Positions 1 to 64,000 of a DNA stretch of 64,000 nt are shown piece by piece (position 1 is the first letter of the stretch; every line of letters starts with the position of its first letter). The notes beneath the pieces were generated by a model. The model was not told the DNA's origin, searched no databases, and worked only from the letters and a program-made list of their open reading frames with translations. The position numbers and the translations under genes were made by a program. The stretch is from Microbispora corallina (GTDB lineage: Bacteria > Actinomycetota > Actinomycetes > Streptosporangiales > Streptosporangiaceae). The stretch is from the NCBI RefSeq assembly GCF_016863035.1, contig NZ_BOOC01000006.1, forward strand, positions 124,001 to 188,000, given 5' to 3'.

Positions 1-61
1 CTCGCGGGCTTCGGGATCTCTTTGCCGAGCTCGCAAGAAGCCGGCGCGCGAGGGCCGCACC

Positions 62-89
62 CCTGAGGTCCAGGGCCCTGATCCTCAGG
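62..89. terminator. Terminator-like hairpin at the left edge
   Basis: CCTGAGG (62-68) pairs with CCTCAGG (83-89), and the intervening CAGGGCCCTG can extend the stem. It lies 20 bases beyond the stop of the minus-strand gene that ends at 109 and could also serve a plus-strand gene entering from the left. There is no T-tract, which is normal for actinobacterial terminators. Confidence 0.4.
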
Positions 90-108
90 CGCCGCGCACC
101 TCCCCCAG

Positions 109-738
109 TCAGCGCAGTGCTGCTTCGACCGCACCTACTGTGGACATAACGCGCTGAACGATCTCCTGCTTCTCGCCCACCGGTGCTGCATACTCAATCG
201 CGGTCGCGGCGGCGGTCTCGCCGACCGTGTGGAGCAGCGTCCACGCTGCCAGGTATACGGATGCCAGGCAGCCCCCGGCGGTCGCGATCGGACCCTCCGC
301 ATGGAATGGCGTGTCCAGTACCGTCACCCCCTGCTCCTCAAGCCAAGGCCGAGTGATGGTGTCGGTGCAGGCAGGCTGCCCGGCAAGGAGACCAAGGCGT
401 GCCAGCACCAGGGCTCCGGAGCACTGCGAACCGATCAACTGGCGTGCGGGGTCGAGCGGCAGACTCGCCAGGAGCGTGTCATCGGCGACGACATCACGCG
501 TCTTGATGCCACTGCCAAGGAGGACGACGTCGGCCTCCGTCACGAAGTCCAGCGGCCGCTGACAGGCCACCTCCACGCCATTCATCGAGGTCACAACGGG
601 CACCGGCGACGTGATATATGCGGTCACGCCTGCGCCTTGCACGCGCGCGCGATTGATCAGCCCAGACGCGATAAAGCTGTCGAGCTCGTTGAACCCGTCA
701 AATGTGACGACCGCGACCTGCAAGATGACTCTCCCCAT
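109..738 (-). CDS. DJ-1/PfpI family protein
   Basis: This 209-residue single-domain protein is of the DJ-1/ThiJ/PfpI superfamily, the glutamine-amidotransferase-like fold. The nucleophile-elbow cysteine is Cys106 in GSQCSGALVLA, and an acidic residue at Glu18 (FNELD) sits where DJ-1 carries the glutamate that polarises the cysteine. The length equals a stand-alone DJ-1 domain, and there is no C-terminal AraC DNA-binding domain as in the larger transcriptional members. Members include glyoxalases, isonitrile hydratases, chaperones and hydrolases, so the substrate is not predictable. It stands alone, next to decayed phage DNA, with a hairpin just past its stop. The ATG at 738 is used; no strong Shine-Dalgarno is visible. 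Confidence 0.85.
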   Translation of the reverse strand: MGRVILQVAVVTFDGFNELDSFIASGLINRARVQGAGVTAYITSPVPVVTSMNGVEVACQRPLDFVTEADVVLLGSGIKTRDVVADDTLLASLPLDPARQLIGSQCSGALVLARLGLLAGQPACTDTITRPWLEEQGVTVLDTPFHAEGPIATAGGCLASVYLAAWTLLHTVGETAAATAIEYAAPVGEKQEIVQRVMSTVGAVEAALR

Positions 739-804
739 GCATGTTCAGCTAGTACAAGTCTCGCACTTCGGGGCGACGAGTGCGGCTAACTCCATACTGG
801 GGTA

Positions 805-886
805 ATGGCTTGGGAGTGGGTGGCTCCAACGGCGACTGGAGTCGCTGGGAGCTTAGGCATGTTCTTCACCTGGTGGTCTGGCCATC
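805..886 (+). pseudogene. Remnant of a small phage-type membrane protein
   Basis: From the ATG at 805 the frame reads MAWEWVAPTATGVAG and then an aromatic membrane-like stretch (GMFFTWW), a start I associate from memory with short proteins of actinobacterial prophages. After about residue 27 the frame loses protein character and becomes proline/arginine-rich out-of-frame sequence. A second plausible fragment, FLAGLAYHLLIDRDKKAP followed by a stop at 1211-1213, occurs in another frame 270 bases on. I read these as decayed ends of phage genes. The assignment rests on resemblance only. Confidence 0.3.
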
Positions 887-1135
887 ATATTCCCAGCGGG
901 AGACCGATAGCCCGGCGCAGGCCGGGCTTTCGCGTATCCGGGGTCAGTCCACACCCCGATCACGCGCCACCGGCCCTGGCAGTGCACGAGTTCCATCACC
1001 CCGGACCTGGCCGGCCCCACCGCTCGGACCTTCCAGTGCCGGACGGTCAGCTCCTCGACCGACAGGCCGGCCCGGTTGCCGGTCCACCAGTCGCAGCTCC
1101 TCGCTGTACGGCTCCTCCAGCTCAGCCACCCGGTA
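853..1135 (-). pseudogene. Possible minus-strand protein fragment, start-less
   Basis: Read on the minus strand to the TAA at 853-855, one frame gives a protein-like stretch (AGLSVEELTVRHWKV, ELVHCQGRWRVIGVW) with charged/hydrophobic alternation not expected of a shadow frame. No start codon with a ribosome-binding site was found, and a neighbouring frame upstream (VAELEEPYSEELRL) also looks coding, so a frameshift may have split the gene. It overlaps the plus-strand remnant at 805. I do not recognise the family. Confidence 0.2.
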
Positions 1136-1217
1136 TGTCCGATCCCACGCCTGGGCTTCCTCGCCGGGCTGGCCTACCACCTGCTGATCGACAGGGACAA
1201 GAAGGCGCCGTGATCTG

Positions 1218-1430
1218 ATGGCGAGCAAGGGGCGCGGCGGTCACGCCTATCGCCGCCTCATCACCCAGGTCAAGGCACGACCCGACGGGTGGACCTGCTG
1301 CCGGTGCCGCCACCCCGTCTACCCCGAGGTGCGCTGGCCCGACCCGCAGTCCTGGTCGCTCGACCACCTCGACCCCCTCATGCACGGCGGCTCGCTGCTC
1401 GACCCGAGCATGGTGATCCATATGCCCACG
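1218..1430 (+). pseudogene. Truncated HNH endonuclease, phage type
   Basis: From the ATG at 1218 the frame reads MASKGRGGHAYRRLITQVKA, then a zinc-binding CCRCR segment and the HNH core SLDHLDPLMHGGSLLDPS. Phage HNH endonucleases of this kind sit next to terminase genes and continue with an Asn/His-containing second half ending in a Cys-Asn motif. Here homology stops at about residue 66, and the frame runs on into unrelated sequence that enters the antisense of the neighbouring hydrolase. The catalytic second half is missing, so the nuclease is presumably dead. The break, at about 1415-1440, probably marks a deletion or recombination junction. Confidence 0.55.
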
Positions 1431-1517
1431 ATCAACCGCGACGTTTCCGCAGGTCAGGGCAGGTTTTCTAGATCACTCTGGAAGGGAGACCCCGGGACGA
1501 ATGACGGGCGTCGTCGG

Positions 1518-2327
1518 TCAGGGGGTCGGGTTCGCGGTGCCCGGTTCGTCGAGGAAGGCTTTCGTGGCCCGCATGGCGCGGGGGTCGAGCAGAGTCGTCG
1601 CGTGTCCTCGGCCGCGGAGCAGGAGGAGGCGGGCGTCCGGGATGCCGCGCGCGGTCGCTCGGGCGAGCTCGGGTGGGATGAGCGGGTCGCGGGTGCCGCC
1701 GACGACGAGCGTGGGTGCGGCGATCTCGCCGAGCCGTTCCGTCACATCCCAGTCCTGGACGGCCTCGATGAGCGCGACCTCGCCGGGGGCCCGCTCATCG
1801 CCGCCGCCCCGCGCGTAGAGGGCCGCCACGACCAGGCGCAGCGGGCCGTGCGCCACGAGGCCGCTGCCGATCCACGCGGAGGACTGTCCCCGACGTTCCA
1901 GCTCGACGCCGCGCAGCAGGTCACGTCGTCCCCGGTCGCTGACCCGGCTCGCGGCGACGCTGACGACCAGGCGGTGCACGACGTCGGCGTGGTCCATCGC
2001 GAGCTGGAGGGCGGTGATCCCTCCACCGGAGACACCCATGACGTCGACCGGCTTCCCGAACCGCTCCCGGAGCGCGAGGGCGTGCCATCCGGCCAGTTCG
2101 GCGATGGTGGTGCCAGAGCGCATGTCCACGGGACGGCAGATCAGGTGCGCCGTACGGCCGGACCCGAGCGCGACGGCGCGGACCGACCTGGCCAGCGAGC
2201 GGGGTACCTCCTTCGACAGGTCGGCGCCCTGGCCGAGACCGGGCAGGAACACCAAGGGCGGGCCGTCCCCGGCGGTCACCACGGACAGACCGTTGTTCAG
2301 CCGTTCGCCGCGCATGGGAACCCCCAC
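1518..2327 (-). CDS. Alpha/beta hydrolase
   Basis: This 269-residue protein has an intact alpha/beta-hydrolase catalytic triad: nucleophile Ser100 in GVSGGG, Asp214 in GGTRDPLIPP and His242 in RGRGHATT. The oxyanion-hole region is LVFLPGLGQG (about residues 25-34). The order and spacing match small single-domain esterase/lactonase/haloperoxidase-like hydrolases without an extended lid insertion. The substrate cannot be told from sequence. It is transcribed away from the acetyltransferase at 2438 and ends just beside the truncated phage HNH gene, so its downstream flank is probably rearranged. An internal ATG at 2315 is an alternative start; no clear Shine-Dalgarno separates them. Confidence 0.85.
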   Translation of the reverse strand: MGVPMRGERLNNGLSVVTAGDGPPLVFLPGLGQGADLSKEVPRSLARSVRAVALGSGRTAHLICRPVDMRSGTTIAELAGWHALALRERFGKPVDVMGVSGGGITALQLAMDHADVVHRLVVSVAASRVSDRGRRDLLRGVELERRGQSSAWIGSGLVAHGPLRLVVAALYARGGGDERAPGEVALIEAVQDWDVTERLGEIAAPTLVVGGTRDPLIPPELARATARGIPDARLLLLRGRGHATTLLDPRAMRATKAFLDEPGTANPTP

Positions 2328-2437
2328 TCGTGCTCGATGCCGGAAAGCCTACGCAGAAACAGCGGACAGGCGGCGCGGCCGCGCTACCGAGGAAACCCGA
2401 TTGCCTCGGGGGCCATGGTTCGTGTTGGCTGCGCAGC

Positions 2438-2977
2438 ATGTCTGAAATGCGTACCGATCGGTTGGTTCTTCGCCGATGGCGAGATTCCGACCTCGAACCG
2501 TGGGCGGCGATGAACGCCGATCCTGAGGTCCGGGAGTACTTGGGCGACCTGCTTACCCGCGAACAGAGCGATTCCTCCGTGTCGCGGTTCCAGAGCGAGT
2601 TCGATCAGCGAGGCTACGGGTGGTGGGCGGTCGAACTGCTTGCCACCGGCGAGTTCATCGGCTTCGCAGGCCTGGACAAGGTGGATGACGGCATGCCGTT
2701 CACGGGGGTGGAGATCGGCTGGCGACTCGCCCGCTCAGCATGGGGCCACGGTTACGCTACAGAGGCGGCCCTGGCCGGCCTGACCTTCGGCTTTGAGACT
2801 CTCGAACTCCCGGAAATCCTTGCGGTGACGACCGCCACCAACCTCCGGTCCCAAGCGGTGATGCGCCGGATCGGGATGACCCGGGATCCAGGCGACGACT
2901 TCGACGATCCCACAGTGCCCGCAGGACCACTGCGCCGGAACGTGCTGTACCGGATCGCCCGTGATGCGAGGACCTGA
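2438..2977 (+). CDS. GNAT family N-acetyltransferase, RimJ/RimL type
   Basis: This 179-residue acetyltransferase begins MSEMRTDRLVLRRW, the signature opening of the RimJ/RimL-like branch of GNAT. It continues through the acetyl-CoA region (RSAWGHGYATEAALAG, about 99-114) to the C-terminal strand NLRSQAVMRRIGM that packs on the cofactor. The family acetylates N-terminal amines of ribosomal proteins or small amines, including some antibiotics; the acceptor here is unknown. The open frame extends to 2330, but homology begins at the ATG of 2438 (or 2447). Its stop lies 12 bases from the end of the convergent regulator gene. Confidence 0.87.
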   Translation: MSEMRTDRLVLRRWRDSDLEPWAAMNADPEVREYLGDLLTREQSDSSVSRFQSEFDQRGYGWWAVELLATGEFIGFAGLDKVDDGMPFTGVEIGWRLARSAWGHGYATEAALAGLTFGFETLELPEILAVTTATNLRSQAVMRRIGMTRDPGDDFDDPTVPAGPLRRNVLYRIARDART

Positions 2978-2989
2978 CGTTGTGCGGCG

Positions 2990-3841
2990 CTAGCCGCGTC
3001 CGGTCTCGGCGAAGTGCTCGTGTCCCAGCACCGCGAGGAGTCGCAGCTTCTCGTGGCCCTCGGTGCGCGGGGGAGCGGTGAGCACGAGCAGCGCCTGGGA
3101 CTGGTCCTCGGTGAACAGCACCTGACAGTCCAGCTCGATCGGACCGAGCTCGGGATGGATGAGCGTCTTGTGGTCCTCGAAGCGCGTGGCCACCTCGTGC
3201 CGGTCCCACAGCTCGGCGAACTCCGTGCTCGCCTTCTGCAGCGCCCGCACGAGCTCACCGGCCCGGGACCGCGGGCCCATCGATCCGTAGGCGACCCGCA
3301 GGTTCGCCACCTGGGCGCGGCTCTGCCTGTCGCGGTCTTCCTCCGGGTAGCGCAGCCGTTCGGAGGGGTCGGTGAACCACCGGTAGATCCCGCTGCGGGC
3401 GAGGCCCGTGTGGCCGGACTTGTCGCCGAACAGGGCGTCGGCCATCCGGTTCTGCACCAGCGTCTCGCCCAGGTTGGACAGGATGAGCGCCGGGGTGTCG
3501 TCGAGGCGGTCGAGCACCCGCAGCAGCGCGGGGGCGACGTGCGTCGCGGCGGTCACCGGCGCCGGGGCGTTGTGCCCCGCCATCCGGAACAGGTAGTCGC
3601 GCTCGTCGCCGGTCAGCCGCAGCGCGCGGGCGAGCGACGCGAGCATCTGCTCGCTGGGCTGCGGACCGCGCCGCTGTTCGAGCCGGGTGTAGTAGTCGGT
3701 CGACATGGCGGCGAGGGCCGCCACCTCCTCGCGCCGCAGGCCCGGCGCCCGGCGGCGGGCGCCCATGGGGAGCCCGACGTCCTCCGGCCGCAGCGCCTCC
3801 CGGCGCCTGCGCAGGAAGTCGGCGAGTGCACTGCGGTCCAT
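2990..3841 (-). CDS. XRE-family regulator with MmyB ligand domain
   Basis: This 283-residue transcription factor has an N-terminal helix-turn-helix (about 25-85, including GLRREEVAALAAMSTDYYTRLEQ) and a C-terminal MmyB-like domain (about 105-270) of PAS-like fold that binds a fatty-acid-like ligand in known structures. The motifs RWFTDP and WDRHEV are typical of the family. The gene is divergent from the SDR gene at 3953 across 111 bases that contain a 15-bp palindrome. That arrangement is the usual one for this regulator class, which typically represses the adjacent oxidoreductase. The regulatory link here is inference. Confidence 0.92.
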   Translation of the reverse strand: MDRSALADFLRRRREALRPEDVGLPMGARRRAPGLRREEVAALAAMSTDYYTRLEQRRGPQPSEQMLASLARALRLTGDERDYLFRMAGHNAPAPVTAATHVAPALLRVLDRLDDTPALILSNLGETLVQNRMADALFGDKSGHTGLARSGIYRWFTDPSERLRYPEEDRDRQSRAQVANLRVAYGSMGPRSRAGELVRALQKASTEFAELWDRHEVATRFEDHKTLIHPELGPIELDCQVLFTEDQSQALLVLTAPPRTEGHEKLRLLAVLGHEHFAETGRG

Positions 3842-3887
3842 GCGTTCAGTATCCGCTCCGCGGCCGGGGTCCGATTACCGCGAACCA

Positions 3888-3902
3888 GGGATCGCCGATC
3901 CC
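3888..3902. promoter_or_regulatory. Candidate operator between MmyB regulator and SDR
   Basis: GGGATC-GCC-GATCCC is a perfect inverted repeat centred in the 111-base divergent intergenic region. It is a plausible site for the MmyB-type regulator starting at 3841. Support is position and symmetry only. Confidence 0.35.
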
Positions 3903-3952
3903 CCGATAAGCGCTCTCTGCACCCGCCGCCGTGCGCCGCCCACCCTGGAGGC

Positions 3953-4717
3953 ATGAAAATCTCCGGCAACACCATCTTCATTCCGGGTTCCACGAGCGGC
4001 ATCGGCCTCGCCCTCGCGGTCGAACTGAACGCCAGGGGCAACACGGTCATCGTCGGCGGCCGGCGCACCGAACTGCTGGATCGGATCGCCGCGGAGCACC
4101 CCGGCATCGACACTGTGCGGATCGACACGGCCGACGCCGCGAGCATCGAGTCCGCCGCGAAGGAGGTGCTGGCCAGGCACCCGGACCTCAACGTCCTGGT
4201 CACGATGGCCGGCATCATGCGCGTCGAGGACTGGCACAGCCCCGAGTCGTTCCTCGCCTCCGCCGAGTCGGTCATCACGACGAACGTGCTCGGTCCGATC
4301 CGTCTCATCGCCGCGTTCATCGAGCACCTGCAGACGCGGCCGGACGCCACCGTCGTCACCGTCTCCTCGGGCCTGGCGTTCACGCCGCTCAAGGTCACGC
4401 CGAGCTACAACGCGTCGAAGGCCGCGATCCACATGCTCAGCGAGTCGATCCGGCTGCAGCTCGCCGACACGACCGTGAAGATCGTGGAGCTCGAGCCTCC
4501 GTCCGTACGCACCTCGCTGCTGCCCGGCCAGGAGAACAGCGAGCACGCGATGCCGCTCGACGAGTTCGTGGCGGAGGCCGTCGAGCTGCTCAGGACGCAG
4601 CCCGACGCTAAGGAGATCCAGGTGGAGCGGGTGAAGTTCCTGCGCTACGGCGAGGCGCGCGGCGACTACAACCAGGTCGTCGAGACGCTCAACGCGTCCG
4701 ACCCCCACGGCAGATAG
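3953..4717 (+). CDS. SDR family oxidoreductase, DltE-like
   Basis: This 254-residue classical short-chain dehydrogenase has the cofactor motif GSTSGIG (12-18), an MAG segment in place of the usual NAG (85-87), catalytic Ser138/139 (TVSSG), Tyr152 and Lys156 in YNASK. It resembles the DltE/YdfG-like subgroup of NAD(P)-dependent oxidoreductases without an assigned substrate. The ATG at 3953 is preceded by CTGGAGG at good spacing and fixes the start, although the open frame runs much further upstream. It is divergent from an MmyB-type regulator that probably controls it. All catalytic residues are present, so the enzyme should be active. Confidence 0.9.
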   Translation: MKISGNTIFIPGSTSGIGLALAVELNARGNTVIVGGRRTELLDRIAAEHPGIDTVRIDTADAASIESAAKEVLARHPDLNVLVTMAGIMRVEDWHSPESFLASAESVITTNVLGPIRLIAAFIEHLQTRPDATVVTVSSGLAFTPLKVTPSYNASKAAIHMLSESIRLQLADTTVKIVELEPPSVRTSLLPGQENSEHAMPLDEFVAEAVELLRTQPDAKEIQVERVKFLRYGEARGDYNQVVETLNASDPHGR

Positions 4718-4768
4718 CCGCCCGCGTAAGGGACCCGTGGCGGCCGTCCGGACGCCGGTCGTACGTGG

Positions 4769-5206
4769 TCAGGACTGGTACACCCGGGTCAGCAGCTCCA
4801 TCAGCTGCCGGCCTTCGGCCGCGCTGAGCGGCGCCAGGAGTTCGGCGTTGGCCCTCTCCGCCAGCTCCGCGCACCGCTCCAGGGTTCGCACGCCCGCCGG
4901 CGTCACCGTCACGGCGTTCTTGCGGCGGTCCCGCGGGTCGGGCTCCCGTATCGCCAGCCCGGCCTCCTCCAGCTGGTTGAGCAGGATGACCACGTCCTTC
5001 GGGTCGAAGCCCAGCCTGCGCACCACATCCGCCTGGGCGACCGGGCCGTACTCGCTCACCGCCGCGAGCACGGCGTGATGCGACAGTTTCAGCCCCTCGC
5101 CGGCGATCGCCTCGGCGACCAGGCTCCGGCCGCGCTCCGCCACGCGGCCGGCCAGCCAGCTCGGCAGGGACTGGATGTGCGCCAGTGCGCGCGGGCGTTC
5201 GGTCAC
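4769..5206 (-). CDS. MarR family transcriptional regulator
   Basis: This 145-residue winged-helix regulator has the MarR layout: N-terminal dimerisation helix, helix-turn-helix with recognition helix in DVVRRLGFDPKDVVILLNQL, and the wing signature PDPRDRRKNAVTVT (about 93-106) with the conserved D-x-R-D-R-R. The start is the GTG at 5206. It is divergent from a quinone-oxidoreductase-like gene, and the 83-base gap holds three TTGG/CCAA palindromes. The MarR family often represses itself and a divergent detoxification gene, lifted by phenolic or electrophilic ligands. That role is inferred from arrangement. Confidence 0.92.
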   Translation of the reverse strand: MTERPRALAHIQSLPSWLAGRVAERGRSLVAEAIAGEGLKLSHHAVLAAVSEYGPVAQADVVRRLGFDPKDVVILLNQLEEAGLAIREPDPRDRRKNAVTVTPAGVRTLERCAELAERANAELLAPLSAAEGRQLMELLTRVYQS

Positions 5207-5226
5207 GGAGGCAGGGTATCCAAATC

Positions 5227-5243
5227 CATTGGACTTCCCAATG
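5227..5243. promoter_or_regulatory. MarR candidate operator 1
   Basis: CATTGG-ACTTC-CCAATG is a perfect 6-bp inverted repeat with a 5-base spacer, lying 21 bases upstream of the marR start. It shares the core TTGG-N5-CCAA with a second site at 5267. Confidence 0.5.
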
Positions 5244-5266
5244 ACTTCTCTCTACGCTGAGATCCG

Positions 5267-5288
5267 TTGGTAATTCCAATGAATTGGA
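5267..5288. promoter_or_regulatory. MarR candidate operator 2, overlapping palindromes
   Basis: TTGG-TAATT-CCAA (5267-5279) overlaps TCCAAT-GA-ATTGGA (5275-5288), a perfect 6-bp inverted repeat. The second palindrome touches the start of the oxidoreductase gene at 5290, so a bound repressor would block transcription or initiation. The spacing to site 1 would allow both divergent genes to be controlled. Confidence 0.5.
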
Positions 5289-5289
5289 G

Positions 5290-6219
5290 ATGCCCGTGCG
5301 TCGTGTCCGCTACGAGGTGAGCGGCGGCCCTGAGGTCCTCTTCGTCGAGGAGGCGCCCGTTCCGGAGCCCGGACCGGGCGAGCTGCTCGTCCGAGCCGAA
5401 GCGGTCGGCGTCACGCTGCCGGCCGTACGGAAGGTGCGCGAGGCCGCGGACCCGGTCCCGCTCGGCGGCGAGGTGGCGGGCACGGTCGCCGCCGTGGGCG
5501 AGGGCGTCGCCGGCTTCGCCGTGGGCGACCGCGTCACCGGTCTCTGCTTCTCCCACGCCTACGCCGAGCTGGCCCTGATCCACGAGGCGATGGCCTCCGT
5601 CGTTCCCGGGGGGACGACCGGCATCGACGCCGTCGCCCTGGTCCGCAGCGGCCTGGTGGCGCGCGGCGCCTACGAGGCCGGACGCCCCCACCCCGGCGAC
5701 GCCGTCCTGGTCACCGCGGCGGCCAGTGCGGTCGGCACCCTCGCACTGCAGTACGCGAAGGCGGGCGGCGCCTCCCGTGTGGTCGCGGCCGTCGGCAGCG
5801 CGGACAAGGCGGAGTTCGTCCGCGCCCTCGGCGCCGACGAGGTGGTCCTGTACGGGGACGGATCCTGGGGCGATCCGGTCGACGTCGTCGTCGACGGGGT
5901 GGGCGGAGACGTCCTCGGCCCCGCGGTGCGCGCCCTCGCGCCCGGCGGCCGGCTGGTCGCCTTCAGCTCGGGCGGCGGCACGGTCGACGCGTACGAGCTG
6001 CTGGTCCGCAGCGCCTCGGTCGTCGGCTTCCAGCTGGCGGCCATCGCGCGGGGCAGGCCCGAGGTGTACGCGCGCTGGCGTGACGAGCTGTGGGAGCTCC
6101 ACCGCGGCGGCACGCTGCGCCCCCACGTGTTCGCCGAGATCCCGCTCGCCGAGGCGGCCCGTGCCCACGAGATCATCGAGTCCCGTCGCAACCTCGGCAA
6201 GGTCGTCCTGGTGCCCTGA
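5290..6219 (+). CDS. Zinc-independent quinone oxidoreductase, MDR family
   Basis: This protein of about 309 residues belongs to the medium-chain dehydrogenase/reductase superfamily, quinone oxidoreductase branch. It has an N-terminal GroES-like domain (PVPEPGPGELLVRAEAVGV; GGEVAGTVAAVGEG) and a Rossmann NADPH domain (VTAAASAVGTLALQYAKAGG). No structural-zinc cysteine cluster is visible, as expected for the zinc-free quinone oxidoreductases that reduce quinones or enals with NADPH. The start may be the ATG at 5290 or the TTG at 5284; both touch the palindrome at 5275-5288. Pairing with a divergent MarR regulator suggests induction by reactive quinones or aldehydes, which is inference. Confidence 0.88.
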   Translation: MPVRRVRYEVSGGPEVLFVEEAPVPEPGPGELLVRAEAVGVTLPAVRKVREAADPVPLGGEVAGTVAAVGEGVAGFAVGDRVTGLCFSHAYAELALIHEAMASVVPGGTTGIDAVALVRSGLVARGAYEAGRPHPGDAVLVTAAASAVGTLALQYAKAGGASRVVAAVGSADKAEFVRALGADEVVLYGDGSWGDPVDVVVDGVGGDVLGPAVRALAPGGRLVAFSSGGGTVDAYELLVRSASVVGFQLAAIARGRPEVYARWRDELWELHRGGTLRPHVFAEIPLAEAARAHEIIESRRNLGKVVLVP

Positions 6220-6243
6220 GATCGGGACGAGCGTCGCCGGAGG

Positions 6244-6270
6244 CCGGACGTCCGCGGCGCGGTCGTCCGG
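6244..6270. terminator. Bidirectional terminator-like hairpin
   Basis: CCGGACG (6244-6250) pairs with CGTCCGG (6264-6270) in the 57-base gap between two convergent genes. Confidence 0.4.
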
Positions 6271-6276
6271 TGCGCG

Positions 6277-7041
6277 CTACCAGGCGGTGGAGCCGCCGTC
6301 GACGGGGTAGTTGGCGCCCGTGATGTACCCCGCGCGGTCGGAGGCGAGGAACGCCGCCAGCTCGACGACCTCCTCGGGCCGGGCGAAGCGCTTGAGGAGC
6401 GTCTTGGCGGTGATCGCGTCCCGGGCCGCCTGGTTGTCGCCGAGGTCGCGGTCGCTGAGCGGGGTGAGGGTGGGTCCGGGGCTGATCGCCACCACCCGGA
6501 TGCCGTGGGGTGCGCCTTCGAGCGCCAGTTGCCGCGTCATGCCGATGATGCCGGCGTTCGCCGCGCTGTGGGCGACCATCGGGGGGACGGCGCCGCCGAT
6601 CATGCCGGCGATGGACGCGACGTTGACGATGACGCCGCCGCCGCGCCGGACCAGGTGCGGCCAGGCGAACTTCGACACGAAGAAGGGGATGTCGAGCTCG
6701 CCGGTCAGGGTCGCCCGCCAGTCCTCGATCGAGACGTCGGGCATCGGGCCGAAGCGGACCAGGGCGGCGTTGTTGTAGATCACGTCGAGCCCGCCGTAGA
6801 CGGCCGCCGCGTCGTCGACGGCCCGTCGCACCTGTTCCGGTTCGGTGAGATCGACCGGCGCGAAGCCCGTCATTTCGCCGCCCGCGGCGCGGACGAGCTC
6901 GACCGTCTCGTCGTTGGTGCGGGGGTTGATGTCGAGTCCGACGATCTTCGCGCCCTCCCGCGCGAAGACCTGCCCGGCGACTCGGCCCAGGCCGCCTCCG
7001 CTGCCGGTGATCAGCACTACCTTCTCGTCAAGCGTTCCCAT
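6277..7041 (-). CDS. SDR family protein lacking the catalytic Tyr and Lys
   Basis: This 254-residue protein keeps the full short-chain dehydrogenase fold: cofactor loop GSGGGLG (13-19), the NNAA motif at 90-93, Ser143 in VASIAG, a PGP loop, and the C-terminal ITGANYPVDGG. At the active site, where YxxxK is expected, it reads HSAAN, so Tyr is His158 and Lys is Asn162. The codons are CAC and AAC. His for Tyr occurs in some SDR branches with Lys retained; loss of both is unusual. The enzyme may use another chemistry or bind ligand without redox activity. Two identical-pattern palindromes lie about 95-130 bases upstream, yet no regulator gene is adjacent. Confidence 0.88.
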   Translation of the reverse strand: MGTLDEKVVLITGSGGGLGRVAGQVFAREGAKIVGLDINPRTNDETVELVRAAGGEMTGFAPVDLTEPEQVRRAVDDAAAVYGGLDVIYNNAALVRFGPMPDVSIEDWRATLTGELDIPFFVSKFAWPHLVRRGGGVIVNVASIAGMIGGAVPPMVAHSAANAGIIGMTRQLALEGAPHGIRVVAISPGPTLTPLSDRDLGDNQAARDAITAKTLLKRFARPEEVVELAAFLASDRAGYITGANYPVDGGSTAW

Positions 7042-7135
7042 GGAATCTCTCCTGGTCCAGTCCGTGGTCGTCCGGGTGGCTCCGCGCGTCCCGGTCCGTG
7101 GCGCGGCCTCCGTGGTCGAGCCCCCTCGTCGGTAC

Positions 7136-7147
7136 TTGACGAGTCAA
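7136..7147. promoter_or_regulatory. Palindromic operator TTGAC-GA-GTCAA
   Basis: This is a perfect 5-bp inverted repeat with a 2-base spacer. Its twin of the same pattern lies at 7160, with centres 24 bases apart, a spacing seen for cooperative TetR-family dimers. It lies upstream of the SDR gene at 6277-7041. Confidence 0.5.
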
Positions 7148-7159
7148 TCAAATCGATAA

Positions 7160-7171
7160 TTGACGTGTCAA
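7160..7171. promoter_or_regulatory. Palindromic operator TTGAC-GT-GTCAA
   Basis: This second copy of the TTGACnnGTCAA pattern lies between the SDR promoter region and the plus-strand VanZ-like gene at 7245. The local AT content is high for this genome, in keeping with a promoter. The regulator is not encoded next to it. Confidence 0.5.
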
Positions 7172-7244
7172 TCACATGCCCGTCGTGCCGCCGTGACGCT
7201 CGTCACGCCGGTGCCGGCTGCCGGGCGCCTGCCATCATGATCGG

Positions 7245-7844
7245 ATGCACGAGACGTGGAACGCGTGGGGACATGTCGTCGTCGCGGCCGTCCTGGCCCT
7301 TCCCGTGGCGGTCCTCGCCGCGTTCCTCCTCGCGCGCCGCCGCCGCCGCGCGGGACATCCCGCTCCCCGGCGGACGGCGTTCGCGGACGTCGCCGTCGTG
7401 GCCGGTACCGCCCCCTGGATCTGGATGATCCTCACGCCGGGGACGGCGCGGGGCGTGGACCTCGTCCCCCTGGTCGACCTGGCGGACCAGATCGTGTCGA
7501 TGCCCCCGGTGGCGGCGTTCGTGCAGATCGGGGGCAATCTCCTGGACTTCGCGGCGCTCGGCGCGGCGCTTCCGGTCCGCTCGCCGCGCTTCGCCTCGCT
7601 CACCGCCGTGGCCGCCGTCGCGGCCACGGCCTCGCTCACCGTCGAGATCCTCCAGTACGCCCTCCGGATCGGGCGGGTGAGCTCGGTGGACGACGTGATC
7701 CTCAACACGGCGGGCGCGGTGCTCGCGGCGCTCGCCACCCGGAGGTGGTGGGCCCGGCCTCCCGGCCCTCGCCGTGGCCGCGCCGAGGCCCGGGAGGTCA
7801 GGCGGCGGCGATCTCGCCGAGCAGCCGGTCCCAGTCGGCCGTGA
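7245..7844 (+). CDS. VanZ-like membrane protein
   Basis: This 199-residue protein has about four membrane segments: residues 9-30, 46-65, a segment near 95-115, and 118-170 with the VanZ signature region TVEILQYALRIGRVSSVDDV followed by ILNTAGAVLAALA. VanZ-like proteins are small membrane proteins; the founding member gives low-level teicoplanin resistance by an unclear mechanism. The C-terminus is arginine-rich and overlaps the end of the convergent glycosyltransferase gene by 47 bases. Its place at the edge of a glycan locus suggests a cell-envelope role, but this is not proven. Confidence 0.72.
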   Translation: MHETWNAWGHVVVAAVLALPVAVLAAFLLARRRRRAGHPAPRRTAFADVAVVAGTAPWIWMILTPGTARGVDLVPLVDLADQIVSMPPVAAFVQIGGNLLDFAALGAALPVRSPRFASLTAVAAVAATASLTVEILQYALRIGRVSSVDDVILNTAGAVLAALATRRWWARPPGPRRGRAEAREVRRRRSRRAAGPSRP

Positions 7845-8751
7845 ACCGGCGGATGTCGTAGCGGGCGAGCGCCGCGGCCCGGGCGGCCTTGCCCGCCTGG
7901 GCGGCGAGCTCGGGGTCGGAGGCGTACGCGTCGAGCGCCCGGACGAGCGATGTGATCTTGGTGGACACGACGCCGGCCTCCGGCGGCACGGCCTCCACGG
8001 CCTCGGTGGTCGCCAGCGCCACGACCGGCATGCCGATCATCATGGCCTCGATGAGCGACAGGCCCAGCGAGGTCCAGCGGTAGGGGTGCAGGTAGACGCG
8101 CCGGCGCGCGAGCCCGGCGTGCATCTCGGCCTGCGGCACGTCCTCGTACGCCTGGACCCGGTCCGTCAGGCCCAGAGTCGTGGGCAGCCCGGTGACCCCC
8201 ATGCCGTACACGTCGAGCGGCGCGGCGGCGGCGAACGTGGGCAGCAGGTCGGTGCCGGCGACGCGCCACCTGCGGATCGGCTCGTTCACGACCACGCCCG
8301 CGTGCGGAAGCTCGCCCGTGTAGAGGTGGCCCGGGTCGACCACGCCGTGCTCGATCACATGGGTGGGAGCGTGCCCGGAGTCCCAGAACAGGTCGTTGAA
8401 GTGGGTGACGTGGACGAGCGGGATGTCCCCGCGGCCGGCCAGGGCGTGCCGGGTCTTCGGGACGTCGCCCGCCGGGGTGTTGTGCTCGACGTACACGCCG
8501 GGCACGGGCCGGCCGAGCCACTCCCGGGCCAGGTCGACCTCGTGCGGCCGCTGGTAGACGACCACGTCGACCTCCTCGTCCGCGAGCCGGTCGAACGGCA
8601 CCTCGCGCACGTTCTCCGGCCATGGGTAGGTGCGGGCCCGCCCGCGTCCGTCGGGCCCGCGGTCGGGCGTCAGCGGAACCAGGTAGTCGTGGCCCCCCTG
8701 CACGAAGGAGGTGGTCCACGAGCCGTGCACGTGCCAGACCAGAATTCGCAT
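7798..8751 (-). CDS. Glycosyltransferase family 4-like protein
   Basis: This 317-residue protein of GT-B fold opens with MRILVWHVHGSW. It has the acceptor-side segment YVEHNTPAGDVPKTRH and the donor-binding C-terminal segment YLHPYRWTSLGLSLIEAMMIGMPVVAL, where the acidic E of SLIEAM corresponds to the conserved EX7E-type glutamate of GT4 enzymes. It is shorter than typical GT4 proteins of about 380 residues because the N-terminal domain is compact. It lies on the minus strand with the HAD phosphatase gene, divergent from the main heptose operon, and very likely serves the same glycan. Donor and acceptor are unknown. Confidence 0.82.
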   Translation of the reverse strand: MRILVWHVHGSWTTSFVQGGHDYLVPLTPDRGPDGRGRARTYPWPENVREVPFDRLADEEVDVVVYQRPHEVDLAREWLGRPVPGVYVEHNTPAGDVPKTRHALAGRGDIPLVHVTHFNDLFWDSGHAPTHVIEHGVVDPGHLYTGELPHAGVVVNEPIRRWRVAGTDLLPTFAAAAPLDVYGMGVTGLPTTLGLTDRVQAYEDVPQAEMHAGLARRRVYLHPYRWTSLGLSLIEAMMIGMPVVALATTEAVEAVPPEAGVVSTKITSLVRALDAYASDPELAAQAGKAARAAALARYDIRRFTADWDRLLGEIAAA

Positions 8752-8799
8752 CAGATCATCGCTCCCCGTCCGTCGATCGGTCGGCCTTCCCGCGGTCCC

Positions 8800-9420
8800 T
8801 CACGCCGCCCCGTCGGCCCCACCCCCCTGCCCCGCCAACCCGCCTTCATCCCCCTCGCGAGGCGTGCCCACGCCGGCGCCGTCCAGCACCATGTCCACGG
8901 CCGCGCCCAGGTCGGGCGCCACCTCGGGGGCGGCGGCCACCTCCTCGGGCAGCGTCACGGGCGTCGGTACGAGGATTCCCCGCGCGCCGGCCGCCCGTGC
9001 GGCCGCGACGTCGCGCCCGATGTCGCCGATCACCACGCAGTCGCCCGGCGCCACGCCCAGCGTCCGCGCGGCGCGCAGCACGAGCCCGGGGGCGGGCTTG
9101 CGGCAGTCGCAGCCGTCGTCGTCGTCGTGCGGGCACACGGCCCACACGTCGAACGGACCGAGAAGCTCCTCCACGCGGGCGTTCACCTCGCGCAGGGCCT
9201 CCGGGCTGATGATCCCCCTGGCCACCCCCGACTGGTTGCTCACGATCCCCATCGGGAGGCCGGCCCGGCGCAGGCGGTCGAGCGCCCGGCCTGCGCCCGG
9301 GACCGGTTCGACCAGGTTTGGATCGCTGTTGTATGGAACGTCCCGGATGAGCGTTCCGTCACGATCGAAGAGCACCGCGGCGGGGCGGCGCGAATGGCGT
9401 GGCAATACGTCCTCCTGCAT
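8800..9420 (-). CDS. gmhB: D-glycero-beta-D-manno-heptose 1,7-bisphosphate 7-phosphatase
   Basis: This 206-residue HAD-IIIA phosphatase has nucleophile Asp19 and acid/base Asp21 in LFDRDGTLIRD, the threonine/serine loop SNQSG (61-65), Lys108, and the acidic loop GDIGRD. Cys96, His98, Cys104 and Cys106 (CPHDDDDGCDCRKP) form the zinc loop characteristic of GmhB and the histidinol-phosphatase relatives. The reaction expected is removal of the 7-phosphate from heptose 1,7-bisphosphate, between the two HldE steps. GmhA and HldE are encoded nearby in the opposite orientation, which makes this assignment far more likely than histidinol phosphatase. The last 20 residues are a glycine-rich tail. Confidence 0.85.
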   Translation of the reverse strand: MQEDVLPRHSRRPAAVLFDRDGTLIRDVPYNSDPNLVEPVPGAGRALDRLRRAGLPMGIVSNQSGVARGIISPEALREVNARVEELLGPFDVWAVCPHDDDDGCDCRKPAPGLVLRAARTLGVAPGDCVVIGDIGRDVAAARAAGARGILVPTPVTLPEEVAAAPEVAPDLGAAVDMVLDGAGVGTPREGDEGGLAGQGGGADGAA

Positions 9421-9537
9421 GAACCGCCCCCCGGGCTACCCGGGCCTCAAGGTCGCAAACACGGCCATTGACTACTGACAGTGACGATTTCTGAGTTCAC
9501 CCCCCACTCACGTCGAGTTATCCGCAAAGCGGTGTTT

Positions 9538-9549
9538 AGAAGCGCTTCT
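9538..9549. promoter_or_regulatory. LacI-type palindrome in the heptose-locus promoter
   Basis: AGAAGCGCTTCT is a perfect 12-bp palindrome with a central CG, the form bound by LacI/GalR-family carbohydrate regulators. It is 41 bases upstream of the carbamoyltransferase start, in the divergent promoter region of the heptose locus. No LacI gene is present in the window. Confidence 0.4.
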
Positions 9550-9589
9550 CTCGGTAACCAGACACCCACCGCGCAACGGAGGTAAACCG

Positions 9590-11230
9590 ATGCGATTCCT
9601 GGGGATAAACGCGATATTCCATGATCCAGCCGCCGCGCTGGTCGTGGACGGAGAGGTGGTCGCGGCCGCCGAGGAGGAGCGGTTCAGCCGCCGCAAGCAC
9701 GGCAAACGGCCGGTGCCGTTCTCCGCCTGGGAGCTGCCCGAGATGGCGGCCGCCTGGTGCCTGGAGCAGGCCGGGCTCCGCCCGGAGGACCTGGACGGGG
9801 TCGCCTACTCGTTCGACCCCCGGCTCGTCCGCCCCGGGCAGGCCGGGCTCGACGACCGCTGGGAGGACCTGCGCACCACCTACGCCCATCGCGCCCCCAA
9901 CTTCCTCGCCACCGCGCTTCCCGGGCTCGACCCCGCCCAGGTGAGCTTCGTCCCCCACCACGTCGCCCACGCGGCGTCCGCCGGTCTCGCCGCGCCGTTC
10001 CGGGAGTCGGCCGTCCTCGTCTGCGACGGGCGGGGCGAGGCGGTCTCCCACCTCGCCGGGCACTACCAGGACGGCGAGCTGACCGTCCTGGCCACTCAGG
10101 AGCTTCCCCACTCGCTGGGACTCATGTACGAGGACCTCACCCAGCACCTCGGCTTCCTCAGGTCGAGCGACGAGTACAAGGTCATGGCCATGGCCTCCTA
10201 CGGGCGCCCCCGCTTCCTCAGGGAGCTGCGCGAGCTCGTCCACCCGACGGGCGACGGGGGGTTCCGCGTCGAGCCGATCGACTGGAGCGTGTACGCCAAG
10301 GCCCTGTCGAAGGGCGAGGCGTGGACGGCCGACCACGCCGACCTGGCCGCCAGCGTCCAGATCCGCCTGGAGGAGGTCCTGCTGGACCTCGTCCGCTGGC
10401 TGCACGACCGGACCGGCGCCCGCCACCTGACCATGGCCGGGGGCGTCGCGCTCAACTGCGTGGCCAACACCCGCCTGTTCCACGAGGGTCCGTTCGAGGA
10501 CGTGTGGGTGCAGCCGGCGGCGGGAGACTCCGGCACCGCCCTCGGCGGCGCGCTGCACCTGGCCCGAGCGCACGGCGACCCGGTCGTCCCGATGCCCGGC
10601 GCCGACCTCGGCCGCGGGTGGAGCGACGACGAGCTGGCCGCCTGGCTGGACGTGGCCAAGGTGCCGTACGAGCGGCCGGCGGACCTGGCCGCGGCCGTGG
10701 CCGCCGAGCTCGCCGCCGACAGGATCGTGGCCTGGTTCCAGGGACGGGCCGAGTACGGCCCGCGGGCGCTCGGCCGCCGGTCGCTGCTCGCGCACCCCGG
10801 CAGGCCGGGCAACACCGAGCGGCTGAACGACGTCAAGGGCCGCGAGCAGTTCCGTCCCATCGCCCCGATGGTGCGGGCGGAGCGCGCCCCCGAGATCTTC
10901 GGCAGGGGCCCGGTGCCGAGCCCGTACATGCTGTTCGTCCACGACGTGCGGCCCGAGTGGCGCGGGCGCATCCCCGCGGTCGTGCACGTAGACGGGACCG
11001 CGCGCATCCAGACGGTCGAGCGCGACCGGGACCCGCTGCTCGCGCGGCTGCTGGAGGAGTTCGAGGCGCGGACCGGGCTGCCCGTGGTGGTCAACACCAG
11101 CCTCAACACCGCGGGCCGTCCCATGGTCGACGACCCGCGCGACGCGCTGGAGTGCTTCGGCTCCGCGCCCGTCGATGTGCTCGTGCTCGGCCCGTACCTG
11201 GTGCGCAGAGGGGCGGTGTTCGCCGGATGA
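9590..11230 (+). CDS. Carbamoyltransferase, NodU/CmcH/TobZ family
   Basis: This 546-residue enzyme has the two domains of O-carbamoyltransferases. The N-terminal Kae1-like domain opens with MRFLGINAIFHDPAAALVV and carries the metal-binding HHVAH (about 124-128) and GGVALNC loops. The C-terminal YrdC-like domain carries FQGRAEYGPRALGRRSLL and NTSLNTAGRPMVDDP. The family makes carbamoyl-adenylate from carbamoyl phosphate and ATP and passes the carbamoyl group to a sugar hydroxyl. CGGAGG lies 7 bases before the ATG. It is first in a run of nine genes joined mostly by 4-base overlaps, so it probably carbamoylates a sugar of the heptose glycan. The acceptor is unknown. Confidence 0.92.
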   Translation: MRFLGINAIFHDPAAALVVDGEVVAAAEEERFSRRKHGKRPVPFSAWELPEMAAAWCLEQAGLRPEDLDGVAYSFDPRLVRPGQAGLDDRWEDLRTTYAHRAPNFLATALPGLDPAQVSFVPHHVAHAASAGLAAPFRESAVLVCDGRGEAVSHLAGHYQDGELTVLATQELPHSLGLMYEDLTQHLGFLRSSDEYKVMAMASYGRPRFLRELRELVHPTGDGGFRVEPIDWSVYAKALSKGEAWTADHADLAASVQIRLEEVLLDLVRWLHDRTGARHLTMAGGVALNCVANTRLFHEGPFEDVWVQPAAGDSGTALGGALHLARAHGDPVVPMPGADLGRGWSDDELAAWLDVAKVPYERPADLAAAVAAELAADRIVAWFQGRAEYGPRALGRRSLLAHPGRPGNTERLNDVKGREQFRPIAPMVRAERAPEIFGRGPVPSPYMLFVHDVRPEWRGRIPAVVHVDGTARIQTVERDRDPLLARLLEEFEARTGLPVVVNTSLNTAGRPMVDDPRDALECFGSAPVDVLVLGPYLVRRGAVFAG

Positions 11231-12360
11231 CCAGACCGACGCCAGGCGGCGACCGCCGCCGCACGACCGCCGCCGCGCCCGGCGCCGCGGCGGAGACCAC
11301 ACCCCGCGCCACGCAGGCGAAGGCCCGCGGGAAGGCGTCCGGGACGGCCGCTGCCCGGGGCCGTACGGCGCGGAAGGACAGCGGGCCCGCCGTGACCGTC
11401 GTGATCCCGACGATCGGGCGGCCCAGCCTGGCCGCGACGCTCGCCGCGATCGGGCCCGGCCCGGAGATCATCGTGGTGGACGACCGGACCGGCGACCCGG
11501 AGCCCCTGGCCGTGCCCGCGCGCGTCCGGGTCCTGCGATCCGGCGGACGCGGGCCGGCGGCGGCGCGCAACGTCGGCTGGCGCGCCGCGACGACGCCCTG
11601 GGTGGCGTTCGTGGACGACGACGTCGTCCCCGGGCCCGGGTGGGTGGAGGCGCTGGCCCGCGACCTGGCGGACCTGCCGGCGACGGTGGGCGGCAGCCAG
11701 GCGCGGCTGGAGGTGCCGCTGCCCGGCGACCGCCGCCCGACCGACGCCGAGCGCAACACCGCCGGTCTTGCCGGCGCCCGGTGGATCACCGCCGACATGG
11801 CCTACCGCAGGTCGGCCCTGGAGGCGGCGGGCGGCTTCGACGAGCGGTTCCCGGCCGCCTACCGGGAGGACTGCGACCTCGCGTTACGCGTCGAGGCGGC
11901 GGGCTTCTCCCTGGTCGGGGGCGAGCGGCTGACGCGGCACCCCGTCCGCCCCGACGGGTTCTGGTCGAGTGTGCGGCTCCAGCGGGGCAACGCCGACGAC
12001 GCGCTGATGCGCCGGGTGCACGGACCGGGCTGGCGGGACGCCATCGGCGGCGCTCCCGGGCGGCTTCGGCGGCACGCCCTGACGACGGGCGCCGCGGTCC
12101 TGGCCCTCGGCCTGTCCGCGGCGGCGGCCCTGACGGCCCGGCCCGGCCCCGGCCGGCGGGCGCTGGGCGCGGCGGCCGGAGCGGCCGGCCTCGCCTGGCT
12201 CGGGCTGACCGCCGAGTTCGCCTGGGCGCGGATCGCGCCCGGGCCGCGGACCGCGGAGGAGATCCTGCGCATGACGGTGACGAGCGTGGTCATCCCGCCG
12301 GTCGCGTGCGCGCACCGGCTCAGGGGCGAGGCGTCGGCGCGGGCAGGAGGGCGCTCGTGA
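11227..12360 (+). CDS. Glycosyltransferase family 2 with C-terminal membrane segments
   Basis: This 377-residue protein starts in an ATGA overlap with the carbamoyltransferase. Residues 1-55 are Ala/Arg/Thr-rich and probably disordered. The GT-A domain follows: VTVVIPTIGRP, EIIVVDDRT, the DxD metal site in FVDDDVVPG, and the acceptor loop YREDCDLALRVEAAG (the ED motif). Two hydrophobic segments near 290-310 and 320-340 anchor the C-terminus, putting the active site at the cytoplasmic membrane face. Such enzymes transfer sugars to lipid-linked or membrane-bound acceptors. The donor is not predictable. Confidence 0.87.
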   Translation: MTRPTPGGDRRRTTAAAPGAAAETTPRATQAKARGKASGTAAARGRTARKDSGPAVTVVIPTIGRPSLAATLAAIGPGPEIIVVDDRTGDPEPLAVPARVRVLRSGGRGPAAARNVGWRAATTPWVAFVDDDVVPGPGWVEALARDLADLPATVGGSQARLEVPLPGDRRPTDAERNTAGLAGARWITADMAYRRSALEAAGGFDERFPAAYREDCDLALRVEAAGFSLVGGERLTRHPVRPDGFWSSVRLQRGNADDALMRRVHGPGWRDAIGGAPGRLRRHALTTGAAVLALGLSAAAALTARPGPGRRALGAAAGAAGLAWLGLTAEFAWARIAPGPRTAEEILRMTVTSVVIPPVACAHRLRGEASARAGGRS

Positions 12361-13388
12361 TCGGGACCGCCCTGGTGGTGCGGCCCGACAACGCGGGCGA
12401 CGTCCTGCTGGCCGGCCCGGCCATCCGGGCCGTGGCCGCGGGCGCGCGCGAGGTCGTGCTGCTCGCCGGGCCGCACGGCCGGGCCGCGGGCGAGCTGCTC
12501 CCGGGTGTGGACCGCGTGATCGAGTGGCAGACCCCCTGGATCGATCCCGGCCACGTGCCCGCGACCGAGGCCCACATCCTGGGGCTGATCGACGCCGTGC
12601 GCGAGATCGCGCCCGACGCGGCGCTGATCCTCACCTCGTTCCACCAGTCGGCCCTGCCGACGGCGCTGCTGCTCCGGATGGCCGGCACGCCGGTGATCGC
12701 CGCCATCAGCGCCGACTACCCCGGCTCCCTGCTGGACGTGCGCCACGTCGTCGACGAGGACGTGGACGTGCCGGAGGCCGAGCGCATGCTCGACCTCGCC
12801 GGGGCCGCCGGGTTCGCGCTCCCGCCCGGCGACGACGGCCGCCTCGCCGTGCGGACGCCCCTGCCGGAGGTCGACCACTTCACCGGGCCGCCCGGGTACG
12901 TCGTGGTCCACCCCGGCACCACGGCCCCGGCGCGTGCCTGGCCTCCGCAACGCTGGGTCGAGGCCGTCGAGGGGCTCCTCGAGGCGGGGGAGCGGGTCGT
13001 GGTCACCGGCAGCCCGGGGGAGCGCGAGCTCACCGCCCTCGTGGCCGGGCCCAAGGCGCTCGACCTGGGCGGCGCCACGACCTTCGCCGAGCTCGCCGCC
13101 GTCCTCGCCGGGGCGAGCGCCGTCGTGGCGGCCAACACCGGCCCCGCCCACCTGGCCGCCGCCGTCGGCACGCCCGTCGTCAGCCTCTTCGCGCCCGTCG
13201 TGCCCGCCGCCCGCTGGGCCCCGTACGGCGTGCCGTCCGTGCTGCTGGGAGACCAGCAGGCTTCCTGCCGGGGGACCCGTGCGAGGGTCTGCCCCGTCCC
13301 CGGCCATCCGTGCCTCTCCTCCGTCCGTGGAGATCAGGTCGTCGAGGCGGTCCGCCGCCTCGCCGTCGTGAAAGAGAGGGTGCCATGA
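12357..13388 (+). CDS. Glycosyltransferase family 9, heptosyltransferase-like
   Basis: The 343-residue product starts at the GTG of 12357, overlapping the previous stop by 4 bases; the open frame extends upstream but homology does not. The N-terminal motif VVRPDNAGDVLLAGPAIRAV and the C-terminal VVHPGTTAPARAWPPQRW and AANTGPAHLAAAVGTPVVSLF are the hallmarks of GT9 (ADP-heptose:acceptor heptosyltransferase) GT-B enzymes, the last being the nucleotide-binding loop. In Gram-negatives the family builds the LPS inner core; a Gram-positive carrying it beside heptose biosynthesis genes must use another acceptor. A second GT9 gene lies at 17217. Confidence 0.9.
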   Translation: MIGTALVVRPDNAGDVLLAGPAIRAVAAGAREVVLLAGPHGRAAGELLPGVDRVIEWQTPWIDPGHVPATEAHILGLIDAVREIAPDAALILTSFHQSALPTALLLRMAGTPVIAAISADYPGSLLDVRHVVDEDVDVPEAERMLDLAGAAGFALPPGDDGRLAVRTPLPEVDHFTGPPGYVVVHPGTTAPARAWPPQRWVEAVEGLLEAGERVVVTGSPGERELTALVAGPKALDLGGATTFAELAAVLAGASAVVAANTGPAHLAAAVGTPVVSLFAPVVPAARWAPYGVPSVLLGDQQASCRGTRARVCPVPGHPCLSSVRGDQVVEAVRRLAVVKERVP

Positions 13389-14587
13389 GGATCGCCCTGA
13401 TATCGGAACACGCCAGCCCGCTGGCGACCCTCGGCGGTGTCGACGCGGGCGGGCAGAACGTGCACGTGGCGGCACTGGCCGTCGCCCTGGCCCGGCGGGG
13501 CAACGAGGTCACCGTGCACACCCGGCGGACCTCGCCCGGCCAGCCCGACCGGGTGGAGATGGCGCCCGGGGTCACGGTCGAGCACGTGCCCGCCGGGCCG
13601 GCCGAGCAGGTGCCCAAGGACGAACTCCTGCCGTACATGCAGGAGTTCGCCGAGCACCTCGCCCGCCGCTGGGCGGCCGGGCCGCCCGACGTGGCGCACG
13701 CGCACTTCTGGATGAGCGGGCTCGCGACCGTGACGGCCGCCGAGGACCTCGGCGTGCCCGTCGTGCAGACGTTCCACGCGCTCGGCACGGTGAAGCGGCG
13801 CTGGCAGGGCGCGGCGGACACCAGCCCGCCCCGGCGCGTCGCGGTCGAGCGCGACGTGGGACGCCGCGCGCTCGCGGTGATCGCCACCTGCAGCGACGAG
13901 GTCAGGGAGCTGACGGTCATGGGCGTGCCGGCCGACCGGATCACCGTCGTGCCCTGCGGCGTCGACCTGGACACCTTCCGCCCGGACGGCCCGGCCGCCC
14001 CCGGCAACGGCCGGCCGCGCGTGCTCAGCATCGGCCGCATGGTGCCGCGCAAGGGCGTGGACACGGTGATCCGGGCGATGCGCCTGGTGCCGGGGGCCGA
14101 ACTCGTCGTCGCGGGCGGGGACCCCGCCGACCCGTCCGACGAGGAGACCGCCCGGCTGCGCGAACTGGCCGCCGCCTACGGCCTGGCCGACCGGGTCCAC
14201 CTGATCGGCGGCGTGGGCCGCCGGGACGTGCCCGCTCTGATGCGCTCGGCCGACGTCCTGGCGACCGTGCCCTGGTACGAGCCGTTCGGCATGGTGCCGC
14301 TGGAGGCGCTGGCGTGCGGCGTGCCCGTCGTGGCCTCCGCGGTCGGCGGCCATCTCGACACGGTGGCCGGCTGCGGTGTCCTCGTCCCGCCCCGCAGGCC
14401 CCGCGCCCTGGCCCGGGCGCTGTGCGACCTGCTGGCCAGGCCCGCGCTGCGGGCCGCGCTCTCGGCGGCCGGGGTGCGCCGGGCCCGCGCCCGGTACGGC
14501 TGGCCGCGGGTGGCCGAGCAGACCGAGTCCGTATATCGCAACCTGATCGGCGGGCGCCTCGGCAGCCTCGCCGCGGCGGGAGGCTGA
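13385..14587 (+). CDS. Glycosyltransferase family 4
   Basis: This 400-residue GT-B enzyme has an N-terminal ISEHASPLATLGGVDAGGQN loop and a Rossmann C-domain with LSIGRMVPRKGVDTVI, and the donor-binding VPWYEPFGMVPLEALACGVPVVAS containing the EX7E motif. The GGVDAGGQNVHV opening is shared with MshA and sucrose-phosphate-synthase-like GT4 enzymes that use nucleotide sugars and retain the anomeric configuration. It overlaps the preceding GT9 gene by 4 bases and precedes gmhA by 3 bases, so it is part of the heptose-glycan operon rather than mycothiol synthesis. Confidence 0.9.
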   Translation: MRIALISEHASPLATLGGVDAGGQNVHVAALAVALARRGNEVTVHTRRTSPGQPDRVEMAPGVTVEHVPAGPAEQVPKDELLPYMQEFAEHLARRWAAGPPDVAHAHFWMSGLATVTAAEDLGVPVVQTFHALGTVKRRWQGAADTSPPRRVAVERDVGRRALAVIATCSDEVRELTVMGVPADRITVVPCGVDLDTFRPDGPAAPGNGRPRVLSIGRMVPRKGVDTVIRAMRLVPGAELVVAGGDPADPSDEETARLRELAAAYGLADRVHLIGGVGRRDVPALMRSADVLATVPWYEPFGMVPLEALACGVPVVASAVGGHLDTVAGCGVLVPPRRPRALARALCDLLARPALRAALSAAGVRRARARYGWPRVAEQTESVYRNLIGGRLGSLAAAGG

Positions 14588-14590
14588 GCG

Positions 14591-15142
14591 ATGCATCCTC
14601 ACTTGGCCCGGCTGAGCACCGCGCTGTCGGCGGTCGACCCGGAGACCCCCAAGATCTACGCCTGGGGATTCAAGCTCGCGGGCGTCCTCAGCGGCGGCGG
14701 GCGGCTGCTCGCCTGCGGCAACGGCGGCTCGGCCGCCGAGGCCCAGCACCTGACGGCGGAGCTGGTGGGGCGCTACCGCGCCGACCGCCGGCCGTACGCG
14801 GCGATCCCGCTGCACGCCGACACCTCGACGCTGACGGCGATCGGCAACGACTTCGGCATGGGGGAGCTGTACGCCCGGCAGGTGCGGGCGCACGGGCGCC
14901 CCGGCGACGTGCTGATGTGCCTGTCCACCAGCGGGTCGAGCCCGAACGTCACCGAGGCCGCCGAGGCGGCGCGCGAGTGCGGGCTGACGACGTGGGCGCT
15001 CACCGGGCCCGCGCCGAACCCGCTGGCGGACCTGTGCGACGAGGCCATCGCCGTTCCCGCCGGGGACACCGCGACCGTCCAGGAGGTGCACCTCACAGTG
15101 ATCCACATGCTCTGCGACGTGATCGAGAAGGCGTGCGCGTGA
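14591..15142 (+). CDS. gmhA: Sedoheptulose-7-phosphate isomerase
   Basis: This 183-residue protein consists of one SIS domain: the phosphosugar loop LLACGNGGSAAEAQHL, the acidic helix TAELVGRY, the ribose/phosphate loop CLSTSGSSPNV, and a C-terminal helix with QEVHLTVIHMLCD carrying the conserved Glu and His of the metal/catalytic site. It should convert sedoheptulose 7-phosphate to D-glycero-D-manno-heptose 7-phosphate, the committing step of ADP-heptose synthesis. Length and motifs match GmhA well. It is followed by hldE with a GTGA overlap, so the first two steps are translationally coupled. Confidence 0.93.
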   Translation: MHPHLARLSTALSAVDPETPKIYAWGFKLAGVLSGGGRLLACGNGGSAAEAQHLTAELVGRYRADRRPYAAIPLHADTSTLTAIGNDFGMGELYARQVRAHGRPGDVLMCLSTSGSSPNVTEAAEAARECGLTTWALTGPAPNPLADLCDEAIAVPAGDTATVQEVHLTVIHMLCDVIEKACA

Positions 15143-16521
15143 CCGGACCCATCGGACCCATCGGACCCATCGTCATCGTCGGAGACTCCCTGCTGGACGT
15201 CGACGTCGAGGGCGACGCCAACCGGCTGTGCCCGGACGCGCCCGTCCCGGTGGTGGAGGGGCGGGCGGAGCACCACCGCCCCGGAGGGGCGGGGCTGGCG
15301 GCGCTGCTGGCCGCCCGCGACGGCACGGAGGTCGTGCTCGTCACCGCCATCGGGGACGACGCCTCCGGCAGGCGGCTGGAGAGCCTGCTCGCGCCCACCG
15401 TCGAGCTCGTACGGCTGCCGCTGCGCGGGTCCACGGTCCGCAAGACCCGGGTGAGGGCGCGCGGCCAGACGCTGCTGCGGATCGACACCGGAGACGGGGG
15501 ACCGGCGGCGGACGCGGCCGCGTCGGGCCGGGCGGCGGCCGCGCTGCGAAGGGCCGCGGCCGTGCTGGTGGCCGACTACGGCGGAGGCGTGGCCGACCTC
15601 CACCGGGACCTCCTGGGCGGCCTCGACGTCCCCCTCGTCTGGGACCCCCATCCCCGCGGCTCGCTCCCGATCCCGGGGTGCGCGCTGGTCACCCCGAGCG
15701 AGGCCGAGGCCAGGACGCTGTCCGGCGAGCCGTACGCCCCGGCCGACCGGGCGGCCCGCCGCCTGGTCCGCGACCTCGGCGCGGAGGCCGTCGCCGTCAC
15801 GCTCGGCGAGCGGGGGGCCGTGCTGGCGCGCCGGGGCGGCCGGTTCTGCGCGGTCCCGCCCCCCGCGGTCGCGGTCGGCGCCGACGTCTGCGGCGCGGGC
15901 GACCGGTTCGCCGCCGCGGCGGCGCTCGCGCTGGCCGACGGCGCCCCCACCGAGGACGCGGTCGTCCGGGCCGTCGGGGAGGCCACCCGGTTCGTGGAGG
16001 AGGGCGGTGCGGCCGGGCTGCGCCTCGCCCGGCCGGCGGCCGAGGTTCCCGCGCCGTTCGCCCCCGGGGCGTCGGCCTTCGAGGTGGCGGCCGCCGTGCG
16101 GGCGGCGGGCGGGCGGCTGATCGCCACCGGCGGCTGTTTCGACCTGCTGCACGCCGGGCACGTGAGCCTGCTGCGCCGGGCCCGGGCGCTCGGGGACGCG
16201 CTCGTGGTCTGCCTCAACTCCGACGCGTCGATCCGGCGCCTCAAGGGCCCGAGCCGGCCCGTGGTGCGCGAGCGGGACCGGGTGGAGGTCCTGCGGGCGC
16301 TGGGCTGCGTCGACGCCGTCACGGTCTTCGACGAGGACACGCCTTCGGAGATCATCGAGCGCCTCGGCCCGGACGTGTGGGTCAAGGGCGGCGACTACAG
16401 CGAGAGGTCCATGCCCGAGGCCGAGGCCGTGCGGCGGTCCGGGGGCGAGGTCGTCATCCTGCCGACCGTGCCCGGCTACTCGACGACCGGCCTGATCGCG
16501 GCCGCGCAGGCGGCCTCCTGA
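15139..16521 (+). CDS. hldE: Bifunctional heptose 7-phosphate kinase / heptose 1-phosphate adenylyltransferase
   Basis: The 460-residue product begins at the GTG of 15139. Residues 1-310 form a PfkB/ribokinase kinase domain (DANRLCPDAPVPVVEG substrate loop; catalytic Asp in VCGAGDRFAAAAALA). Residues 330-460 form a cytidylyltransferase-like domain (TGGCFDLLHAGHVSLLRRAR with the HxGH motif; VKGGDY). This is the HldE fusion that makes heptose 1,7-bisphosphate and, after GmhB, ADP-heptose. The kinase GAGD motif is preceded by Val-Cys rather than the usual Thr, a minor deviation. The extreme N-terminus is GPIGPIGPI, encoded by three tandem 9-base repeats. Confidence 0.93.
   Translation: MTGPIGPIGPIVIVGDSLLDVDVEGDANRLCPDAPVPVVEGRAEHHRPGGAGLAALLAARDGTEVVLVTAIGDDASGRRLESLLAPTVELVRLPLRGSTVRKTRVRARGQTLLRIDTGDGGPAADAAASGRAAAALRRAAAVLVADYGGGVADLHRDLLGGLDVPLVWDPHPRGSLPIPGCALVTPSEAEARTLSGEPYAPADRAARRLVRDLGAEAVAVTLGERGAVLARRGGRFCAVPPPAVAVGADVCGAGDRFAAAAALALADGAPTEDAVVRAVGEATRFVEEGGAAGLRLARPAAEVPAPFAPGASAFEVAAAVRAAGGRLIATGGCFDLLHAGHVSLLRRARALGDALVVCLNSDASIRRLKGPSRPVVRERDRVEVLRALGCVDAVTVFDEDTPSEIIERLGPDVWVKGGDYSERSMPEAEAVRRSGGEVVILPTVPGYSTTGLIAAAQAAS
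15145..15171 (+). repeat. Triplicate 9-bp repeat at the hldE start
   Basis: Three exact tandem copies of GGACCCATC encode Gly-Pro-Ile x3 immediately after the GTG start of hldE. Copy-number change would keep frame and only alter the N-terminal tail. Confidence 0.85.
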
Positions 16522-16545
16522 CACGCGACTCGAAGGGACATATCG

Positions 16546-17226
16546 ATGGTGGGAAACATTCTGATCACCGGGGGGGCGTCCGGCCTCGGGCGGGCCACGG
16601 CGACCGCGGTCGCCAAGGCCGGCGGCCGGCCGCTGGTGATCGACCTCGGCGAGCCCGACGGCGGCGTGGACCACGTCCGGGCCGACCTGTCGGACCGGGA
16701 ACAGGCCGAGCGGGCCGTCCGCGAGCTGGCCGAGCGGGCCGGCGGTCTCGACGGCGTGGTGACGGCCGCCGGGATCGACGCCTGCGGACGGCTGGAGGAC
16801 GTGCCGGCCGACGCCTGGGAGCGGGTGATCCGGGTCAACCTGCTGGGCACGGCCTCGGTCGTCCGGGCCGCCCTGCCGTACCTGCGCCGGTCGAACGGCA
16901 CGGTCGTGACCGTGGCCTCCACGCTGGGGATCAAGGCGGTGAGCGACGCGACCGCGTACTGCGCCGCCAAGTTCGGCGTGGTCGGGTTCACCCGCGCGCT
17001 CGCGGCCGAGCTCGCCGGGGACGTGGGGGTCACGCTGCTGATCCCCGGGGGCATGCGCACCAACTTCTTCGACGACCGCGACGAGAAGTACAAGCCGGGG
17101 CCCGACGCCCGCCTCAACCAGCCCGAGGACGTCGCCGCGGCCGTCGTCTTCGCGCTCGGCCAGCCCCGCGGGTGCGAGGTCAGGGAGCTCGTGGTCTGCG
17201 CCTCCACGGAGACGTCATGGCCGTAG
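16546..17226 (+). CDS. SDR family oxidoreductase of the heptose locus
   Basis: This 226-residue short-chain dehydrogenase has ITGGASGLGRATA (cofactor loop), TAAGID, TVASTLG (catalytic Ser), YCAAKFG (Tyr and Lys) and PGGMRTNFF. It has all catalytic residues and is slightly shorter than typical SDRs. It lies 24 bases after hldE and overlaps the following GT9 gene by 10 bases, so it is in the operon. A likely role is oxidation, reduction or epimerisation of the heptose or another sugar of the glycan; no HldD-type 6-epimerase is present, and this SDR is not an HldD homologue by its motifs. The substrate is unknown. Confidence 0.87.
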   Translation: MVGNILITGGASGLGRATATAVAKAGGRPLVIDLGEPDGGVDHVRADLSDREQAERAVRELAERAGGLDGVVTAAGIDACGRLEDVPADAWERVIRVNLLGTASVVRAALPYLRRSNGTVVTVASTLGIKAVSDATAYCAAKFGVVGFTRALAAELAGDVGVTLLIPGGMRTNFFDDRDEKYKPGPDARLNQPEDVAAAVVFALGQPRGCEVRELVVCASTETSWP

Positions 17227-18167
17227 CGGACGGGCCGGGCCGGCCCGCGCTGCTCGTCCTGCGCGGGCTCGGGCTCGGCGACCTGCTCACCGCCGTCCCG
17301 GCGCTGCGGGCGCTGCGGCGGGCGTACCCGGAGCACCGGCTGGTGCTGGCCACCCCGGCGTACCTGGGCGGCCTGCTCCCGCTGATCGGCGGGATCGACG
17401 ACCTGGTGGACGTGTCCGGGCCGGGCCCGGTGCCGTTCGCGGCCCCCGGCGTGGCCGTCAACCTGCACGGCAGCGGGCCGGAGAGCATCGTGGCCCTGCG
17501 CCGCACCCGGCCGGGCCGGCTGCTCACCCACGCACACGCCGGGGTCCCCGGCGCGGACGGCCCGCCGTGGCGTGCGGACGTCCACGAGGTGCGACGCTGG
17601 TGCGACCTGCTGGAGTGGCACGGCATCGAGACCGACCGCGAGGACCTCGCGCTGCTCGACCCCGGGCCCGGACCGCTCGACGGCGGCGAGGTGCTCGTCC
17701 ACCCGGGGGCGTCGTCCGCCGCCCGGCAGTGGCCCCCGGAGCGGTTCGCCCAGGTGGCGGCCGAGCTGACCCGGCTCGGCCACCGGGTCGTCGTGACCGG
17801 CGGCGTCGGCGAGATCGCCCTCGCCCGGCACGTGGCGGCCCTCGCCGGGCTGCCCGAGGAGGCCGTGCTCGCGGGCCGCACCGACCTGCCCGTCCTGGCC
17901 GCGCTGACCCGGCACGCGGCGCTGGTCGTCTGCGGCGACACCGGGATGTCGCACCTCGCGACCGCCGTCGGCACGCCCTCGGTGGTCCTGTACGGCCCGG
18001 TGCCGCCGGTCCTGTGGGGTCCGCCCGAGAGCCATCCCCACGTCACGCTGTGGACGGGCAGGACCGGCGACCCCCACGCCGACCGGCCGTCGGAGGGCCT
18101 GCTGGAGATCGAACCCCCGGCCGTGCTGGACGCGGCCCTGTCCCTGCTGGAGGTGCGGGTCCGATGA
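17217..18167 (+). CDS. Second GT9 heptosyltransferase-like protein
   Basis: The 316-residue product starts with ATG at 17217 inside the end of the SDR gene. GT9 motifs: LLVLRGLGLGDLLTAVPALRAL at the N-terminus, VLVHPGASSAARQWPPERF, and the nucleotide-binding VVCGDTGMSHLATAVGTPSVVLYGP. Sequence similarity to the first GT9 (12357) is modest, which suggests different acceptors, as with heptosyltransferases I and II. The start follows from the overlap and the motif position; a longer upstream open frame is not homologous. Confidence 0.9.
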   Translation: MAVADGPGRPALLVLRGLGLGDLLTAVPALRALRRAYPEHRLVLATPAYLGGLLPLIGGIDDLVDVSGPGPVPFAAPGVAVNLHGSGPESIVALRRTRPGRLLTHAHAGVPGADGPPWRADVHEVRRWCDLLEWHGIETDREDLALLDPGPGPLDGGEVLVHPGASSAARQWPPERFAQVAAELTRLGHRVVVTGGVGEIALARHVAALAGLPEEAVLAGRTDLPVLAALTRHAALVVCGDTGMSHLATAVGTPSVVLYGPVPPVLWGPPESHPHVTLWTGRTGDPHADRPSEGLLEIEPPAVLDAALSLLEVRVR

Positions 18168-19129
18168 AGGGCGCCAGGGTCGTGGTCACCGGCGGCGCCG
18201 GCTTCCTCGGCTCCCACCTGTGCGAGCGGCTCGTCGACCGCGGCGCGGCCGTCGTCTGCATGGACAACTTCCTCACCGGCTCGCCCCGGAACGTGGAGCA
18301 CCTGATCGGCCGTCCCGCCTTCCGGCTGCTGGAGTGCGACCTCACCGGGTTCGTGCACGTGCCGGGCACGGTCGACCTCGTCCTGCACTTCGCCTCGGCC
18401 GCCTCCCCGGCCGACTACCTGCGCCATCCCATCGAGACGCTCAAGGTCGGCAGCCTCGGCACGCTGCACGCCCTCGGGCTGGCCACCGAGAAGGGCGCCA
18501 GGTTCGTCCTCGCGTCCACCAGCGAGGTGTACGGCGACCCCCTCGAGCACCCGCAGAAGGAGACGTACTGGGGCAACGTCAACCCCGTGGGGCCGCGCAG
18601 CGTGTACGACGAGGCCAAGCGGTTCGCCGAGTCCCTGACCACGGCCTACCGCAACTCCCGGGGGACCGGCACCGGCATCGTGCGGATCTTCAACACGTAC
18701 GGCCCCCGGATGCGGCCGCACGACGGCCGGGCCATCCCCACGTTCATCCGGCAGGCGCTGACCGGTGAGCCGATCACGGTGACCGGGGACGGCAGCCAGA
18801 CGCGCTCGATCTGCTACGTGGACGACACGGTCGAGGGCGTCCTCGCGCTCGCCGAGGCCGACGCCGCCGGGCCGGTCAACATCGGCAACCCCGCGGAGAT
18901 GTCCATGGCCGAGCTGGCCGCGACGATCCGCGACCTCACCGGCTCGTCGTCGCCGATCCGCTTCGTCGAACGGCCGGTGGACGACCCCGCCGTACGGCGG
19001 CCGGACACCTCGCTCGCGGAGTCGCTGCTCGGCTGGCGTCCCCACATCGACCCGGTGACCGGGCTCCGCCGCACGATCGACTGGTTCGCCAAGGAGCTCC
19101 GCGCTCCCCGGTCCGCGCTCGCCTCCTGA
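18164..19129 (+). CDS. NAD-dependent epimerase/dehydratase, UDP-xylose-synthase-like
   Basis: This 321-residue extended SDR has the NAD loop VTGGAGFLGSHL, then HFASAASPADYL, the serine-containing STSEVYGDP, and YDEAKR with catalytic Tyr and Lys. The string HPQKETYWGNVNPVGPRSVY is characteristic of UDP-glucuronate decarboxylases, which make UDP-xylose, rather than of HldD epimerases. If so, the locus supplies a pentose as well as heptose. It overlaps the preceding GT9 by 4 bases and is the last operon gene. A dTDP-glucose-dehydratase-like or epimerase function remains possible. Confidence 0.85.
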   Translation: MKGARVVVTGGAGFLGSHLCERLVDRGAAVVCMDNFLTGSPRNVEHLIGRPAFRLLECDLTGFVHVPGTVDLVLHFASAASPADYLRHPIETLKVGSLGTLHALGLATEKGARFVLASTSEVYGDPLEHPQKETYWGNVNPVGPRSVYDEAKRFAESLTTAYRNSRGTGTGIVRIFNTYGPRMRPHDGRAIPTFIRQALTGEPITVTGDGSQTRSICYVDDTVEGVLALAEADAAGPVNIGNPAEMSMAELAATIRDLTGSSSPIRFVERPVDDPAVRRPDTSLAESLLGWRPHIDPVTGLRRTIDWFAKELRAPRSALAS

Positions 19130-19146
19130 CCGCCGATCTCAACGGG

Positions 19147-20163
19147 TCATGCGGGCCGGCGTCGATCGCGCGGCACGAACAGGACCTTGCCGGAGCGCTC
19201 GGCCCTGGCCGCGTGGGCCAGGGCGGCGCGGTGGTCCCTCAGGGGATATGTCGCCTCGACCGGGGCCTTGAGCACGCCCTGCTCGACCAGGTCGGCCAGC
19301 TCGGCGTACACGCCCTCGAGCTCCTTGCGTGGGGTGTCGCGGATCCAGTTGAGGATGAAGAAGGCACGCAGGACGATGCCGCGGTAGATCAGGTCGCCCA
19401 CGGGGACGGAGGGCGCCTGTCCGGTGGCCGCCGCGAAGGTGACCACGGTGCCGCCGTCCTCCAGCGACTGCACCAGCGCTGCGGTCTGCCCGGGGTCGGC
19501 AGTGCCCTCCAGAGCCAGCCGCAACCGCTCGCCTCCCAACGCGGCGGAGATGCGCTCGCCCAGGTCGGCGCCGTCGACGACGACGGCGTCCGCTCCCAGG
19601 GCGCGGACCTGCTCGGCTGCCGCCTCCCGCCTGACGACGGCCAGCGTCCTGATCCCCGCCCGCCTGGCCAGGGCGATGACGTGGTGCCCGACCGCGGAGT
19701 TGGCCAGGTTCAGGCCGATCCAGTCGCCGGGCCGCAGCGCCGCGTAGTCGTTGAGCAGCGCATAGGCCGTGGCGGGATTGACGGGCAGCATCGCGAGCTG
19801 CAGGGCGTCCGCCCCGTCCGTGACGGAGATCGGGACGACGGCGCTCGCCGGAACGACGACCTGGTCGGTCCACGTCCCGTGGACGAAGGTGGGCAGGATG
19901 AGGACGCGCCGGCCGACCAGCGTCCGGTCCACGTCTTCGCCGGCCCGCACGACGCGCCCGACGCCCTCGGCGCCCAGGGCCTGCGGCAGCTGGGGCTGGG
20001 CGGAGAACCAGCCCATGGTGAACAACAGGTCCGCGTTGTTGATCGGTGCCGCATCCACCTCGACCAGCACGTCGCCCGGAGCGAGGGGCGGGTCCTGGTC
20101 TTCGACCAGCGCGACGGTGTCCTGGAGATCGCCGCCGACGGCGGTGAGAACGAGACGGCTCAT
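19147..20163 (-). CDS. Zinc-independent NADPH oxidoreductase, MDR family
   Basis: This 338-residue medium-chain reductase resembles quinone oxidoreductases and mitochondrial-type trans-2-enoyl-CoA reductases (MECR/ETR): PPLAPGDVLVEVDAAPINNADLL, then ALGAEGVGRVVRAGEDVD, MLPVNPATAYALLNDY and the Rossmann loop NLANSAVGHHVIALARRAG. No zinc-binding cysteine cluster is present. It is divergent from a CGNR zinc-finger regulator gene across 120 bases that include TGAC-GCT-GTCA, so it is probably that regulator's target. The substrate is not predictable. Confidence 0.85.
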   Translation of the reverse strand: MSRLVLTAVGGDLQDTVALVEDQDPPLAPGDVLVEVDAAPINNADLLFTMGWFSAQPQLPQALGAEGVGRVVRAGEDVDRTLVGRRVLILPTFVHGTWTDQVVVPASAVVPISVTDGADALQLAMLPVNPATAYALLNDYAALRPGDWIGLNLANSAVGHHVIALARRAGIRTLAVVRREAAAEQVRALGADAVVVDGADLGERISAALGGERLRLALEGTADPGQTAALVQSLEDGGTVVTFAAATGQAPSVPVGDLIYRGIVLRAFFILNWIRDTPRKELEGVYAELADLVEQGVLKAPVEATYPLRDHRAALAHAARAERSGKVLFVPRDRRRPA

Positions 20164-20203
20164 AGCGGGTGGCCCTTCAGTGATGTAATGGTCTTTCTGG
20201 GTT

Positions 20204-20214
20204 TGACGCTGTCA
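20204..20214. promoter_or_regulatory. Candidate operator TGAC-GCT-GTCA
   Basis: This perfect 4-bp inverted repeat with a 3-base spacer lies in the AT-richer divergent region between the oxidoreductase (start 20163) and the CGNR regulator (start 20284). The repeat is short, so support is modest. Confidence 0.3.
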
Positions 20215-20283
20215 GTTCTAGCAGGGCTCCGCGAGCTATGTAAAGGGCTTTCGTCGATGACCATGTCGCCGTATGCTGGGGGC

Positions 20284-20853
20284 ATGGTCAGCCAGGAGAC
20301 GACGGGCGCGGCGCCGCGGCAGGCGCCCGCTCTCGCGGACGCGATCGTGGAACTGCTGAACTCACGCCCGCACGCCACGCCGCTGACCCCGGACACGCTC
20401 GCCGACCCCGAGATCGCCGAGCGGATCCTGCGCCCGTTCCGTGAACCGGCCCTGCCGCCCCCGTCCGAGGGCGACATCGCCCAGCTGCGCCGGCTGCGGG
20501 ACAGCCTCGTCGACGTCGTCTCCCAGCCCGGCGCCGAAGCGGCGAAGGCGGCGTGGGCCGACGTGAACGAGACGACCGCCACGACGGCGTTCCGCCACGT
20601 CTTCGATGGCGACGGGCGCGTCGCCCTGCTGCAGGTGTCCGGTCCGCCGGTCGTGGGCGCCGTCGTCCGCGCCGTGGCGGAACTGGTCGCGCAGGGGCAG
20701 TTCTCACGGATCCGCGTCTGCGCCAACGCGGACTGCTCGCACGCCTTCTACGACACCACGCGCAGCCGCACCCAGCGGTGGCACTCCTACGAGATGTGCG
20801 GAAACCGGACCAACGTGGCCGCGTACCGGGCACGGGCCAGACGCTCGGTGTGA
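20284..20853 (+). CDS. CGNR zinc-finger transcriptional regulator (ABATE domain)
   Basis: This 189-residue protein has an N-terminal ABATE (stress-induced, ligand-binding-like) domain and a C-terminal CGNR zinc finger: CANADCSHAFYDTTRSRTQR, then EMCGNRTNVAAYRAR. The four cysteines are of the pattern C-x4-C...C, with the MCGNR signature intact. Such proteins are putative one-component regulators. The ATG at 20284 is preceded by CTGGGGG; an upstream in-frame ATG (MSPYAGG) is possible but less likely. It is divergent from an MDR oxidoreductase it probably controls. Confidence 0.88.
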   Translation: MVSQETTGAAPRQAPALADAIVELLNSRPHATPLTPDTLADPEIAERILRPFREPALPPPSEGDIAQLRRLRDSLVDVVSQPGAEAAKAAWADVNETTATTAFRHVFDGDGRVALLQVSGPPVVGAVVRAVAELVAQGQFSRIRVCANADCSHAFYDTTRSRTQRWHSYEMCGNRTNVAAYRARARRSV

Positions 20854-21060
20854 GACCGCGTCGGCCCGCCCCATGGAACAGCCCCTTACGGGAAAGGAAC
20901 GGTCAAGGCATCGGTCCGGCCCGTCCACCTGGGAGTATGTCCGGTCCTGAGGCCGGGTAGGCCCTGCCCCGAGGACGGGGTGAGGGAGGCTGTCATGGCT
21001 GTCGGGCACGGCCCGCGCGGGCTGCGGCGCTCGCCCGCGCGCGGACGCCGCCGGGGACGG

Positions 21061-21195
21061 GGACGGCCGCGGTGATCGCGACCCGCACGGCGGGGCGGCC
21101 GCCGGCGTCGCGCACGCGTGGACGGCCACGGTGATCGGGCCCCTCGACGGCGGGGCCGGGGTGGTCGGGCCCCTGGACCCGGCGGGCGCGGTGGA
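21061..21195 (+). repeat. Degenerate tandem repeats across the cydA start region
   Basis: GGACGGCC(G/A)CGGTGATCG occurs at 21061 and again 59 bases later at 21120, followed by related GGCGGGGC sequence. A third related block, GTGGTCGGGCCCCTGGAC, occurs 30 bases further. Each copy provides a GTG codon. The upstream copies encode short arginine-rich frames that end in GTGA overlaps, one reading on from an ATG at 20995 with a GGGAGG ribosome-binding site. Confidence 0.55.
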
Positions 21196-22501
21196 TTTGG
21201 CGGCGGCCCGCATGCAGATGGCCCTGTCGCTCGGCTGGCACATCATCGTTGCCTGCCTCGGGGTCGGCATGCCCGCCCTGCTGCTGTTCACCGAGTGGCG
21301 GGCCGTACGGACCGGGGACCCCGGCCACATGCGGCTCGCCCGGCGCTGGGCGCAGGCCGTGGGCGTCGTGTTCGCGGTCGGCGCCGTGTCGGGCACGATC
21401 CTCAGCTTCGAGATGGGCCTGTTGTGGCCCGGCCTGATGGGCGTGTACGGCCAGGTGGTCGGGCTGCCGTTCGCCCTGGAGGGGATCGCGTTCTTCCTGG
21501 AGGCGATCTTCCTCGGGATCTACCTCTACGCCTGGGACCGGCTGTCCCCCCGGGCCCACCTGCTGAGCGGCGTCCCGGTGCTGGTCGCGGGCGTCGCCTC
21601 GGCGTTCTTCATCGTCACGGCCAACGCCTGGATGAACCAGCCCCGCGGGTTCGACCTGGCCAACGGCCGGATCACGAACGTGTCGCCCTGGCGGGCCATG
21701 TTCAACCCGGCCACCCCGCCGCAGACCATTCACATGATCATCGCTGCGTTCATGGTCTCGGGGTACGTGACGGCCTCGGTGTATGCCGTAGGACTGCTGC
21801 GCGGACGGCGGGACCGCCACCACCGGCTCGGGTTCCTCGTGCCGTTCACGCTGGCGGCAGCGCTCACCCCCGTCCAGATCGTGGTGGGGGACTACGCCGC
21901 GCGCTTCCTGTCCACCTACCAGCCCACGAAGCTGGCCGCGATGGAGGGGGTGTACCGCACCGGACCGTACGCGCCGCTCACCCTCGGCGGGGTCTTCGTC
22001 GACGACCGCATGCGGTACGGCGTCGAGATCCCGAGCGCCCTGTCGATGCTGGTCGGGTACCGGCCGAGCGCCGTCGTCCAGGGCCTCGACCGGACGCCGC
22101 CCGGCGACCGGCCGCCCGTCACGCCCGTCCACCTGGCCTTCGACACGATGGTCGGGATCGGGTTCCTGCTCCTGCTCCTGGCGGCGTGGCTCGCGCTTTC
22201 ATGGTGGAGGCGTCGGGACCTGCCGCGGTCGCCATGGTTCCTCCGGCTGGCCGCGGCCTCGGGCGTCCTCGCCGTCCTCGCGGTCGAGGCCGGCTGGGTG
22301 GTGACCGAGCTGGGGCGGCAGCCCTGGGTCGTGTACGGCAGGCTGCGCACGTCGCAAGCCGTCAACCCGGCGCCCGGCCTGTGGGCCGGTTTCGTCCTGC
22401 TGGTCGTGGTGTACACGGTTCTGACGGTCTCGACGGTGTACGTCCTGCGGCACATGACGCGCCGGTGGCGGGTCGCCCCCCAGGAAGCGGCGGCCGCCTG
22501 A
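21131..22501 (+). CDS. cydA: Cytochrome bd quinol oxidase subunit I
   Basis: The product of up to 456 residues has nine predicted membrane helices. Key features: heme ligand His in LGWHIIVACLGVG (His37), the acidic proton-path segment ALEGIAFFLEAIFLGIYLY, heme b558 ligand region TIHMIIAAFMVSGY, and GRQPWVVYGRLRTSQAV near the C-terminus. The quinol-binding periplasmic Q-loop is short, as in the cyanide-insensitive (CIO) branch. With CydB it reduces O2 at high affinity using quinol. The start is uncertain: GTG codons at 21131, 21161 and 21191 lie in a degenerate repeat, and the family's N-terminus best matches 21191. It is followed by cydB with a TGATG overlap. Confidence 0.93.
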   Translation: MIGPLDGGAGVVGPLDPAGAVDLAAARMQMALSLGWHIIVACLGVGMPALLLFTEWRAVRTGDPGHMRLARRWAQAVGVVFAVGAVSGTILSFEMGLLWPGLMGVYGQVVGLPFALEGIAFFLEAIFLGIYLYAWDRLSPRAHLLSGVPVLVAGVASAFFIVTANAWMNQPRGFDLANGRITNVSPWRAMFNPATPPQTIHMIIAAFMVSGYVTASVYAVGLLRGRRDRHHRLGFLVPFTLAAALTPVQIVVGDYAARFLSTYQPTKLAAMEGVYRTGPYAPLTLGGVFVDDRMRYGVEIPSALSMLVGYRPSAVVQGLDRTPPGDRPPVTPVHLAFDTMVGIGFLLLLLAAWLALSWWRRRDLPRSPWFLRLAAASGVLAVLAVEAGWVVTELGRQPWVVYGRLRTSQAVNPAPGLWAGFVLLVVVYTVLTVSTVYVLRHMTRRWRVAPQEAAAA

Positions 22502-23514
22502 TGGACGCTGCCCAGGTCCTGCTGGCGGTGATGTGGGCAAGCCTCACCCTGTACGCGCTGCTCGGCGGCGCCGACTTCGGCGGCGGCATCTGGGACCTGC
22601 TGGCCGGCCGGGCGCGTGAGGGCATGCCGCAGCGGCGCCTCATCGAGCACACCATCGGACCGGTCTGGGAGGCCAACCACGTCTGGCTGATCTTCGTGCT
22701 CGTCCTGCTGTGGACCGGGTTCCCGCCGGTCTTCGCGGCCGTGATGTCCACGCTGTACATCCCGCTGACGCTGGCCGCGTTCGGGATCATCGCCAGGGGC
22801 GCCGCCTTCGCCTTCCGCAAGAGCAGCACGGAGCTGTGGCAGCAGCGGCTGTTCGGCGGGGAGTTCGCGCTGGCCTCGGTCGTCACGCCGTTCTTCCTCG
22901 GCGCGGTCGCCGGAGCCGTCGCGTCCGGCAGGGTCCCGCCCGGCCTCGCCCGGGGGGCTCTCGTGGGGAGCTGGGTCAACCCGTCCTCGCTGCTGGGCGG
23001 CGTGCTCGCGGTCGTCGTGTGCGCCTACCTCGCCGCCGTCTACCTGTGCGACGAGGCCGCGCGTTCCGGCGTCCCCGGGCTGGCGGACCTGTTCCGGCGC
23101 CGCGCGCTGGCGGCCGCCGTGGCCACCGGGGCCGTCGCCCTCCTCGGCGTCGCCGTGCTCCGCTGGGACGCGCCCCGGCTGTTCACCGGCCTCACCCACC
23201 GGGCGCTGCCGCTCGTGCTCGCCAGCGCGCTGCTGGGGGTCGCGTCGCTCGCGCTGCTGTGGTGGCGGCGCTACCTGCTCGTCCGCGTCACGGCCGTCCT
23301 CGCCGTCACCGCCGTGATATGGGGCTGGCCGGTCGCCCAGTACCCGTTCATGCTGCCGCCCCGGGTCCCGTACCAGGAGGCCGCCGCCCATCCGGCCGTC
23401 CTCCACGCCGTCCTCGCCGTCGCCGTCGTGGCCGCCGTCCTCGTCCTGCCGTCGATCGCGCTGCTGCTCGCCGTCCAGCGCCGCCTCCCCTACACCGAGG
23501 ACGCCTCCCACTGA
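22501..23514 (+). CDS. cydB: Cytochrome bd quinol oxidase subunit II
   Basis: This 337-residue subunit has eight to nine membrane helices. It opens with the family's ALLGGADFGGGIWDLLAG and continues with GPVWEANHVWLIFVLVLLW, carrying the conserved Trp and Asp/Asn residues that face CydA. It starts in the stop codon of cydA (TGATG), so expression is coupled. No CydX-like small ORF was noticed, and the CydDC cysteine/glutathione exporter genes required for bd assembly in many bacteria are not in this window. Confidence 0.94.
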   Translation: MDAAQVLLAVMWASLTLYALLGGADFGGGIWDLLAGRAREGMPQRRLIEHTIGPVWEANHVWLIFVLVLLWTGFPPVFAAVMSTLYIPLTLAAFGIIARGAAFAFRKSSTELWQQRLFGGEFALASVVTPFFLGAVAGAVASGRVPPGLARGALVGSWVNPSSLLGGVLAVVVCAYLAAVYLCDEAARSGVPGLADLFRRRALAAAVATGAVALLGVAVLRWDAPRLFTGLTHRALPLVLASALLGVASLALLWWRRYLLVRVTAVLAVTAVIWGWPVAQYPFMLPPRVPYQEAAAHPAVLHAVLAVAVVAAVLVLPSIALLLAVQRRLPYTEDASH

Positions 23515-23581
23515 CCCTCTTCGCCGTACGTCCCGGGGGAGAGGCCGCCACGACCACGAGCCGGTGGGTGAGAATGACCGC

Positions 23582-24166
23582 ATGAAGGGCAGGATGATCA
23601 TGATGGCGGCCCTCGCGGTCGCCGGCTTGGGCGGCTGCGGATCCCTGGCCGCGCCGGGCAGCGTGGACATGGGCCGGCTGCGCGAGCTGGGTGTCTCCCC
23701 GGACCTCGTCTATCTGGTCGACCTGCCGGGGCACGAGCTGGCCGAGCAGTCGCTCGGCGTCGTCAACGAGGAGGGGTTCGGCGCCTTCTACGCGTCGCCC
23801 GAGGGGCGTCAGGTGGAACTGCGTGTCGACCGGGGCACGTTCGACGACGAGATGTGCGCCGCCGTCCCCGTCGAGGCCGCGCCTCCGGACGCCGAGGTCG
23901 TCTGCGACCACGATGACGTGGGGTGGTACCGCCTGGCCGGTGACCGCCAGGAGTACGTGGTCCTCCGCGGGGATGCCCTCATCCGGCTCAGCGGCAGGGC
24001 CGCCGACGTCGGCCGGGCGGCGCTCAAGGCCGCCGTCGCGGGGGCGCGTCCCGCGACCGACGACGAGAACGCCACCCCGCCGCCGGCACGCGTCCCCGTC
24101 GAACGCGGCGACCTGCCGACCGCCGGCGACGGCGCCCCGAACAACGAGGTCGCCCCCGGCGGCTGA
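23582..24166 (+). CDS. Putative lipoprotein of unknown function
   Basis: This protein of about 194 residues has a basic start (MKGRMIMM), a hydrophobic stretch and a lipobox-like LGGC, so Cys20 would be lipid-modified and the protein anchored outside the membrane. The mature part is acidic and soluble, with two further cysteines (EMCAAV and VVCDHDD) that could form a disulfide, and a Pro/Glu-rich tail. I do not recognise the family. A GTG at 23564 would add six residues; the ATG at 23582 gives a better signal peptide. It lies 67 bases after cydB on the same strand, but there is no evidence of shared function. Confidence 0.7.
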   Translation: MKGRMIMMAALAVAGLGGCGSLAAPGSVDMGRLRELGVSPDLVYLVDLPGHELAEQSLGVVNEEGFGAFYASPEGRQVELRVDRGTFDDEMCAAVPVEAAPPDAEVVCDHDDVGWYRLAGDRQEYVVLRGDALIRLSGRAADVGRAALKAAVAGARPATDDENATPPPARVPVERGDLPTAGDGAPNNEVAPGG

Positions 24167-24250
24167 AGGCTCCGCCGTCTCCTCGCCTGTGAGGGCGCTG
24201 CTTCCCAGCCCCAGGACCCTGTAATGGATTAAACACAAGACGTAATCAGA

Positions 24251-24273
24251 CAGGTGCCCATAGCATCAACGCT
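24251..24273 (+). promoter_or_regulatory. Promoter of the toxin-antitoxin pair, probably leaderless
   Basis: TAGCAT (about 24261-24266) is a good actinobacterial -10 element and lies 7 bases before the ATG at 24274, which predicts a transcript starting at or next to the initiation codon. There is no Shine-Dalgarno. The 100 bases upstream are AT-rich for this genome. Confidence 0.4.
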
Positions 24274-24630
24274 ATGAGCTGGGGTACGGTGGAATTGGAA
24301 CCAGAGGTCCGCACATGGCTGGAGTCCCTGCCTGCGGCGTCGTTTGCGAGGGTGGCTTTCTATGTCGATCTACTTGCCGCAGAGGGGCCTCTCCTGGGAG
24401 AGCCGTACACGAAGCAGCTCGATGGCAAGTTACGGGAGCTCCGGTTCCACCTCGACGAGTTCGCCGTGCGCATCACCTACTGGATCGCACCTCAACGCCG
24501 GATCGTGCTCTTGACCGTCTTCCACAAAACGCGGACGCGTGACGACCGTGAGATCGGGCGCGCACGTAGAGCCATGCGGCGGTGCATCGACCTGGCGCAC
24601 ACCGCCGATGAGGAAGAGGAGACGGCATGA
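24274..24630 (+). CDS. RelE/HigB-like toxin (phage Gp49-like)
   Basis: This 118-residue protein matches the RelE/ParE-superfamily branch annotated as phage-derived Gp49-like or HigB2-like toxins. It has the basic pair motifs LDGKLRELRFHLDEFAVRITY and the C-terminal LLTVFHKTRTRDDREIGRARRAM, in which the FHK...R residues form the mRNA-cleavage site of the family. It precedes its antitoxin, the reverse of most pairs but normal for higBA-type modules, and overlaps it by 4 bases. Ribosome-dependent mRNA cleavage is the family activity. Its upstream promoter appears leaderless. Confidence 0.88.
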   Translation: MSWGTVELEPEVRTWLESLPAASFARVAFYVDLLAAEGPLLGEPYTKQLDGKLRELRFHLDEFAVRITYWIAPQRRIVLLTVFHKTRTRDDREIGRARRAMRRCIDLAHTADEEEETA

Positions 24631-24926
24631 GCGAGCAGGAGAGCTGGCGAGAGCTCAGAGATCGCCGCTTGACGGAGCCCGGCGCGCGCGAGGCGTACGA
24701 GGCCACCCGCCTGGCCTACGAACTGGGCAGGACGGTCCGGGCCATGCGCGAAGGGCGCGGGTGGAGCCAGAACGATCTGGCGCGCGAGGCGGGGATGACG
24801 CAGTCGGCGGTGGCCCGGTTCGAGGCGGGAGGAACGATCCCCACGCTTCCGGTGCTCGAACGGCTTGCACGCGCCCTGGACGCGCACGTCGAGGTCCGTC
24901 TCACCCCGCGGGCCCCGGCCGCCTGA
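24627..24926 (+). CDS. XRE-family antitoxin
   Basis: This 99-residue protein has an N-terminal helical extension (about 1-33) and one helix-turn-helix of the Cro/C1 type: LARGE-scale match NDLAREAGMTQSAVARFEAG, then PTLPVLERLARALDAHVEVR. It overlaps the toxin gene by ATGA, so the two are made together. By family behaviour it neutralises the toxin and represses their shared promoter; the N-terminal extension probably wraps the toxin. This is a standard type II module that could stabilise the neighbouring genes. Confidence 0.9.
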   Translation: MSEQESWRELRDRRLTEPGAREAYEATRLAYELGRTVRAMREGRGWSQNDLAREAGMTQSAVARFEAGGTIPTLPVLERLARALDAHVEVRLTPRAPAA

Positions 24927-24958
24927 AAGACGACGAGCGGGGCGGGCGGGCGAGGAGC

Positions 24959-25678
24959 TCAGCGGCCGGAGACGGCGCGGGTGGCGGTTCGGACGATGGC
25001 GTCGAGGCGGCTGCCGTGGGCGCCGTGCCAGTACACGCGGCCGCAGGCGAGGCAGCGGACGAAGGCGTCGTAGGTGCGGCGGGTGCCGGGCGGCAGGCTC
25101 TCCGCCACCTCGTCGCGGTCCACCCGCGCCAGGGTGCCGTTGCAGGCGGTGCACCGGGTCCAGGGGGCGAGCGGAGGGCGGAAGCGGTCGAGCACGTCGA
25201 GGAACTGCTCGTCCGGCCGGGAGCCCCGGACGTGGGCCCCCAGCCGGAGCGAACGGCGGCGGAGGATCCCCCGGTCCTGGGTGAGCAGGACCCTCCGCTC
25301 GGCGTTGGCCTGCTCCACCAGGGCGTCGTCGTCCATGTCGTTGCGGTAGGCGACGTCCACCCCGACCAGGCGCAGCCGCCGGGCCAGCGTGCCGAGGTGG
25401 ACGTCGAGCACGAACCGGGGGTTCGGCACCCGCTGCGGCCGGGCCACCGCGAGCACCTCCACCGCCTCCCCGGGGACCGGCCGGTACGACGGGGGGACCG
25501 GCCGGCCTTCCGCGACCAGCCCGCCGACCTCGGTCAGCGGCACCCCCGCCGACTCGACCAGGTGGCCCAGCGAGGACGCCCCGTCGTAGGGGAGCGGCAG
25601 CGGCGAGCGGCGGTCGCGGGGCTGGAGGAACATCCACAGCTCCGGCGCGAAGCGCACCGGCACGCGCGTCACGTCCAT
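24959..25678 (-). CDS. Mut7-C RNAse domain protein with ubiquitin-like N-terminus
   Basis: This 239-residue protein has a Mut7-C ubiquitin-like N-terminal domain (about 1-85) and a Mut7-C RNAse domain (about 90-239), a PIN-like nuclease fold with acidic residues (VLDVHLGTLARRLRLVGVDV, NDMDDDALVEQA, LLTQDRGILRRR). It ends with a zinc ribbon made by CTAC and CLAC. The name derives from the C-terminus of nematode MUT-7. The bacterial proteins are presumed RNA nucleases with unknown targets. The internal ATG at 25678 is taken because homology begins there. It is tail-to-head with trpS on the same strand. Confidence 0.85.
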   Translation of the reverse strand: MDVTRVPVRFAPELWMFLQPRDRRSPLPLPYDGASSLGHLVESAGVPLTEVGGLVAEGRPVPPSYRPVPGEAVEVLAVARPQRVPNPRFVLDVHLGTLARRLRLVGVDVAYRNDMDDDALVEQANAERRVLLTQDRGILRRRSLRLGAHVRGSRPDEQFLDVLDRFRPPLAPWTRCTACNGTLARVDRDEVAESLPPGTRRTYDAFVRCLACGRVYWHGAHGSRLDAIVRTATRAVSGR

Positions 25679-25744
25679 GACCCCAGCATGCCCCCCTCCC
25701 GGCACGACCCGGACGGGACCGGACGGGACGGAGCCGGCGGCGCT

Positions 25745-26779
25745 TCAGTACACCATGTTCATCGCGGCCCTCACCTCGGTCAGCGTCGTGTCGGCGATCG
25801 CGGCGGCGCGTTCGTTGCCCTCGCGCAGCACCCGCCTGACGTGGTCCCGGTCCCGGGCGTGGAGGGCGCGGCGCTCGCGGAGCGGCGCCAGGCGCTCGTT
25901 GACCGCCTCGGTGACCACGGCCTTGAGCGCGGCCGCGCCCCGGCCGCCGATCTCCCCGGCGACCTCGTACGGATCCCGGTCGAGGCACAGCGCCGCCAGG
26001 AGGACCAGGTTGGAGACCTCGGGCCGGCCCGCGGGGTCGTAGGTGATGTGCCGGAGGGCATCGGTCTTCGCGCCGCGGATGAGCGCCGCGGTCTCGTCGG
26101 CGGTCGCCGCCAGCGCGATGGCGTTGCCCCGGCTCTTGCTCATCTTGGCGCCGTCGACGCCCAGCAGCAGCGGCGCCGCGGACAGCAGGGCCTCCGGCTC
26201 GGGGAAGATCTCGGCGTAGCGGCTGTTGAAGCGGCGGGCCACGGTGCGGGTGAGCTCCAGATGGGGTAGCTGGTCCTGGCCGACCGGCACCAGGTTGGCC
26301 TTGCAGAACAGGATGTCGGCCGCCTGGTGCGCCGGGTAGGTGAACATCAGCCCGCTGACGGACGACTGCCGCGAGTGGGCGATCTCGTCCTTCACCGTGG
26401 GGTTGCGGCCGAGCTCCGCGACCGACACCAGGCTGAGGAACGGCAGGAGCAGCTGGTTGAGCGCGGGGACCGCGCTGTGGGCGAAGATCGTGGCCTGGGT
26501 GGGGTCGACGCCGGCGGCGAGGTAGTCGAGCACGATCTCCTCGGCGTGCTCGGCCGGTCGTTCGGCCACGTCGCGGTCGGTCAGCACCTGGTAGTCGGCG
26601 ATGAGGACCATCAGTTCCACGCCGATGTCCTGCAGGCGCACGCGATTGTGCACGGTGCCGAAGTAGTGGCCCAGGTGCAGCCGTCCCGTGGGGCGGTCCC
26701 CGGTCAGAACGCGAAAACGGCCGGGGTCGCGCCGGACGTCGTCGAATGTCAGCGGTCCGGCTGGTGCGGTTGTGGTCAT
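25745..26779 (-). CDS. trpS: Tryptophanyl-tRNA synthetase, auxiliary inducible type
   Basis: This 344-residue class I synthetase has the HIGH-equivalent TGRLHLGHYFGT (about 28-39) and the KMSKS loop GAKMSKSRGN. It charges tRNA-Trp. The ATG at 26779 has GAGGAGA at good spacing. The mRNA leader encodes a 13-residue peptide with tandem Trp codons followed by a terminator hairpin, the arrangement published for the antibiotic-resistant second TrpRS of Streptomyces coelicolor, which is induced by ribosome-mediated attenuation. I infer this is likewise an inducible, possibly indolmycin-tolerant isozyme beside a housekeeping copy elsewhere. Its promoter overlaps the end of soxG. Confidence 0.94.
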   Translation of the reverse strand: MTTTAPAGPLTFDDVRRDPGRFRVLTGDRPTGRLHLGHYFGTVHNRVRLQDIGVELMVLIADYQVLTDRDVAERPAEHAEEIVLDYLAAGVDPTQATIFAHSAVPALNQLLLPFLSLVSVAELGRNPTVKDEIAHSRQSSVSGLMFTYPAHQAADILFCKANLVPVGQDQLPHLELTRTVARRFNSRYAEIFPEPEALLSAAPLLLGVDGAKMSKSRGNAIALAATADETAALIRGAKTDALRHITYDPAGRPEVSNLVLLAALCLDRDPYEVAGEIGGRGAAALKAVVTEAVNERLAPLRERRALHARDRDHVRRVLREGNERAAAIADTTLTEVRAAMNMVY

Positions 26780-26798
26780 GGTGTTCTCCTCGGTGATG

Positions 26799-26825
26799 GG
26801 CGGGTCCGCCGAAGGCGGCCCCGCC
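26799..26825 (-). promoter_or_regulatory. Second leader hairpin just upstream of trpS
   Basis: GGCGGG (26799-26804) pairs with CCCGCC (26820-26825) and an inner CCGCC/GGCGG stem closes a 3-base loop. The hairpin ends 13 bases upstream of the ribosome-binding region and could act as a backup terminator or affect translation. Confidence 0.45.
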
Positions 26826-26832
26826 GGACGAG

Positions 26833-26865
26833 GAGAACGAGAAGGGCCGTCCATTCGAACGGCCC
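26833..26865 (-). terminator. Attenuator terminator of trpS
   Basis: On the minus strand GGGCCGT pairs with ACGGCCC across an 8-base loop (26844-26865) and is followed by the pyrimidine-rich TTCTCGTTCTC (26833-26843). It lies between the leader peptide and the trpS start. A competing hairpin CGCTCCT-CGT-AGGAGCG overlaps the end of the leader-peptide coding region just after the Trp codons. Confidence 0.7.
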
Positions 26866-26887
26866 CGGTCGTGCGTGACAGCCGCTC

Positions 26888-26929
26888 CTACGAGGAGCGC
26901 CACCAGTTCAGGCACGACGTACGGTTCAT
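26888..26929 (-). CDS. Trp leader peptide MNRTSCLNWWRSS
   Basis: This 13-codon frame from ATG (26927-26929) to TAG (26888-26890) has two adjacent Trp codons at positions 9 and 10. The perfect -10 element TAGACT lies 7 bases before the ATG, so the transcript probably begins at or very near the A of the ATG (leaderless). When charged tRNA-Trp is scarce or TrpRS is inhibited, the ribosome would stall on the Trp codons, block the CGCTCCT/AGGAGCG hairpin, and let an alternative structure prevent the terminator at 26844-26865. The mechanism is that described for S. coelicolor trpRS1; its operation here is inferred. Confidence 0.75.
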   Translation of the reverse strand: MNRTSCLNWWRSS

Positions 26930-26934
26930 GTGGA

Positions 26935-27492
26935 TCAGTCTAGAAGGTGTTCCGCCGCGGCGTCGAGCAGCCAGGCGCCCAGGTAGCCGGCGAAGGACGA
27001 GCGGACGAGGATCATGAACGCGTCGCCCTCCCTGGCTGCCAGCACGACCTGCGCCCGGGCGAGCACGGTCTGGGCGCAGCGGCCCGGTCCGAACACCCGC
27101 GGGTGCAGGTCGAGGGCGCAGCCGTGGGCCAGCAGGTCGCGGGAGCGGGGGCCGTCCACGAGGACGGCCGTCCGCTGTGCCGAGACGTCGGTGATCCCCA
27201 CGTGGGCGCCCGCGCAGGCCTCCCGCAGCCGGCCCTCCAGGCCCTCGGCGCCGGGCGGGGCGAGCACCAGCCACTCGTCGGGTCCCGTCCAGAGGACGTC
27301 GCAGTCGCCGCTCGCGTACGTGCCCGGCTCGGTGGGCAGCGGGACGCCGAGGGCGAGCCCGATCTCGGCCGCGGCCCGGCTCTTCGGGTCGACCCGCACG
27401 TCGAGCTGCGTGAGGAACGGGATCTCCTCGATGCGCAGGCTCTCGGCGGACACCGGCTCGAACCCGGCCAGCGGGCTCAGTCGCTCAGCCAT
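26935..27492 (-). CDS. soxG: Sarcosine oxidase gamma subunit
   Basis: This 185-residue protein is the small fourth subunit of heterotetrameric sarcosine oxidase. It has GcvT-related features: RDLLAHGCALDLHPRVFGPG (about 118-137) and a C-terminal VRSSFAGYLGAWLLDAA. The subunit lacks a catalytic site of its own and packs against SoxA. It starts 8 bases inside the soxA 3' end and is the last gene of the dmg-glyA-soxBDAG operon. The promoter of the downstream trpS leader overlaps its last codons. Length is typical, about 180-210 residues. Confidence 0.88.
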   Translation of the reverse strand: MAERLSPLAGFEPVSAESLRIEEIPFLTQLDVRVDPKSRAAAEIGLALGVPLPTEPGTYASGDCDVLWTGPDEWLVLAPPGAEGLEGRLREACAGAHVGITDVSAQRTAVLVDGPRSRDLLAHGCALDLHPRVFGPGRCAQTVLARAQVVLAAREGDAFMILVRSSFAGYLGAWLLDAAAEHLLD

Positions 27493-30286
27493 CGCGGCGG
27501 GCTCCCTCGGGGTCGTAGAGGACGTGGTGGGTGACGGTCACGGGCACCGGGTCGCCGCCCAGCGGGACGTACAGCCGCTCGCCGATCCGCTCGCGCCCGC
27601 CGCTGACCAGGGCGAGCGCGAACGTGCGCCCGAGCGCGGCGCTGCGGTAGCTGGAGGTGACGTGCCCGAGCGCCCGCACCGGCGGCTCGGGCAGCCGGGA
27701 GGTCGCCACGAGGTGGGCGCCCTCGGGCAGCAGCAGCCCGGGATCCTCCGGGAGCAGGCCCACCAGGTGCTTGCGGTCGGGCCGGGAGGTGTCGGCGCGG
27801 GCGTGGGACCGCTTGCCGACGAAGTCGGCCTTCTTCTTCGACACCACCCAGTCCATGCCGAGGTCGGCGGGGGTGACGGTGCCGTCGGTGTCCTGGCCGA
27901 TGATCGGGTAGCCCTTCTCGGCCCGCAGGACGTGCATGGTCTCGGTCCCGTACGGCGTGACGACGCCGGTGCCCACGACCGCCTCCCAGAGGGCGAGGCC
28001 GTCCCACGCGTTGACGTTGATCTCGTAGGCCAGCTCCCCGGAGAAGCTGATCCGGCAGACCCGGGCCGGGATCCCGGCCACCTCGGCGTCCCGCCACGTC
28101 ATGAACGGGAAGCTCGCGGCGTCCACGGCGAGGCCGGGGGCGAGCCCGGCCAGCACCTCGCGCGAGCGCGGGCCGGCCAGGGCGACCGTGGCCCAGTGCT
28201 CGGTGACCGAGGTGCAGTAGACCCGCAGCGAGGGCCACTCGGTCTGCAGCCACTCCTCCATCCAGTCGAGGACGGCGGCGGCGTTGCCGGTGGTCGTGGT
28301 GGCCAGGAACCGGTCCTCCGCCAGCCGCATGACCGTGCCGTCGTCGAAGACCATGCCGTCGGCCCGGCACATCACGCCGTACCGGATGGCGCCGACCTTG
28401 AGCGTGCTCATCATGTTCGTGTAGAGCCGGTCGAGGAACTCGGCGGCGTCGGGGCCCTGCACGTCGATCTTGCCGAGCGTGGAGGCGTCCATGGCGCCGG
28501 CGCCCTCCCGCACGGCCCGGCACTCGCGGAGCACGGCGGTCTCCATGTCCTCGCCGGGCCGGGGGTAGTACCAGGGCCGCTTCCACTGCCCGACGTTCTC
28601 GAACAGCGCGCCGTGCGCCGCGTGCCAGCCGTGCAGCGAGGTGACCCGGACGGGGTCGTGGAGCATGCCGCGGTCGCGCCCGGCCAGGGCCGCGAAGCTC
28701 ACCGGCGCGTACGGCGCCCGGAAGGTGGTGGTGCCGAGGTCGCCGATCTCCACCCCGGTGGCGTGGGCGACGACCGCGCTCGTCAGCACGCCGAACAGCT
28801 TGCCCTGGTCGTGGGCCGTGCCCGCCGTGGTGTACCGCTTGACGTGCTCGACCGAGCGCAGCCCGGCCCCGGTCGCCCGCATGACGTCGGCCACCGTGAC
28901 CTCGCGCTGGAGGTCGACGAAGTGGGTCTCGTAGTCGTCGGCGGGCACCAGCCACAGACGCCCGGACGGCAGCGCCGTCACCCGCTCCGCGGCGGGGACG
29001 GGATGCGGCGGGACGCGGAACCCGGCGGCCTCGGCCGCCCGCGTCCCGGTTGCGACGCCGTCCTCCAGGCAGCCGGCGAGCGTGTACACGCCCCGGGCCG
29101 CCCCGGCGACCTCGACGGCCTGGGCCGCCTCCCCGGGCACGAAGGCGTGGAGCTCCTCGTCGAACCGCAGGGCGCCGCCCGACTGGCTGAACAGGTGGAC
29201 GACCGGGTTCCAGCCACCGGACACGAGCAGCAGGTCGGCCTCGATCTCCCGCTCGCCTGAGGGCCCGGACACGGTGACGGACGCGACCGAGCCGTCCGGG
29301 GCCGACCCGACGCCCGTGACGACGTGCCCGGTCAGCACCTCGGTCCCGGCGAGGGGCCCGGCGACGGCGAGGGCCTCGTCGAGCGCGTGGGCGTCCCGCC
29401 GCACGTCGGCGACGGCGGCGATCTCGACGCCGGCCGCGGCGAGGTCGCGGGCGGCGTCGTACGCGCCGTCGCCGGTGGTGAACACGACCGCGCGGCGGCC
29501 CGCGAGCACGCCGTACCGGTTGGCGTAGGCCCGGGCCGCGCCGGCCAGCATGACTCCCGGCCGGTCGTTGCCGGCGAAGGCGATCGGCCGCTCGTGGGCG
29601 CCGGTGGCCAGCACGACGCGCCGGGCCCTGATCCGCCAGATCCGCTCGCGCGACGCCGCGCCCTCCTCCCGCCGCTCGACCGCCACCAGGTAGTTGTCGT
29701 CGTAGTAGCCGAACACGGTGGTGCGCGGCAGCACCCGCGCCTCGGGTCGCCCGGCCAGCTCGGCGAGCATGCCGGCGGCCCAGGTCGTCCCGGAGACCCC
29801 GTCGACGGTCTCGCCGGTGTCGGGCAGGCAGCCCCCGGCCGCCGGCCGGTCGTCGGCGAGGATCACCCGGGCCCCGGAGGCGGCCGCAGCGGTCGCCGCC
29901 GCGAGCCCCGCCGGTCCCGCGCCGACCACCAGCACGTCGCAGTGCGCGTGGACGGCGTCGTAGCGGGCCGGGTCCGGGCGGTCGGCCAGGCGTCCCCTTC
30001 CGCCGAGCCCGGTGGCCACCAGCCCGTCGTACAGCTCGACGGTCGTGGCCTGGAGCATCGGCTCGGGGAACGGCTCCTCGATCTGGACGAGCGCGTTGGG
30101 CTCCTCGGTCCAGGAGGCGTAGATCCCGCGGGGCCTGCCGAGTCCTCCGCTGCGGACGACGGCGCGGACGCCGTTGGCGAGCAGCGCCGCGGCCAGCGTG
30201 TCGCCCCGCAGCCCCTCGTAGTCGCGTCCGTCGTACCGGAACCGCAGCGTCTCGCCCGCGACGCCCTCGCGGCGGCGGGAGGTCAT
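27485..30286 (-). CDS. soxA: Sarcosine oxidase alpha subunit
   Basis: This 933-residue subunit contains, in order: an N-terminal ferredoxin-like Fer2_4 region (about 10-100) lacking the Fe-S cysteines; a dinucleotide-binding domain (VLVVGAGPAGLAAATAAAASGA; ATGAHERP) for NAD; and a C-terminal GcvT aminomethyltransferase domain (about 565-930) that binds tetrahydrofolate. The enzyme demethylates sarcosine to glycine, giving H2O2 and passing the one-carbon unit to THF as 5,10-methylene-THF. The start is the ATG at 30286 in an ATGA overlap with soxD; the open frame extends further, but homology begins here. Confidence 0.93.
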   Translation of the reverse strand: MTSRRREGVAGETLRFRYDGRDYEGLRGDTLAAALLANGVRAVVRSGGLGRPRGIYASWTEEPNALVQIEEPFPEPMLQATTVELYDGLVATGLGGRGRLADRPDPARYDAVHAHCDVLVVGAGPAGLAAATAAAASGARVILADDRPAAGGCLPDTGETVDGVSGTTWAAGMLAELAGRPEARVLPRTTVFGYYDDNYLVAVERREEGAASRERIWRIRARRVVLATGAHERPIAFAGNDRPGVMLAGAARAYANRYGVLAGRRAVVFTTGDGAYDAARDLAAAGVEIAAVADVRRDAHALDEALAVAGPLAGTEVLTGHVVTGVGSAPDGSVASVTVSGPSGEREIEADLLLVSGGWNPVVHLFSQSGGALRFDEELHAFVPGEAAQAVEVAGAARGVYTLAGCLEDGVATGTRAAEAAGFRVPPHPVPAAERVTALPSGRLWLVPADDYETHFVDLQREVTVADVMRATGAGLRSVEHVKRYTTAGTAHDQGKLFGVLTSAVVAHATGVEIGDLGTTTFRAPYAPVSFAALAGRDRGMLHDPVRVTSLHGWHAAHGALFENVGQWKRPWYYPRPGEDMETAVLRECRAVREGAGAMDASTLGKIDVQGPDAAEFLDRLYTNMMSTLKVGAIRYGVMCRADGMVFDDGTVMRLAEDRFLATTTTGNAAAVLDWMEEWLQTEWPSLRVYCTSVTEHWATVALAGPRSREVLAGLAPGLAVDAASFPFMTWRDAEVAGIPARVCRISFSGELAYEINVNAWDGLALWEAVVGTGVVTPYGTETMHVLRAEKGYPIIGQDTDGTVTPADLGMDWVVSKKKADFVGKRSHARADTSRPDRKHLVGLLPEDPGLLLPEGAHLVATSRLPEPPVRALGHVTSSYRSAALGRTFALALVSGGRERIGERLYVPLGGDPVPVTVTHHVLYDPEGARRDG

Positions 30287-30537
30287 GCGCCCGCCTCCGA
30301 TTCGAACACGCCGGTCGCGGTGTCGCGGGTGAGCGTGAACCACCGGCGGCAGCCGGCCGTGTGGCTCCACCGCTCCGCGAAGCGGCCCTTCGGGTTGTCG
30401 CGGAAGAACAGGTACCGCGCCCACTCCTCGTCGGACAGCGCGGCCGGGTCCGCGGGGTAGGCGACGTGCGCCTGCCCGCCGTAGTGGAACTCGGCCTCGT
30501 CACGCGGCCCGCACCACGGACAGGGGATCAACAGCAT
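30283..30537 (-). CDS. soxD: Sarcosine oxidase delta subunit
   Basis: This 84-residue protein opens with LLIPCPWCGPRDEAEF and has a second Cys/His pair (HTAGCRRWF) that would complete the structural zinc site of SoxD. Typical SoxD is 85-100 residues, so the length fits. It is a structural subunit at the interface of the large subunits. The gene lies between soxB (19-base gap) and soxA (4-base overlap), the usual B-D-A-G order. Confidence 0.93.
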   Translation of the reverse strand: MLLIPCPWCGPRDEAEFHYGGQAHVAYPADPAALSDEEWARYLFFRDNPKGRFAERWSHTAGCRRWFTLTRDTATGVFESEAGA

Positions 30538-30556
30538 CGGGGTCGGCTCCAGGTCG

Positions 30557-31771
30557 TTAGTGGGCGACGGCCGCGGCGCCGTGCTCGTCCACGAGCGCGC
30601 CGGTGGTGAACCGTTCGAGCGAGAAGGGGGCGGCCAGGGGGTGCGGCTCGCCGTGGGCGATCGTGTGCGCGTAGCACCAGCCCACGCCGGGGGTCGCCTT
30701 GAATCCGCCGGTGCCCCAGCCGCAGTTGACGTACAGGTCCTCGACGGGGGTGAGCCCGACGATGGGGGAGGCGTCGGGGCTCACGTCGACGATCCCGGCC
30801 CAGGTCCGCAGCACGTGGGCCCGGGCGAAGACCGGGAACAGCTCCAGCGCCGCCGACATCTGCCGCTCGATGACGTGGAACGCCCCCCGCTGGCGGTAGG
30901 AGTTGTACGCGTCGATGCCGGCGCCCATGACGAGCTCACCCTTGTGGGCCTGGCTGACGTACACGTGCACGGCGTTCGACATGACGACGGTCGGGTGGAC
31001 CGGCTCCAGCAGCTCGGACACCAGGGCCTGCAGCGGGTGGGTCTGCAGCGGCAGCCGCACCCCCGCGGTCTCCGCGACGACGGACGTGTGCCCGGCGGCG
31101 GCCAGGGCCACCTTCCCCGCGGCGATCCGGCCCAGCGGCGTGTGCACGGCCACGGCCCGGCCGTCCACCACCTCGACGCCGGTGACCTCGCAGTTCTCGA
31201 TGAGGTGGACGCCCATCGCGGCGGCCGCCCGCGCGTATCCCCAGGCGACGTAGTCGTGCTTGGCGATGCCGGCCCTCGGCTGGTACGTCGCCCCGAGCAC
31301 CGGGTAGCGGACGCCGGGGGAGACGTCGACGATCGGGCAGACCTCCTTGACCTCCTCCGGGCCGAGCCACTCGGCGTCCACGCCGTTGAGCCGGTTGGCG
31401 TGCACCCGGCGGACGCCGTCGCGCACGTCCTGGAGGCTGTGGGCCAGGTTGAGCACGCCGCGCTGGCTGAACAGCAGCGGGTAGCCGAGGTCCTCCTCCA
31501 GCCCCTCCCAGAGCTTGAGCGCGTGCTCGTAGATCCCGGCGCTCTCGTCCCACAGGTAGTTGGACCGGATGATCGTGGTGTTGCGTGCCATGTTGCCGCC
31601 GGCCAGCCAGCCGCGCTCCAGCACGGCGACGTCGGTGACGCCGTGGTTCTTGGCCAGGTAGTACGCCGTGGCCAGGCCGTGGCCGCCGGCGCCCACGATC
31701 ACCACGTCGTACGACCTCTTGGGCTCGGGACTGGTCCACAGCCGCTCGGGCTGGGGCGGGACGTCGCGCAT
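30557..31771 (-). CDS. soxB: Sarcosine oxidase beta subunit
   Basis: This 404-residue flavoprotein has the D-amino-acid-oxidase fold with the FAD loop [17 protein letters not shown] and the family sequence [17 protein letters not shown]. It oxidises sarcosine at a non-covalent FAD, and a covalently bound FMN at the interface with SoxA passes electrons to O2. The start is the ATG at 31771, two bases after the glyA stop; the longer open frame to 32203 reads through glyA in another frame and is not real. It is coupled to glyA and soxD. Confidence 0.94.
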
Positions 31772-31773
31772 CG

Positions 31774-33054
<1,281 letters not shown>

Positions 33055-33078
33055 GGTGAATCCTCCAAAGACGCCGCG

Positions 33079-35496
33079 TCAGCCGCGGAGACGTTCCATT
33101 GCCGGGTCGAAGAGCGGCTCCTGCGCTACGACGGCGGGGACGCGCCGGTCGAAGTAGCCGATGTGGACGACCTGGCCGGGAGCGGACAGCTCGACCGGGA
33201 GCCAGGCGTAGGCGACGCCCTTGCCGACGGTGTAGCCGTAGGCGGCGCTGGTGACGTAGCCCACGCAGGAGTCGCCGTCGTACACCGGCTCCTTGCCCAT
33301 CACGACCGCCTCGGGGCCGTCGATCGTGAGGCAGGTGAGCCGGCGGCGCACCGACTCGCGCCGGGCGAGCAGGGCGGTGCGGCCGATGAAGTCGCCCTTG
33401 TCCGGCTTCACGGCGAACCCGAGGCCCGCCTCGTACGGGTCGTGCTCGTACGTCATGTCGGTGCCGAAGGACCGGTAGCCCTTCTCCAGCCGGAGGCTGT
33501 TGAACGCCCCCCGGCCGCCCGCGACGATCCCGTGCGGCAGCCCGGCCTCCCACAGGACGTCCCAGAGCTTGGCGCCCATGTCGGCGGTGGTGTAGAGCTC
33601 CCAGCCCAGCTCGCCGATGTAGGACAGGCGCAGCGCGGTCACCGGCACCGGGCCGACGTACCCCCGCTTGGCCCGGAAGTAGCGGAAGCCGTCCTTGCCG
33701 AAGTCGGGGCCGGCCAGCGGCTCCACCACGTCGCGGGCCCGGGGCCCCCAGACGCCGACGCAGCAGGTGCCGGCAGTGATGTCGCGGATCACCACGTCGC
33801 CGGTGGCGTGCCGGTGGAACCAGTCGAGGTCGAGGTTGCCGTTGGCGCCGACCTGGTACAGGTCGCGGCCGAGGCGGGCGACCGTGATGTCGCTGCGGAT
33901 GCCGCCGTCCTCGTCGAGGAGCAGGCAGTACGTCACCGAGCCGACCGACTTGTCCACGTCGCCCGTCGACAGGCGCTGGAGGAAGGCGGTGGCGCCCGGG
34001 CCGGCCACCTCGATCCGCTTCAGCGCGGTCATGTCGTACAGGGCGACCGTCTCGCGGGAGGCCTGGGCCTCGGCGCCGACGATCGGGGACCAGTGCCGGG
34101 ACGCCCAGTCGCCCGGGTGGGGGATGTCGCGGCCGTCGAGCAGGGCGGCGTTGGCCTCGTACCACTGGGGGCGCTCCCAGCCGGAGGCCTCCAGGAAGTA
34201 CGCGCCCAGCACGCGCTGCCGGGTGTGGAAGGGGCTGGTGCGCAGCGGCCGCAGGTTCGCCGGGGGCTCCAGCGGGTGGATGATGTCGTAGACCTCGACG
34301 TAGTTCTGGCAGTCGCGGGCCAGCACGTAGTCGGGGGCGAGCTGATGCGGCTCGAACCGGTTGACGTCGCACTCGTGCAGGTCGAACGACGAGCAGTGGC
34401 CGTCGGCCAGCCACTCGGCCATCGCCCGCCCGACGCCCGCCGAATGGGTCACCCACACGGCCTCGGCCACCCAGAAGCCCTTGACCTCGGGCGACTCGCC
34501 GAGCAGCGGCATGTTGTCCGTCGTGAACGAGAAGAGCCCGTTGATGCCCTCCTCGATCTTCGTCTCGCCGGTGCCGGGCAGCAGCGACCGGGTCTCGGCC
34601 CAGGCCGGGGCGAAGTCGTCCTCGGTGAACGGCGTGACCGACGGCATGACCTCGGCGGCGTCCACGGAGAGGATCTCGTCGGCGGTGATCGGCATCGGCC
34701 GGTGGCCGTAGTAGCCGATGCCGAGCCGGTCGAACCGCTCCCGGTAGTAGAGGTCGCTGTCCTGGTGGCGCAGGATCGGCCGGACCGCCTCCTCGGCCTG
34801 CCCGTGCAGCCCGGGGACGGGTCCCGTCCAGGCGAGCTGGTGGGCGAGCGGCGTCAGGGGGAGGGTCATCCCCACCATGCGCGCGACCCGGGGGCCCCAG
34901 ATCCCCGCGCAGCACACCACCACGTCGGCCGGGATCTCCCCGCCCGAGGTGAACACGGAGGCGACCCGGCCGTCCACCACGCGGATGTCGAGCACCTCGT
35001 GGCGGTCGAGCACCCGCACGCCCCGCTCCCGGGCCCGGGTGAGCTGGACGTCGACGGCGCGCACGGCCTTGGCCAGGCCGTCGGTGGGGACGAAGAGCCC
35101 GCCGAGCACGCGCCCGACGTCCAGCAGCGAGTGCCGCTCGACGCACTCGCCGGGCGTGAGCAGGTGGGCCTCCAGGCCCCAGGCCGTCGCCCATCCGTGG
35201 CGGCGCCGCAGCTCGGTGAGCCGCTCCGGCGTGGTGGCCACCTCCAGGCCGCCCACCTGCAGGAAGCAGCCGAGCGCGCTCAGCTTCTCGACGGTGTAGC
35301 GGGCCATCTCGGTCATCGTCTTGGAGGAGTTCGTCTGGAACACCAGCCCGGGGGCGTGGGACGAAGAGCCTCCCGTCGCCGGCACCGGGCCCTGGTCCAC
35401 GACCGTGATCTGGTCCCATCCCTTGGCGGACAGCTCCTCCGCGAGGGCTGCCCCGACGACCCCGGCTCCGATGATGACGACGCGTGGCCCTGCCAT
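33079..35496 (-). CDS. Dimethylglycine dehydrogenase/oxidase, FAD and THF dependent
   Basis: This 805-residue protein contains an N-terminal DAO-type FAD domain (VVIIGAGVVGAALAEELSAKG), an FAO_M central region, and a C-terminal GcvT plus GcvT_C pair (about 415-800) that binds tetrahydrofolate. His47 in SSSHAPGL matches the histidine that carries covalent FAD in dimethylglycine dehydrogenases and oxidases. It should demethylate dimethylglycine to sarcosine and form methylene-THF. The ATG at 35496 has GGAGGTG at good spacing. It is the first gene of the operon that runs through glyA and soxBDAG. Sarcosine as substrate is the main alternative. Confidence 0.88.
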   Translation of the reverse strand: MAGPRVVIIGAGVVGAALAEELSAKGWDQITVVDQGPVPATGGSSSHAPGLVFQTNSSKTMTEMARYTVEKLSALGCFLQVGGLEVATTPERLTELRRRHGWATAWGLEAHLLTPGECVERHSLLDVGRVLGGLFVPTDGLAKAVRAVDVQLTRARERGVRVLDRHEVLDIRVVDGRVASVFTSGGEIPADVVVCCAGIWGPRVARMVGMTLPLTPLAHQLAWTGPVPGLHGQAEEAVRPILRHQDSDLYYRERFDRLGIGYYGHRPMPITADEILSVDAAEVMPSVTPFTEDDFAPAWAETRSLLPGTGETKIEEGINGLFSFTTDNMPLLGESPEVKGFWVAEAVWVTHSAGVGRAMAEWLADGHCSSFDLHECDVNRFEPHQLAPDYVLARDCQNYVEVYDIIHPLEPPANLRPLRTSPFHTRQRVLGAYFLEASGWERPQWYEANAALLDGRDIPHPGDWASRHWSPIVGAEAQASRETVALYDMTALKRIEVAGPGATAFLQRLSTGDVDKSVGSVTYCLLLDEDGGIRSDITVARLGRDLYQVGANGNLDLDWFHRHATGDVVIRDITAGTCCVGVWGPRARDVVEPLAGPDFGKDGFRYFRAKRGYVGPVPVTALRLSYIGELGWELYTTADMGAKLWDVLWEAGLPHGIVAGGRGAFNSLRLEKGYRSFGTDMTYEHDPYEAGLGFAVKPDKGDFIGRTALLARRESVRRRLTCLTIDGPEAVVMGKEPVYDGDSCVGYVTSAAYGYTVGKGVAYAWLPVELSAPGQVVHIGYFDRRVPAVVAQEPLFDPAMERLRG

Positions 35497-35510
35497 ACAC
35501 ACCTCCGTCG

Positions 35511-35518
35511 TTGCGCAT
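35511..35518 (-). promoter_or_regulatory. ATGCGCAA motif, site A (dmg-glyA-sox operon)
   Basis: ATGCGCAA on the minus strand, 15 bases upstream of the dimethylglycine dehydrogenase start, is followed upstream by GCGCATGTC and TTGCGG, forming GCGCAT-N11-ATGCGC. It is one of three copies in front of the three choline-catabolic transcription units. Confidence 0.45.
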
Positions 35519-35625
35519 TCCGAAACGACATGCGCGTCCCGCAACAATGTCCCCCGTTTGCCACGGCACTGTCAATAACCGGTTCCGGCCTCACCGGGGG
35601 CGCATCGTGCCTGTTGGGAGGCATG

Positions 35626-35658
35626 CCTGAGACGCCCGCGGCGGGCGGGCGTCTCAGG
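35626..35658 (-). terminator. Terminator of the betA-betB operon
   Basis: A perfect 14-bp stem (35626-35639 with 35645-35658) closes a 5-base loop, 7 bases past the betB stop. It prevents read-through into the dmg operon promoter region. Confidence 0.7.
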
Positions 35659-35665
35659 TGGCATC

Positions 35666-37123
35666 TCAGGGACGGAACCAGTTCTGGGGACGCGGGTCGA
35701 TGTTCTGCCAGACGTGCTTGATCTCGCGGTACTCGTTCAGCCCGGTCGGCCCCAGCTCGCGCCCGACGCCGGACTGCTTGAACCCGCCCCACTCCGCCTG
35801 CGGCACATACGGGTGGTAGTCGTTGATCCAGACGGTGCCGTGCCGCAGCCGGGCGGCCACCCGCTGGGCCTTCCCGGCGTCCCGGGTCCACACGGCCCCG
35901 GCGAGGCCGTAGTCGGTGTCGTTGCCGAGCCGGACCGCCTCGTCCTCGTCCCGGAACCGCTCGACGGTCAGCACCGGCCCGAACGACTCCTCCCGGACCA
36001 CCCGCATGCCGCGGTGGCACTCGTCCAGGACGGTCGGCGGGTAGAAGTGACCCGGGCCGTCCAGCCGCCGGCCGCCGCACCGCAGGACGGCGCCCTCGGC
36101 GATCCCGGCCTCGACGTACGCCTCGACCTTGGCGAGGTGGGCGGCGGAGATCAGCGGCCCGGTCTCGGCGTCGGGGTCGAACGGCCCGCCGAGCCTGATC
36201 CGCCCGGCCCGCCGTACGACCTCGTCCACGAACGCGTCGTGCAGCGAGTCCTCGACCAGCAGCCGCGCCCCGGCCGAGCAGACCTGCCCGGAGTGGAGGA
36301 AGACGGCGGTGAGCGCGAAGTCGACGGCGGTGTCGACGTCCGCGTCGGCGAAGACGATGTTCGGGTTCTTGCCGCCGAGCTCCAGCGCGACCTTCTTCAC
36401 GGTGCCCGCCGCCGCGGCCATGATCGTCCGTCCGGTGGCCAGACCCCCGGTGAAGGAGACCATGTCCACGTCCGGGTGCTCGGCCAGCGGCGCGCCGGCC
36501 TCCGCGCCCGCCCCCAGCACGAGGTTGCCCGCGCCCGGCGGCAGCCCGGCCTCCTCCAGCAGGCGCATCAGCAGGATCGCGGTGGACGGCGTCAGCTCGC
36601 TCGGCTTGAGCACGAACGTGTTCCCGGCCGCCAGGGCCGGGGCCACCTTCCACGACGTCTGGAGGAGGGGGTAGTTCCAGGGTGTGATCAGCCCGCACAC
36701 GCCGACCGGCTCGTAGACGATCCGGCTGACGGCGTCGGGGCGGCCGGTGTCGACCACGCGGCCGGCGTCCGTGCCCGCGACGCCGCCGAAGTAGCGGAAG
36801 CAGCGCACGACGTCGTCCACGTCGTACTCGCTCTCGACCAGCCGCTTGCCGGTGTCCGTGGACTCGGCCGTGGCGATCTCCTTGCGGTCCCGCTCCAGCA
36901 GGTCCGCCACCCGCAGGAGCAGCCGGCCGCGCTCGACCTCCGGCGTGCGCGGCCACGGGCCCTCGTCGAACGCCTCGCGGGCCGCGGCGATGGCGCTCTC
37001 GGTGTCGGCTCGGGTGGCCTCGGAGACGGTCGCCGCGAGCGTGCCGTCGGCCGGGCAGCGGATCTCCCGGGTGCCGCCGCCGGACGCCTCGCGCCACCGG
37101 CCGCCGATGTACAGATCCTTCAC
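35666..37123 (-). CDS. betB: Betaine-aldehyde dehydrogenase
   Basis: This 485-residue NAD(P)-dependent aldehyde dehydrogenase has the cofactor segment [15 protein letters not shown], the general base Glu in [12 protein letters not shown], the nucleophile Cys in [11 protein letters not shown], and [13 protein letters not shown]. It overlaps betA by ATGA, so the substrate is expected to be betaine aldehyde, giving glycine betaine. The C-terminal [14 protein letters not shown] motif is common in betaine-aldehyde dehydrogenases. The start is the ATG at 37123; a longer upstream frame is spurious. Confidence 0.9.
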
Positions 37124-38763
37124 GCCCGCTCCTGGGTCTCACGGTGCCGGTAGAACTCCGCGTGCTCGGGCGGCAGGGGAGTGTCGCCCAGGATCAGGTC
37201 GGCCGCCTTCTCCGCGACCATCATCACCGGGGCGTAGATGTTGCCGTTCGTGACGTACGGCATGACGGAGGCGTCCACGACCCGCAGGCCCTCCAGGCCG
37301 TGCACCCGCATCGTGAGCGGGTCGACCACGGACATCTCGTCGACGCCCATCCGGGCCGTGCAGGACGGGTGGAGCGCGGTCTCGCCGTCCCTGGCCACCC
37401 AGTCGAGGATCTGCTCGTCGGTCTCCACGCCGGGGCCGGGCGACAGCTCGCCCGCGTTGAACGCGTCCATGGCGGGCTGGTTGAGGATGGCGCGGGCCAC
37501 CCGCACCGCCTCCACCCACTCCCGCCGGTCCTGCTCGGTGGACAGGTAGTTGAAGCGCAGCGCCGGCTTCACCCGGGGGTCCGCGCTCTTGATCTTCACC
37601 GAGCCCCGGGCGTCGGAGTACATCGGGCCGATGTGCACCTGGTAGCCGTGCCCGCCCGCGGGTGAGCTGCCGTCGTACCGGACGGCGACCGGCAGGAAGT
37701 GGAACATCAGGTTGGGGTAGTCGACGTCGTCGTTGCCGCGGACGAAGCCGCCGGCCTCGAAGTGGTTGGTGGCGCCCGGGCCCTTGCGCAGGAACAGCCA
37801 CTGCGCGCCGACCCAGGGCCGGTTGCGCCACTTCATCGCGGGCTGGAGGGAGACCGGCTGCTTGCAGGCGTACTGGATGTAGACCTCCAGGTGGTCCTGG
37901 AGGTTCTCCCCGACGCCGGGGAGGTCGTGGACGACGCCGACGCCGAGGCGCTTGAGCTCGGCGGCGTTGCCGACGCCGGACACCTGGAGGAGCTGGGGCG
38001 AGTTGATCGCGCCGCCGCACAGGATGACCTCGCCGGCCCGGACCGTCGTCCCGTTGTACTCGACGCCCACGGCCCGGGTGCCCTCGAAAAGGATCTTGGT
38101 GACGAAGGCCCGGGTCTTCACCTCAAGGTTGGGGCGGTTCATCACCGGGTGCAGGTAGGCCCGGGCGGCCGACAGGCGGCGGCCGCGCCGGATGTTGCGG
38201 TCGAACGGGGCGAACCCCTCCTGCCGGTAGCCGTTCACGTCGTCGGTCAGCGGGTACCCGGCCTGCTGCACGGCCTCGAAGAACGCCCGGAACAGCGGGT
38301 TGGTCGCCGGCCCGCGCTCCAGCGCCAGCGGCCCGTCGTGCCCGCGCATCGGGTCGTCCGGCGCGGCGGCCAGGCAGTTCTCCATCCGCTTGAAGTACGG
38401 CAGGCAGTGGGCGAAGTCCCACGTCTCCATGCCCGGGTCGGCGCCCCAGCGCTCGTAGTCCATCGGGTTGCCGCGCTGGAAGATCATGCCGTTGATGCTG
38501 CTGGACCCGCCAAGCACCTTGCCCCGGGCGTGGTAGATCCGGCGGCCGTTCATGTGCGGCTCGGGCTCTGACTCGTACTTCCAGTCATAGAAGCGGCTGC
38601 CGATGGGGAAGGTCAGCGCCGCCGGCATGTGGATGAAGACGTCCCAGATGTAGTCGGGCCGTCCGGCCTCCAGCACGAGCACCCGGGTCGAGGGATCGGC
38701 CGACAGCCGGTTCGCCAAGGCGCTCCCAGCTGAACCACCGCCGACTATGACAAAGTCGTACAT
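37120..38763 (-). CDS. betA: Choline dehydrogenase, GMC family
   Basis: This 547-residue FAD oxidoreductase of the GMC family has [16 protein letters not shown] (FAD loop), [20 protein letters not shown] (signature 1), [15 protein letters not shown] (signature 2) and the active-site histidine in [11 protein letters not shown]. It oxidises choline to betaine aldehyde and can continue to glycine betaine. The ATG at 38763 follows CGGAGGCAGAC, a clear Shine-Dalgarno. It is divergent from the iclR gene, and an ATGCGCAA motif lies 28 bases upstream. No choline transporter is encoded nearby. Confidence 0.93.
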
Positions 38764-38791
38764 GTCTGCCTCCGGGCAGGATGATATTGAT

Positions 38792-38819
38792 ATGCGCAAT
38801 AGAGTGCACCATTCGCAAC
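38792..38819. promoter_or_regulatory. ATGCGCAA motif, site B (betA/iclR divergent promoter)
   Basis: ATGCGCAAT at 38792-38800 is followed 19 bases later by ATTCGCAAC (38811-38819), an approximate direct repeat. The first copy is part of ATGCGCAA-T-AGA-G-TGC, which matches site C at 42425 in 14 of 16 positions. Location between betA and the iclR gene suggests a regulator-binding site controlling both. Confidence 0.5.
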
Positions 38820-38849
38820 GCGCGCCGGCCGTGGAGGCCGCGTCCGCGC

Positions 38850-38863
38850 GCTACAGTCCCGCT
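38850..38863 (+). promoter_or_regulatory. Leaderless promoter of iclR
   Basis: TACAGT, a canonical actinobacterial -10 hexamer, lies 6 bases upstream of the ATG at 38864, and no Shine-Dalgarno precedes the ATG. A leaderless transcript is therefore likely. Confidence 0.4.
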
Positions 38864-39652
38864 ATGGCCGACGAATCCGCGTCCGCGCGCTCCGAGAGTG
38901 GCGGCGTCCAGTCCGTCGACCGGGCCGTCAGCATCCTGGAGATCCTGTCCCAGCGGGGGGAGGCCGGGGTGAGCGAGATCGCCCTGGAGATCGGGGTGCA
39001 CAAGTCGACGGCGTTCCGGCTGCTCGGCGCCCTGGAGTCGCGGGGCCTGGTCGAGCAGGCCGAGGACCGAGGCAAGTACCGCCTCAGCTTCGGGATCATC
39101 CGCCTGGCCGGCGGCGTCGCCGCGCGGCTCGACCTCACCCAGCAGGCCCGCCCGGTCTGCCGCCGGCTGGCCGAGGAGATCGGCGAGACCGTCAACCTCG
39201 CCGTCGCCCGCTCCCACTACGCCGTCAACCTCGACCAGGTGCGCGGCCCGTCCGCGGTGACGGCCCACAACTGGGTGGGCCAGCTCACGCCCCTGCACGC
39301 CACCTCCAGCGGCAAGGTCCTGCTCGCCCACCTCGATGAGCGCCGGCGGGCGCAGCTCATCACGGCCGCCGGCCTGGAGAGCTACACCCCGAACACGGTG
39401 ACCTCCCCCGACGTGCTCCGTCAGCAGCTCGACGAGGCACGCCGGAGGGGGTACGCGGTCACCGTGGAGGAGTACGAGATCGGGCTGAACGCCATCGCCG
39501 CCCCGATCCGGTCGTACGAGGGGGACGTGGTGGCCGCCGTCAGCGCGTCCGGCCCGGCCTACCGGTTCAGCGAGAAGCGGATGCACGAGCTCGCTCCTTC
39601 GCTCGTCGCGGGCGCCGACGACATCAGCCACCGCCTGGGCTACGTCGGCTGA
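38864..39652 (+). CDS. IclR family transcriptional regulator of choline catabolism
   Basis: This 262-residue regulator has an N-terminal winged helix-turn-helix (VDRAVSILEILSQRG; GVSEIALEIGVHKSTAFRLL) and a C-terminal IclR effector domain (about 85-260: HATSSGKVLLAHL, NAIAAPIRSYEGDVVAAVSASGP) of GAF-like fold. The gene is the only plus-strand member of the choline island and lies between betA and the Rieske oxygenase, so it is the obvious local regulator. The ATG at 38864 is preferred because homology begins there. Its end overlaps the convergent oxygenase gene by 13 bases. Confidence 0.92.
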   Translation: MADESASARSESGGVQSVDRAVSILEILSQRGEAGVSEIALEIGVHKSTAFRLLGALESRGLVEQAEDRGKYRLSFGIIRLAGGVAARLDLTQQARPVCRRLAEEIGETVNLAVARSHYAVNLDQVRGPSAVTAHNWVGQLTPLHATSSGKVLLAHLDERRRAQLITAAGLESYTPNTVTSPDVLRQQLDEARRRGYAVTVEEYEIGLNAIAAPIRSYEGDVVAAVSASGPAYRFSEKRMHELAPSLVAGADDISHRLGYVG

Positions 39653-40773
39653 CCGGTGCCGAGCCGGTCGAGCACCCACTCGTGGAAGGCGCCGATGTGG
39701 TGCTCGGTCGGCACCAGCACGCCGCCCCGCGCGTACGCGCGCGACCCCATCGCCGGCTGGCAGCGCTCGCAGGCGTCGAAGTCCTGGACGTTGACCCGGT
39801 GGAACAGCTCCACGGAGGGCTCGATGTCCCGGCCGTCCTCCACCACGTCGGCGCGGAACAGCCAGTCGCACTCGACGATCGTGCGGTCCACCGCGAGCGG
39901 GAACATCCGGTGCAGGATCACGTGGTCGGGCACCAGGTTGAGGAACATGGTCGGCTTGACCGTCAGGCCGTAGTAGCGCCGGTCCTGGGTCTCGCTCACG
40001 CCGGGGATGCGGTCGACGCCGGCCGAGCCGTCCACGGTGAAGCCCTCGACGCCCTCGCCGAACTCCGCCCCGTGCCCGACGTACAGCTGGGTGGCGAGGC
40101 CGTCGGCGAACTCCGGCAGCACCTCGGTGAGCTCGGGGTGGATCGTCGCGCAGTGGTAGCACTCCATGAAGTTCTCGACGATGAGCTTCCAGTTCGCCTT
40201 GACGTCGTAGACGATCCGGCGGCCCAGCGCGAGGTTCTCGATGCCGTAGTTGTGGACCGCGTCGAGGTCGCCCAGGCGCCCGGCGACCTGCGCCTGCACC
40301 TCCTCCTCGAACGGCCGCGGCTCGTCGGCCAGGCACACCCACACGTACCCGAGCCACTCCCGCACGTGCACCTTCACCAGGCCGAACTCGACGCGGTCGA
40401 TGTCCGGCATCCTGCTCAGGTTGGGCGCGGCGATGAGCTTGCCGTCCAGGTCGTAGGTCCAGGCGTGGTACGGGCACTGGAATGCGCGGCGCACCTCACC
40501 GGACTCCTCGGTGCAGATCCGGGCGCCCCGGTGCCGGCACACGTTGAGGAACGCGCGGATCGAGCCGTCCTTCGACCGGCTGACGATCACGCTCTCACGG
40601 CCGATCTGCACGGTGCGGAACGCCCCCGGCTTCGTCAGGTCGGCGGCCCGGACGGCGCAGAACCACATGGACTCGAAGATCCTCGCCTGCTCCAGGCCGA
40701 AGACGTTCTCGTCCGTGTAGTAGGTGCCGGGCAGGGTGGCGATGACGCTCGGAGGAAGGCTGCTCGTGGTCAC
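39640..40773 (-). CDS. gbcA: Rieske oxygenase alpha subunit, glycine betaine monooxygenase-like
   Basis: This protein of about 377 residues has a Rieske [2Fe-2S] domain with CRHRGARIC and CPYHAW, and a catalytic mononuclear-iron domain with NWKLIVENFMECYHCATIHP, containing the two iron-ligand histidines and the bridging Asp/Glu region. The family member GbcA/Stc2-like enzymes demethylate glycine betaine or stachydrine-type compounds, releasing formaldehyde. The position between betAB and the dimethylglycine genes makes glycine betaine the likely substrate. The start is taken at the GTG of 40773, where homologues begin and GGGGAAGG lies upstream; an ATG at 40809 is also possible. Confidence 0.87.
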   Translation of the reverse strand: MTTSSLPPSVIATLPGTYYTDENVFGLEQARIFESMWFCAVRAADLTKPGAFRTVQIGRESVIVSRSKDGSIRAFLNVCRHRGARICTEESGEVRRAFQCPYHAWTYDLDGKLIAAPNLSRMPDIDRVEFGLVKVHVREWLGYVWVCLADEPRPFEEEVQAQVAGRLGDLDAVHNYGIENLALGRRIVYDVKANWKLIVENFMECYHCATIHPELTEVLPEFADGLATQLYVGHGAEFGEGVEGFTVDGSAGVDRIPGVSETQDRRYYGLTVKPTMFLNLVPDHVILHRMFPLAVDRTIVECDWLFRADVVEDGRDIEPSVELFHRVNVQDFDACERCQPAMGSRAYARGGVLVPTEHHIGAFHEWVLDRLGTGQPT

Positions 40774-40872
40774 GCCGCGCCGCCTTCCCCGGTCCGCGTC
40801 GTCCGCCATGACGGGGTGGCCGTCTGCTGGTTCACTTCCACTCCTTATCCCTCGGCGAGATCCCCGAGTCGC

Positions 40873-42039
40873 TCATCGCGCGCCGACAGGCTCGATCCGG
40901 CGGCGCCACCGGGTGAACTGGCGCACCTGGTCCACCCCGAGGACGGCGGTCGTCCGGCCGTCCCTGCGGTAGACCGCCAGGAAGCTGCGGGCGTCCGGAT
41001 CGCCCTCCTCGACCGTCACCTCGTCCTCGGGCCCGGCGTGGCCCGCGAACTGCACGCGCCGGCCGTACTGGTCCGACCAGAGGTACGGCGGGGCGGCCTG
41101 GTCGGGCGCCGCTGTCCCGCCGGACAGGAGTGTGGACACCGCCGTGGCGGGCCGCTGCGCCGCGCCGGTCCAGTGCTCGACCCGGTGGTGGCGGCCCAGG
41201 CCGGGATCGAACCAGGAGGCGCAGTCGCCGGCCGCGACGACGCCGGGCACGCTGGTGCCTCCTCCAGCGTCGCACAGCACTCCGTCGCCCACCTCGACCC
41301 CCGCGCCCTCCAGCCACTCGACGGCGGGACGGGCGCCGATGCCCGCCAGCACCACGTCGGCCGGCAGCCGCCGCCCGTCCTCCAGCAGCACGCCGTCGAC
41401 CCTGCCGTCGCCGGTCAGGGCCCGTACCGCGACGCCGCAGACGACCCGCACGCCGTGGTCCTCGTGCAACCCGGCGAGGACCGCGCCCATTCGCGGGCCG
41501 AGGGCCCGGGCGAACGGCGCGGGGGCGACCTCGACGATGACGACGTCCAGGCCGAGCGTCCGGGCGGTCGCGGCGACCTCGGCGCCGATGAACCCGGCGC
41601 CGATCACGACGAGCCGCCGCGCCCCGGCGAGGTCGGCGCGCAGCGCGCGGGCGTCGTCGACCGTGCGCAGCGTGTGGACCCCGCCGAGGCGCCACGGAAG
41701 CTCCCGGGCCACGGCGCCGGTCGCGATCACCACGCCGTCGGCCTCGACGGACGTCCCGTCGGCGAGAGGGACCGCGAAGCCGTCGCTCCGCCGCTCCAGG
41801 CCTGTGGCCGCGGCCCCGAGCCGCCACTCCGCGGCGAGGTCCTCCCCGTCCGCCTCCAGCACCAGGTCGGCCTCGGCGAGGTGCCCGGCGAGGAACTCCT
41901 TCGACAGCGGCGGCCGGTCGTACGGCCGGTGGGGCTCGGAGCCGATCATCGTGATCCGCCCGTCGAAGCCCTGGGCACGCAGGGCGCGGGCCGCGGACAG
42001 CCCGGCCAGGGACGCGCCGACGACCGCGACCGACCTCAC
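40873..42039 (-). CDS. FAD-dependent ferredoxin reductase, three-component oxygenase type
   Basis: This 388-residue protein is of the FAD/NAD-linked reductase family used by Rieske and P450 oxygenases. It has an FAD loop (VVGASLAGLSAARALRAQG), an NAD loop (LVVIGAGFIGAEVAATARTLG), the GD motif VPGVVAAGDCASW and a C-terminal reductase domain. It should move electrons from NAD(P)H to the small Rieske ferredoxin encoded just before it (GTGA overlap). This differs from Pseudomonas GbcB, which is a fused FNR-type reductase. The GTG at 42039 is taken; the much longer open frame to 42717 is not homologous. Confidence 0.9.
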   Translation of the reverse strand: MRSVAVVGASLAGLSAARALRAQGFDGRITMIGSEPHRPYDRPPLSKEFLAGHLAEADLVLEADGEDLAAEWRLGAAATGLERRSDGFAVPLADGTSVEADGVVIATGAVARELPWRLGGVHTLRTVDDARALRADLAGARRLVVIGAGFIGAEVAATARTLGLDVVIVEVAPAPFARALGPRMGAVLAGLHEDHGVRVVCGVAVRALTGDGRVDGVLLEDGRRLPADVVLAGIGARPAVEWLEGAGVEVGDGVLCDAGGGTSVPGVVAAGDCASWFDPGLGRHHRVEHWTGAAQRPATAVSTLLSGGTAAPDQAAPPYLWSDQYGRRVQFAGHAGPEDEVTVEEGDPDARSFLAVYRRDGRTTAVLGVDQVRQFTRWRRRIEPVGAR

Positions 42040-42383
42040 GCCGACCTCGAGCGGACGCCCGGCGGCAGGTTGGGCGGCAGGTCGGACGGCTCGACGTAGA
42101 CCGTGCCGTCCTCCACGACGACGCGATGGGTGCGGACGGGCGCCTTGGCGGGCGGCGCGTCCACCTGCCCGGTGCGCAGGTCGAACCGCGACGCGTGCAG
42201 CGGGCACTCCACCTCGCACCCCTCCAGCCATCCGTCGGCCAGCGAGGCGTCCTGGTGGGTGCACGTGTCGTCGATGGCGTACAGCTCGCCGTCCTCGGTG
42301 TGGAACACGGCGATCGGCGGGTCGGCGTCGAGACGGATGGCCTCGCCCCGGGGAAGGGCCGCGAGGGGGCACGCAGGGATCAT
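42036..42383 (-). CDS. Rieske ferredoxin component
   Basis: This 115-residue protein is a small Rieske [2Fe-2S] ferredoxin: CTHQDASLADGWLEG and CPLHASRFDL contain the CxH...CxxH ligands. It is the electron carrier between the FAD reductase and the oxygenase. The start is the ATG at 42383; an upstream open frame (MFRFTQL) is not homologous. It is the first gene of the oxygenase operon, with site C of the ATGCGCAA motif 42 bases upstream. Confidence 0.92.
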   Translation of the reverse strand: MIPACPLAALPRGEAIRLDADPPIAVFHTEDGELYAIDDTCTHQDASLADGWLEGCEVECPLHASRFDLRTGQVDAPPAKAPVRTHRVVVEDGTVYVEPSDLPPNLPPGVRSRSA

Positions 42384-42424
42384 GCAGCAGTCCCCAAGTT
42401 GTGTAAAGCGGAACAAGAAGCGCT

Positions 42425-42440
42425 ATGCGCAACAGATTGC
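42425..42440. promoter_or_regulatory. ATGCGCAA motif, site C (oxygenase operon)
   Basis: ATGCGCAA-C-AGA-T-TGC contains the perfect inverted repeat CGCAA-CAGA-TTGCG (42428-42441) and matches site B in 14 of 16 positions. It lies upstream of the ferredoxin-reductase-oxygenase operon. Confidence 0.5.
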
Positions 42441-42529
42441 GGTGCGGGCCATCCAAAGTCAAGAGGCGACAAATCGGGCTAATCGTGCTAGTCCCGCTAT
42501 TTCCCAGTGAGGCCCGCGGACATGCGAAA

Positions 42530-42574
42530 GCGGCCGGACCGGGCACCCCGGGGCGCGGGTGCCGGTCCGGCCGC
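42530..42574 (-). terminator. Strong terminator after the SPW protein gene
   Basis: A near-perfect 17-bp GC stem (42530-42547 with 42558-42574, one bulged G) closes a 10-base loop, 17 bases past the stop of the minus-strand gene ending at 42591. It separates that gene from the choline island. Confidence 0.7.
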
Positions 42575-42590
42575 GTGACCGGAGGAGGGA

Positions 42591-42938
42591 TCAGGCGTTG
42601 ACGGGCGTGCGGCCGCGGACCTGGAGGGTGGTCAGCAGGCCGACCACGACGGTGACGGCGCCGGCGATCCAGGCCGTCCAGGCCGCGGAGGCGTGGCCGT
42701 CGAAGCCGAAGGCCCACGGCGAGACGAACAGCAGCGCGCCGAAGGCGGCGGTCACCCAGGAACTCGCCCCGCCGGCGCCGAGGATCGCCCAGAGCGCGGA
42801 GACCACGAGCAGGGCGCCGAGGAGGAGCAGCGGCTGGTTGGCCGCGTTGACGTCGCTCGCCCAGAAGAACGGGGCCAGCACCGACACCAGGCCGGCGATG
42901 AGGGCGACGACGTCGGACAACGATCTCGTGAGATCCAT
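42591..42938 (-). CDS. SPW repeat membrane protein
   Basis: This 115-residue membrane protein has four hydrophobic helices in two related halves, each containing a Ser-Pro-Trp-like motif: VLAPFFW in the first and FVSPWAFGF in the second. SPW-repeat proteins are small actinobacterial membrane proteins of unknown role. The ATG at 42938 with CGGAGG upstream defines the start; the longer open frame to 43010 is not needed. A TetR-type palindrome lies about 55 bases upstream. Confidence 0.85.
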   Translation of the reverse strand: MDLTRSLSDVVALIAGLVSVLAPFFWASDVNAANQPLLLLGALLVVSALWAILGAGGASSWVTAAFGALLFVSPWAFGFDGHASAAWTAWIAGAVTVVVGLLTTLQVRGRTPVNA

Positions 42939-42991
42939 CCGGGCCTCCGATGTGGGAGAGATGACCTGTTTGATCCCGACGGTCTGCCTGA

Positions 42992-43007
42992 TTGACCGCC
43001 CGGTCAA
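42992..43007. promoter_or_regulatory. Candidate operator TTGACCG-CC-CGGTCAA
   Basis: This perfect 7-bp inverted repeat with a 2-base spacer lies upstream of the SPW protein gene. It is of the TetR-operator style (TTGACCGnnCGGTCAA). No regulator gene is adjacent. Confidence 0.45.
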
Positions 43008-43156
43008 CACTCCGGACAGTCAGTGTTAGCTAACTGGCCGTGACACGACCGCCCGGGCGCCGGGACCCTCGGCGCCGAGGGTGCGGACGGGGACGCGGCC
43101 GTCGCCGAGGTGTGGACGGGCGCGGGGACGCGGCCGTCGCCGGATGGGCGGGTGCC

Positions 43157-43210
43157 GGGGTGTGGGCGGGCGTCGGGGTGTGGGCGTGCGTCGGGGTGTG
43201 GGCGGGCGCC
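43157..43210. repeat. 18-bp tandem minisatellite, three copies
   Basis: The unit GGGGTGTGGGCGGGCGTC occurs three times (43157, 43175, 43193) with one or two changes. The flanking 50 bases (43089-43141) contain a second duplicated element, GGGGACGCGGCCGTCGCCG. It lies just past the stop of the gene ending at 43215 and shows no coding sense. Confidence 0.8.
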
Positions 43211-43214
43211 TGTG

Positions 43215-43877
43215 TCAGCGGAAGAGCACGAGACGCACGGCCTCGTCGATCGGAACGCCGCCGCCGATCAGTTCGAGCACCCGGTGCCGGGTGTCGGGGG
43301 TGTCGAGCAGGGCGGCGATCACCGAGGCGACGTCGTCCCGCGGGACCGCCCCGCGCGGAAGCGGCGGGTCGGCCAGCGTCACCAGGCCCGAGCCCGGCTC
43401 GTCCGTCAGCCGGCCCGGCCGCAGGATGGTCCAGTTGAGCGGACGCGAGCGCAGGTCGTCCTCGGCGGCCGTCTTCGCCGCGACGTAGGCCGCCCAGACC
43501 TCGTCCGAGCCGGGAGGCGGCGGCGACCCCGCGCCCATCGTGGAGATCTGGATGAAGCGCGCGACGCCCGCCCGCTCGGCGGCGTTCGCCAGGAGCACCG
43601 ACCCTCCCTGGTCGACGGTGTACTTGCGGGCCACGCCGCTGCCGGCCCCGGCGCCGGCCGCGAAGACCGCCGCGCCCGCGCCCAGGAGGACGCGGGCGAC
43701 CTCCTCGACCCCGGCCGTCTCCAGGTCGCACAGCACGGGCTCAGCGCCGGCCCCCCGCACGTCGTCCGCCTGAGCGGGATCGCGGATCAGGCCGACCGGC
43801 GCGTCGCCGCGCTCCGCCAGGATCCGTTCCAGCCGGAGCGCGATCTTCCCGTGCCCACCCGCGATCACCACGCGCAT
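43215..43877 (-). CDS. NAD(P)H-binding atypical SDR protein
   Basis: This 220-residue protein has the atypical SDR NADP loop GGHGKIALRLERILAERG and the features of the NmrA/YwnB-like branch: CDLETAGVEEVAR, ISTMGAGSP, YVAAKTAAEDDLR (a YxxxK-type motif) and TILRPGRL. Such proteins are NADP sensors or reductases acting on nucleotide-sugar-like or flavin ligands. The ATG at 43877 has GGGGAGG upstream; the upstream extension to 43952 is not conserved-looking. It stands alone. Confidence 0.87.
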   Translation of the reverse strand: MRVVIAGGHGKIALRLERILAERGDAPVGLIRDPAQADDVRGAGAEPVLCDLETAGVEEVARVLLGAGAAVFAAGAGAGSGVARKYTVDQGGSVLLANAAERAGVARFIQISTMGAGSPPPPGSDEVWAAYVAAKTAAEDDLRSRPLNWTILRPGRLTDEPGSGLVTLADPPLPRGAVPRDDVASVIAALLDTPDTRHRVLELIGGGVPIDEAVRLVLFR

Positions 43878-44088
43878 CGGTCGTTCCTCCCCGTTGTCGG
43901 TCGCCGAGGCGGCTCGGCGACGATTCCGGGCCGGATACGGCGGCGTACCCACTTCGTCCGTTCCGCACCGGGCGCGCGCGAAACCGCCGAGAGCGAGTCG
44001 CGAAACAGGGATGCCCTCCGGTTACTTCTTGTGATAGTCATGTAACCGTCAGTGATCGGTAAGGGTTCGTGCCCGCGCGTATCCGAGG

Positions 44089-44862
44089 ATGGTCATGCTG
44101 GTCTTGGTACTCGCAGTCGTCGCCGCGGTCGGCCTGGTGGCCCTGGCCGCCTTCCTGTTCCGCATGTTCGACCACGGCACCGACGACCGAGATCCGCGGG
44201 GGATGTCGGCGGGCCACGCGGGCTCCATGCTGTCCTCGCTGTTCCTGCTGGTGTTCGCCATCGCCGTCGTGGTTCCGTGGGCCACGGCCGACTCCGCCCG
44301 GCAGAACACCTACGCCGAGAGCCAGGCCCTCGTGGAGACCTACTGGGCGGCCGGCGGCCTCCCGTCGCCCGACGGCGCCCAGGTGCAGGACGAGCTGCGC
44401 GACTACACCCGGTACGTGATCGGCAAGGAGTGGCCGGCCATGGCCGGGGGCGCGTTGAGCACCGAGGGCACGACCCGGCTGGAGTCGATGCGGACCCGGG
44501 TCGCCGCCCTCCAACCGGCGGGCGACGACGCGCGCGAGGCCAGGAGCGCCGTGCTCGACCGGATGGCCGACCTGTTCTCGGCGCGCCGCCAGCGGGCCGC
44601 CGACGCGCGGACGTCCCCGCCGCCCGGCGTCCTACTGCTGACGATCGTGACCGGTGTGGTGGTCGTGCTCTACCCGTTCATCGCGGGCGCCCGGCCGCGC
44701 GGCGCCGCGCTCCTCCCGATGACGCTGATGGCCGGCCTGCTCGCGATCGGCGTCTACCTCGCCTTCGACATCGCCCACCCGTTCAGCGGAGGTCTCGCCG
44801 TACGGCCCGACGCGTTCGTGAACGCCCTGGACGAGTTCCAGCGCATCCCGGAGGGCCGGTGA
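44089..44862 (+). CDS. DUF4239-like membrane protein
   Basis: This 257-residue protein has four membrane segments: residues 3-25, 45-63, about 180-200 and 205-225. A soluble domain of about 110 residues lies between the second and third, with the charged stretch QNTYAESQALVETYWAAGG. The 2-TM, loop, 2-TM layout and the Ser/Glu-rich AESQAL motif are those of DUF4239 proteins, whose function is unknown. It is followed one base later by a Pro-rich secreted protein gene, with which it presumably forms an operon. Confidence 0.75.
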   Translation: MVMLVLVLAVVAAVGLVALAAFLFRMFDHGTDDRDPRGMSAGHAGSMLSSLFLLVFAIAVVVPWATADSARQNTYAESQALVETYWAAGGLPSPDGAQVQDELRDYTRYVIGKEWPAMAGGALSTEGTTRLESMRTRVAALQPAGDDAREARSAVLDRMADLFSARRQRAADARTSPPPGVLLLTIVTGVVVVLYPFIAGARPRGAALLPMTLMAGLLAIGVYLAFDIAHPFSGGLAVRPDAFVNALDEFQRIPEGR

Positions 44863-44863
44863 C

Positions 44864-45421
44864 ATGAGACGCGCGATGGCGGGAACCCTCGCCGGCCTCG
44901 CACTCGCGGCCACCGCGGCCACGGCGCCGGACGCTGGGGCGGTAGGGCGGCCGCCCGGGAACGGCACGGACGCGGTGCTGGTCGAGGCCGCGGTCGGGCG
45001 GGACGATCCCGGTCCCGGCCTCGGGGTGGCGGTGTGCGCCGAGGTCCACGTGCTCGTGGATCTCCGCGCCGGGCTCGGGCTCGGCAAGGTCCCGTGCCGG
45101 CGGGAGGCGCCGGCTCCCGCCCGCCCGCCTGGCGCCCCGCCGCCGGAGCGCCGCGCGCCGCCGGCCCATCGGGCGAGAGACGTCGCGCCTGCGCCGCCTC
45201 CGCGGCACGTTCCCCTGGCACGACCCCGTCCGGCCCCGACCCCCTCGCCGTCGCCCCGGCCGAGCCCGTCCCTCACACCGGCGGTCCGTGAGCCCGTCAT
45301 GCACGCCGAGACGCGCATGCGGCCGCGGCCCCGCCCACTCCTCGGCACGGTGGCCGTGGTGGTGATCCTCTCCGTGATCATCGCCGCTGGAGCCGCCGTC
45401 GCCTTCGGCACCCTTCGCTGA
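44864..45421 (+). CDS. Secreted proline-rich protein with C-terminal membrane anchor
   Basis: This 185-residue protein has a signal peptide (MRRAMAGTLAGLALAATAAT), a central domain with two cysteines (VAVCAEVHVLVDL and VPCRRE), a Pro/Arg/Ala-rich stalk of about 60 residues and a C-terminal hydrophobic helix (GTVAVVVILSVIIAAGAAVAF). The layout suggests a protein displayed on the outside of the membrane. The family is not recognised. It starts immediately after the DUF4239 gene and ends just before a large hairpin. Confidence 0.6.
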   Translation: MRRAMAGTLAGLALAATAATAPDAGAVGRPPGNGTDAVLVEAAVGRDDPGPGLGVAVCAEVHVLVDLRAGLGLGKVPCRREAPAPARPPGAPPPERRAPPAHRARDVAPAPPPRHVPLARPRPAPTPSPSPRPSPSLTPAVREPVMHAETRMRPRPRPLLGTVAVVVILSVIIAAGAAVAFGTLR

Positions 45422-45458
45422 TCCCACGGCTCGTTCCCTCTGTGGGCTCGCGATGGGG

Positions 45459-45508
45459 CCGGCGCCCGGCCGGATGCGCTGGTGGCTCGCATCCCGGCCG
45501 GGCGCCGG
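45459..45508. terminator. Large convergent hairpin
   Basis: A 20-bp arm (45459-45478) pairs with 45488-45508 with one bulged C, around a 9-base loop. It lies between the plus-strand gene ending at 45421 and the minus-strand ATPase ending at 45726, and could terminate either strand. Confidence 0.6.
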
Positions 45509-45725
45509 TGTGGCCTGGCCGCAGTGCCGGTCGCGCCGGCGACGTGGTCCCGGTCGTGGTGCAGGTGCGTCGCGGCTGTCGCCCTGCTCGTGGGGCGGGT
45601 CGCACGGCGGCTGTCGTCCCGGTTGTGGGGCGGGTCGCGCTGCGGCTGTGGCCCCGGGCGCGGTGCGGGCCGCACGGCGGCAGTCGTCCGGTCGTGGGCC
45701 GCGGGGCCCTGGTTCCGGCTCGCGC
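45509..45725. other. GC-rich intergenic stretch with no gene
   Basis: This stretch contains degenerate GC-rich repeats (GTGGGGCGGGTCGC and GGCGGCTGTCGTCC recur at about 60-base intervals, 45545-45700). The frames that cross it are arginine-rich and not protein-like. It is the 3' flank of the ATPase operon. Confidence 0.5.
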
Positions 45726-48700
45726 TCAGACGGCGCCGGTCGCCCGGGCCAGGACCTCCTCGGTGGTGAGCGGACTCCTCGGGTGGTGGCTCAGGCACAA
45801 CGGCGCCTGGAGCTTGCGGAACCGCGCGCCCTCGACGGCCGCGTAGAACTGGCCGGACCGCAGCCGGGCGACGTCCGCGACGTCGCTGCCCTTCGCCTTG
45901 GCCATCTCCCGGGCCGCCGTGATGTGGACCGGTGCGTTCAGCAGCCCGAAGAACTGGGTCGACGCGTTGCCGGGGATCCCGTTGTGCAGCCCCTTCGGTG
46001 CCTGCGTCGCGAACACCAACCCGAGGCCGTACTTGCGCGCCTGCGCCGCGAGGGCGAGCGTGCTGCGGGTGCAGGCTGTCATGGCCCCCGACGGCGCGAA
46101 CGTCTGCGCCTCGTCCATCACGAACAGGCCGCCGAGCGGCCGTTCGCCGGCGGGGTGGCGCTTGATCCAGGCGAACAGCGCGAGCTGCAGCTGGTTGACG
46201 AAGCTCTGCCGCTGGGCGTCCGACGGCAGCCCGGCGAGGTTGATCACCGACACCCGCGCGCGCCTGCCTTCCGGAGGCGTCAGCAGGACGCCGGGGTCCA
46301 CCGGCGTGCCCCGGCCCGCGAACAGCGGATCCATGACCACGGCCGCCTGCAGGTTCTGCGCGATGTCCGATGCGATCTTGGATGCGCCCTCGATCGTGCT
46401 CACGCCGTCGGGCAGGTCGTCCAGCAGGGCGATCAGCCTGGTGAGGCCCGTCATGCCACGCCGTCCGTAGTGCTCCACGGCCTCGCGGAGCACGGCCTGA
46501 CCAAGATGGGCCTTGGACGTCCGGCCCTCCAGCTTGGCCCGCGGCACGAGAGCGGTGACCGCGGCGTCCACGGCCTCGGTGAACTCGTCCGGGTCGTCCA
46601 GGACACTCGCGAAGTCGGGCAGCGGCTGGAAGCTCAACGGCCGGCCGCTCTCCCTCCCCGGCGTCCAGACCACCACGTCGGTGCCGGCGAGGTAGTCGTC
46701 CGCCCTGGCCGCGTCGCCGGGGCCCCACCGGTCGGGCGGCTCCGGCCAGGCCTCGCCCAGCCGGGCCAGGTCGTTGTTGGGGTCGAGCGCGATGGTGGAC
46801 ACGCCCTGGAGCGCGCACTCCTCGATGAGGCGGCGGATCAGCACGGTCTTCCCGGAGCCCGATCCGGCGAAGATCGCGGTGTGCCTGCGGAGGGCCTCCA
46901 GCCGGATCCGCACCAGCTCGCCGTCGGCGATGGTCGCGCCGATCGTCACGAACGGCGCCTCCTGCCCGGCCCCGTGCCCCGCGTCACGGCCGGTCTCATG
47001 CCCCGCGTCCTGCCCTGCTTCATGCCCGGTCTCGGCTGCCGCGGCTGCCGCCCCAACGGCCGCCGGCGGCTGCGCGGCCGGCGCCGTCGCCGTCCCTGAC
47101 GCGGGCGACCCGGTGGCCGGTCCGGTCGTCGTGCGGGCGGCGAGCGACCGGGTGCCCGCTCCCGTCGCCGTCGCGGCCGTGGGCGACGGGATACCGGGTG
47201 CCGTCGTGGCGCCCGGCGACGCCGCTGCCCGCGCGGATGTCGGGCGTGGCTCGTCCTGCACCGGCGCTGCCTGGCTGGACGGTAGACGCGTCCCCTCCTG
47301 CAACGGCGCCACCTGCGGGGACGCCGGGATCGACTCGTCCCGCACCGGCGCTGACTGCCTCGACAGTAGGTCCGGCAGCGGCGCCACGAGTGGGGACGCC
47401 TGGAGCGGCTCCTCGCGCAGCGGGGCGGAGACGGACGTCTCCGATGCGGTCGCCGGCGGGGCTTCCTGGCCGGTCGCCGGGGCGGGGGCCGGAACGGTCT
47501 GGAGGGGTGAGGCGGCGGTCTCCAGGCCCGGCACGCCGCGCGTCCTGGTGGCGTTCGCCGTCGAACCGGCCGGCTGGGCGGCGGCCGGGGCGGTGCGCGT
47601 CCGCCTGGCCGACGGGGGCGGCGCGGCTACGCGCGGGGGCGCGCCGGCCGGGGCCGCCCAGGCGTCGCCGAGCGCCTCGCCGAACAGCTTCACCTCGCTC
47701 GTCGGCCGCCGGGCCGAGAGCCAGGCCTGCAGGTCCGGCGGGTTGTCCGCCAGAATGTGCCGCAGCGCGGCGAAGATCCGCAGATCCTCCTCCTCGACGG
47801 CCACGACCCTGCCGCCCGACTGCTCGAACACGGCCAGCGCCTCCTGTGTGCGCGGGCCCTTGGCCCAGCCCAGGTTGCGGAGCACGAACAGCCGCCGCTT
47901 GGGGGTCCCGGCGCTGAGGCCGGAAGCGAGGCACGCCTCGCGCAGCCGGTTGAGCGCGGCGATGTGATTCGGCGCCGCGATCGCCCGGAAGCTCCAGTGC
48001 GCCTCGTCCTCCCGGCTCTCGTCGAGGGTGCGGCGCAGACGGGCGTGCAGCGGCGGCTTCCTGCTGGGCGCCGGGTCCTGGGAGAACGCCCGGCCCGCCT
48101 CGCCCAGCTCCATGATCCACGCCGACAGCCCGGCCGACAGCAGCGCCGGCATCGCCGCGTCCTCCGTCGCCGGGTCGAGGGCCTCCGCGACCCGGGCCGT
48201 CTTCCTCAGCTCGGCGAACCGGGCGTCGAGCGCCACGAGCGCGTCCGGCTCGATGATCGGGTCGGGACCCACGACAGGGTGCCCGGTCAGGCTCTCCAGC
48301 TCGGTGACGGCGCCGTTCAACAGACACGACCGGACGTGTTCGTCGATGCGGATCAGCAGCTGACGGGGCGTGTACTGAGCGGCCTCGGCGAAGGCCGACT
48401 CCTTCACCGGCCAGGTCGGGTACGGGGGCGTGAACCCGGCGGCCCCGTACTGCGCGGAGAACCGCTTCTCCACGAGGGCCAGGCCGGTCGCGGTGTCGGG
48501 GATTCCCTTGAGGGGTGTCGTCTCGCGGAACCGGTCCCGCACGGTGGAGGTGGCCTGGTTCTTGATGAGGATCCAGGTGGTCGGCAGGCACGAGACGACG
48601 GTGAGCGTACGGCGGGTGATCTCACGCAGGTGCATGAGGCCGCCGGCGACCTGCTCGACGATCAACGCCTCGCGCCACGACGCGTCGGTCGTCCCGGCGG

Positions 48701-49466
48701 TGGCGATCGAGGACTGCGCGAGCAGGACGTCGATCTGGTCGACCGCGATCACGGACGGCCCGGTCAGCGCGAGCAGCCGGGACAGGTTCCCGACGATCTC
48801 CTGCGGCGAGGTGCCGAGCGTCCGGAATCCCCAGGCCGCCCGCTCGCCCTGCCTGCCCTCCGGCGCGGACCAGAGGTACGCGTCCCCGACGTCCTGCGCG
48901 GCCAGGTCGTCGCAGCCCCGCAGGACCAGCGCCCGCGCGGTGTCCTGGACGTCGCGGCCGGCCTTCCCGTCGTAGCGGCGCAGCGCGTGGATGAACCCGT
49001 CGAGCCGATCGCGCGTCAGCGGCGCCTCTCCGGTCACGGACGCGCGGACCTCCGCCGGCGCCTCCGCGAGCACGGACAGGCGCCACAGGAGCTCCCCGAG
49101 CTGGCTCTGCGATCCCGGCATCGGGCGGGACAGGCTGTCGAGCATCGACAGCAGCACGCTGTCCCAGAAGCCGCGCGCATCGAGCAGGCTGATGAGGAAG
49201 AAGTAGCCGTCCTCCTCGTGGGCCTTCTGCCGCACCCAGCCGAGCAGGTGCGTCTTACCGGTGCCCCGCTGGCCCTGCACCGCGACGCCGATCGGGCTGG
49301 CGCCCTCGCTCTCCTCGGCCTCGATCAGGCCGTTCAGGATCACCTGGACCGTGTGCTGGTGCAGGGACTCGACGTGGAACGGCGACGGGCGCCAGACGTC
49401 GTCGGCCACCTGGGCGTAGTTGAACCGCAGCGCCGCCAGAGCGCCGAACTCGCCGGTGGCCATCAT
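45726..49466 (-). CDS. Dual ATPase: AAA/STAND-like domain fused to a HerA/FtsK-like domain
   Basis: This 1246-residue protein has two nucleotide-binding modules. N-terminal module (about 1-400): Walker A GQRGTGKTH (65-73), Walker B VIAVDQID (Asp243/Asp246), resembling AAA/STAND sensor ATPases. A helical domain fills about 400-600. A disordered Ala/Pro/Thr-rich linker with tandem repeats spans about 603-838. The C-terminal module (about 840-1246) is HerA/FtsK/VirB4-like: Walker A GSGSGKT (868-874), Walker B GLFVMDEAQTF and ATQAPKGL, a translocase signature. It is the last gene of a coupled operon with a winged-helix protein and a PD-(D/E)xK nuclease. A DNA translocase or defence effector is inferred; I cannot match the fusion to a named system. 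Confidence 0.85.
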   Translation of the reverse strand: MMATGEFGALAALRFNYAQVADDVWRPSPFHVESLHQHTVQVILNGLIEAEESEGASPIGVAVQGQRGTGKTHLLGWVRQKAHEEDGYFFLISLLDARGFWDSVLLSMLDSLSRPMPGSQSQLGELLWRLSVLAEAPAEVRASVTGEAPLTRDRLDGFIHALRRYDGKAGRDVQDTARALVLRGCDDLAAQDVGDAYLWSAPEGRQGERAAWGFRTLGTSPQEIVGNLSRLLALTGPSVIAVDQIDVLLAQSSIATAGTTDASWREALIVEQVAGGLMHLREITRRTLTVVSCLPTTWILIKNQATSTVRDRFRETTPLKGIPDTATGLALVEKRFSAQYGAAGFTPPYPTWPVKESAFAEAAQYTPRQLLIRIDEHVRSCLLNGAVTELESLTGHPVVGPDPIIEPDALVALDARFAELRKTARVAEALDPATEDAAMPALLSAGLSAWIMELGEAGRAFSQDPAPSRKPPLHARLRRTLDESREDEAHWSFRAIAAPNHIAALNRLREACLASGLSAGTPKRRLFVLRNLGWAKGPRTQEALAVFEQSGGRVVAVEEEDLRIFAALRHILADNPPDLQAWLSARRPTSEVKLFGEALGDAWAAPAGAPPRVAAPPPSARRTRTAPAAAQPAGSTANATRTRGVPGLETAASPLQTVPAPAPATGQEAPPATASETSVSAPLREEPLQASPLVAPLPDLLSRQSAPVRDESIPASPQVAPLQEGTRLPSSQAAPVQDEPRPTSARAAASPGATTAPGIPSPTAATATGAGTRSLAARTTTGPATGSPASGTATAPAAQPPAAVGAAAAAAETGHEAGQDAGHETGRDAGHGAGQEAPFVTIGATIADGELVRIRLEALRRHTAIFAGSGSGKTVLIRRLIEECALQGVSTIALDPNNDLARLGEAWPEPPDRWGPGDAARADDYLAGTDVVVWTPGRESGRPLSFQPLPDFASVLDDPDEFTEAVDAAVTALVPRAKLEGRTSKAHLGQAVLREAVEHYGRRGMTGLTRLIALLDDLPDGVSTIEGASKIASDIAQNLQAAVVMDPLFAGRGTPVDPGVLLTPPEGRRARVSVINLAGLPSDAQRQSFVNQLQLALFAWIKRHPAGERPLGGLFVMDEAQTFAPSGAMTACTRSTLALAAQARKYGLGLVFATQAPKGLHNGIPGNASTQFFGLLNAPVHITAAREMAKAKGSDVADVARLRSGQFYAAVEGARFRKLQAPLCLSHHPRSPLTTEEVLARATGAV
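46956..47033 (-). repeat. 8-residue tandem repeat in the ATPase linker
   Basis: Residues 812-837 consist of three copies of an eight-residue unit of the form (E/D)(T/A)GH(E/G)(A/T)G(Q/R), immediately before the HerA-like domain. The DNA is a 24-base repeat with synonymous changes. Confidence 0.65.
47211..47429 (-). repeat. 25- to 28-residue tandem repeats in the ATPase linker
   Basis: Residues 680-752 contain three copies of a unit beginning (S/A)AP(L/V)x(E/D)E, with internal SPxVAPL in the first two. The linker is of low complexity and presumably flexible; repeat number could vary between strains. Confidence 0.6.
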
Positions 49467-50188
49467 GCGCCGATCATGAGGAGGTGCTTGGCCTGGTCCC
49501 CGATGACGACGGCGGCGTCCCGGTCGTCCGGCGTCAGCGCCTTCTGGTTGTCGAAGGGGACGATGTGCACGTCCGGCAGGCCGATCATCCGGCGCAGCAC
49601 GGCGTCGACGTCCTCCCGGGTCGCGCCGCCGAGCAGCGGCCGGATCCTCGCCAGGCCCACCCAGGCGTTCGGCCCGTCCGCGAGCCGCCGGTACGCCTCC
49701 CGGATCAGCGCCTCGACATCGGGCGCGCTCTCGACCTCCGGCCGGCTCTCCGCGTCCGGCGTGCTGTCGGCGTCCTGCGTGCTCTCCGCCTTCAGCTCGG
49801 ACTGCGCAGCGACGGCCGCCTCGTCCTCCGGAAGGTCGTTGTCGGGCGCGAAGATCTCGGCCAGGCTGGTGTCCGTACGCCGGAGGTGGCGGTGCAGGCC
49901 GGCGGCGAGCGCGCGCAACGCCGCGCCCGCCGACCCCGTGGGCGCGTTGATCCCGTTCGCGAACTCCTCGGCCACCCGTGCCCAGCCGGCGTCGGTCAGC
50001 AGATGGGAGTACGACCGGCCCTGCTTCCAGCTCTCGACCAGCTTGAGGTCGTTCAGGCGGGTCCGGTCCTTGCCGGTGAGCGTCAGGCCGTAGCGCTCGG
50101 CGAGCTCCGGGTTCGAGATCTCCTTCGCCTCGACCATCAGGACGAGGAGGGCCGCGGTCTGGGGTGAGGAGAGGGGCTTGTCAGGCAT
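49463..50188 (-). CDS. Winged-helix-like protein of the ATPase operon
   Basis: This 241-residue protein has an N-terminal helix-turn-helix/winged-helix-like region (about 1-75: TAALLVLMVEAKEISNPELA, ERYGLTLTGKDRTRLNDLKL), an acidic linker of imperfect Glu/Ser/Asp repeats (about 130-158) and a C-terminal region (about 160-241) containing the winged-helix-like RIRPLLGGATREDVDAVLRR. The stop overlaps the ATPase start by ATGA, and its start overlaps the nuclease stop by 8 bases. It is probably a DNA-binding or adaptor subunit. The family is not recognised. Confidence 0.75.
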   Translation of the reverse strand: MPDKPLSSPQTAALLVLMVEAKEISNPELAERYGLTLTGKDRTRLNDLKLVESWKQGRSYSHLLTDAGWARVAEEFANGINAPTGSAGAALRALAAGLHRHLRRTDTSLAEIFAPDNDLPEDEAAVAAQSELKAESTQDADSTPDAESRPEVESAPDVEALIREAYRRLADGPNAWVGLARIRPLLGGATREDVDAVLRRMIGLPDVHIVPFDNQKALTPDDRDAAVVIGDQAKHLLMIGA

Positions 50189-51482
50189 GGGGTGTCGATC
50201 CTTCGAACGTTCCAGAGCGGCGCTGGTGAAGGAACCGCTCGAGTTGGCGGAGCACGATGTCCATCTCGGTCATGATCTGGTCGTTGGTGAAGCGCAGGAC
50301 GGCGTAGCCGTCCAGTTGGAGGCGCACGTCACGCCGCCGGTCGGCCTCGAACACGGGCGGCCTGCGGTGCTCGGGGCCGTCGATCTCGACCGCGCAGCGC
50401 TCGGCCCGCCACATCAGGTCGACCCGTACGGCGGGGAGGATCGGGGACGCCCGATGGAGCTGGTTCCAGGCGCGCCCGGCCGCCCAGGGGAGCGCGGCCA
50501 GCGCCGCCTCCAGGGACTTCTCGGCCCGGCTCGCCGGATGGGGGAAGCCGATGACGGCCGGGTAGCCCAGCCGCGAGGCCGCCGCCTCGCCGCCCACCTC
50601 CAGCGGAGAGCCATCGGATACACCGCCGCCGGGTGACACGGCACGGCCGCGAGGAGATCGGCTGCCGGAGTGCGCGCCCGCGCCGGCGCCGTCCGGCACC
50701 GCGCCGTTTCCGCCGGCCTGGTAGGGAGGAACGCCTTCCGGCGGCGCGGCGGGAAGCCGTACGGCGGCTGTGGGGACCCGGTCGACGGCGAGGAGCGGCG
50801 CGCCCGCGAGCCAGACGCCGAAACCGCCGTGGTGGGCGAGCCACTCCGACGCCGCGACCAGCACCTCCTCGCCGGTTGGGGAGAGCCCCGGCGGGACGAG
50901 CACGAGCAGCGCGGCGCTGTCGCGACGGAAGCCGGCCGCGATCACGCGGGCCAGCCCCGCCGCCCGCACCTCGGGCGCGAAGCGACGGGCACCGGCACCC
51001 CCGCCGCCACCTCCGGCATTCGCACCGCCGCGTTCGGCGAGCGCGGCCCTGAAACCGGCGCCGCCGTGTCCGGTGTCGGCGTCCTCGAGTCCGGCGACCG
51101 AGCGGCCGCCCACACCGCCACGTGCGGTACCGACGTCCGGGGCGGACGTGGCGCGGAGGGAGCGTTCGGCAAGGTCGGCGAGGAAGGGACCGAAGTGACG
51201 CGACGAGGAGGCCGCGGAGAGGGCGAGGGCCCGTACGGCGGCCGCGTCGGCCCCGCCGGCGTCCCCCACACCCTCGGCGCCCGGCAGCCAGGCGGGGAAC
51301 AGGTCCCCGGCGGCCCGGTCAAGGTCGGACAGCACGGCCGCCACCAGCGCGCCGACGGACGACGCCGGGGGAGGGGCATACGTGAGGACGGCGGGCGCGT
51401 CATCCGGGAGCGGATCGAGCGGCGGGGCCGTCTCCACGCGCACCACCCGGCCCGTCGGCAGCCGCGCCCACGCTCCCGTCAC
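50181..51482 (-). CDS. Protein with C-terminal DUF559/Vsr-like PD-(D/E)xK nuclease domain
   Basis: This 433-residue protein has an N-terminal region of unknown fold, a glycine-rich break near 150-165, an alpha/beta region near 170-250 (VIAAGFRRDSAALLVLVPPG), a Gly/Pro/Ser linker, and a C-terminal nuclease domain of about 90 residues. The nuclease motifs RVDLMWR, CAVEIDGPEHRR, EADRRRDVRLQLDGYAVLRF match the DUF559/very-short-patch-repair endonuclease layout, with metal-binding Asp, Glu-x-Asp and conserved RRD. It is the first gene of the coupled three-gene operon. A DNA-nicking or cleaving role with the HerA-like ATPase is inferred. Confidence 0.82.
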   Translation of the reverse strand: MTGAWARLPTGRVVRVETAPPLDPLPDDAPAVLTYAPPPASSVGALVAAVLSDLDRAAGDLFPAWLPGAEGVGDAGGADAAAVRALALSAASSSRHFGPFLADLAERSLRATSAPDVGTARGGVGGRSVAGLEDADTGHGGAGFRAALAERGGANAGGGGGGAGARRFAPEVRAAGLARVIAAGFRRDSAALLVLVPPGLSPTGEEVLVAASEWLAHHGGFGVWLAGAPLLAVDRVPTAAVRLPAAPPEGVPPYQAGGNGAVPDGAGAGAHSGSRSPRGRAVSPGGGVSDGSPLEVGGEAAASRLGYPAVIGFPHPASRAEKSLEAALAALPWAAGRAWNQLHRASPILPAVRVDLMWRAERCAVEIDGPEHRRPPVFEADRRRDVRLQLDGYAVLRFTNDQIMTEMDIVLRQLERFLHQRRSGTFEGSTPHA

Positions 51483-51604
51483 GGCGGATCCTCTGCTTCG
51501 AGATCATCAGAACCGGGCCGAGGTTATCCCTCCGCGAGGCTCTCCGCAGCCGCTTCTCCGCAAATCCCCGCATGTCCCCATGAAGCGGTGATCGACCCGT
51601 CGAT

Positions 51605-51641
51605 GGGCCGGCGCCGACCCCCTCAGGGGTGGCGCCGGCCC
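51605..51641 (-). terminator. Strong terminator after the 5'-nucleotidase gene
   Basis: GGGCCGGCGCC (51605-51615) pairs with GGCGCCGGCCC (51631-51641), and the loop contains a further ACCCC/GGGGT stem. It is 16 bases past the stop of the minus-strand nucleotidase and also shields the operon beginning at 51482. Confidence 0.75.
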
Positions 51642-51656
51642 GCGGTCGAGGGGCTC

Positions 51657-53426
51657 CTAGAAGACGGGCACCCCGTCGCGGACGAGCTTCCAGTTGGCCT
51701 CGGCGAACGTGGCCGGGTCGATGGTGCCCGACGCGGTGGCGTACTCGATTAGCGCCTGCCGGATCTCCACCTGGGCGTTGTAGACGACCGGCGCCGTGGA
51801 GACGTGCGGGAAGCCGCCGCCGCCCGACTGGCGGTAGTTGTTCACCGCCACCACGAACTGCTGGTCCGCCGCGACCGGCGTGCCCTGGTACGACAGGTTG
51901 ACGATGCGCTGCCCCACCGGCTTGGCGATGTCGACGTCGTACGTCACGCCCGACAGCTGGTCGTAGTTGTAGTCGGGGGTGCCGGCCGCGTTCGTCAGCG
52001 TGGCGAGGTCGATCGGCGCGCCCGGCGCCACCTGGGCGAAGTACTTGGCGGAGTACTCCAGGTAGTCCTTGATCTGCGCCCCGGTCATCTTCACGCCCAG
52101 CAGCGTGTTGTCGTACACGTACAGCCCGGCCATGTCGCGGACGCTGACGGGCCCGGCGGGGAAGACCGCGGTGCGGCTGAACGGCGCGGCGATCGACAGG
52201 ACGGGCAGCGACGCGTCGGGCGTGCCGGCGACGGCCTTGCTCACGAGGTCGGTCTGCACCTTCTGGATGTAGTCGAGGATCGGCGTGTCCTTGTACGGCG
52301 ACTCGGCCGCCGACAGCTGCTCCTTCGACTGCGCGATGACCCGGTTGACGTACCCGACCGTCTTGTCGTGCTGGTCCTTCATGAGAGCGACGATCGCCGG
52401 GTCCTCGGGGACGGTGTTCGTGTTCAGCGTGGTGGACGACTTGCCCGTGACGGTCCACGCGCCGCGCTGCTTGGCGAGCGTGAAGTCGACGACGCTGAGG
52501 CGCTGGCCCCACTTGCTCGGCTCGGTGAGCAGCACCTGCTTCCCGGTGACCTCGTTGGTCACGAACCGCTGCGGCACGTCGTTGTGGGCGTGGCCGAACA
52601 GGACGGCGTCGATGCCGGGAACCTTCTGCGCCACGAGGGCGGCGGCGTTCTCCACCGGCAGGTCCGTGCCGTACGACGACAGGCCGTTGTCCCCGGCGTG
52701 CGCGGTCACGAGGACGACGTCGGCGCCGAGGGAGCGGATGACCGGCACCCACTTCTTCGCGGTGTCCACGAGGTCGAGGAACCTGAGTTTGCCCTCGACG
52801 TTGGCCTTGTCCCAGATCGCGATGCCGGGGTTGGTGAGGCCGAGCACGCCGACCTTGATCGGCTTTTCGCCCGTGACCTTCATGGTCTTGATGACGAACG
52901 GCAGGTAGGCGGGCAGGCCGGTCTTCGCCGACACCGCGTTCGCGCCGAGAACGGGGGCCTTCATCTGCTTCACCCACGCGGCCAGCAGCGGCAGGCCGTA
53001 GTTGAACTCGTGGTTGCCCAGCGTCACGGCGTCATACCCGATGGCGTTCATGGCCTTGGCCATGGGGTGGGTCTCGCCCGTCTGCGTGATCGGCTCGACC
53101 TTGGCGTAGTAGTAGTCCAGCGGGGTGCCCTGGATCGTGTCACCGGAGTCGAAGAGCAGGGTGTGCCCGGCGCCGCGGTCGGCCCTGATCTGCTTGACCA
53201 TCGTCGAGACCTTGGCCAGTCCCACGTCGTTGTGGGCGCTGTCGTCGAACTCCGCGTTCTTGTAGTAGTCCCAGTTCAGGGCGTTGCCGTGAATGTCGGA
53301 GCTGGCCATGACGGTGATCGTGACGGTGTGGCCGGAGTTGGCGGAGGCGGGGGTGGCGGCGGCGAGGAGACCGAGGGCCGCGACGGCGGCGCCGGCGATC
53401 ACCGCCCGGCCGGTGGCTGAATACAT
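51657..53426 (-). CDS. Secreted bifunctional metallophosphatase/5'-nucleotidase
   Basis: This 589-residue extracellular protein has a signal peptide (about 1-29, cleaved after ASA), an N-terminal calcineurin-like metallophosphatase domain (SSDIHGN, FDSGDTIQG, LGNHEFNYG, TAHAGDN, FGHAHND: the five metal-ligand blocks) and a C-terminal 5_nucleotid_C substrate domain (about 370-560, with NNYRQSGGGGF). It hydrolyses nucleotide phosphates outside the cell for phosphate and nucleoside scavenging. The start is the ATG at 53426. A PHO-box-like direct repeat lies just upstream, so phosphate control is possible. Confidence 0.93.
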   Translation of the reverse strand: MYSATGRAVIAGAAVAALGLLAAATPASANSGHTVTITVMASSDIHGNALNWDYYKNAEFDDSAHNDVGLAKVSTMVKQIRADRGAGHTLLFDSGDTIQGTPLDYYYAKVEPITQTGETHPMAKAMNAIGYDAVTLGNHEFNYGLPLLAAWVKQMKAPVLGANAVSAKTGLPAYLPFVIKTMKVTGEKPIKVGVLGLTNPGIAIWDKANVEGKLRFLDLVDTAKKWVPVIRSLGADVVLVTAHAGDNGLSSYGTDLPVENAAALVAQKVPGIDAVLFGHAHNDVPQRFVTNEVTGKQVLLTEPSKWGQRLSVVDFTLAKQRGAWTVTGKSSTTLNTNTVPEDPAIVALMKDQHDKTVGYVNRVIAQSKEQLSAAESPYKDTPILDYIQKVQTDLVSKAVAGTPDASLPVLSIAAPFSRTAVFPAGPVSVRDMAGLYVYDNTLLGVKMTGAQIKDYLEYSAKYFAQVAPGAPIDLATLTNAAGTPDYNYDQLSGVTYDVDIAKPVGQRIVNLSYQGTPVAADQQFVVAVNNYRQSGGGGFPHVSTAPVVYNAQVEIRQALIEYATASGTIDPATFAEANWKLVRDGVPVF

Positions 53427-53449
53427 GGGCTGTGACGATAGTGATATTG

Positions 53450-53471
53450 CGTCACCTAAGGGTCACAAGTT
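53450..53471. promoter_or_regulatory. PHO-box-like direct repeats upstream of the nucleotidase
   Basis: CGTCACCTAAG (53450-53460) and GGTCACAAGTT (53461-53471) are two 11-bp units carrying GTCAC, similar in spacing and form to PhoP-binding direct repeats of actinobacteria, whose unit is GTTCACC plus four bases. The match to GTTCACC is incomplete. Confidence 0.35.
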
Positions 53472-53540
53472 TCTTAAACGGACATGTCGCGCGACGTGAC
53501 AGGGGAGCGTCCGACCAAATCACGCCACGGGGGTAGAACC

Positions 53541-54533
53541 GTGGCCGTGGCCGACAAACTGGAGACCTATCGCGCCAAGCGCGACCCCCGGCGCACGAGC
53601 GAGCCGATCCCCGACGCCGAGCCGCTGCCGAGGGGCGACGACGACACCTTCGTCATCCAGGAGCACCACGCGCGCTCCCTCCACTGGGACCTGCGGCTCG
53701 AACGCGGCGGCGTCCTCGTCTCCTGGGCGATCCCCCGGGGCCTGCCGCCCGACCCCGGCACCAACCACCTCGCCGTCCACACCGAGGACCACCCCATGGA
53801 GTACGCCCGGTTCGAGGGGGAGATCCCCCAGGGCGAGTACGGCGGCGGCCGGATGTTCGTCTGGGACCGCGGCCGCTACACCACGGAGAAGTGGACCGAC
53901 CGCGAGGTCAAGATCGTCCTCAGCGGCGCCCGGGCCTCCGGCCGCTACGTGCTGTTCCAGACGCGCGGCAAGAACTGGATGATCCACCGGATGGACCCGC
54001 CCGTTCCCGGGTGGGAGCCGATCCCGGAGACGGTCGTCCCGATGCGGCCGGTGACGCGCGCCCGGGTCCCGCGGGACGCCGAGCGGTACGGCTGGGAGTT
54101 CTCGTGGGGCGGCCTGCGGGCCGTCGCGCTCGTGAGCGGCGGGCGGCTCGTCCTGCGGGACGCCTCCGGTACGGAGATCACCAAGGAGCACGGATGGCTG
54201 CGCGCCATGGCCGAGTCGCTCGGCAGCCGCTCCGCCGTCCTCGACGGCGAGATCGTCCCTCTGGGCGGGAACCCGGTGTACGTCTGCTCCGACCTGCTCT
54301 ACGACGACGGGCGGTCCCTGCTGGCCGAGCCGTACGAGCGCCGCCGCGCCCGGCTGGAAGGGCTGGAGCTGGCCGGGCCGCGATGGCAGACCGCGCCGAG
54401 CTGGCCGGGCGAGGTGCGGGCCGTCCGGCGGGCGGCCGCCGAGCAGGGCCTGCCAGGCGTGCTGGGCAAGCGGCTCGACTCGCCGTACGAGCCGGGCGAG
54501 GAGTCCCCGGCCTGGGTCCTCCTGCCTTCCTGA
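53541..54533 (+). CDS. LigD-type 3'-phosphoesterase with degenerate ligase domain
   Basis: This protein of about 330 residues has an N-terminal LigD phosphoesterase domain (about 10-150): FVIQEHHARSLHWDLRLE, AIPRGLPPDPG, and EGEIPQGEYGGGRMFVWD, with the His/Asp/Glu active site intact. The C-terminal half (about 170-330) resembles the ATP-dependent ligase adenylation domain but the motif I lysine, normally in KWDGYR, is Ser (FSWGGLR) and the Asp is Gly; motif IV lacks its Glu, and the C-terminal Lys motif is absent. The LDGEIV and KRLDSPYEPG motifs remain. It probably processes 3' ends without ligating. The GTG at 53541 is preceded by GGGGG at 7 bases. Confidence 0.85.
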   Translation: MAVADKLETYRAKRDPRRTSEPIPDAEPLPRGDDDTFVIQEHHARSLHWDLRLERGGVLVSWAIPRGLPPDPGTNHLAVHTEDHPMEYARFEGEIPQGEYGGGRMFVWDRGRYTTEKWTDREVKIVLSGARASGRYVLFQTRGKNWMIHRMDPPVPGWEPIPETVVPMRPVTRARVPRDAERYGWEFSWGGLRAVALVSGGRLVLRDASGTEITKEHGWLRAMAESLGSRSAVLDGEIVPLGGNPVYVCSDLLYDDGRSLLAEPYERRRARLEGLELAGPRWQTAPSWPGEVRAVRRAAAEQGLPGVLGKRLDSPYEPGEESPAWVLLPS

Positions 54534-54556
54534 CGCCCTGTTCCCGTCTCGTCCCC

Positions 54557-54582
54557 CCGCCTGGCCGCCGGAGGCCGGGCGG
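54557..54582 (+). terminator. Terminator after the LigD-like gene
   Basis: CCGCCTGGCC pairs with GGCCGGGCGG around a 6-base loop, with one G-U pair, 23 bases past the stop at 54533. Confidence 0.5.
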
Positions 54583-54679
54583 CTGAGGGGAGCGCGGAAG
54601 ACAAGACTGCCGTTTCCCTGCGCCCGCCCCTAGATTTCCCGGCACGCGGTCGAGGAGATCGAGGAGGAGGGGACGTCGC

Positions 54680-56104
54680 ATGGAGCTCTGGGAGCTCGGC
54701 GCGGGGGAGCTCGCGCGGCTGGTCCGCGAGCGGCGGGCGTCGTGCCGGGAGACGGTGGAGGCCTGCCTGCGGCGGATCGAGGCCGTGAACCCGCGGGTGA
54801 ACGCGGTCACGGTCACGCTGGGGGAGCGGGCGCTGGAGGCCGCGCGGGCGGCCGACGAGGCCCTCGCGCGCGGCCGGCCCGCGGGGCCGCTGTGCGGCGT
54901 CCCGTTCACCGTCAAGGAGAACGTCGATGTGGCGGGCTCGGCGACGACGCTGGGCGTCGTCCCCCTCCGTGACGCGGTGGCGTCCCTGGACGCGCCGCCC
55001 GTCGCCGAGCTGAGGGCGGCCGGCGCGATCCCGATCGGGCGGACGAACATGCCCGAGTTCGGCATGCGCTGGCACACCGAGAACGCGTTGCGCGGCCCCA
55101 CCCGCAACCCGTGGTCCGCCGGGCACACCCCGGGCGGGTCGAGTGGCGGCGAGGCGGTCGCCGTGGCGACGGGGATGTCCCCCCTCGGGATCGGGAACGA
55201 CGGCGCGGGGTCCCTCCGCTGGCCCGCCCAGTGCTGCGGGGTGAGCGCGTTGAAGCCGTCGCTCGGCCGGGTGGCGCAGGCAGGCGAGCGCGCCGGGCCG
55301 GCGCCGTTCGCCTTCCAGCTTCTGGGGGTGCACGGACCGGTCGCGCGCCGGGTGGCCGACCTGCGACTGGCCTTCGCGCACATGTGCGGGCGGTCCGGCG
55401 GGGATCCGTGGCACGCCCCGGTGCCCCTGACCGGCCCTCCGGTCGGCACGCCGGTGCGGGTGAGCCTCGTCGCCCGCCCCGGCGGAGCCGTCCCGGACCC
55501 CGGCGTCGCGGACGCCTTGCGGCGGGCGGCGGCGGCGCTGACCGAGGCCGGGTACGTCGTCGAGGAGGCAGAGGCGCCCGCCCTCGTCCGGGCCGCCGAG
55601 ATCCACACCCAGATCATGTCGGCGTACGGCCGGGTGCACCGCGAGCAGCCGCCCGTGGAGACGGTGGCGTCCGAGGGGTTCGCCCGCTTCTGGGCCGCCT
55701 TCGAGCCGGTCTGGAACCGGTCGGCGGGCGAGCCCGCGTTCGACCCGATGATGGAGCGGGTCTCCCTCGCCCGCCTGTGGGCCGCGTGGATGAGCCGGAC
55801 GCCCCTGGTGCTCGCCCCGATCCGCACGCACCCGGCCTTCCCGGTCGGCGCCGACCTCGATCCCGGATGGCTGGACGGGTGGCCGGAGACGATGCGGACG
55901 GCGGTCGCGGTCAACCTCCTCGGCCTGCCCGCGGTCGCCGTGCCGGCCGGGGTCGCGGCCGGCCTGCCGCAGGCCGTGCAGATCATCGGGCCGCGATTTC
56001 GCGAGGACCTGTGCCTGGACGCCGCCGAGGTGATCGAGGCCGCGGCGGGCCCGCTGACGCCGATCGACCCGGCGCCCCTGCCGATCCGGCCTGACCGTGC
56101 GTGA
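54680..56104 (+). CDS. Amidase, amidase-signature family
   Basis: This 474-residue amidase has the signature Ser-cis-Ser-Lys triad: Lys in FTVKENVDV, cis-Ser in PGGSSGGEAVAVA, and the nucleophile Ser in GNDGAGSLRWPA. The Ile-Gly-Gly of the usual GTDIGGSIR motif is varied to GNDGAGSLR but Ser is kept. These enzymes hydrolyse carboxamides such as amino-acid or aryl amides; the gene is not part of a GatCAB set. A GAGGAGGGG ribosome-binding site precedes the ATG. The substrate is unknown. Confidence 0.88.
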   Translation: MELWELGAGELARLVRERRASCRETVEACLRRIEAVNPRVNAVTVTLGERALEAARAADEALARGRPAGPLCGVPFTVKENVDVAGSATTLGVVPLRDAVASLDAPPVAELRAAGAIPIGRTNMPEFGMRWHTENALRGPTRNPWSAGHTPGGSSGGEAVAVATGMSPLGIGNDGAGSLRWPAQCCGVSALKPSLGRVAQAGERAGPAPFAFQLLGVHGPVARRVADLRLAFAHMCGRSGGDPWHAPVPLTGPPVGTPVRVSLVARPGGAVPDPGVADALRRAAAALTEAGYVVEEAEAPALVRAAEIHTQIMSAYGRVHREQPPVETVASEGFARFWAAFEPVWNRSAGEPAFDPMMERVSLARLWAAWMSRTPLVLAPIRTHPAFPVGADLDPGWLDGWPETMRTAVAVNLLGLPAVAVPAGVAAGLPQAVQIIGPRFREDLCLDAAEVIEAAAGPLTPIDPAPLPIRPDRA

Positions 56105-56108
56105 TGCC

Positions 56109-56135
56109 GCACCGGACCCCGTGACACGCCGGTGC
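56109..56135 (+). terminator. Terminator after the amidase gene
   Basis: GCACCGG (56109-56115) pairs with CCGGTGC (56129-56135), 5 bases past the amidase stop. Confidence 0.5.
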
Positions 56136-56206
56136 CCGTGAGCGCCCGGCCCGCATGGGACCGCGCTGACGGGGTACGGCCGCGGGCGGCAGGAGAGGGG
56201 GACGCC

Positions 56207-56392
56207 ATGGCACACGGAGACGAGACGGCGGGCGGCCGGGGCGCGGGCGGGGAGATCCCGGACCGCCTGCCCCCACTGGCCCAGTCGCCGGACGCGCAGC
56301 CGGAGGGCGACCCGGAGGGCGGCGCCAGCGGCGACTGGCACGCCCCGGGCGCGGACTCGGCGGACGACGTGGACGAGCCGTACGACGAGTGA
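56207..56392 (+). CDS. Small acidic hypothetical protein
   Basis: This 61-residue protein is rich in Gly, Ala, Asp, Glu and Pro with no hydrophobic core, and is probably disordered. The ATG at 56207 is preceded by AGGAGAGGGG, a strong ribosome-binding site, which supports a real gene; an upstream ATG frame to 56132 lacks one. No signal or domain is visible. The family is not recognised, and it ends before the convergent site-2 protease. Confidence 0.5.
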   Translation: MAHGDETAGGRGAGGEIPDRLPPLAQSPDAQPEGDPEGGASGDWHAPGADSADDVDEPYDE

Positions 56393-56416
56393 GACCGCCC
56401 GGCGCGGACGAGGCGG

Positions 56417-57634
56417 TCAGGCGGCGGGGCGGTGGGTGCCGCGGTGCCCGTGGTGCCCGTGCGGGGGCGGCCCGGCCAGGTCGGCGCCGCCGGGCCGGTA
56501 CGGATCGCCGGCCCGCAGGTCGGCCGTCTGCAGGGCGCGGCTGATGTCACTGGGTGTGATCAGCCCCACCAGCCGGCCGCCGGCGTCGACGACCGCGGCC
56601 CGCCCGTCGGAGCAGCCGCTCATGCGCGGCAGCAGGTCCGTGAGCGGCTCGTCGGGGTGCGCCGTCGGCACGTCCCGCGGCGGGCACGCGATGTCGCGCA
56701 GCCGTGTCAGGGGCCGTTCGTGCGGAGGGACGTCCCGGAGCCGGTTGAGCGTCACCAGTCCCGCCAGCCGGCCGTCCTCGTCCACCAGCGGGTACGTGGA
56801 CAGCCGGTGCCGCATGACCAGGCGGTCGACGAGGCTCGCCACGGTCTCGTCGGGACGGGCGGCGAGCGGCTCCCCGGACATCACGTCGGCCACCCTGATG
56901 CCGTGGAGGGCGGCGCCGACCCGCGTCTGCTGCTCCTCCGCGGTCGCCGCGTTCACCAGGAACAGCCCGATCAGAGCCAGCCAGATCCCCTGCAGCCCGC
57001 GCCCGCCGACCAGTTGGAGGAAGCCCAGCGCGATGAGGGCGTACCCGAACACGCGCCCGGCGCGCGCGGCCGCGACGGCCGCCCTGGCCTGGTCGTGCCA
57101 CACCGACCAGAGGATCGCCCGCAGGATCCGGCCGCCGTCCAGCGGCGCGGCGGGGACCAGGTTGAACAGGGCGAGCAGGACGTTGACCCCGGCCAGGTAG
57201 GCGAACATCGCCGCGGCCAGCGGCGCGGCGCCCGTCGTCGCCAGCAGCCAGGCCACGAGCGCGGACACCACCCCGAGGGCGAGGCTGGTGAGAGGGCCGA
57301 CTCCGGCGATCTTCAGGTCCTCGCCGGGAGTGCGGGGCACGCCGCGCAGCTCCGCCACGCCGCCGAGCAGCCACAGCGTGATGCCGTTCACCTCGATGCC
57401 GTGCCGCCGGGCCACGACCGCGTGGGCGAGCTCGTGGGCGAGCAGGCAGGCCAGGAAGAGCACCGCCGAGGCCACCCCGGCCAGCAGGTACGCCGCGGCG
57501 GGCAGGCCGGGGACGTCGAGCGGGAAGCGCCCGAACGCCAGCCCGAAGACCAGGATCACGACGATGACGAGCACACTGACGTTGATGCCGACCGCGACGC
57601 CCCCGACGCGGCCCAGGCTCATCGAGGATCGCAT
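56417..57634 (-). CDS. Site-2 protease family M50 with two CBS domains
   Basis: This 405-residue membrane protease has six or so helices (residues 13-220) containing the zinc motif HELAH (67-71) and the second metal-site segment NLVPAAPLDGGRIL (about 160), followed by a C-terminal pair of CBS domains (about 235-370: VADVMSGEPLAARPDET, TYPLVDEDGRLAGLVTLNRL, AAVVDAGGRLVGLITPSD). The CBS pair may sense adenosine nucleotides, as in archaeal and actinobacterial homologues. The last residues are His/Gly-rich (HGHHGHRGTH). The ATG at 57634 with GGGGGAGG defines the start; an upstream ATG at 57652 is less favoured. Confidence 0.9.
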   Translation of the reverse strand: MRSSMSLGRVGGVAVGINVSVLVIVVILVFGLAFGRFPLDVPGLPAAAYLLAGVASAVLFLACLLAHELAHAVVARRHGIEVNGITLWLLGGVAELRGVPRTPGEDLKIAGVGPLTSLALGVVSALVAWLLATTGAAPLAAAMFAYLAGVNVLLALFNLVPAAPLDGGRILRAILWSVWHDQARAAVAAARAGRVFGYALIALGFLQLVGGRGLQGIWLALIGLFLVNAATAEEQQTRVGAALHGIRVADVMSGEPLAARPDETVASLVDRLVMRHRLSTYPLVDEDGRLAGLVTLNRLRDVPPHERPLTRLRDIACPPRDVPTAHPDEPLTDLLPRMSGCSDGRAAVVDAGGRLVGLITPSDISRALQTADLRAGDPYRPGGADLAGPPPHGHHGHRGTHRPAA

Positions 57635-57836
57635 GGCGCCTCCCCCAGGCACGGCGTGACCGTCCCCTACCCACCTGGCGGGCCCCCACGCGAAATAGGC
57701 CCCCGCGCCGGGCCGTCCCCGTCAGGCGACACCGCGGACCCCCGGTTCGTCCACGAGGTCGCCCGTCGACCAAGGCGCCCGGTGCGCGGCGGGGGCGGCC
57801 GCGACACCGGGCGGGACTTGGGGGTGGGCGGGCCCG

Positions 57837-60152
57837 TCAGCGCACGTAGATGTTCGGCTGCGGGGGAGTGCCCATGCCGTCCCCGATGAAGAAGGTCGGG
57901 TGCGGCGGCTGGTTGTAGGCGGTGTTCTGCCAGGCGACGGCGACCCGGTACATCGGGTCGTGCATCAGCGTCGGGATCCGCCGCGTGGTGGGAACGGTGG
58001 TGCTGTAGATGCGCAGCGCCCGGTCGTCGCTCGTCGGCCAGACCACCTCCTCCCGCCAGTCGCCGAACAGGTCGCCCGACAGGGACGGCGTCGACTTGGT
58101 GCCGTTGTTGGAGTGCACGCCGCTGCCGGTCAGCAGCCGGGTGTCGGAGCCCGTGCCGTACTTGTCGACGTGGGTGCCGTCGAGCAGTTCGCGCACCGGG
58201 TCGGCGTCCCACCAGGCCAGGAAGTTCGTCGACCCGGGCTTGCGGCCGACGTTCTGGCCCCTGGTGTTGTAGACGCCGGAGACGGCCGCCGACCACGACT
58301 CCGCGCCGGGGCTGCCCGCCCACACGTCGTCGGACACGCCGCGGCCGTTGTCGCACCCACAGGAGGCGTTGCTCCAGAGGGTCTGACCGGTGCGGCCGTC
58401 GGCGAACCAGGCGGCCGGCTTGCTGGTGTCCTCGTCGACCTTGAAGACCTCCAGTCCGGCATGGCCCGGGTCGAGGTCGCCGACGTGCAGGGCGTCGCCG
58501 TGGCCGTAGCCGGTGTTCCACAGCGGCCTGCCGTTGTCGTCGATCGCCATGGCGCCGAAGACGATCTCGTCCCGGCCGTCGCCGTCGAGGTCGGCGACGG
58601 ACGTCTGGTGGTCGCCCTGGCCCCGGTACTGGCTGCCGGCCGAGTCGGAGTCGAACTTCCACCGCTCGACGAGGGACCCGTTGCGGAAGTCCCACGCCAC
58701 GATCACCGTACGGGTGTAGTAGCCCCGCGACATGATCAGCGACGGCCGGGCGCCGTCCAGGTAGGCGGTGGCGGCGAGGAACCTGTCCACCCGGTTGCCG
58801 TAGCTGTCGCCCCAGGAGGAGACCGTGCCGCGCGGCGGGTCGTAGGCGACCGTCGACAGGGCCGCGCCGGTCAGCCCGTTGAACATCGTGAGGTACTCGG
58901 GGCCGGACAGCACGTAACCGGAGGAGTTGCGGTAATCGGCCGAGGAGCTGCCGATGACCTTCCCGGTGCCGTCCCTGGTGCCGTCGGCGGTCTTCATGGC
59001 CACTTCGGCCCTGCCGTCGCCGTCGTAGTCGTACACCTGGAACTGCGTGTAGTGGGCGCCGGCGCGGATGTTGCGGCCGAGGTCGATCCGCCACAGCCGG
59101 GTGCCGTCCAGCCGGTACGCGTCGACGTAGACGTTCCCCGTGTAGCCGGACTGGGAGTTGTCCTTGCTGTTGGACGGGTCCCACTTGAGCATGAACTCGT
59201 ACTGCCCGTCGCCGTCCAGGTCGCCCACGCTCGCGTCGTTGGCGCTGTAGGTGTAGGCCACGCCGTCGGGCGTCGTGCCGCCGGCCGGGGGCTGGATCGG
59301 CACGTCCAGATGGTCGCCGCCGGTGAGGCGCAGCGACGGCTCCGACGCCGCCTGCTCGACGCCGCCCACCACCGCGCGCACCGTGTACGACGCGTCGGCG
59401 GCCGCGCCGCTGTCGAGGTAGTTCGTGGAGTCGGTGACGGTCGCCACCCTGGTGGAGCCGCGGTAGAGGGCGAACGGGGTGGTCCGGCTCTCGGTGCCCA
59501 GCAGCCGCCAGGACACCAGGTTGCCGCTGCCCGAACGGACGCTGATCAGCCCCCGGTTCAGGTCCTCCATCTGCCGGGCGCCGCTCGGGGTCGGCGTGGG
59601 CGTCGGCGTGGGCGTCGGGGTGGGCGTCGGGCTGGGCGTGGGCGTTGGTGAGGGCGTAGGTGTGGGCGTCGGGCTGGGAGTCGGGGTCGGGGTCGGGGTG
59701 GGGCTGGGCGAGGGGCTGGGCGAGGGGCTTCCGGTGGCCGACCCGGTGCAGGCCGTGCCGTTCAGGGAGAAGGCCGCCGGGGCCGGGTTGGCGGAGGTCC
59801 ACGAGCCGTTGAACCCGAACGACGTCGAGCCGCCGGTGGCCAGCGCGCCGTTGTACCCCGCGTCCCGGGCCGTGACCTGTGCGCCGCTCTGCGTGACGGT
59901 GGCGTTCCACGCCTGGGTCACGGCCTGCCCGGCGGTGTACGACCAGGTCAGTGTCCACCCGCTGATCGGGTCGCCCAGGTTGGTGATCGTGACGTTCGCG
60001 CCGAACCCGCCCTGCCACTGGTTGGTCACCGCGTAGTCCACCCGGCACCCGGCGGCCGCCGAGGCGTCCGCGGTGGTGGCGGCCCAGGCGCCCATCGACG
60101 CGACCGCGGCGACGACCACGGGGAGGACGACGCGTCTTCGCGTCCTGAGCAT
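57837..60152 (-). CDS. Secreted PL11 rhamnogalacturonan lyase with N-terminal CBM2
   Basis: This 771-residue secreted enzyme has a signal peptide (1-34), a CBM2 carbohydrate-binding module (about 35-140: [32 protein letters not shown]), a Pro/Thr/Ser linker (about 140-192) and a large catalytic domain (about 195-771) with the repeated FG-GAP-like calcium loops typical of PL11 ([52 protein letters not shown]). PL11 enzymes cleave rhamnogalacturonan I by beta-elimination. The ATG at 60152 with AGGAGG upstream is preferred; a longer frame to 60296 lacks a signal start. No local regulator or transporter is seen. Confidence 0.92.
59590..59735 (-). repeat. Thr-Pro/Ser-Pro linker repeats in the PL11 gene
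   Basis: A 6-bp GC-rich repeat encodes [12 protein letters not shown] for about 48 residues between the CBM2 and catalytic domains. It is a normal linker for secreted actinobacterial glycosidases and lyases. Confidence 0.85.
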
Positions 60153-60536
60153 GCGGGGCCTCCTGTGTGCGCTGACGACTGTGTGCGCTGACGAGACGGG
60201 CCGGTCCGGTCGCCGGGCGGCATGCGGAGGGGGGCGCCCGCGGCCGGCGCGGCGGGCCCGGACCGTGTTCCGCGTCACTGTCACGGCCGCCGTCACCGGC
60301 CGTCAAGGGCGGGGGACAGCCCCCTGTCCGCTCAGCCTCCACACCTGGCACGAGCTCCGGAGGCCGGTGAAACGTACAGCCCTTTCGCAACCGCTTCGGT
60401 GTCGCGAGCGAAGACATGGGAGAGGACGCGACCCTACGCGCACGGCTCGGCTCACGCACGGCGTGGCGGTCACGCACGGTGCGGCGAACCACGCCGTCGC
60501 CGGTACGGCGCGCGGGGCGACGACGGGAGGAGGACC
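60153..60536. other. Intergenic region without a gene
   Basis: This 384-base divergent region between the PL11 lyase and the FAD oxidoreductase has no convincing ORF. It contains dyads such as TTCGC...GCGAA (60384-60411) and GAAA-N10-TTTC (around 60369-60386) that could be operators, but none is well supported. A GGGAGGAGG ribosome-binding site for the gene at 60537 lies at its right end. Confidence 0.5.
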
Positions 60537-61769
60537 ATGGCGGAGCGCGGCACCGTGGTCGTGATCGGGGCGGGGCTGGCCGGCCTCGCCTGCGCCGTAC
60601 GGCTGCACCGGGCGGGGGTGCCCGTACGGGTGCTGGAGTCGTCCGACGGGGTGGGCGGACGGGTCCGCACGGACCTGGTGGACGGCTTCCTGCTCGACCG
60701 GGGCTTCCAGGTGTTCAACACCGCCTACCCGGAAGCGGCCAGGGTCCTGGACATCGGGGCCCTCGACCTGCGGCCGTTCAACTCCGGCCTGCTCGTGCAC
60801 CGGGACGGAAGGCGGGAGCGGGTGATGCTTCCGTGGAGGCACGCGGGCCAGGCCCTGAGCGGCGCCCTCGCCCGGATCGGCACGCCGCGCGACAAGATCA
60901 CTCTCGCCGCGGTGACAGCGCGCGACCTGGCGCTGCCCGGTGCGCTCGTCCGCGGCGGGACGGAGCGCACCACGGAGGCCGAGCTGCGGCACTGGGGCAT
61001 GTCGTCCGAGATGATCGAGAACCTGGTCCGGCCGTTCTTCTCCGGCGTCGTCCTGGAGCGGGAGCTGGAGACCTCCAGCCGGATCTTCCACCTCCTCTGG
61101 CGCTCGTTCGCCCGGGGGACGATCGGCCTGCCCGCCGGGGGGATGGGGCGGATCCCCGCGCAGCTCGCCGCCCGGCTGCCGGACGGCGCGGTCCGTCTGG
61201 AGACGGCGGTCACGGCCGTGACCGAGGACGGGGTGGCGCTCGCGGGCGGGGGGGACGTCCCCGCAGGGGCCGTCGTCGTCGCGGCCGATCCGCTGACGGC
61301 GGCGCGGCTGGTGCCCGGCCTTCCGGTGCCGCCGATGCGCTCGGTGACGACGTTCTACCACGCCGCCCCGCGCTCGCCGCTCGGCGAGGCGACCCAGGTC
61401 GTGGACGCCGAGGGCGTGATCACCGACACACTCGTGATCACGGACGCGGCCCCCGAGTACTCGACCGACGGCCGGGCGCTGATCTCGACGTCGGTCCTGG
61501 GCGTTGCCTCCGACGCGGACGAGCGGCGCGTCCGCGCCCGCCTCGGCGAGATCTACGGCGGCACCGCCTCATGGGAGCACGTCGCGACGTACCCCATCGA
61601 GGCGGCCCTGCCCGCGATGCCGCCGCCCATGCCGCTGCGCCGTCCGGTACGGCTGCGCCCGGGCCGGTACGTCTGCGGAGACCACCGGGACACCGGCTCC
61701 ATCCAGGGCGCGCTCGTCTCCGGGCGCCGCGCCGCCGATGCCGTCCTCTCCGACGTGGCCGGCTCCTGA
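60537..61769 (+). CDS. FAD-dependent amine oxidase / phytoene-desaturase-like protein
   Basis: This 410-residue flavoprotein has the dinucleotide loop VVVIGAGLAGLACAVRLHRAG, the RVRTDLVDGFLLDRGFQVF region, a central domain with RPFFSGVVLERELETS, and the C-terminal FAD contact YVCGDHRDTGSIQGALVSGRRAA. It resembles the protoporphyrinogen oxidase/phytoene desaturase/NAD(P)-binding amine oxidase superfamily. Small proteins of this branch act as FAD-dependent desaturases or oxidases with unknown substrates. The ATG at 60537 is preceded by GGGAGGAGG. The substrate is not predictable. Confidence 0.86.
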   Translation: MAERGTVVVIGAGLAGLACAVRLHRAGVPVRVLESSDGVGGRVRTDLVDGFLLDRGFQVFNTAYPEAARVLDIGALDLRPFNSGLLVHRDGRRERVMLPWRHAGQALSGALARIGTPRDKITLAAVTARDLALPGALVRGGTERTTEAELRHWGMSSEMIENLVRPFFSGVVLERELETSSRIFHLLWRSFARGTIGLPAGGMGRIPAQLAARLPDGAVRLETAVTAVTEDGVALAGGGDVPAGAVVVAADPLTAARLVPGLPVPPMRSVTTFYHAAPRSPLGEATQVVDAEGVITDTLVITDAAPEYSTDGRALISTSVLGVASDADERRVRARLGEIYGGTASWEHVATYPIEAALPAMPPPMPLRRPVRLRPGRYVCGDHRDTGSIQGALVSGRRAADAVLSDVAGS

Positions 61770-61786
61770 GCGTCTCCGGCAGCCCG

Positions 61787-61803
61787 CTCCGCCGGGCGCG
61801 GAG
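61787..61803. terminator. Short convergent terminator-like hairpin
   Basis: CTCCGC pairs with GCGGAG around a 5-base loop between the oxidoreductase ending at 61769 and the kinase ending at 61821. Confidence 0.35.
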
Positions 61804-61820
61804 GCCGGGGGCGTCCGGCG

Positions 61821-64000
<2,180 letters not shown>

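Follow-up and report, generated by a model that had tools for sequence, protein, structure and literature searches.

A cwg-type gene module with a predicted heptose pathway in Microbispora corallina

Introduction

Why would a Gram-positive bacterium carry the genes of a heptose route together with heptosyltransferase-like genes, and what would it make with them? The question is raised by a locus in a 64,000-nucleotide stretch of the Microbispora corallina genome (contig NZ_BOOC01000006.1), the whole of which was analysed and is called the window here. A first-pass annotation had proposed an undescribed surface glycan among the possible products and had mentioned related arrangements in Streptomyces with no experimental assignment.

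The cwg operon of Streptomyces coelicolor (SCO6179-SCO6190, cwgA-L) has long been suspected of making a cell-wall glycan. It was one of the first two sigma-E targets known in Streptomyces (PMC6767563). Its promoter has been mapped, it is induced by vancomycin, and it depends in part on sigma-E (PMC6767563, PMC5839063).

Results

Gene content and layout

The locus comprises 11 genes between 7798 and 19129, and checks of open reading frames, Pfam and NCBIfam recovered every gene that had been named there: GmhA, HldE, a GmhB-type phosphatase, two GT9, two GT4 and one GT2 glycosyltransferase, an O-carbamoyltransferase, a short-chain dehydrogenase (SDR) and a homologue of UDP-xylose synthase (UXS) (Table 1). 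Nine genes are located on the plus strand (9590-19129), as annotated, and the GmhB-type HAD phosphatase and GT4b on the minus strand. Four-base overlaps were found at four or five of the eight plus-strand junctions: carbamoyltransferase/GT2 (ATGA at 11227), GT2/GT9a, GT9a/GT4a, GT9b/UXS and, if HldE starts at the GTG at 15139, GmhA/HldE. For GT2, a composition-based gene caller gives 11392 as the start, the alternative being 11227. The conserved control region, aligned over 11 rows (10 distinct), contains the inverted repeat GAAGCGCTTC at 9539-9548.

Table 1. Features of the Microbispora corallina locus, in window positions.
Feature	Position	Strand	Evidence
GT4b, retaining GT-B glycosyltransferase, cwgF-type	7798..8751	-	Pfam Glycos_transf_1; Foldseek
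GmhB-type heptose-1,7-bisphosphate 7-phosphatase, HAD-IIIA, cwgD-type	8800..9420	-	TIGR01656, TIGR01662; PDB match
Conserved control region before carbamoyltransferase	9507..9589	no strand	alignment
O-carbamoyltransferase, cwgB-type	9590..11230	+	Pfam Carbam_trans_N/_C; PDB TobZ, NovN, GdmN
GT2 glycosyltransferase, C-terminal helices, cwgC-type	11227..12360	+	Pfam; structure model
GT9a, heptosyltransferase-like, cwgE-type	12357..13388	+	Pfam PF01075; PDB WaaC/WaaF
GT4a, sucrose-phosphate-synthase/MshA-like, cwgG-type	13385..14587	+	sequence/profile matches
GmhA, sedoheptulose-7-phosphate isomerase, cwgH-type	14591..15142	+	profile matches, motifs
HldE, heptose-7-phosphate kinase / heptose-1-phosphate adenylyltransferase, cwgI-type	15139..16521, alternative start 15133	+	
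Short-chain dehydrogenase (SDR), no role assigned	16546..17226	+	
GT9b, heptosyltransferase-like, cwgJ-type	17217..18167	+	WaaC Asp kept
UXS, UDP-glucuronate decarboxylase / UDP-xylose synthase, cwgA-type	18164..19129	+	bit score vs human UXS1; motifs

Relation to the cwg operon

A search of 392 Streptomyces genomes with the published SCO6179 promoter (PMC6767563) gave one genome with an exact match and seven with at most two mismatches. At the exact-promoter locus the distance from the promoter to a downstream GTG start is 147 bp, the same as published. Five of six fetched loci bearing the promoter (at most two mismatches) contained a run of 12 genes in the order UXS, carbamoyltransferase, GT2, HAD, GT9a, GT4b, GT4a, GmhA, HldE, GT9b, GT2, GT2, beside a deacetylase gene that is divergent like SCO6178. 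Places 8, 9 and 10 of the run are taken by GmhA, HldE and a transferase, in agreement with the annotation of SCO6186-6188 (PMC5839063).

Ten of the 12 cwg genes, from UXS to GT9b in that order, have orthologues in Microbispora, and the first ten operon genes at the exact-promoter locus are 51-72% identical to the window genes. The arrangement differs in that UXS is last in Microbispora and first in cwg, GmhB and GT4b are divergent, and the SDR, for which no orthologue was found among 21 Streptomyces loci, is added. Queries with cwgK and cwgL both matched in the window only the GT2 gene already counted, and no deacetylase match was found in it. Among 80 named loci, cwgK-like genes occur in 23, one of these in the Streptosporangiaceae, and cwgL-like genes in 20. 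Judged by sequence, the Microbispora locus is a form of the cwg gene module and is not new in kind. The genome has another locus with HldE and GT9 (C13), which was considered as the true cwg orthologue and rejected, since its gene set differs.

The statement that Streptomyces has related arrangements was right. An experimental assignment does exist in so far as regulation and promoter of cwg are described (PMC6767563, PMC5839063). The surface glycan can be called undescribed in the sense that neither a name for the cwg product nor an actinobacterial heptose-glycan product was found in the openly searchable part of the literature, but it is already the long-standing question of cwg.

Conservation across actinobacteria

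Comparative genomics of the cluster, which the first-pass annotation had suggested, revealed a conserved gene set: the full set of 11 window genes was present at 52 of the 66 named-genome loci with complete flanks, which with the kept active-site motifs indicates more than chance. The module is present in Streptosporangiaceae, Nocardia, Amycolatopsis, Mycobacterium and others and is patchy in Streptomyces (79/199). Of 80 named loci, 31 have a neighbouring UDP-glucose dehydrogenase gene and 20 a pyruvyltransferase-like gene. GT2 and GmhB are joined in a single open frame at 12 of the 61 loci having both.

None of the 15 neighbour gene clusters recurring in at least three genera (12 of which were Pfam-scanned) was recognised as a transporter, polymerase or aglycone gene; an exporter could be overlooked here because the gene caller skipped some genes at some loci (e.g. 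L114). The surroundings of the Microbispora locus likewise showed no recognised gene for a flippase, a polymerase or an aglycone. Two recurrent hydrophobic proteins near some loci belong to DUF6766 and DUF4383, families to which no function was assigned.

Sigma-E control

No match to the published sigma-E site with at most three mismatches was found in 341 genomes of the host family, and neither the published site nor a simple pattern gave a sigma-E promoter in the window's intergenic region before the Microbispora operon. The simple pattern occurred in three of 18 sequences tested (L040, L068 and L077). Most Streptomyces loci are also without a site: 20 were picked for their HldE score, of which 19 had sequence before the operon, and among them one locus has a site with four mismatches and one a site with eight. 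In a published survey, cwg is absent from the 21 conserved sigma-E targets. As far as predicted sites tell, the sigma-E link of cwg is not conserved across the module, which reaches far beyond the sigma-E regulon.

Putative heptose pathway

Active-site motifs of the isomerase, the kinase/adenylyltransferase and the bisphosphate phosphatase are present, the tallied residues of GmhA and HldE having, we assume, their usual roles. All 21 Streptomyces loci have Gln at the GmhA position tallied as E50, which was not taken for the catalytic Glu. The adenylyltransferase domain of HldE passes its NCBIfam cut-off (185 against 181.5 bits); below cut-off are GmhA (172 against 209), full-length HldE (280 against 521), the HldE kinase domain (136 against 345) and the GmhB-specific models (107 against 178 and 61 against 150). 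The phosphatase passes the HAD-IIIA and histidinol-phosphatase-domain models, has a D,D-heptose bisphosphatase as best PDB match and keeps its zinc motif in 64 of 64 cases. None of 12 HldD matches in the host genome was over the cut-off, which fits the D,D form (D-glycero-D-manno-heptose) as end product. The predicted enzyme set from sedoheptulose-7-phosphate to NDP-D,D-heptose is thus full in a Gram-positive, as had been claimed, with some scores below equivalog cut-offs. These data support GmhA, HldE and GmhB as a putative route to NDP-D,D-heptose, and ADP-heptose formation is predicted.

UXS, carbamoyltransferase and glycosyltransferases

UXS scored 339 bits against human UXS1 (next family 140 bits) and no NCBIfam model was over its cut-off. 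The Glu, Tyr-Lys and Arg motifs, to which we assign their presumed roles in UXS, are all kept. The UDP-glucose dehydrogenase encoded next to part of the named loci makes the UXS substrate and supports the xylose branch. The carbamoyltransferase has both Carbam_trans domains and the HHxxHA motif (TobZ/NodU type), presumably with the functional residues of TobZ, and is closest to antibiotic enzymes. For this Gram-positive, the carbamoyltransferase, the GT9 genes and a strong homologue of UDP-xylose synthase were borne out.

We take the N-terminal Asp and the Asp261 position of WaaC to be functional in GT9 enzymes. GT9b keeps both Asp residues as far as the alignments reach. In GT9a the residue at the Asp261 position is Asn at 71 of 72 loci, and this enzyme may take a donor other than NDP-heptose. 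PDB matches of the GT9 proteins with E up to 1 were LPS heptosyltransferases and one GT9 without known role. GT4a is closest to enzymes using soluble acceptors. The models of GT4b (pLDDT 91.5) and GT2 (pLDDT 91.1) were examined for the acceptor and were not decisive, Foldseek matching GT4b to many GT4 enzymes and GT2 matches being broad too. The GT2 model has helices at 225-247, 253-281 and 288-317 (numbered from the 11392 start).

Discussion

On balance we lean towards a short heptose/xylose oligosaccharide with a carbamoyl group, which the cwg-type module would assemble in the cytosol on a membrane acceptor and which other machinery would export. GmhA, HldE and GmhB would convert sedoheptulose-7-phosphate to NDP-D,D-heptose and UXS would convert UDP-glucuronate to UDP-xylose; the two GT9, two GT4 and membrane-anchored GT2 enzymes would link up to about five sugars on the acceptor, a lipid carrier or a phospholipid. 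The carbamoyltransferase would add the carbamoyl group, plausibly to heptose, the sugar that bears it in the core of Pseudomonas LPS, and export and envelope attachment would depend on machinery encoded elsewhere. Membrane-acceptor assembly is favoured by the observed cwg orthology, co-conservation (52/66) and intact motifs, by the UDP-glucose dehydrogenase (31/80) and pyruvyltransferase-like (20/80) genes, by the fused GT2/GmhB frame (12/61) and the three long C-terminal helices of GT2, by the lack of a recognised transporter, polymerase or aglycone gene, and by the carbamoylated heptose known from Pseudomonas LPS (PMC8005017). Against it count the below-cut-off scores of GmhA, whole HldE and GmhB, the Asn in GT9a, the non-conserved sigma-E link and the DUF6766/DUF4383 neighbours. 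The soluble acceptors of GT4a relatives argue against a purely lipid-linked scheme, and given the missing export genes an internal or diffusible product fits as well. From this evidence we infer the donor of each glycosyltransferase, the carbamoylated residue, the lipid acceptor and the envelope location; no chemical datum on the product was found.

The likeness to the Gram-negative LPS inner core lies in the GmhA-HldE-GmhB route, the two GT9 genes and a carbamoyltransferase, compared here by role with WapO, which carbamoylates heptose in Pseudomonas. Microbispora differs in having no HldD over cut-off, diverged sequences, a xylose branch and a Gram-positive host. More tentatively, and with rather less than even confidence, the vancomycin-induced cwg product could be an actinobacterial envelope glycolipid or wall oligosaccharide of D-glycero-D-manno-heptose, xylose and O-carbamoyl, in part a counterpart of that core. 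Its carriers would be Streptosporangiaceae, Nocardia, Amycolatopsis and some mycobacteria and Streptomyces.

A soluble or secreted small glycoside, a specialised metabolite with carbamoylated sugars like the bleomycin disaccharide or the septacidin heptose, is unlikely. BlmC and BlmE presumably resemble HldE and GT9. Carbamoyltransferase and sugar transferase work together in bleomycin (PMC7017467), and septacidin is an example of NDP-heptose use in Streptomyces (PMC11461863). The antibiotic-type carbamoyltransferase and the patchy Streptomyces distribution agree with a glycoside, as do the soluble acceptors of GT4a relatives. Unlike the bleomycin and septacidin systems, however, the module has no recognised aglycone genes alongside, and it is widely conserved across families and includes a GT2 with C-terminal helices.

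It is quite improbable that an envelope glycan is made with at least one GT9 using a donor other than NDP-heptose, or with a kinase/isomerase acting on a different sugar phosphate: the below-cut-off scores and the Asn in GT9a would agree with this, but isomerase, kinase/adenylyltransferase and bisphosphatase are kept together with their motifs and with GT9 genes. Protein heptosylation, for which aah of E. coli uses NDP-heptose (PMC11461863), is very improbable, as the GT9 matches (E up to 1) include no protein heptosyltransferases, and a set of five glycosyltransferases with UXS and a carbamoyltransferase points to an oligosaccharide.

For the membrane-acceptor oligosaccharide, three measurable marks are predicted, D,D-heptose, xylose and carbamoyl. 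With most enzymatic steps of cwg now putatively assigned by homology, the twenty-year-old question of its product becomes directly testable. If heptose were regular in actinobacterial envelopes, it would no longer be a Gram-negative marker. NDP-heptoses alert innate immunity via ALPK1 (PMC11461863) and, if the proposal is true, could arise in such actinobacteria too.

Gene content and relation to cwg

Nine genes on the plus strand and two divergent ones on the minus strand fill the locus, in a window of 73.5% G+C within a genome of 8.36 Mb. Genes were called by codon-position composition combined with Pfam/NCBIfam and PDB sequence searches, which confirmed the gene content reported in the first-pass annotation.

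Coordinates of the features of the window and of other heptose-type genes in the same genome
Feature	Sequence	Position	Remarks
Window	G000, contig C6	124001-188000	
Locus	window	7798-19129	
Inverted repeat GAAGCGCTTC	window	9539-9548	between the divergent genes
GT2, in-frame ATG	window	11227	overlaps the carbamoyltransferase stop
GT2, start of gene caller	window	11392	
HldE	window	15133-16521	
Second heptose-type locus	contig C13, about 60.8-71.0 kb	L036:4845-15034	GT4 (60% to GT4a), GT9 (44% to GT9b), topoisomerase IB, another GT9, HldE2 (39-42% to HldE), SDR, transketolase, GntR regulator
Fifth GT9 gene	contig C33	L037:8622-9683	
Two neighbouring GmhA/SIS-like genes	contig C5, about 73.8-75.3 kb	L191:7755-9288	head a co-directional gene run

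In Streptomyces coelicolor, SCO6179-6190 (cwgA-L) is described as a 12-gene operon, with SCO6186 annotated as phosphoheptose isomerase and SCO6187 as bifunctional (PMC5839063). It is reported as a vancomycin-induced, partly sigma-E-dependent target, its promoter printed 147 bp upstream of the start codon (PMC6767563). Searching with the 29-base published site gave hits in 7 of 392 Streptomyces genomes at two mismatches or fewer, one of them exact (G843), where an in-frame GTG 147 bp downstream agrees with the published distance. Six of the seven loci were fetched, leaving out G756, and five contain 12 genes plus a divergent deacetylase, in the order UXS (UDP-xylose-synthase homologue), carbamoyltransferase, GT2, HAD (GmhB-type phosphatase), GT9a, GT4b, GT4a, GmhA, HldE, GT9b, GT2, GT2. 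The description of cwgE as putative heptosyltransferase (PMC5882110) is consistent with GT9a at the fifth place. Streptomyces locus L201 (G740) is a decayed or replaced cwg locus: it retains the divergent deacetylase and, at one mismatch, the cwg promoter, the 18 kb fetched giving only GT2- and GT4a-like matches.

No site was found in 341 genomes of the window's family with up to three mismatches allowed. At class level it occurred in 2 of 296 genomes, at the head of a homologous operon in G468 (two mismatches) and in G582 (three mismatches), where the core genes were not found within the 19.9 kb fetched.

The locus is of a kind already known, cwg; in the window it takes a variant form, differing in its control as well as in which genes it has and how they are ordered. 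No product is named for cwg in the literature searched.

Distribution

A scan of named genomes gave at least 592 pattern matches, at least 436 of them relatives, of which the best 80 were retained. Among these 80, GmhA, HldE and the SDR (short-chain dehydrogenase) were found in 80, GT9b in 79, UXS in 75, GT9a and GT4a in 72, the carbamoyltransferase in 70, GT4b in 66, HAD in 64 and GT2 in 63, contig ends explaining part of the missing genes. The comparative genomics proposed in the first-pass annotation showed all 11 genes, at 44% identity or more, in 52 of the 66 loci with full flanks; the other 14 lack one to three. In 12 of the 61 loci that have both genes, GT2 and GmhB lie in a single open reading frame.

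HldE matched at 1e-150 in 11 of 15 Microbispora genomes and as split matches in three more; G014 gave only a 44% match. For Streptomyces, 79 of 199 genomes had a match at 1e-30, and 20 of these, picked by score, were studied with G468. Twenty of these 21 loci carry all ten shared genes and L184 six; the UXS match of L166 is a 53% copy on the opposite strand. No SDR orthologue of at least 45% was found in the 21, three giving matches of 32-35%. Some Streptomyces loci, such as L168 and L173, carry an additional set on the opposite strand, made up of cwgL, cwgK and one further gene each resembling GT9a (44-45%) and UXS (50-51%).

A UDP-glucose dehydrogenase adjoins 31 of the best 80 loci, none from Streptosporangiaceae, and a polysaccharide pyruvyltransferase-like gene 20; one member of each was checked against Pfam, the latter match being short. 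Of 15 neighbour clusters recurring in at least three genera, 12 were Pfam-scanned, with no known gene for a transporter, a polymerase or an aglycone among them.

In the window's own genome, the GmhA matches are located elsewhere than the second heptose-type locus. An HldE2-like gene is present in most Microbispora genomes. The window's heptose-synthesis genes had no match in 18 kb around the fifth GT9 gene.

Regulation

A stretch of about 83 bases upstream of the carbamoyltransferase shows strong conservation in an alignment of 11 rows (10 distinct, as L044 and L056 are one contig), and the inverted repeat within this segment is a possible operator. Upstream of the window operon, searches for the published cwg site and for a simple sigma-E pattern both gave no match; the simple pattern occurred in 3 of 18 upstream sequences tested. 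The 21 conserved sigma-E targets given in a published survey do not include cwg, and function should not be transferred from cwg on sigma-E alone.

Donor supply and glycan assembly

The top PDB matches of GmhA are phosphoheptose isomerases and that of HAD is a heptose bisphosphatase, with HAD-IIIA and histidinol-phosphatase-domain models above cut-off. The HAD zinc motif is retained wherever the gene is present (64/64 named, 20/20 Streptomyces loci). Both HldE domains match their own relatives in PDB sequence searches, and the GAGD and HxGH motifs are kept in 80/80 named loci. The last gene, UXS, is nearest to UDP-glucuronate decarboxylase (human UXS1, 339 bits vs 140 for the next family), and the carbamoyltransferase falls with TobZ, NovN and GdmN. 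Several pathway-enzyme scores fall short of the NCBIfam equivalog cut-offs. In the own genome, five of six UDP-glucose-dehydrogenase-family matches and none of 12 HldD matches were above cut-off. The predicted donor supply is well supported by these similarities.

For glycan assembly, we infer a scheme in which GT9 enzymes may add one or two heptoses, since the Asp of the LPS heptosyltransferase WaaC is retained by GT9b (79/79) and is Asn in GT9a (71/72). GT4a is likest to enzymes with soluble acceptors. The confident structure model of GT2 has three long C-terminal helices, which favours a position at the membrane.

The HldE position linked to NTP choice in a commentary (PMC11461863) is residue 449. 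It is Tyr in the window, in all six named Microbispora and in Nocardia and Amycolatopsis, Arg in 20/20 Nonomuraea and 20/21 Streptomyces, His in 5/7 Sphaerisporangium and 2/2 Spongiactinospora, and Gln in 4/4 Planomonospora. Different lineages may use different donor nucleotides.
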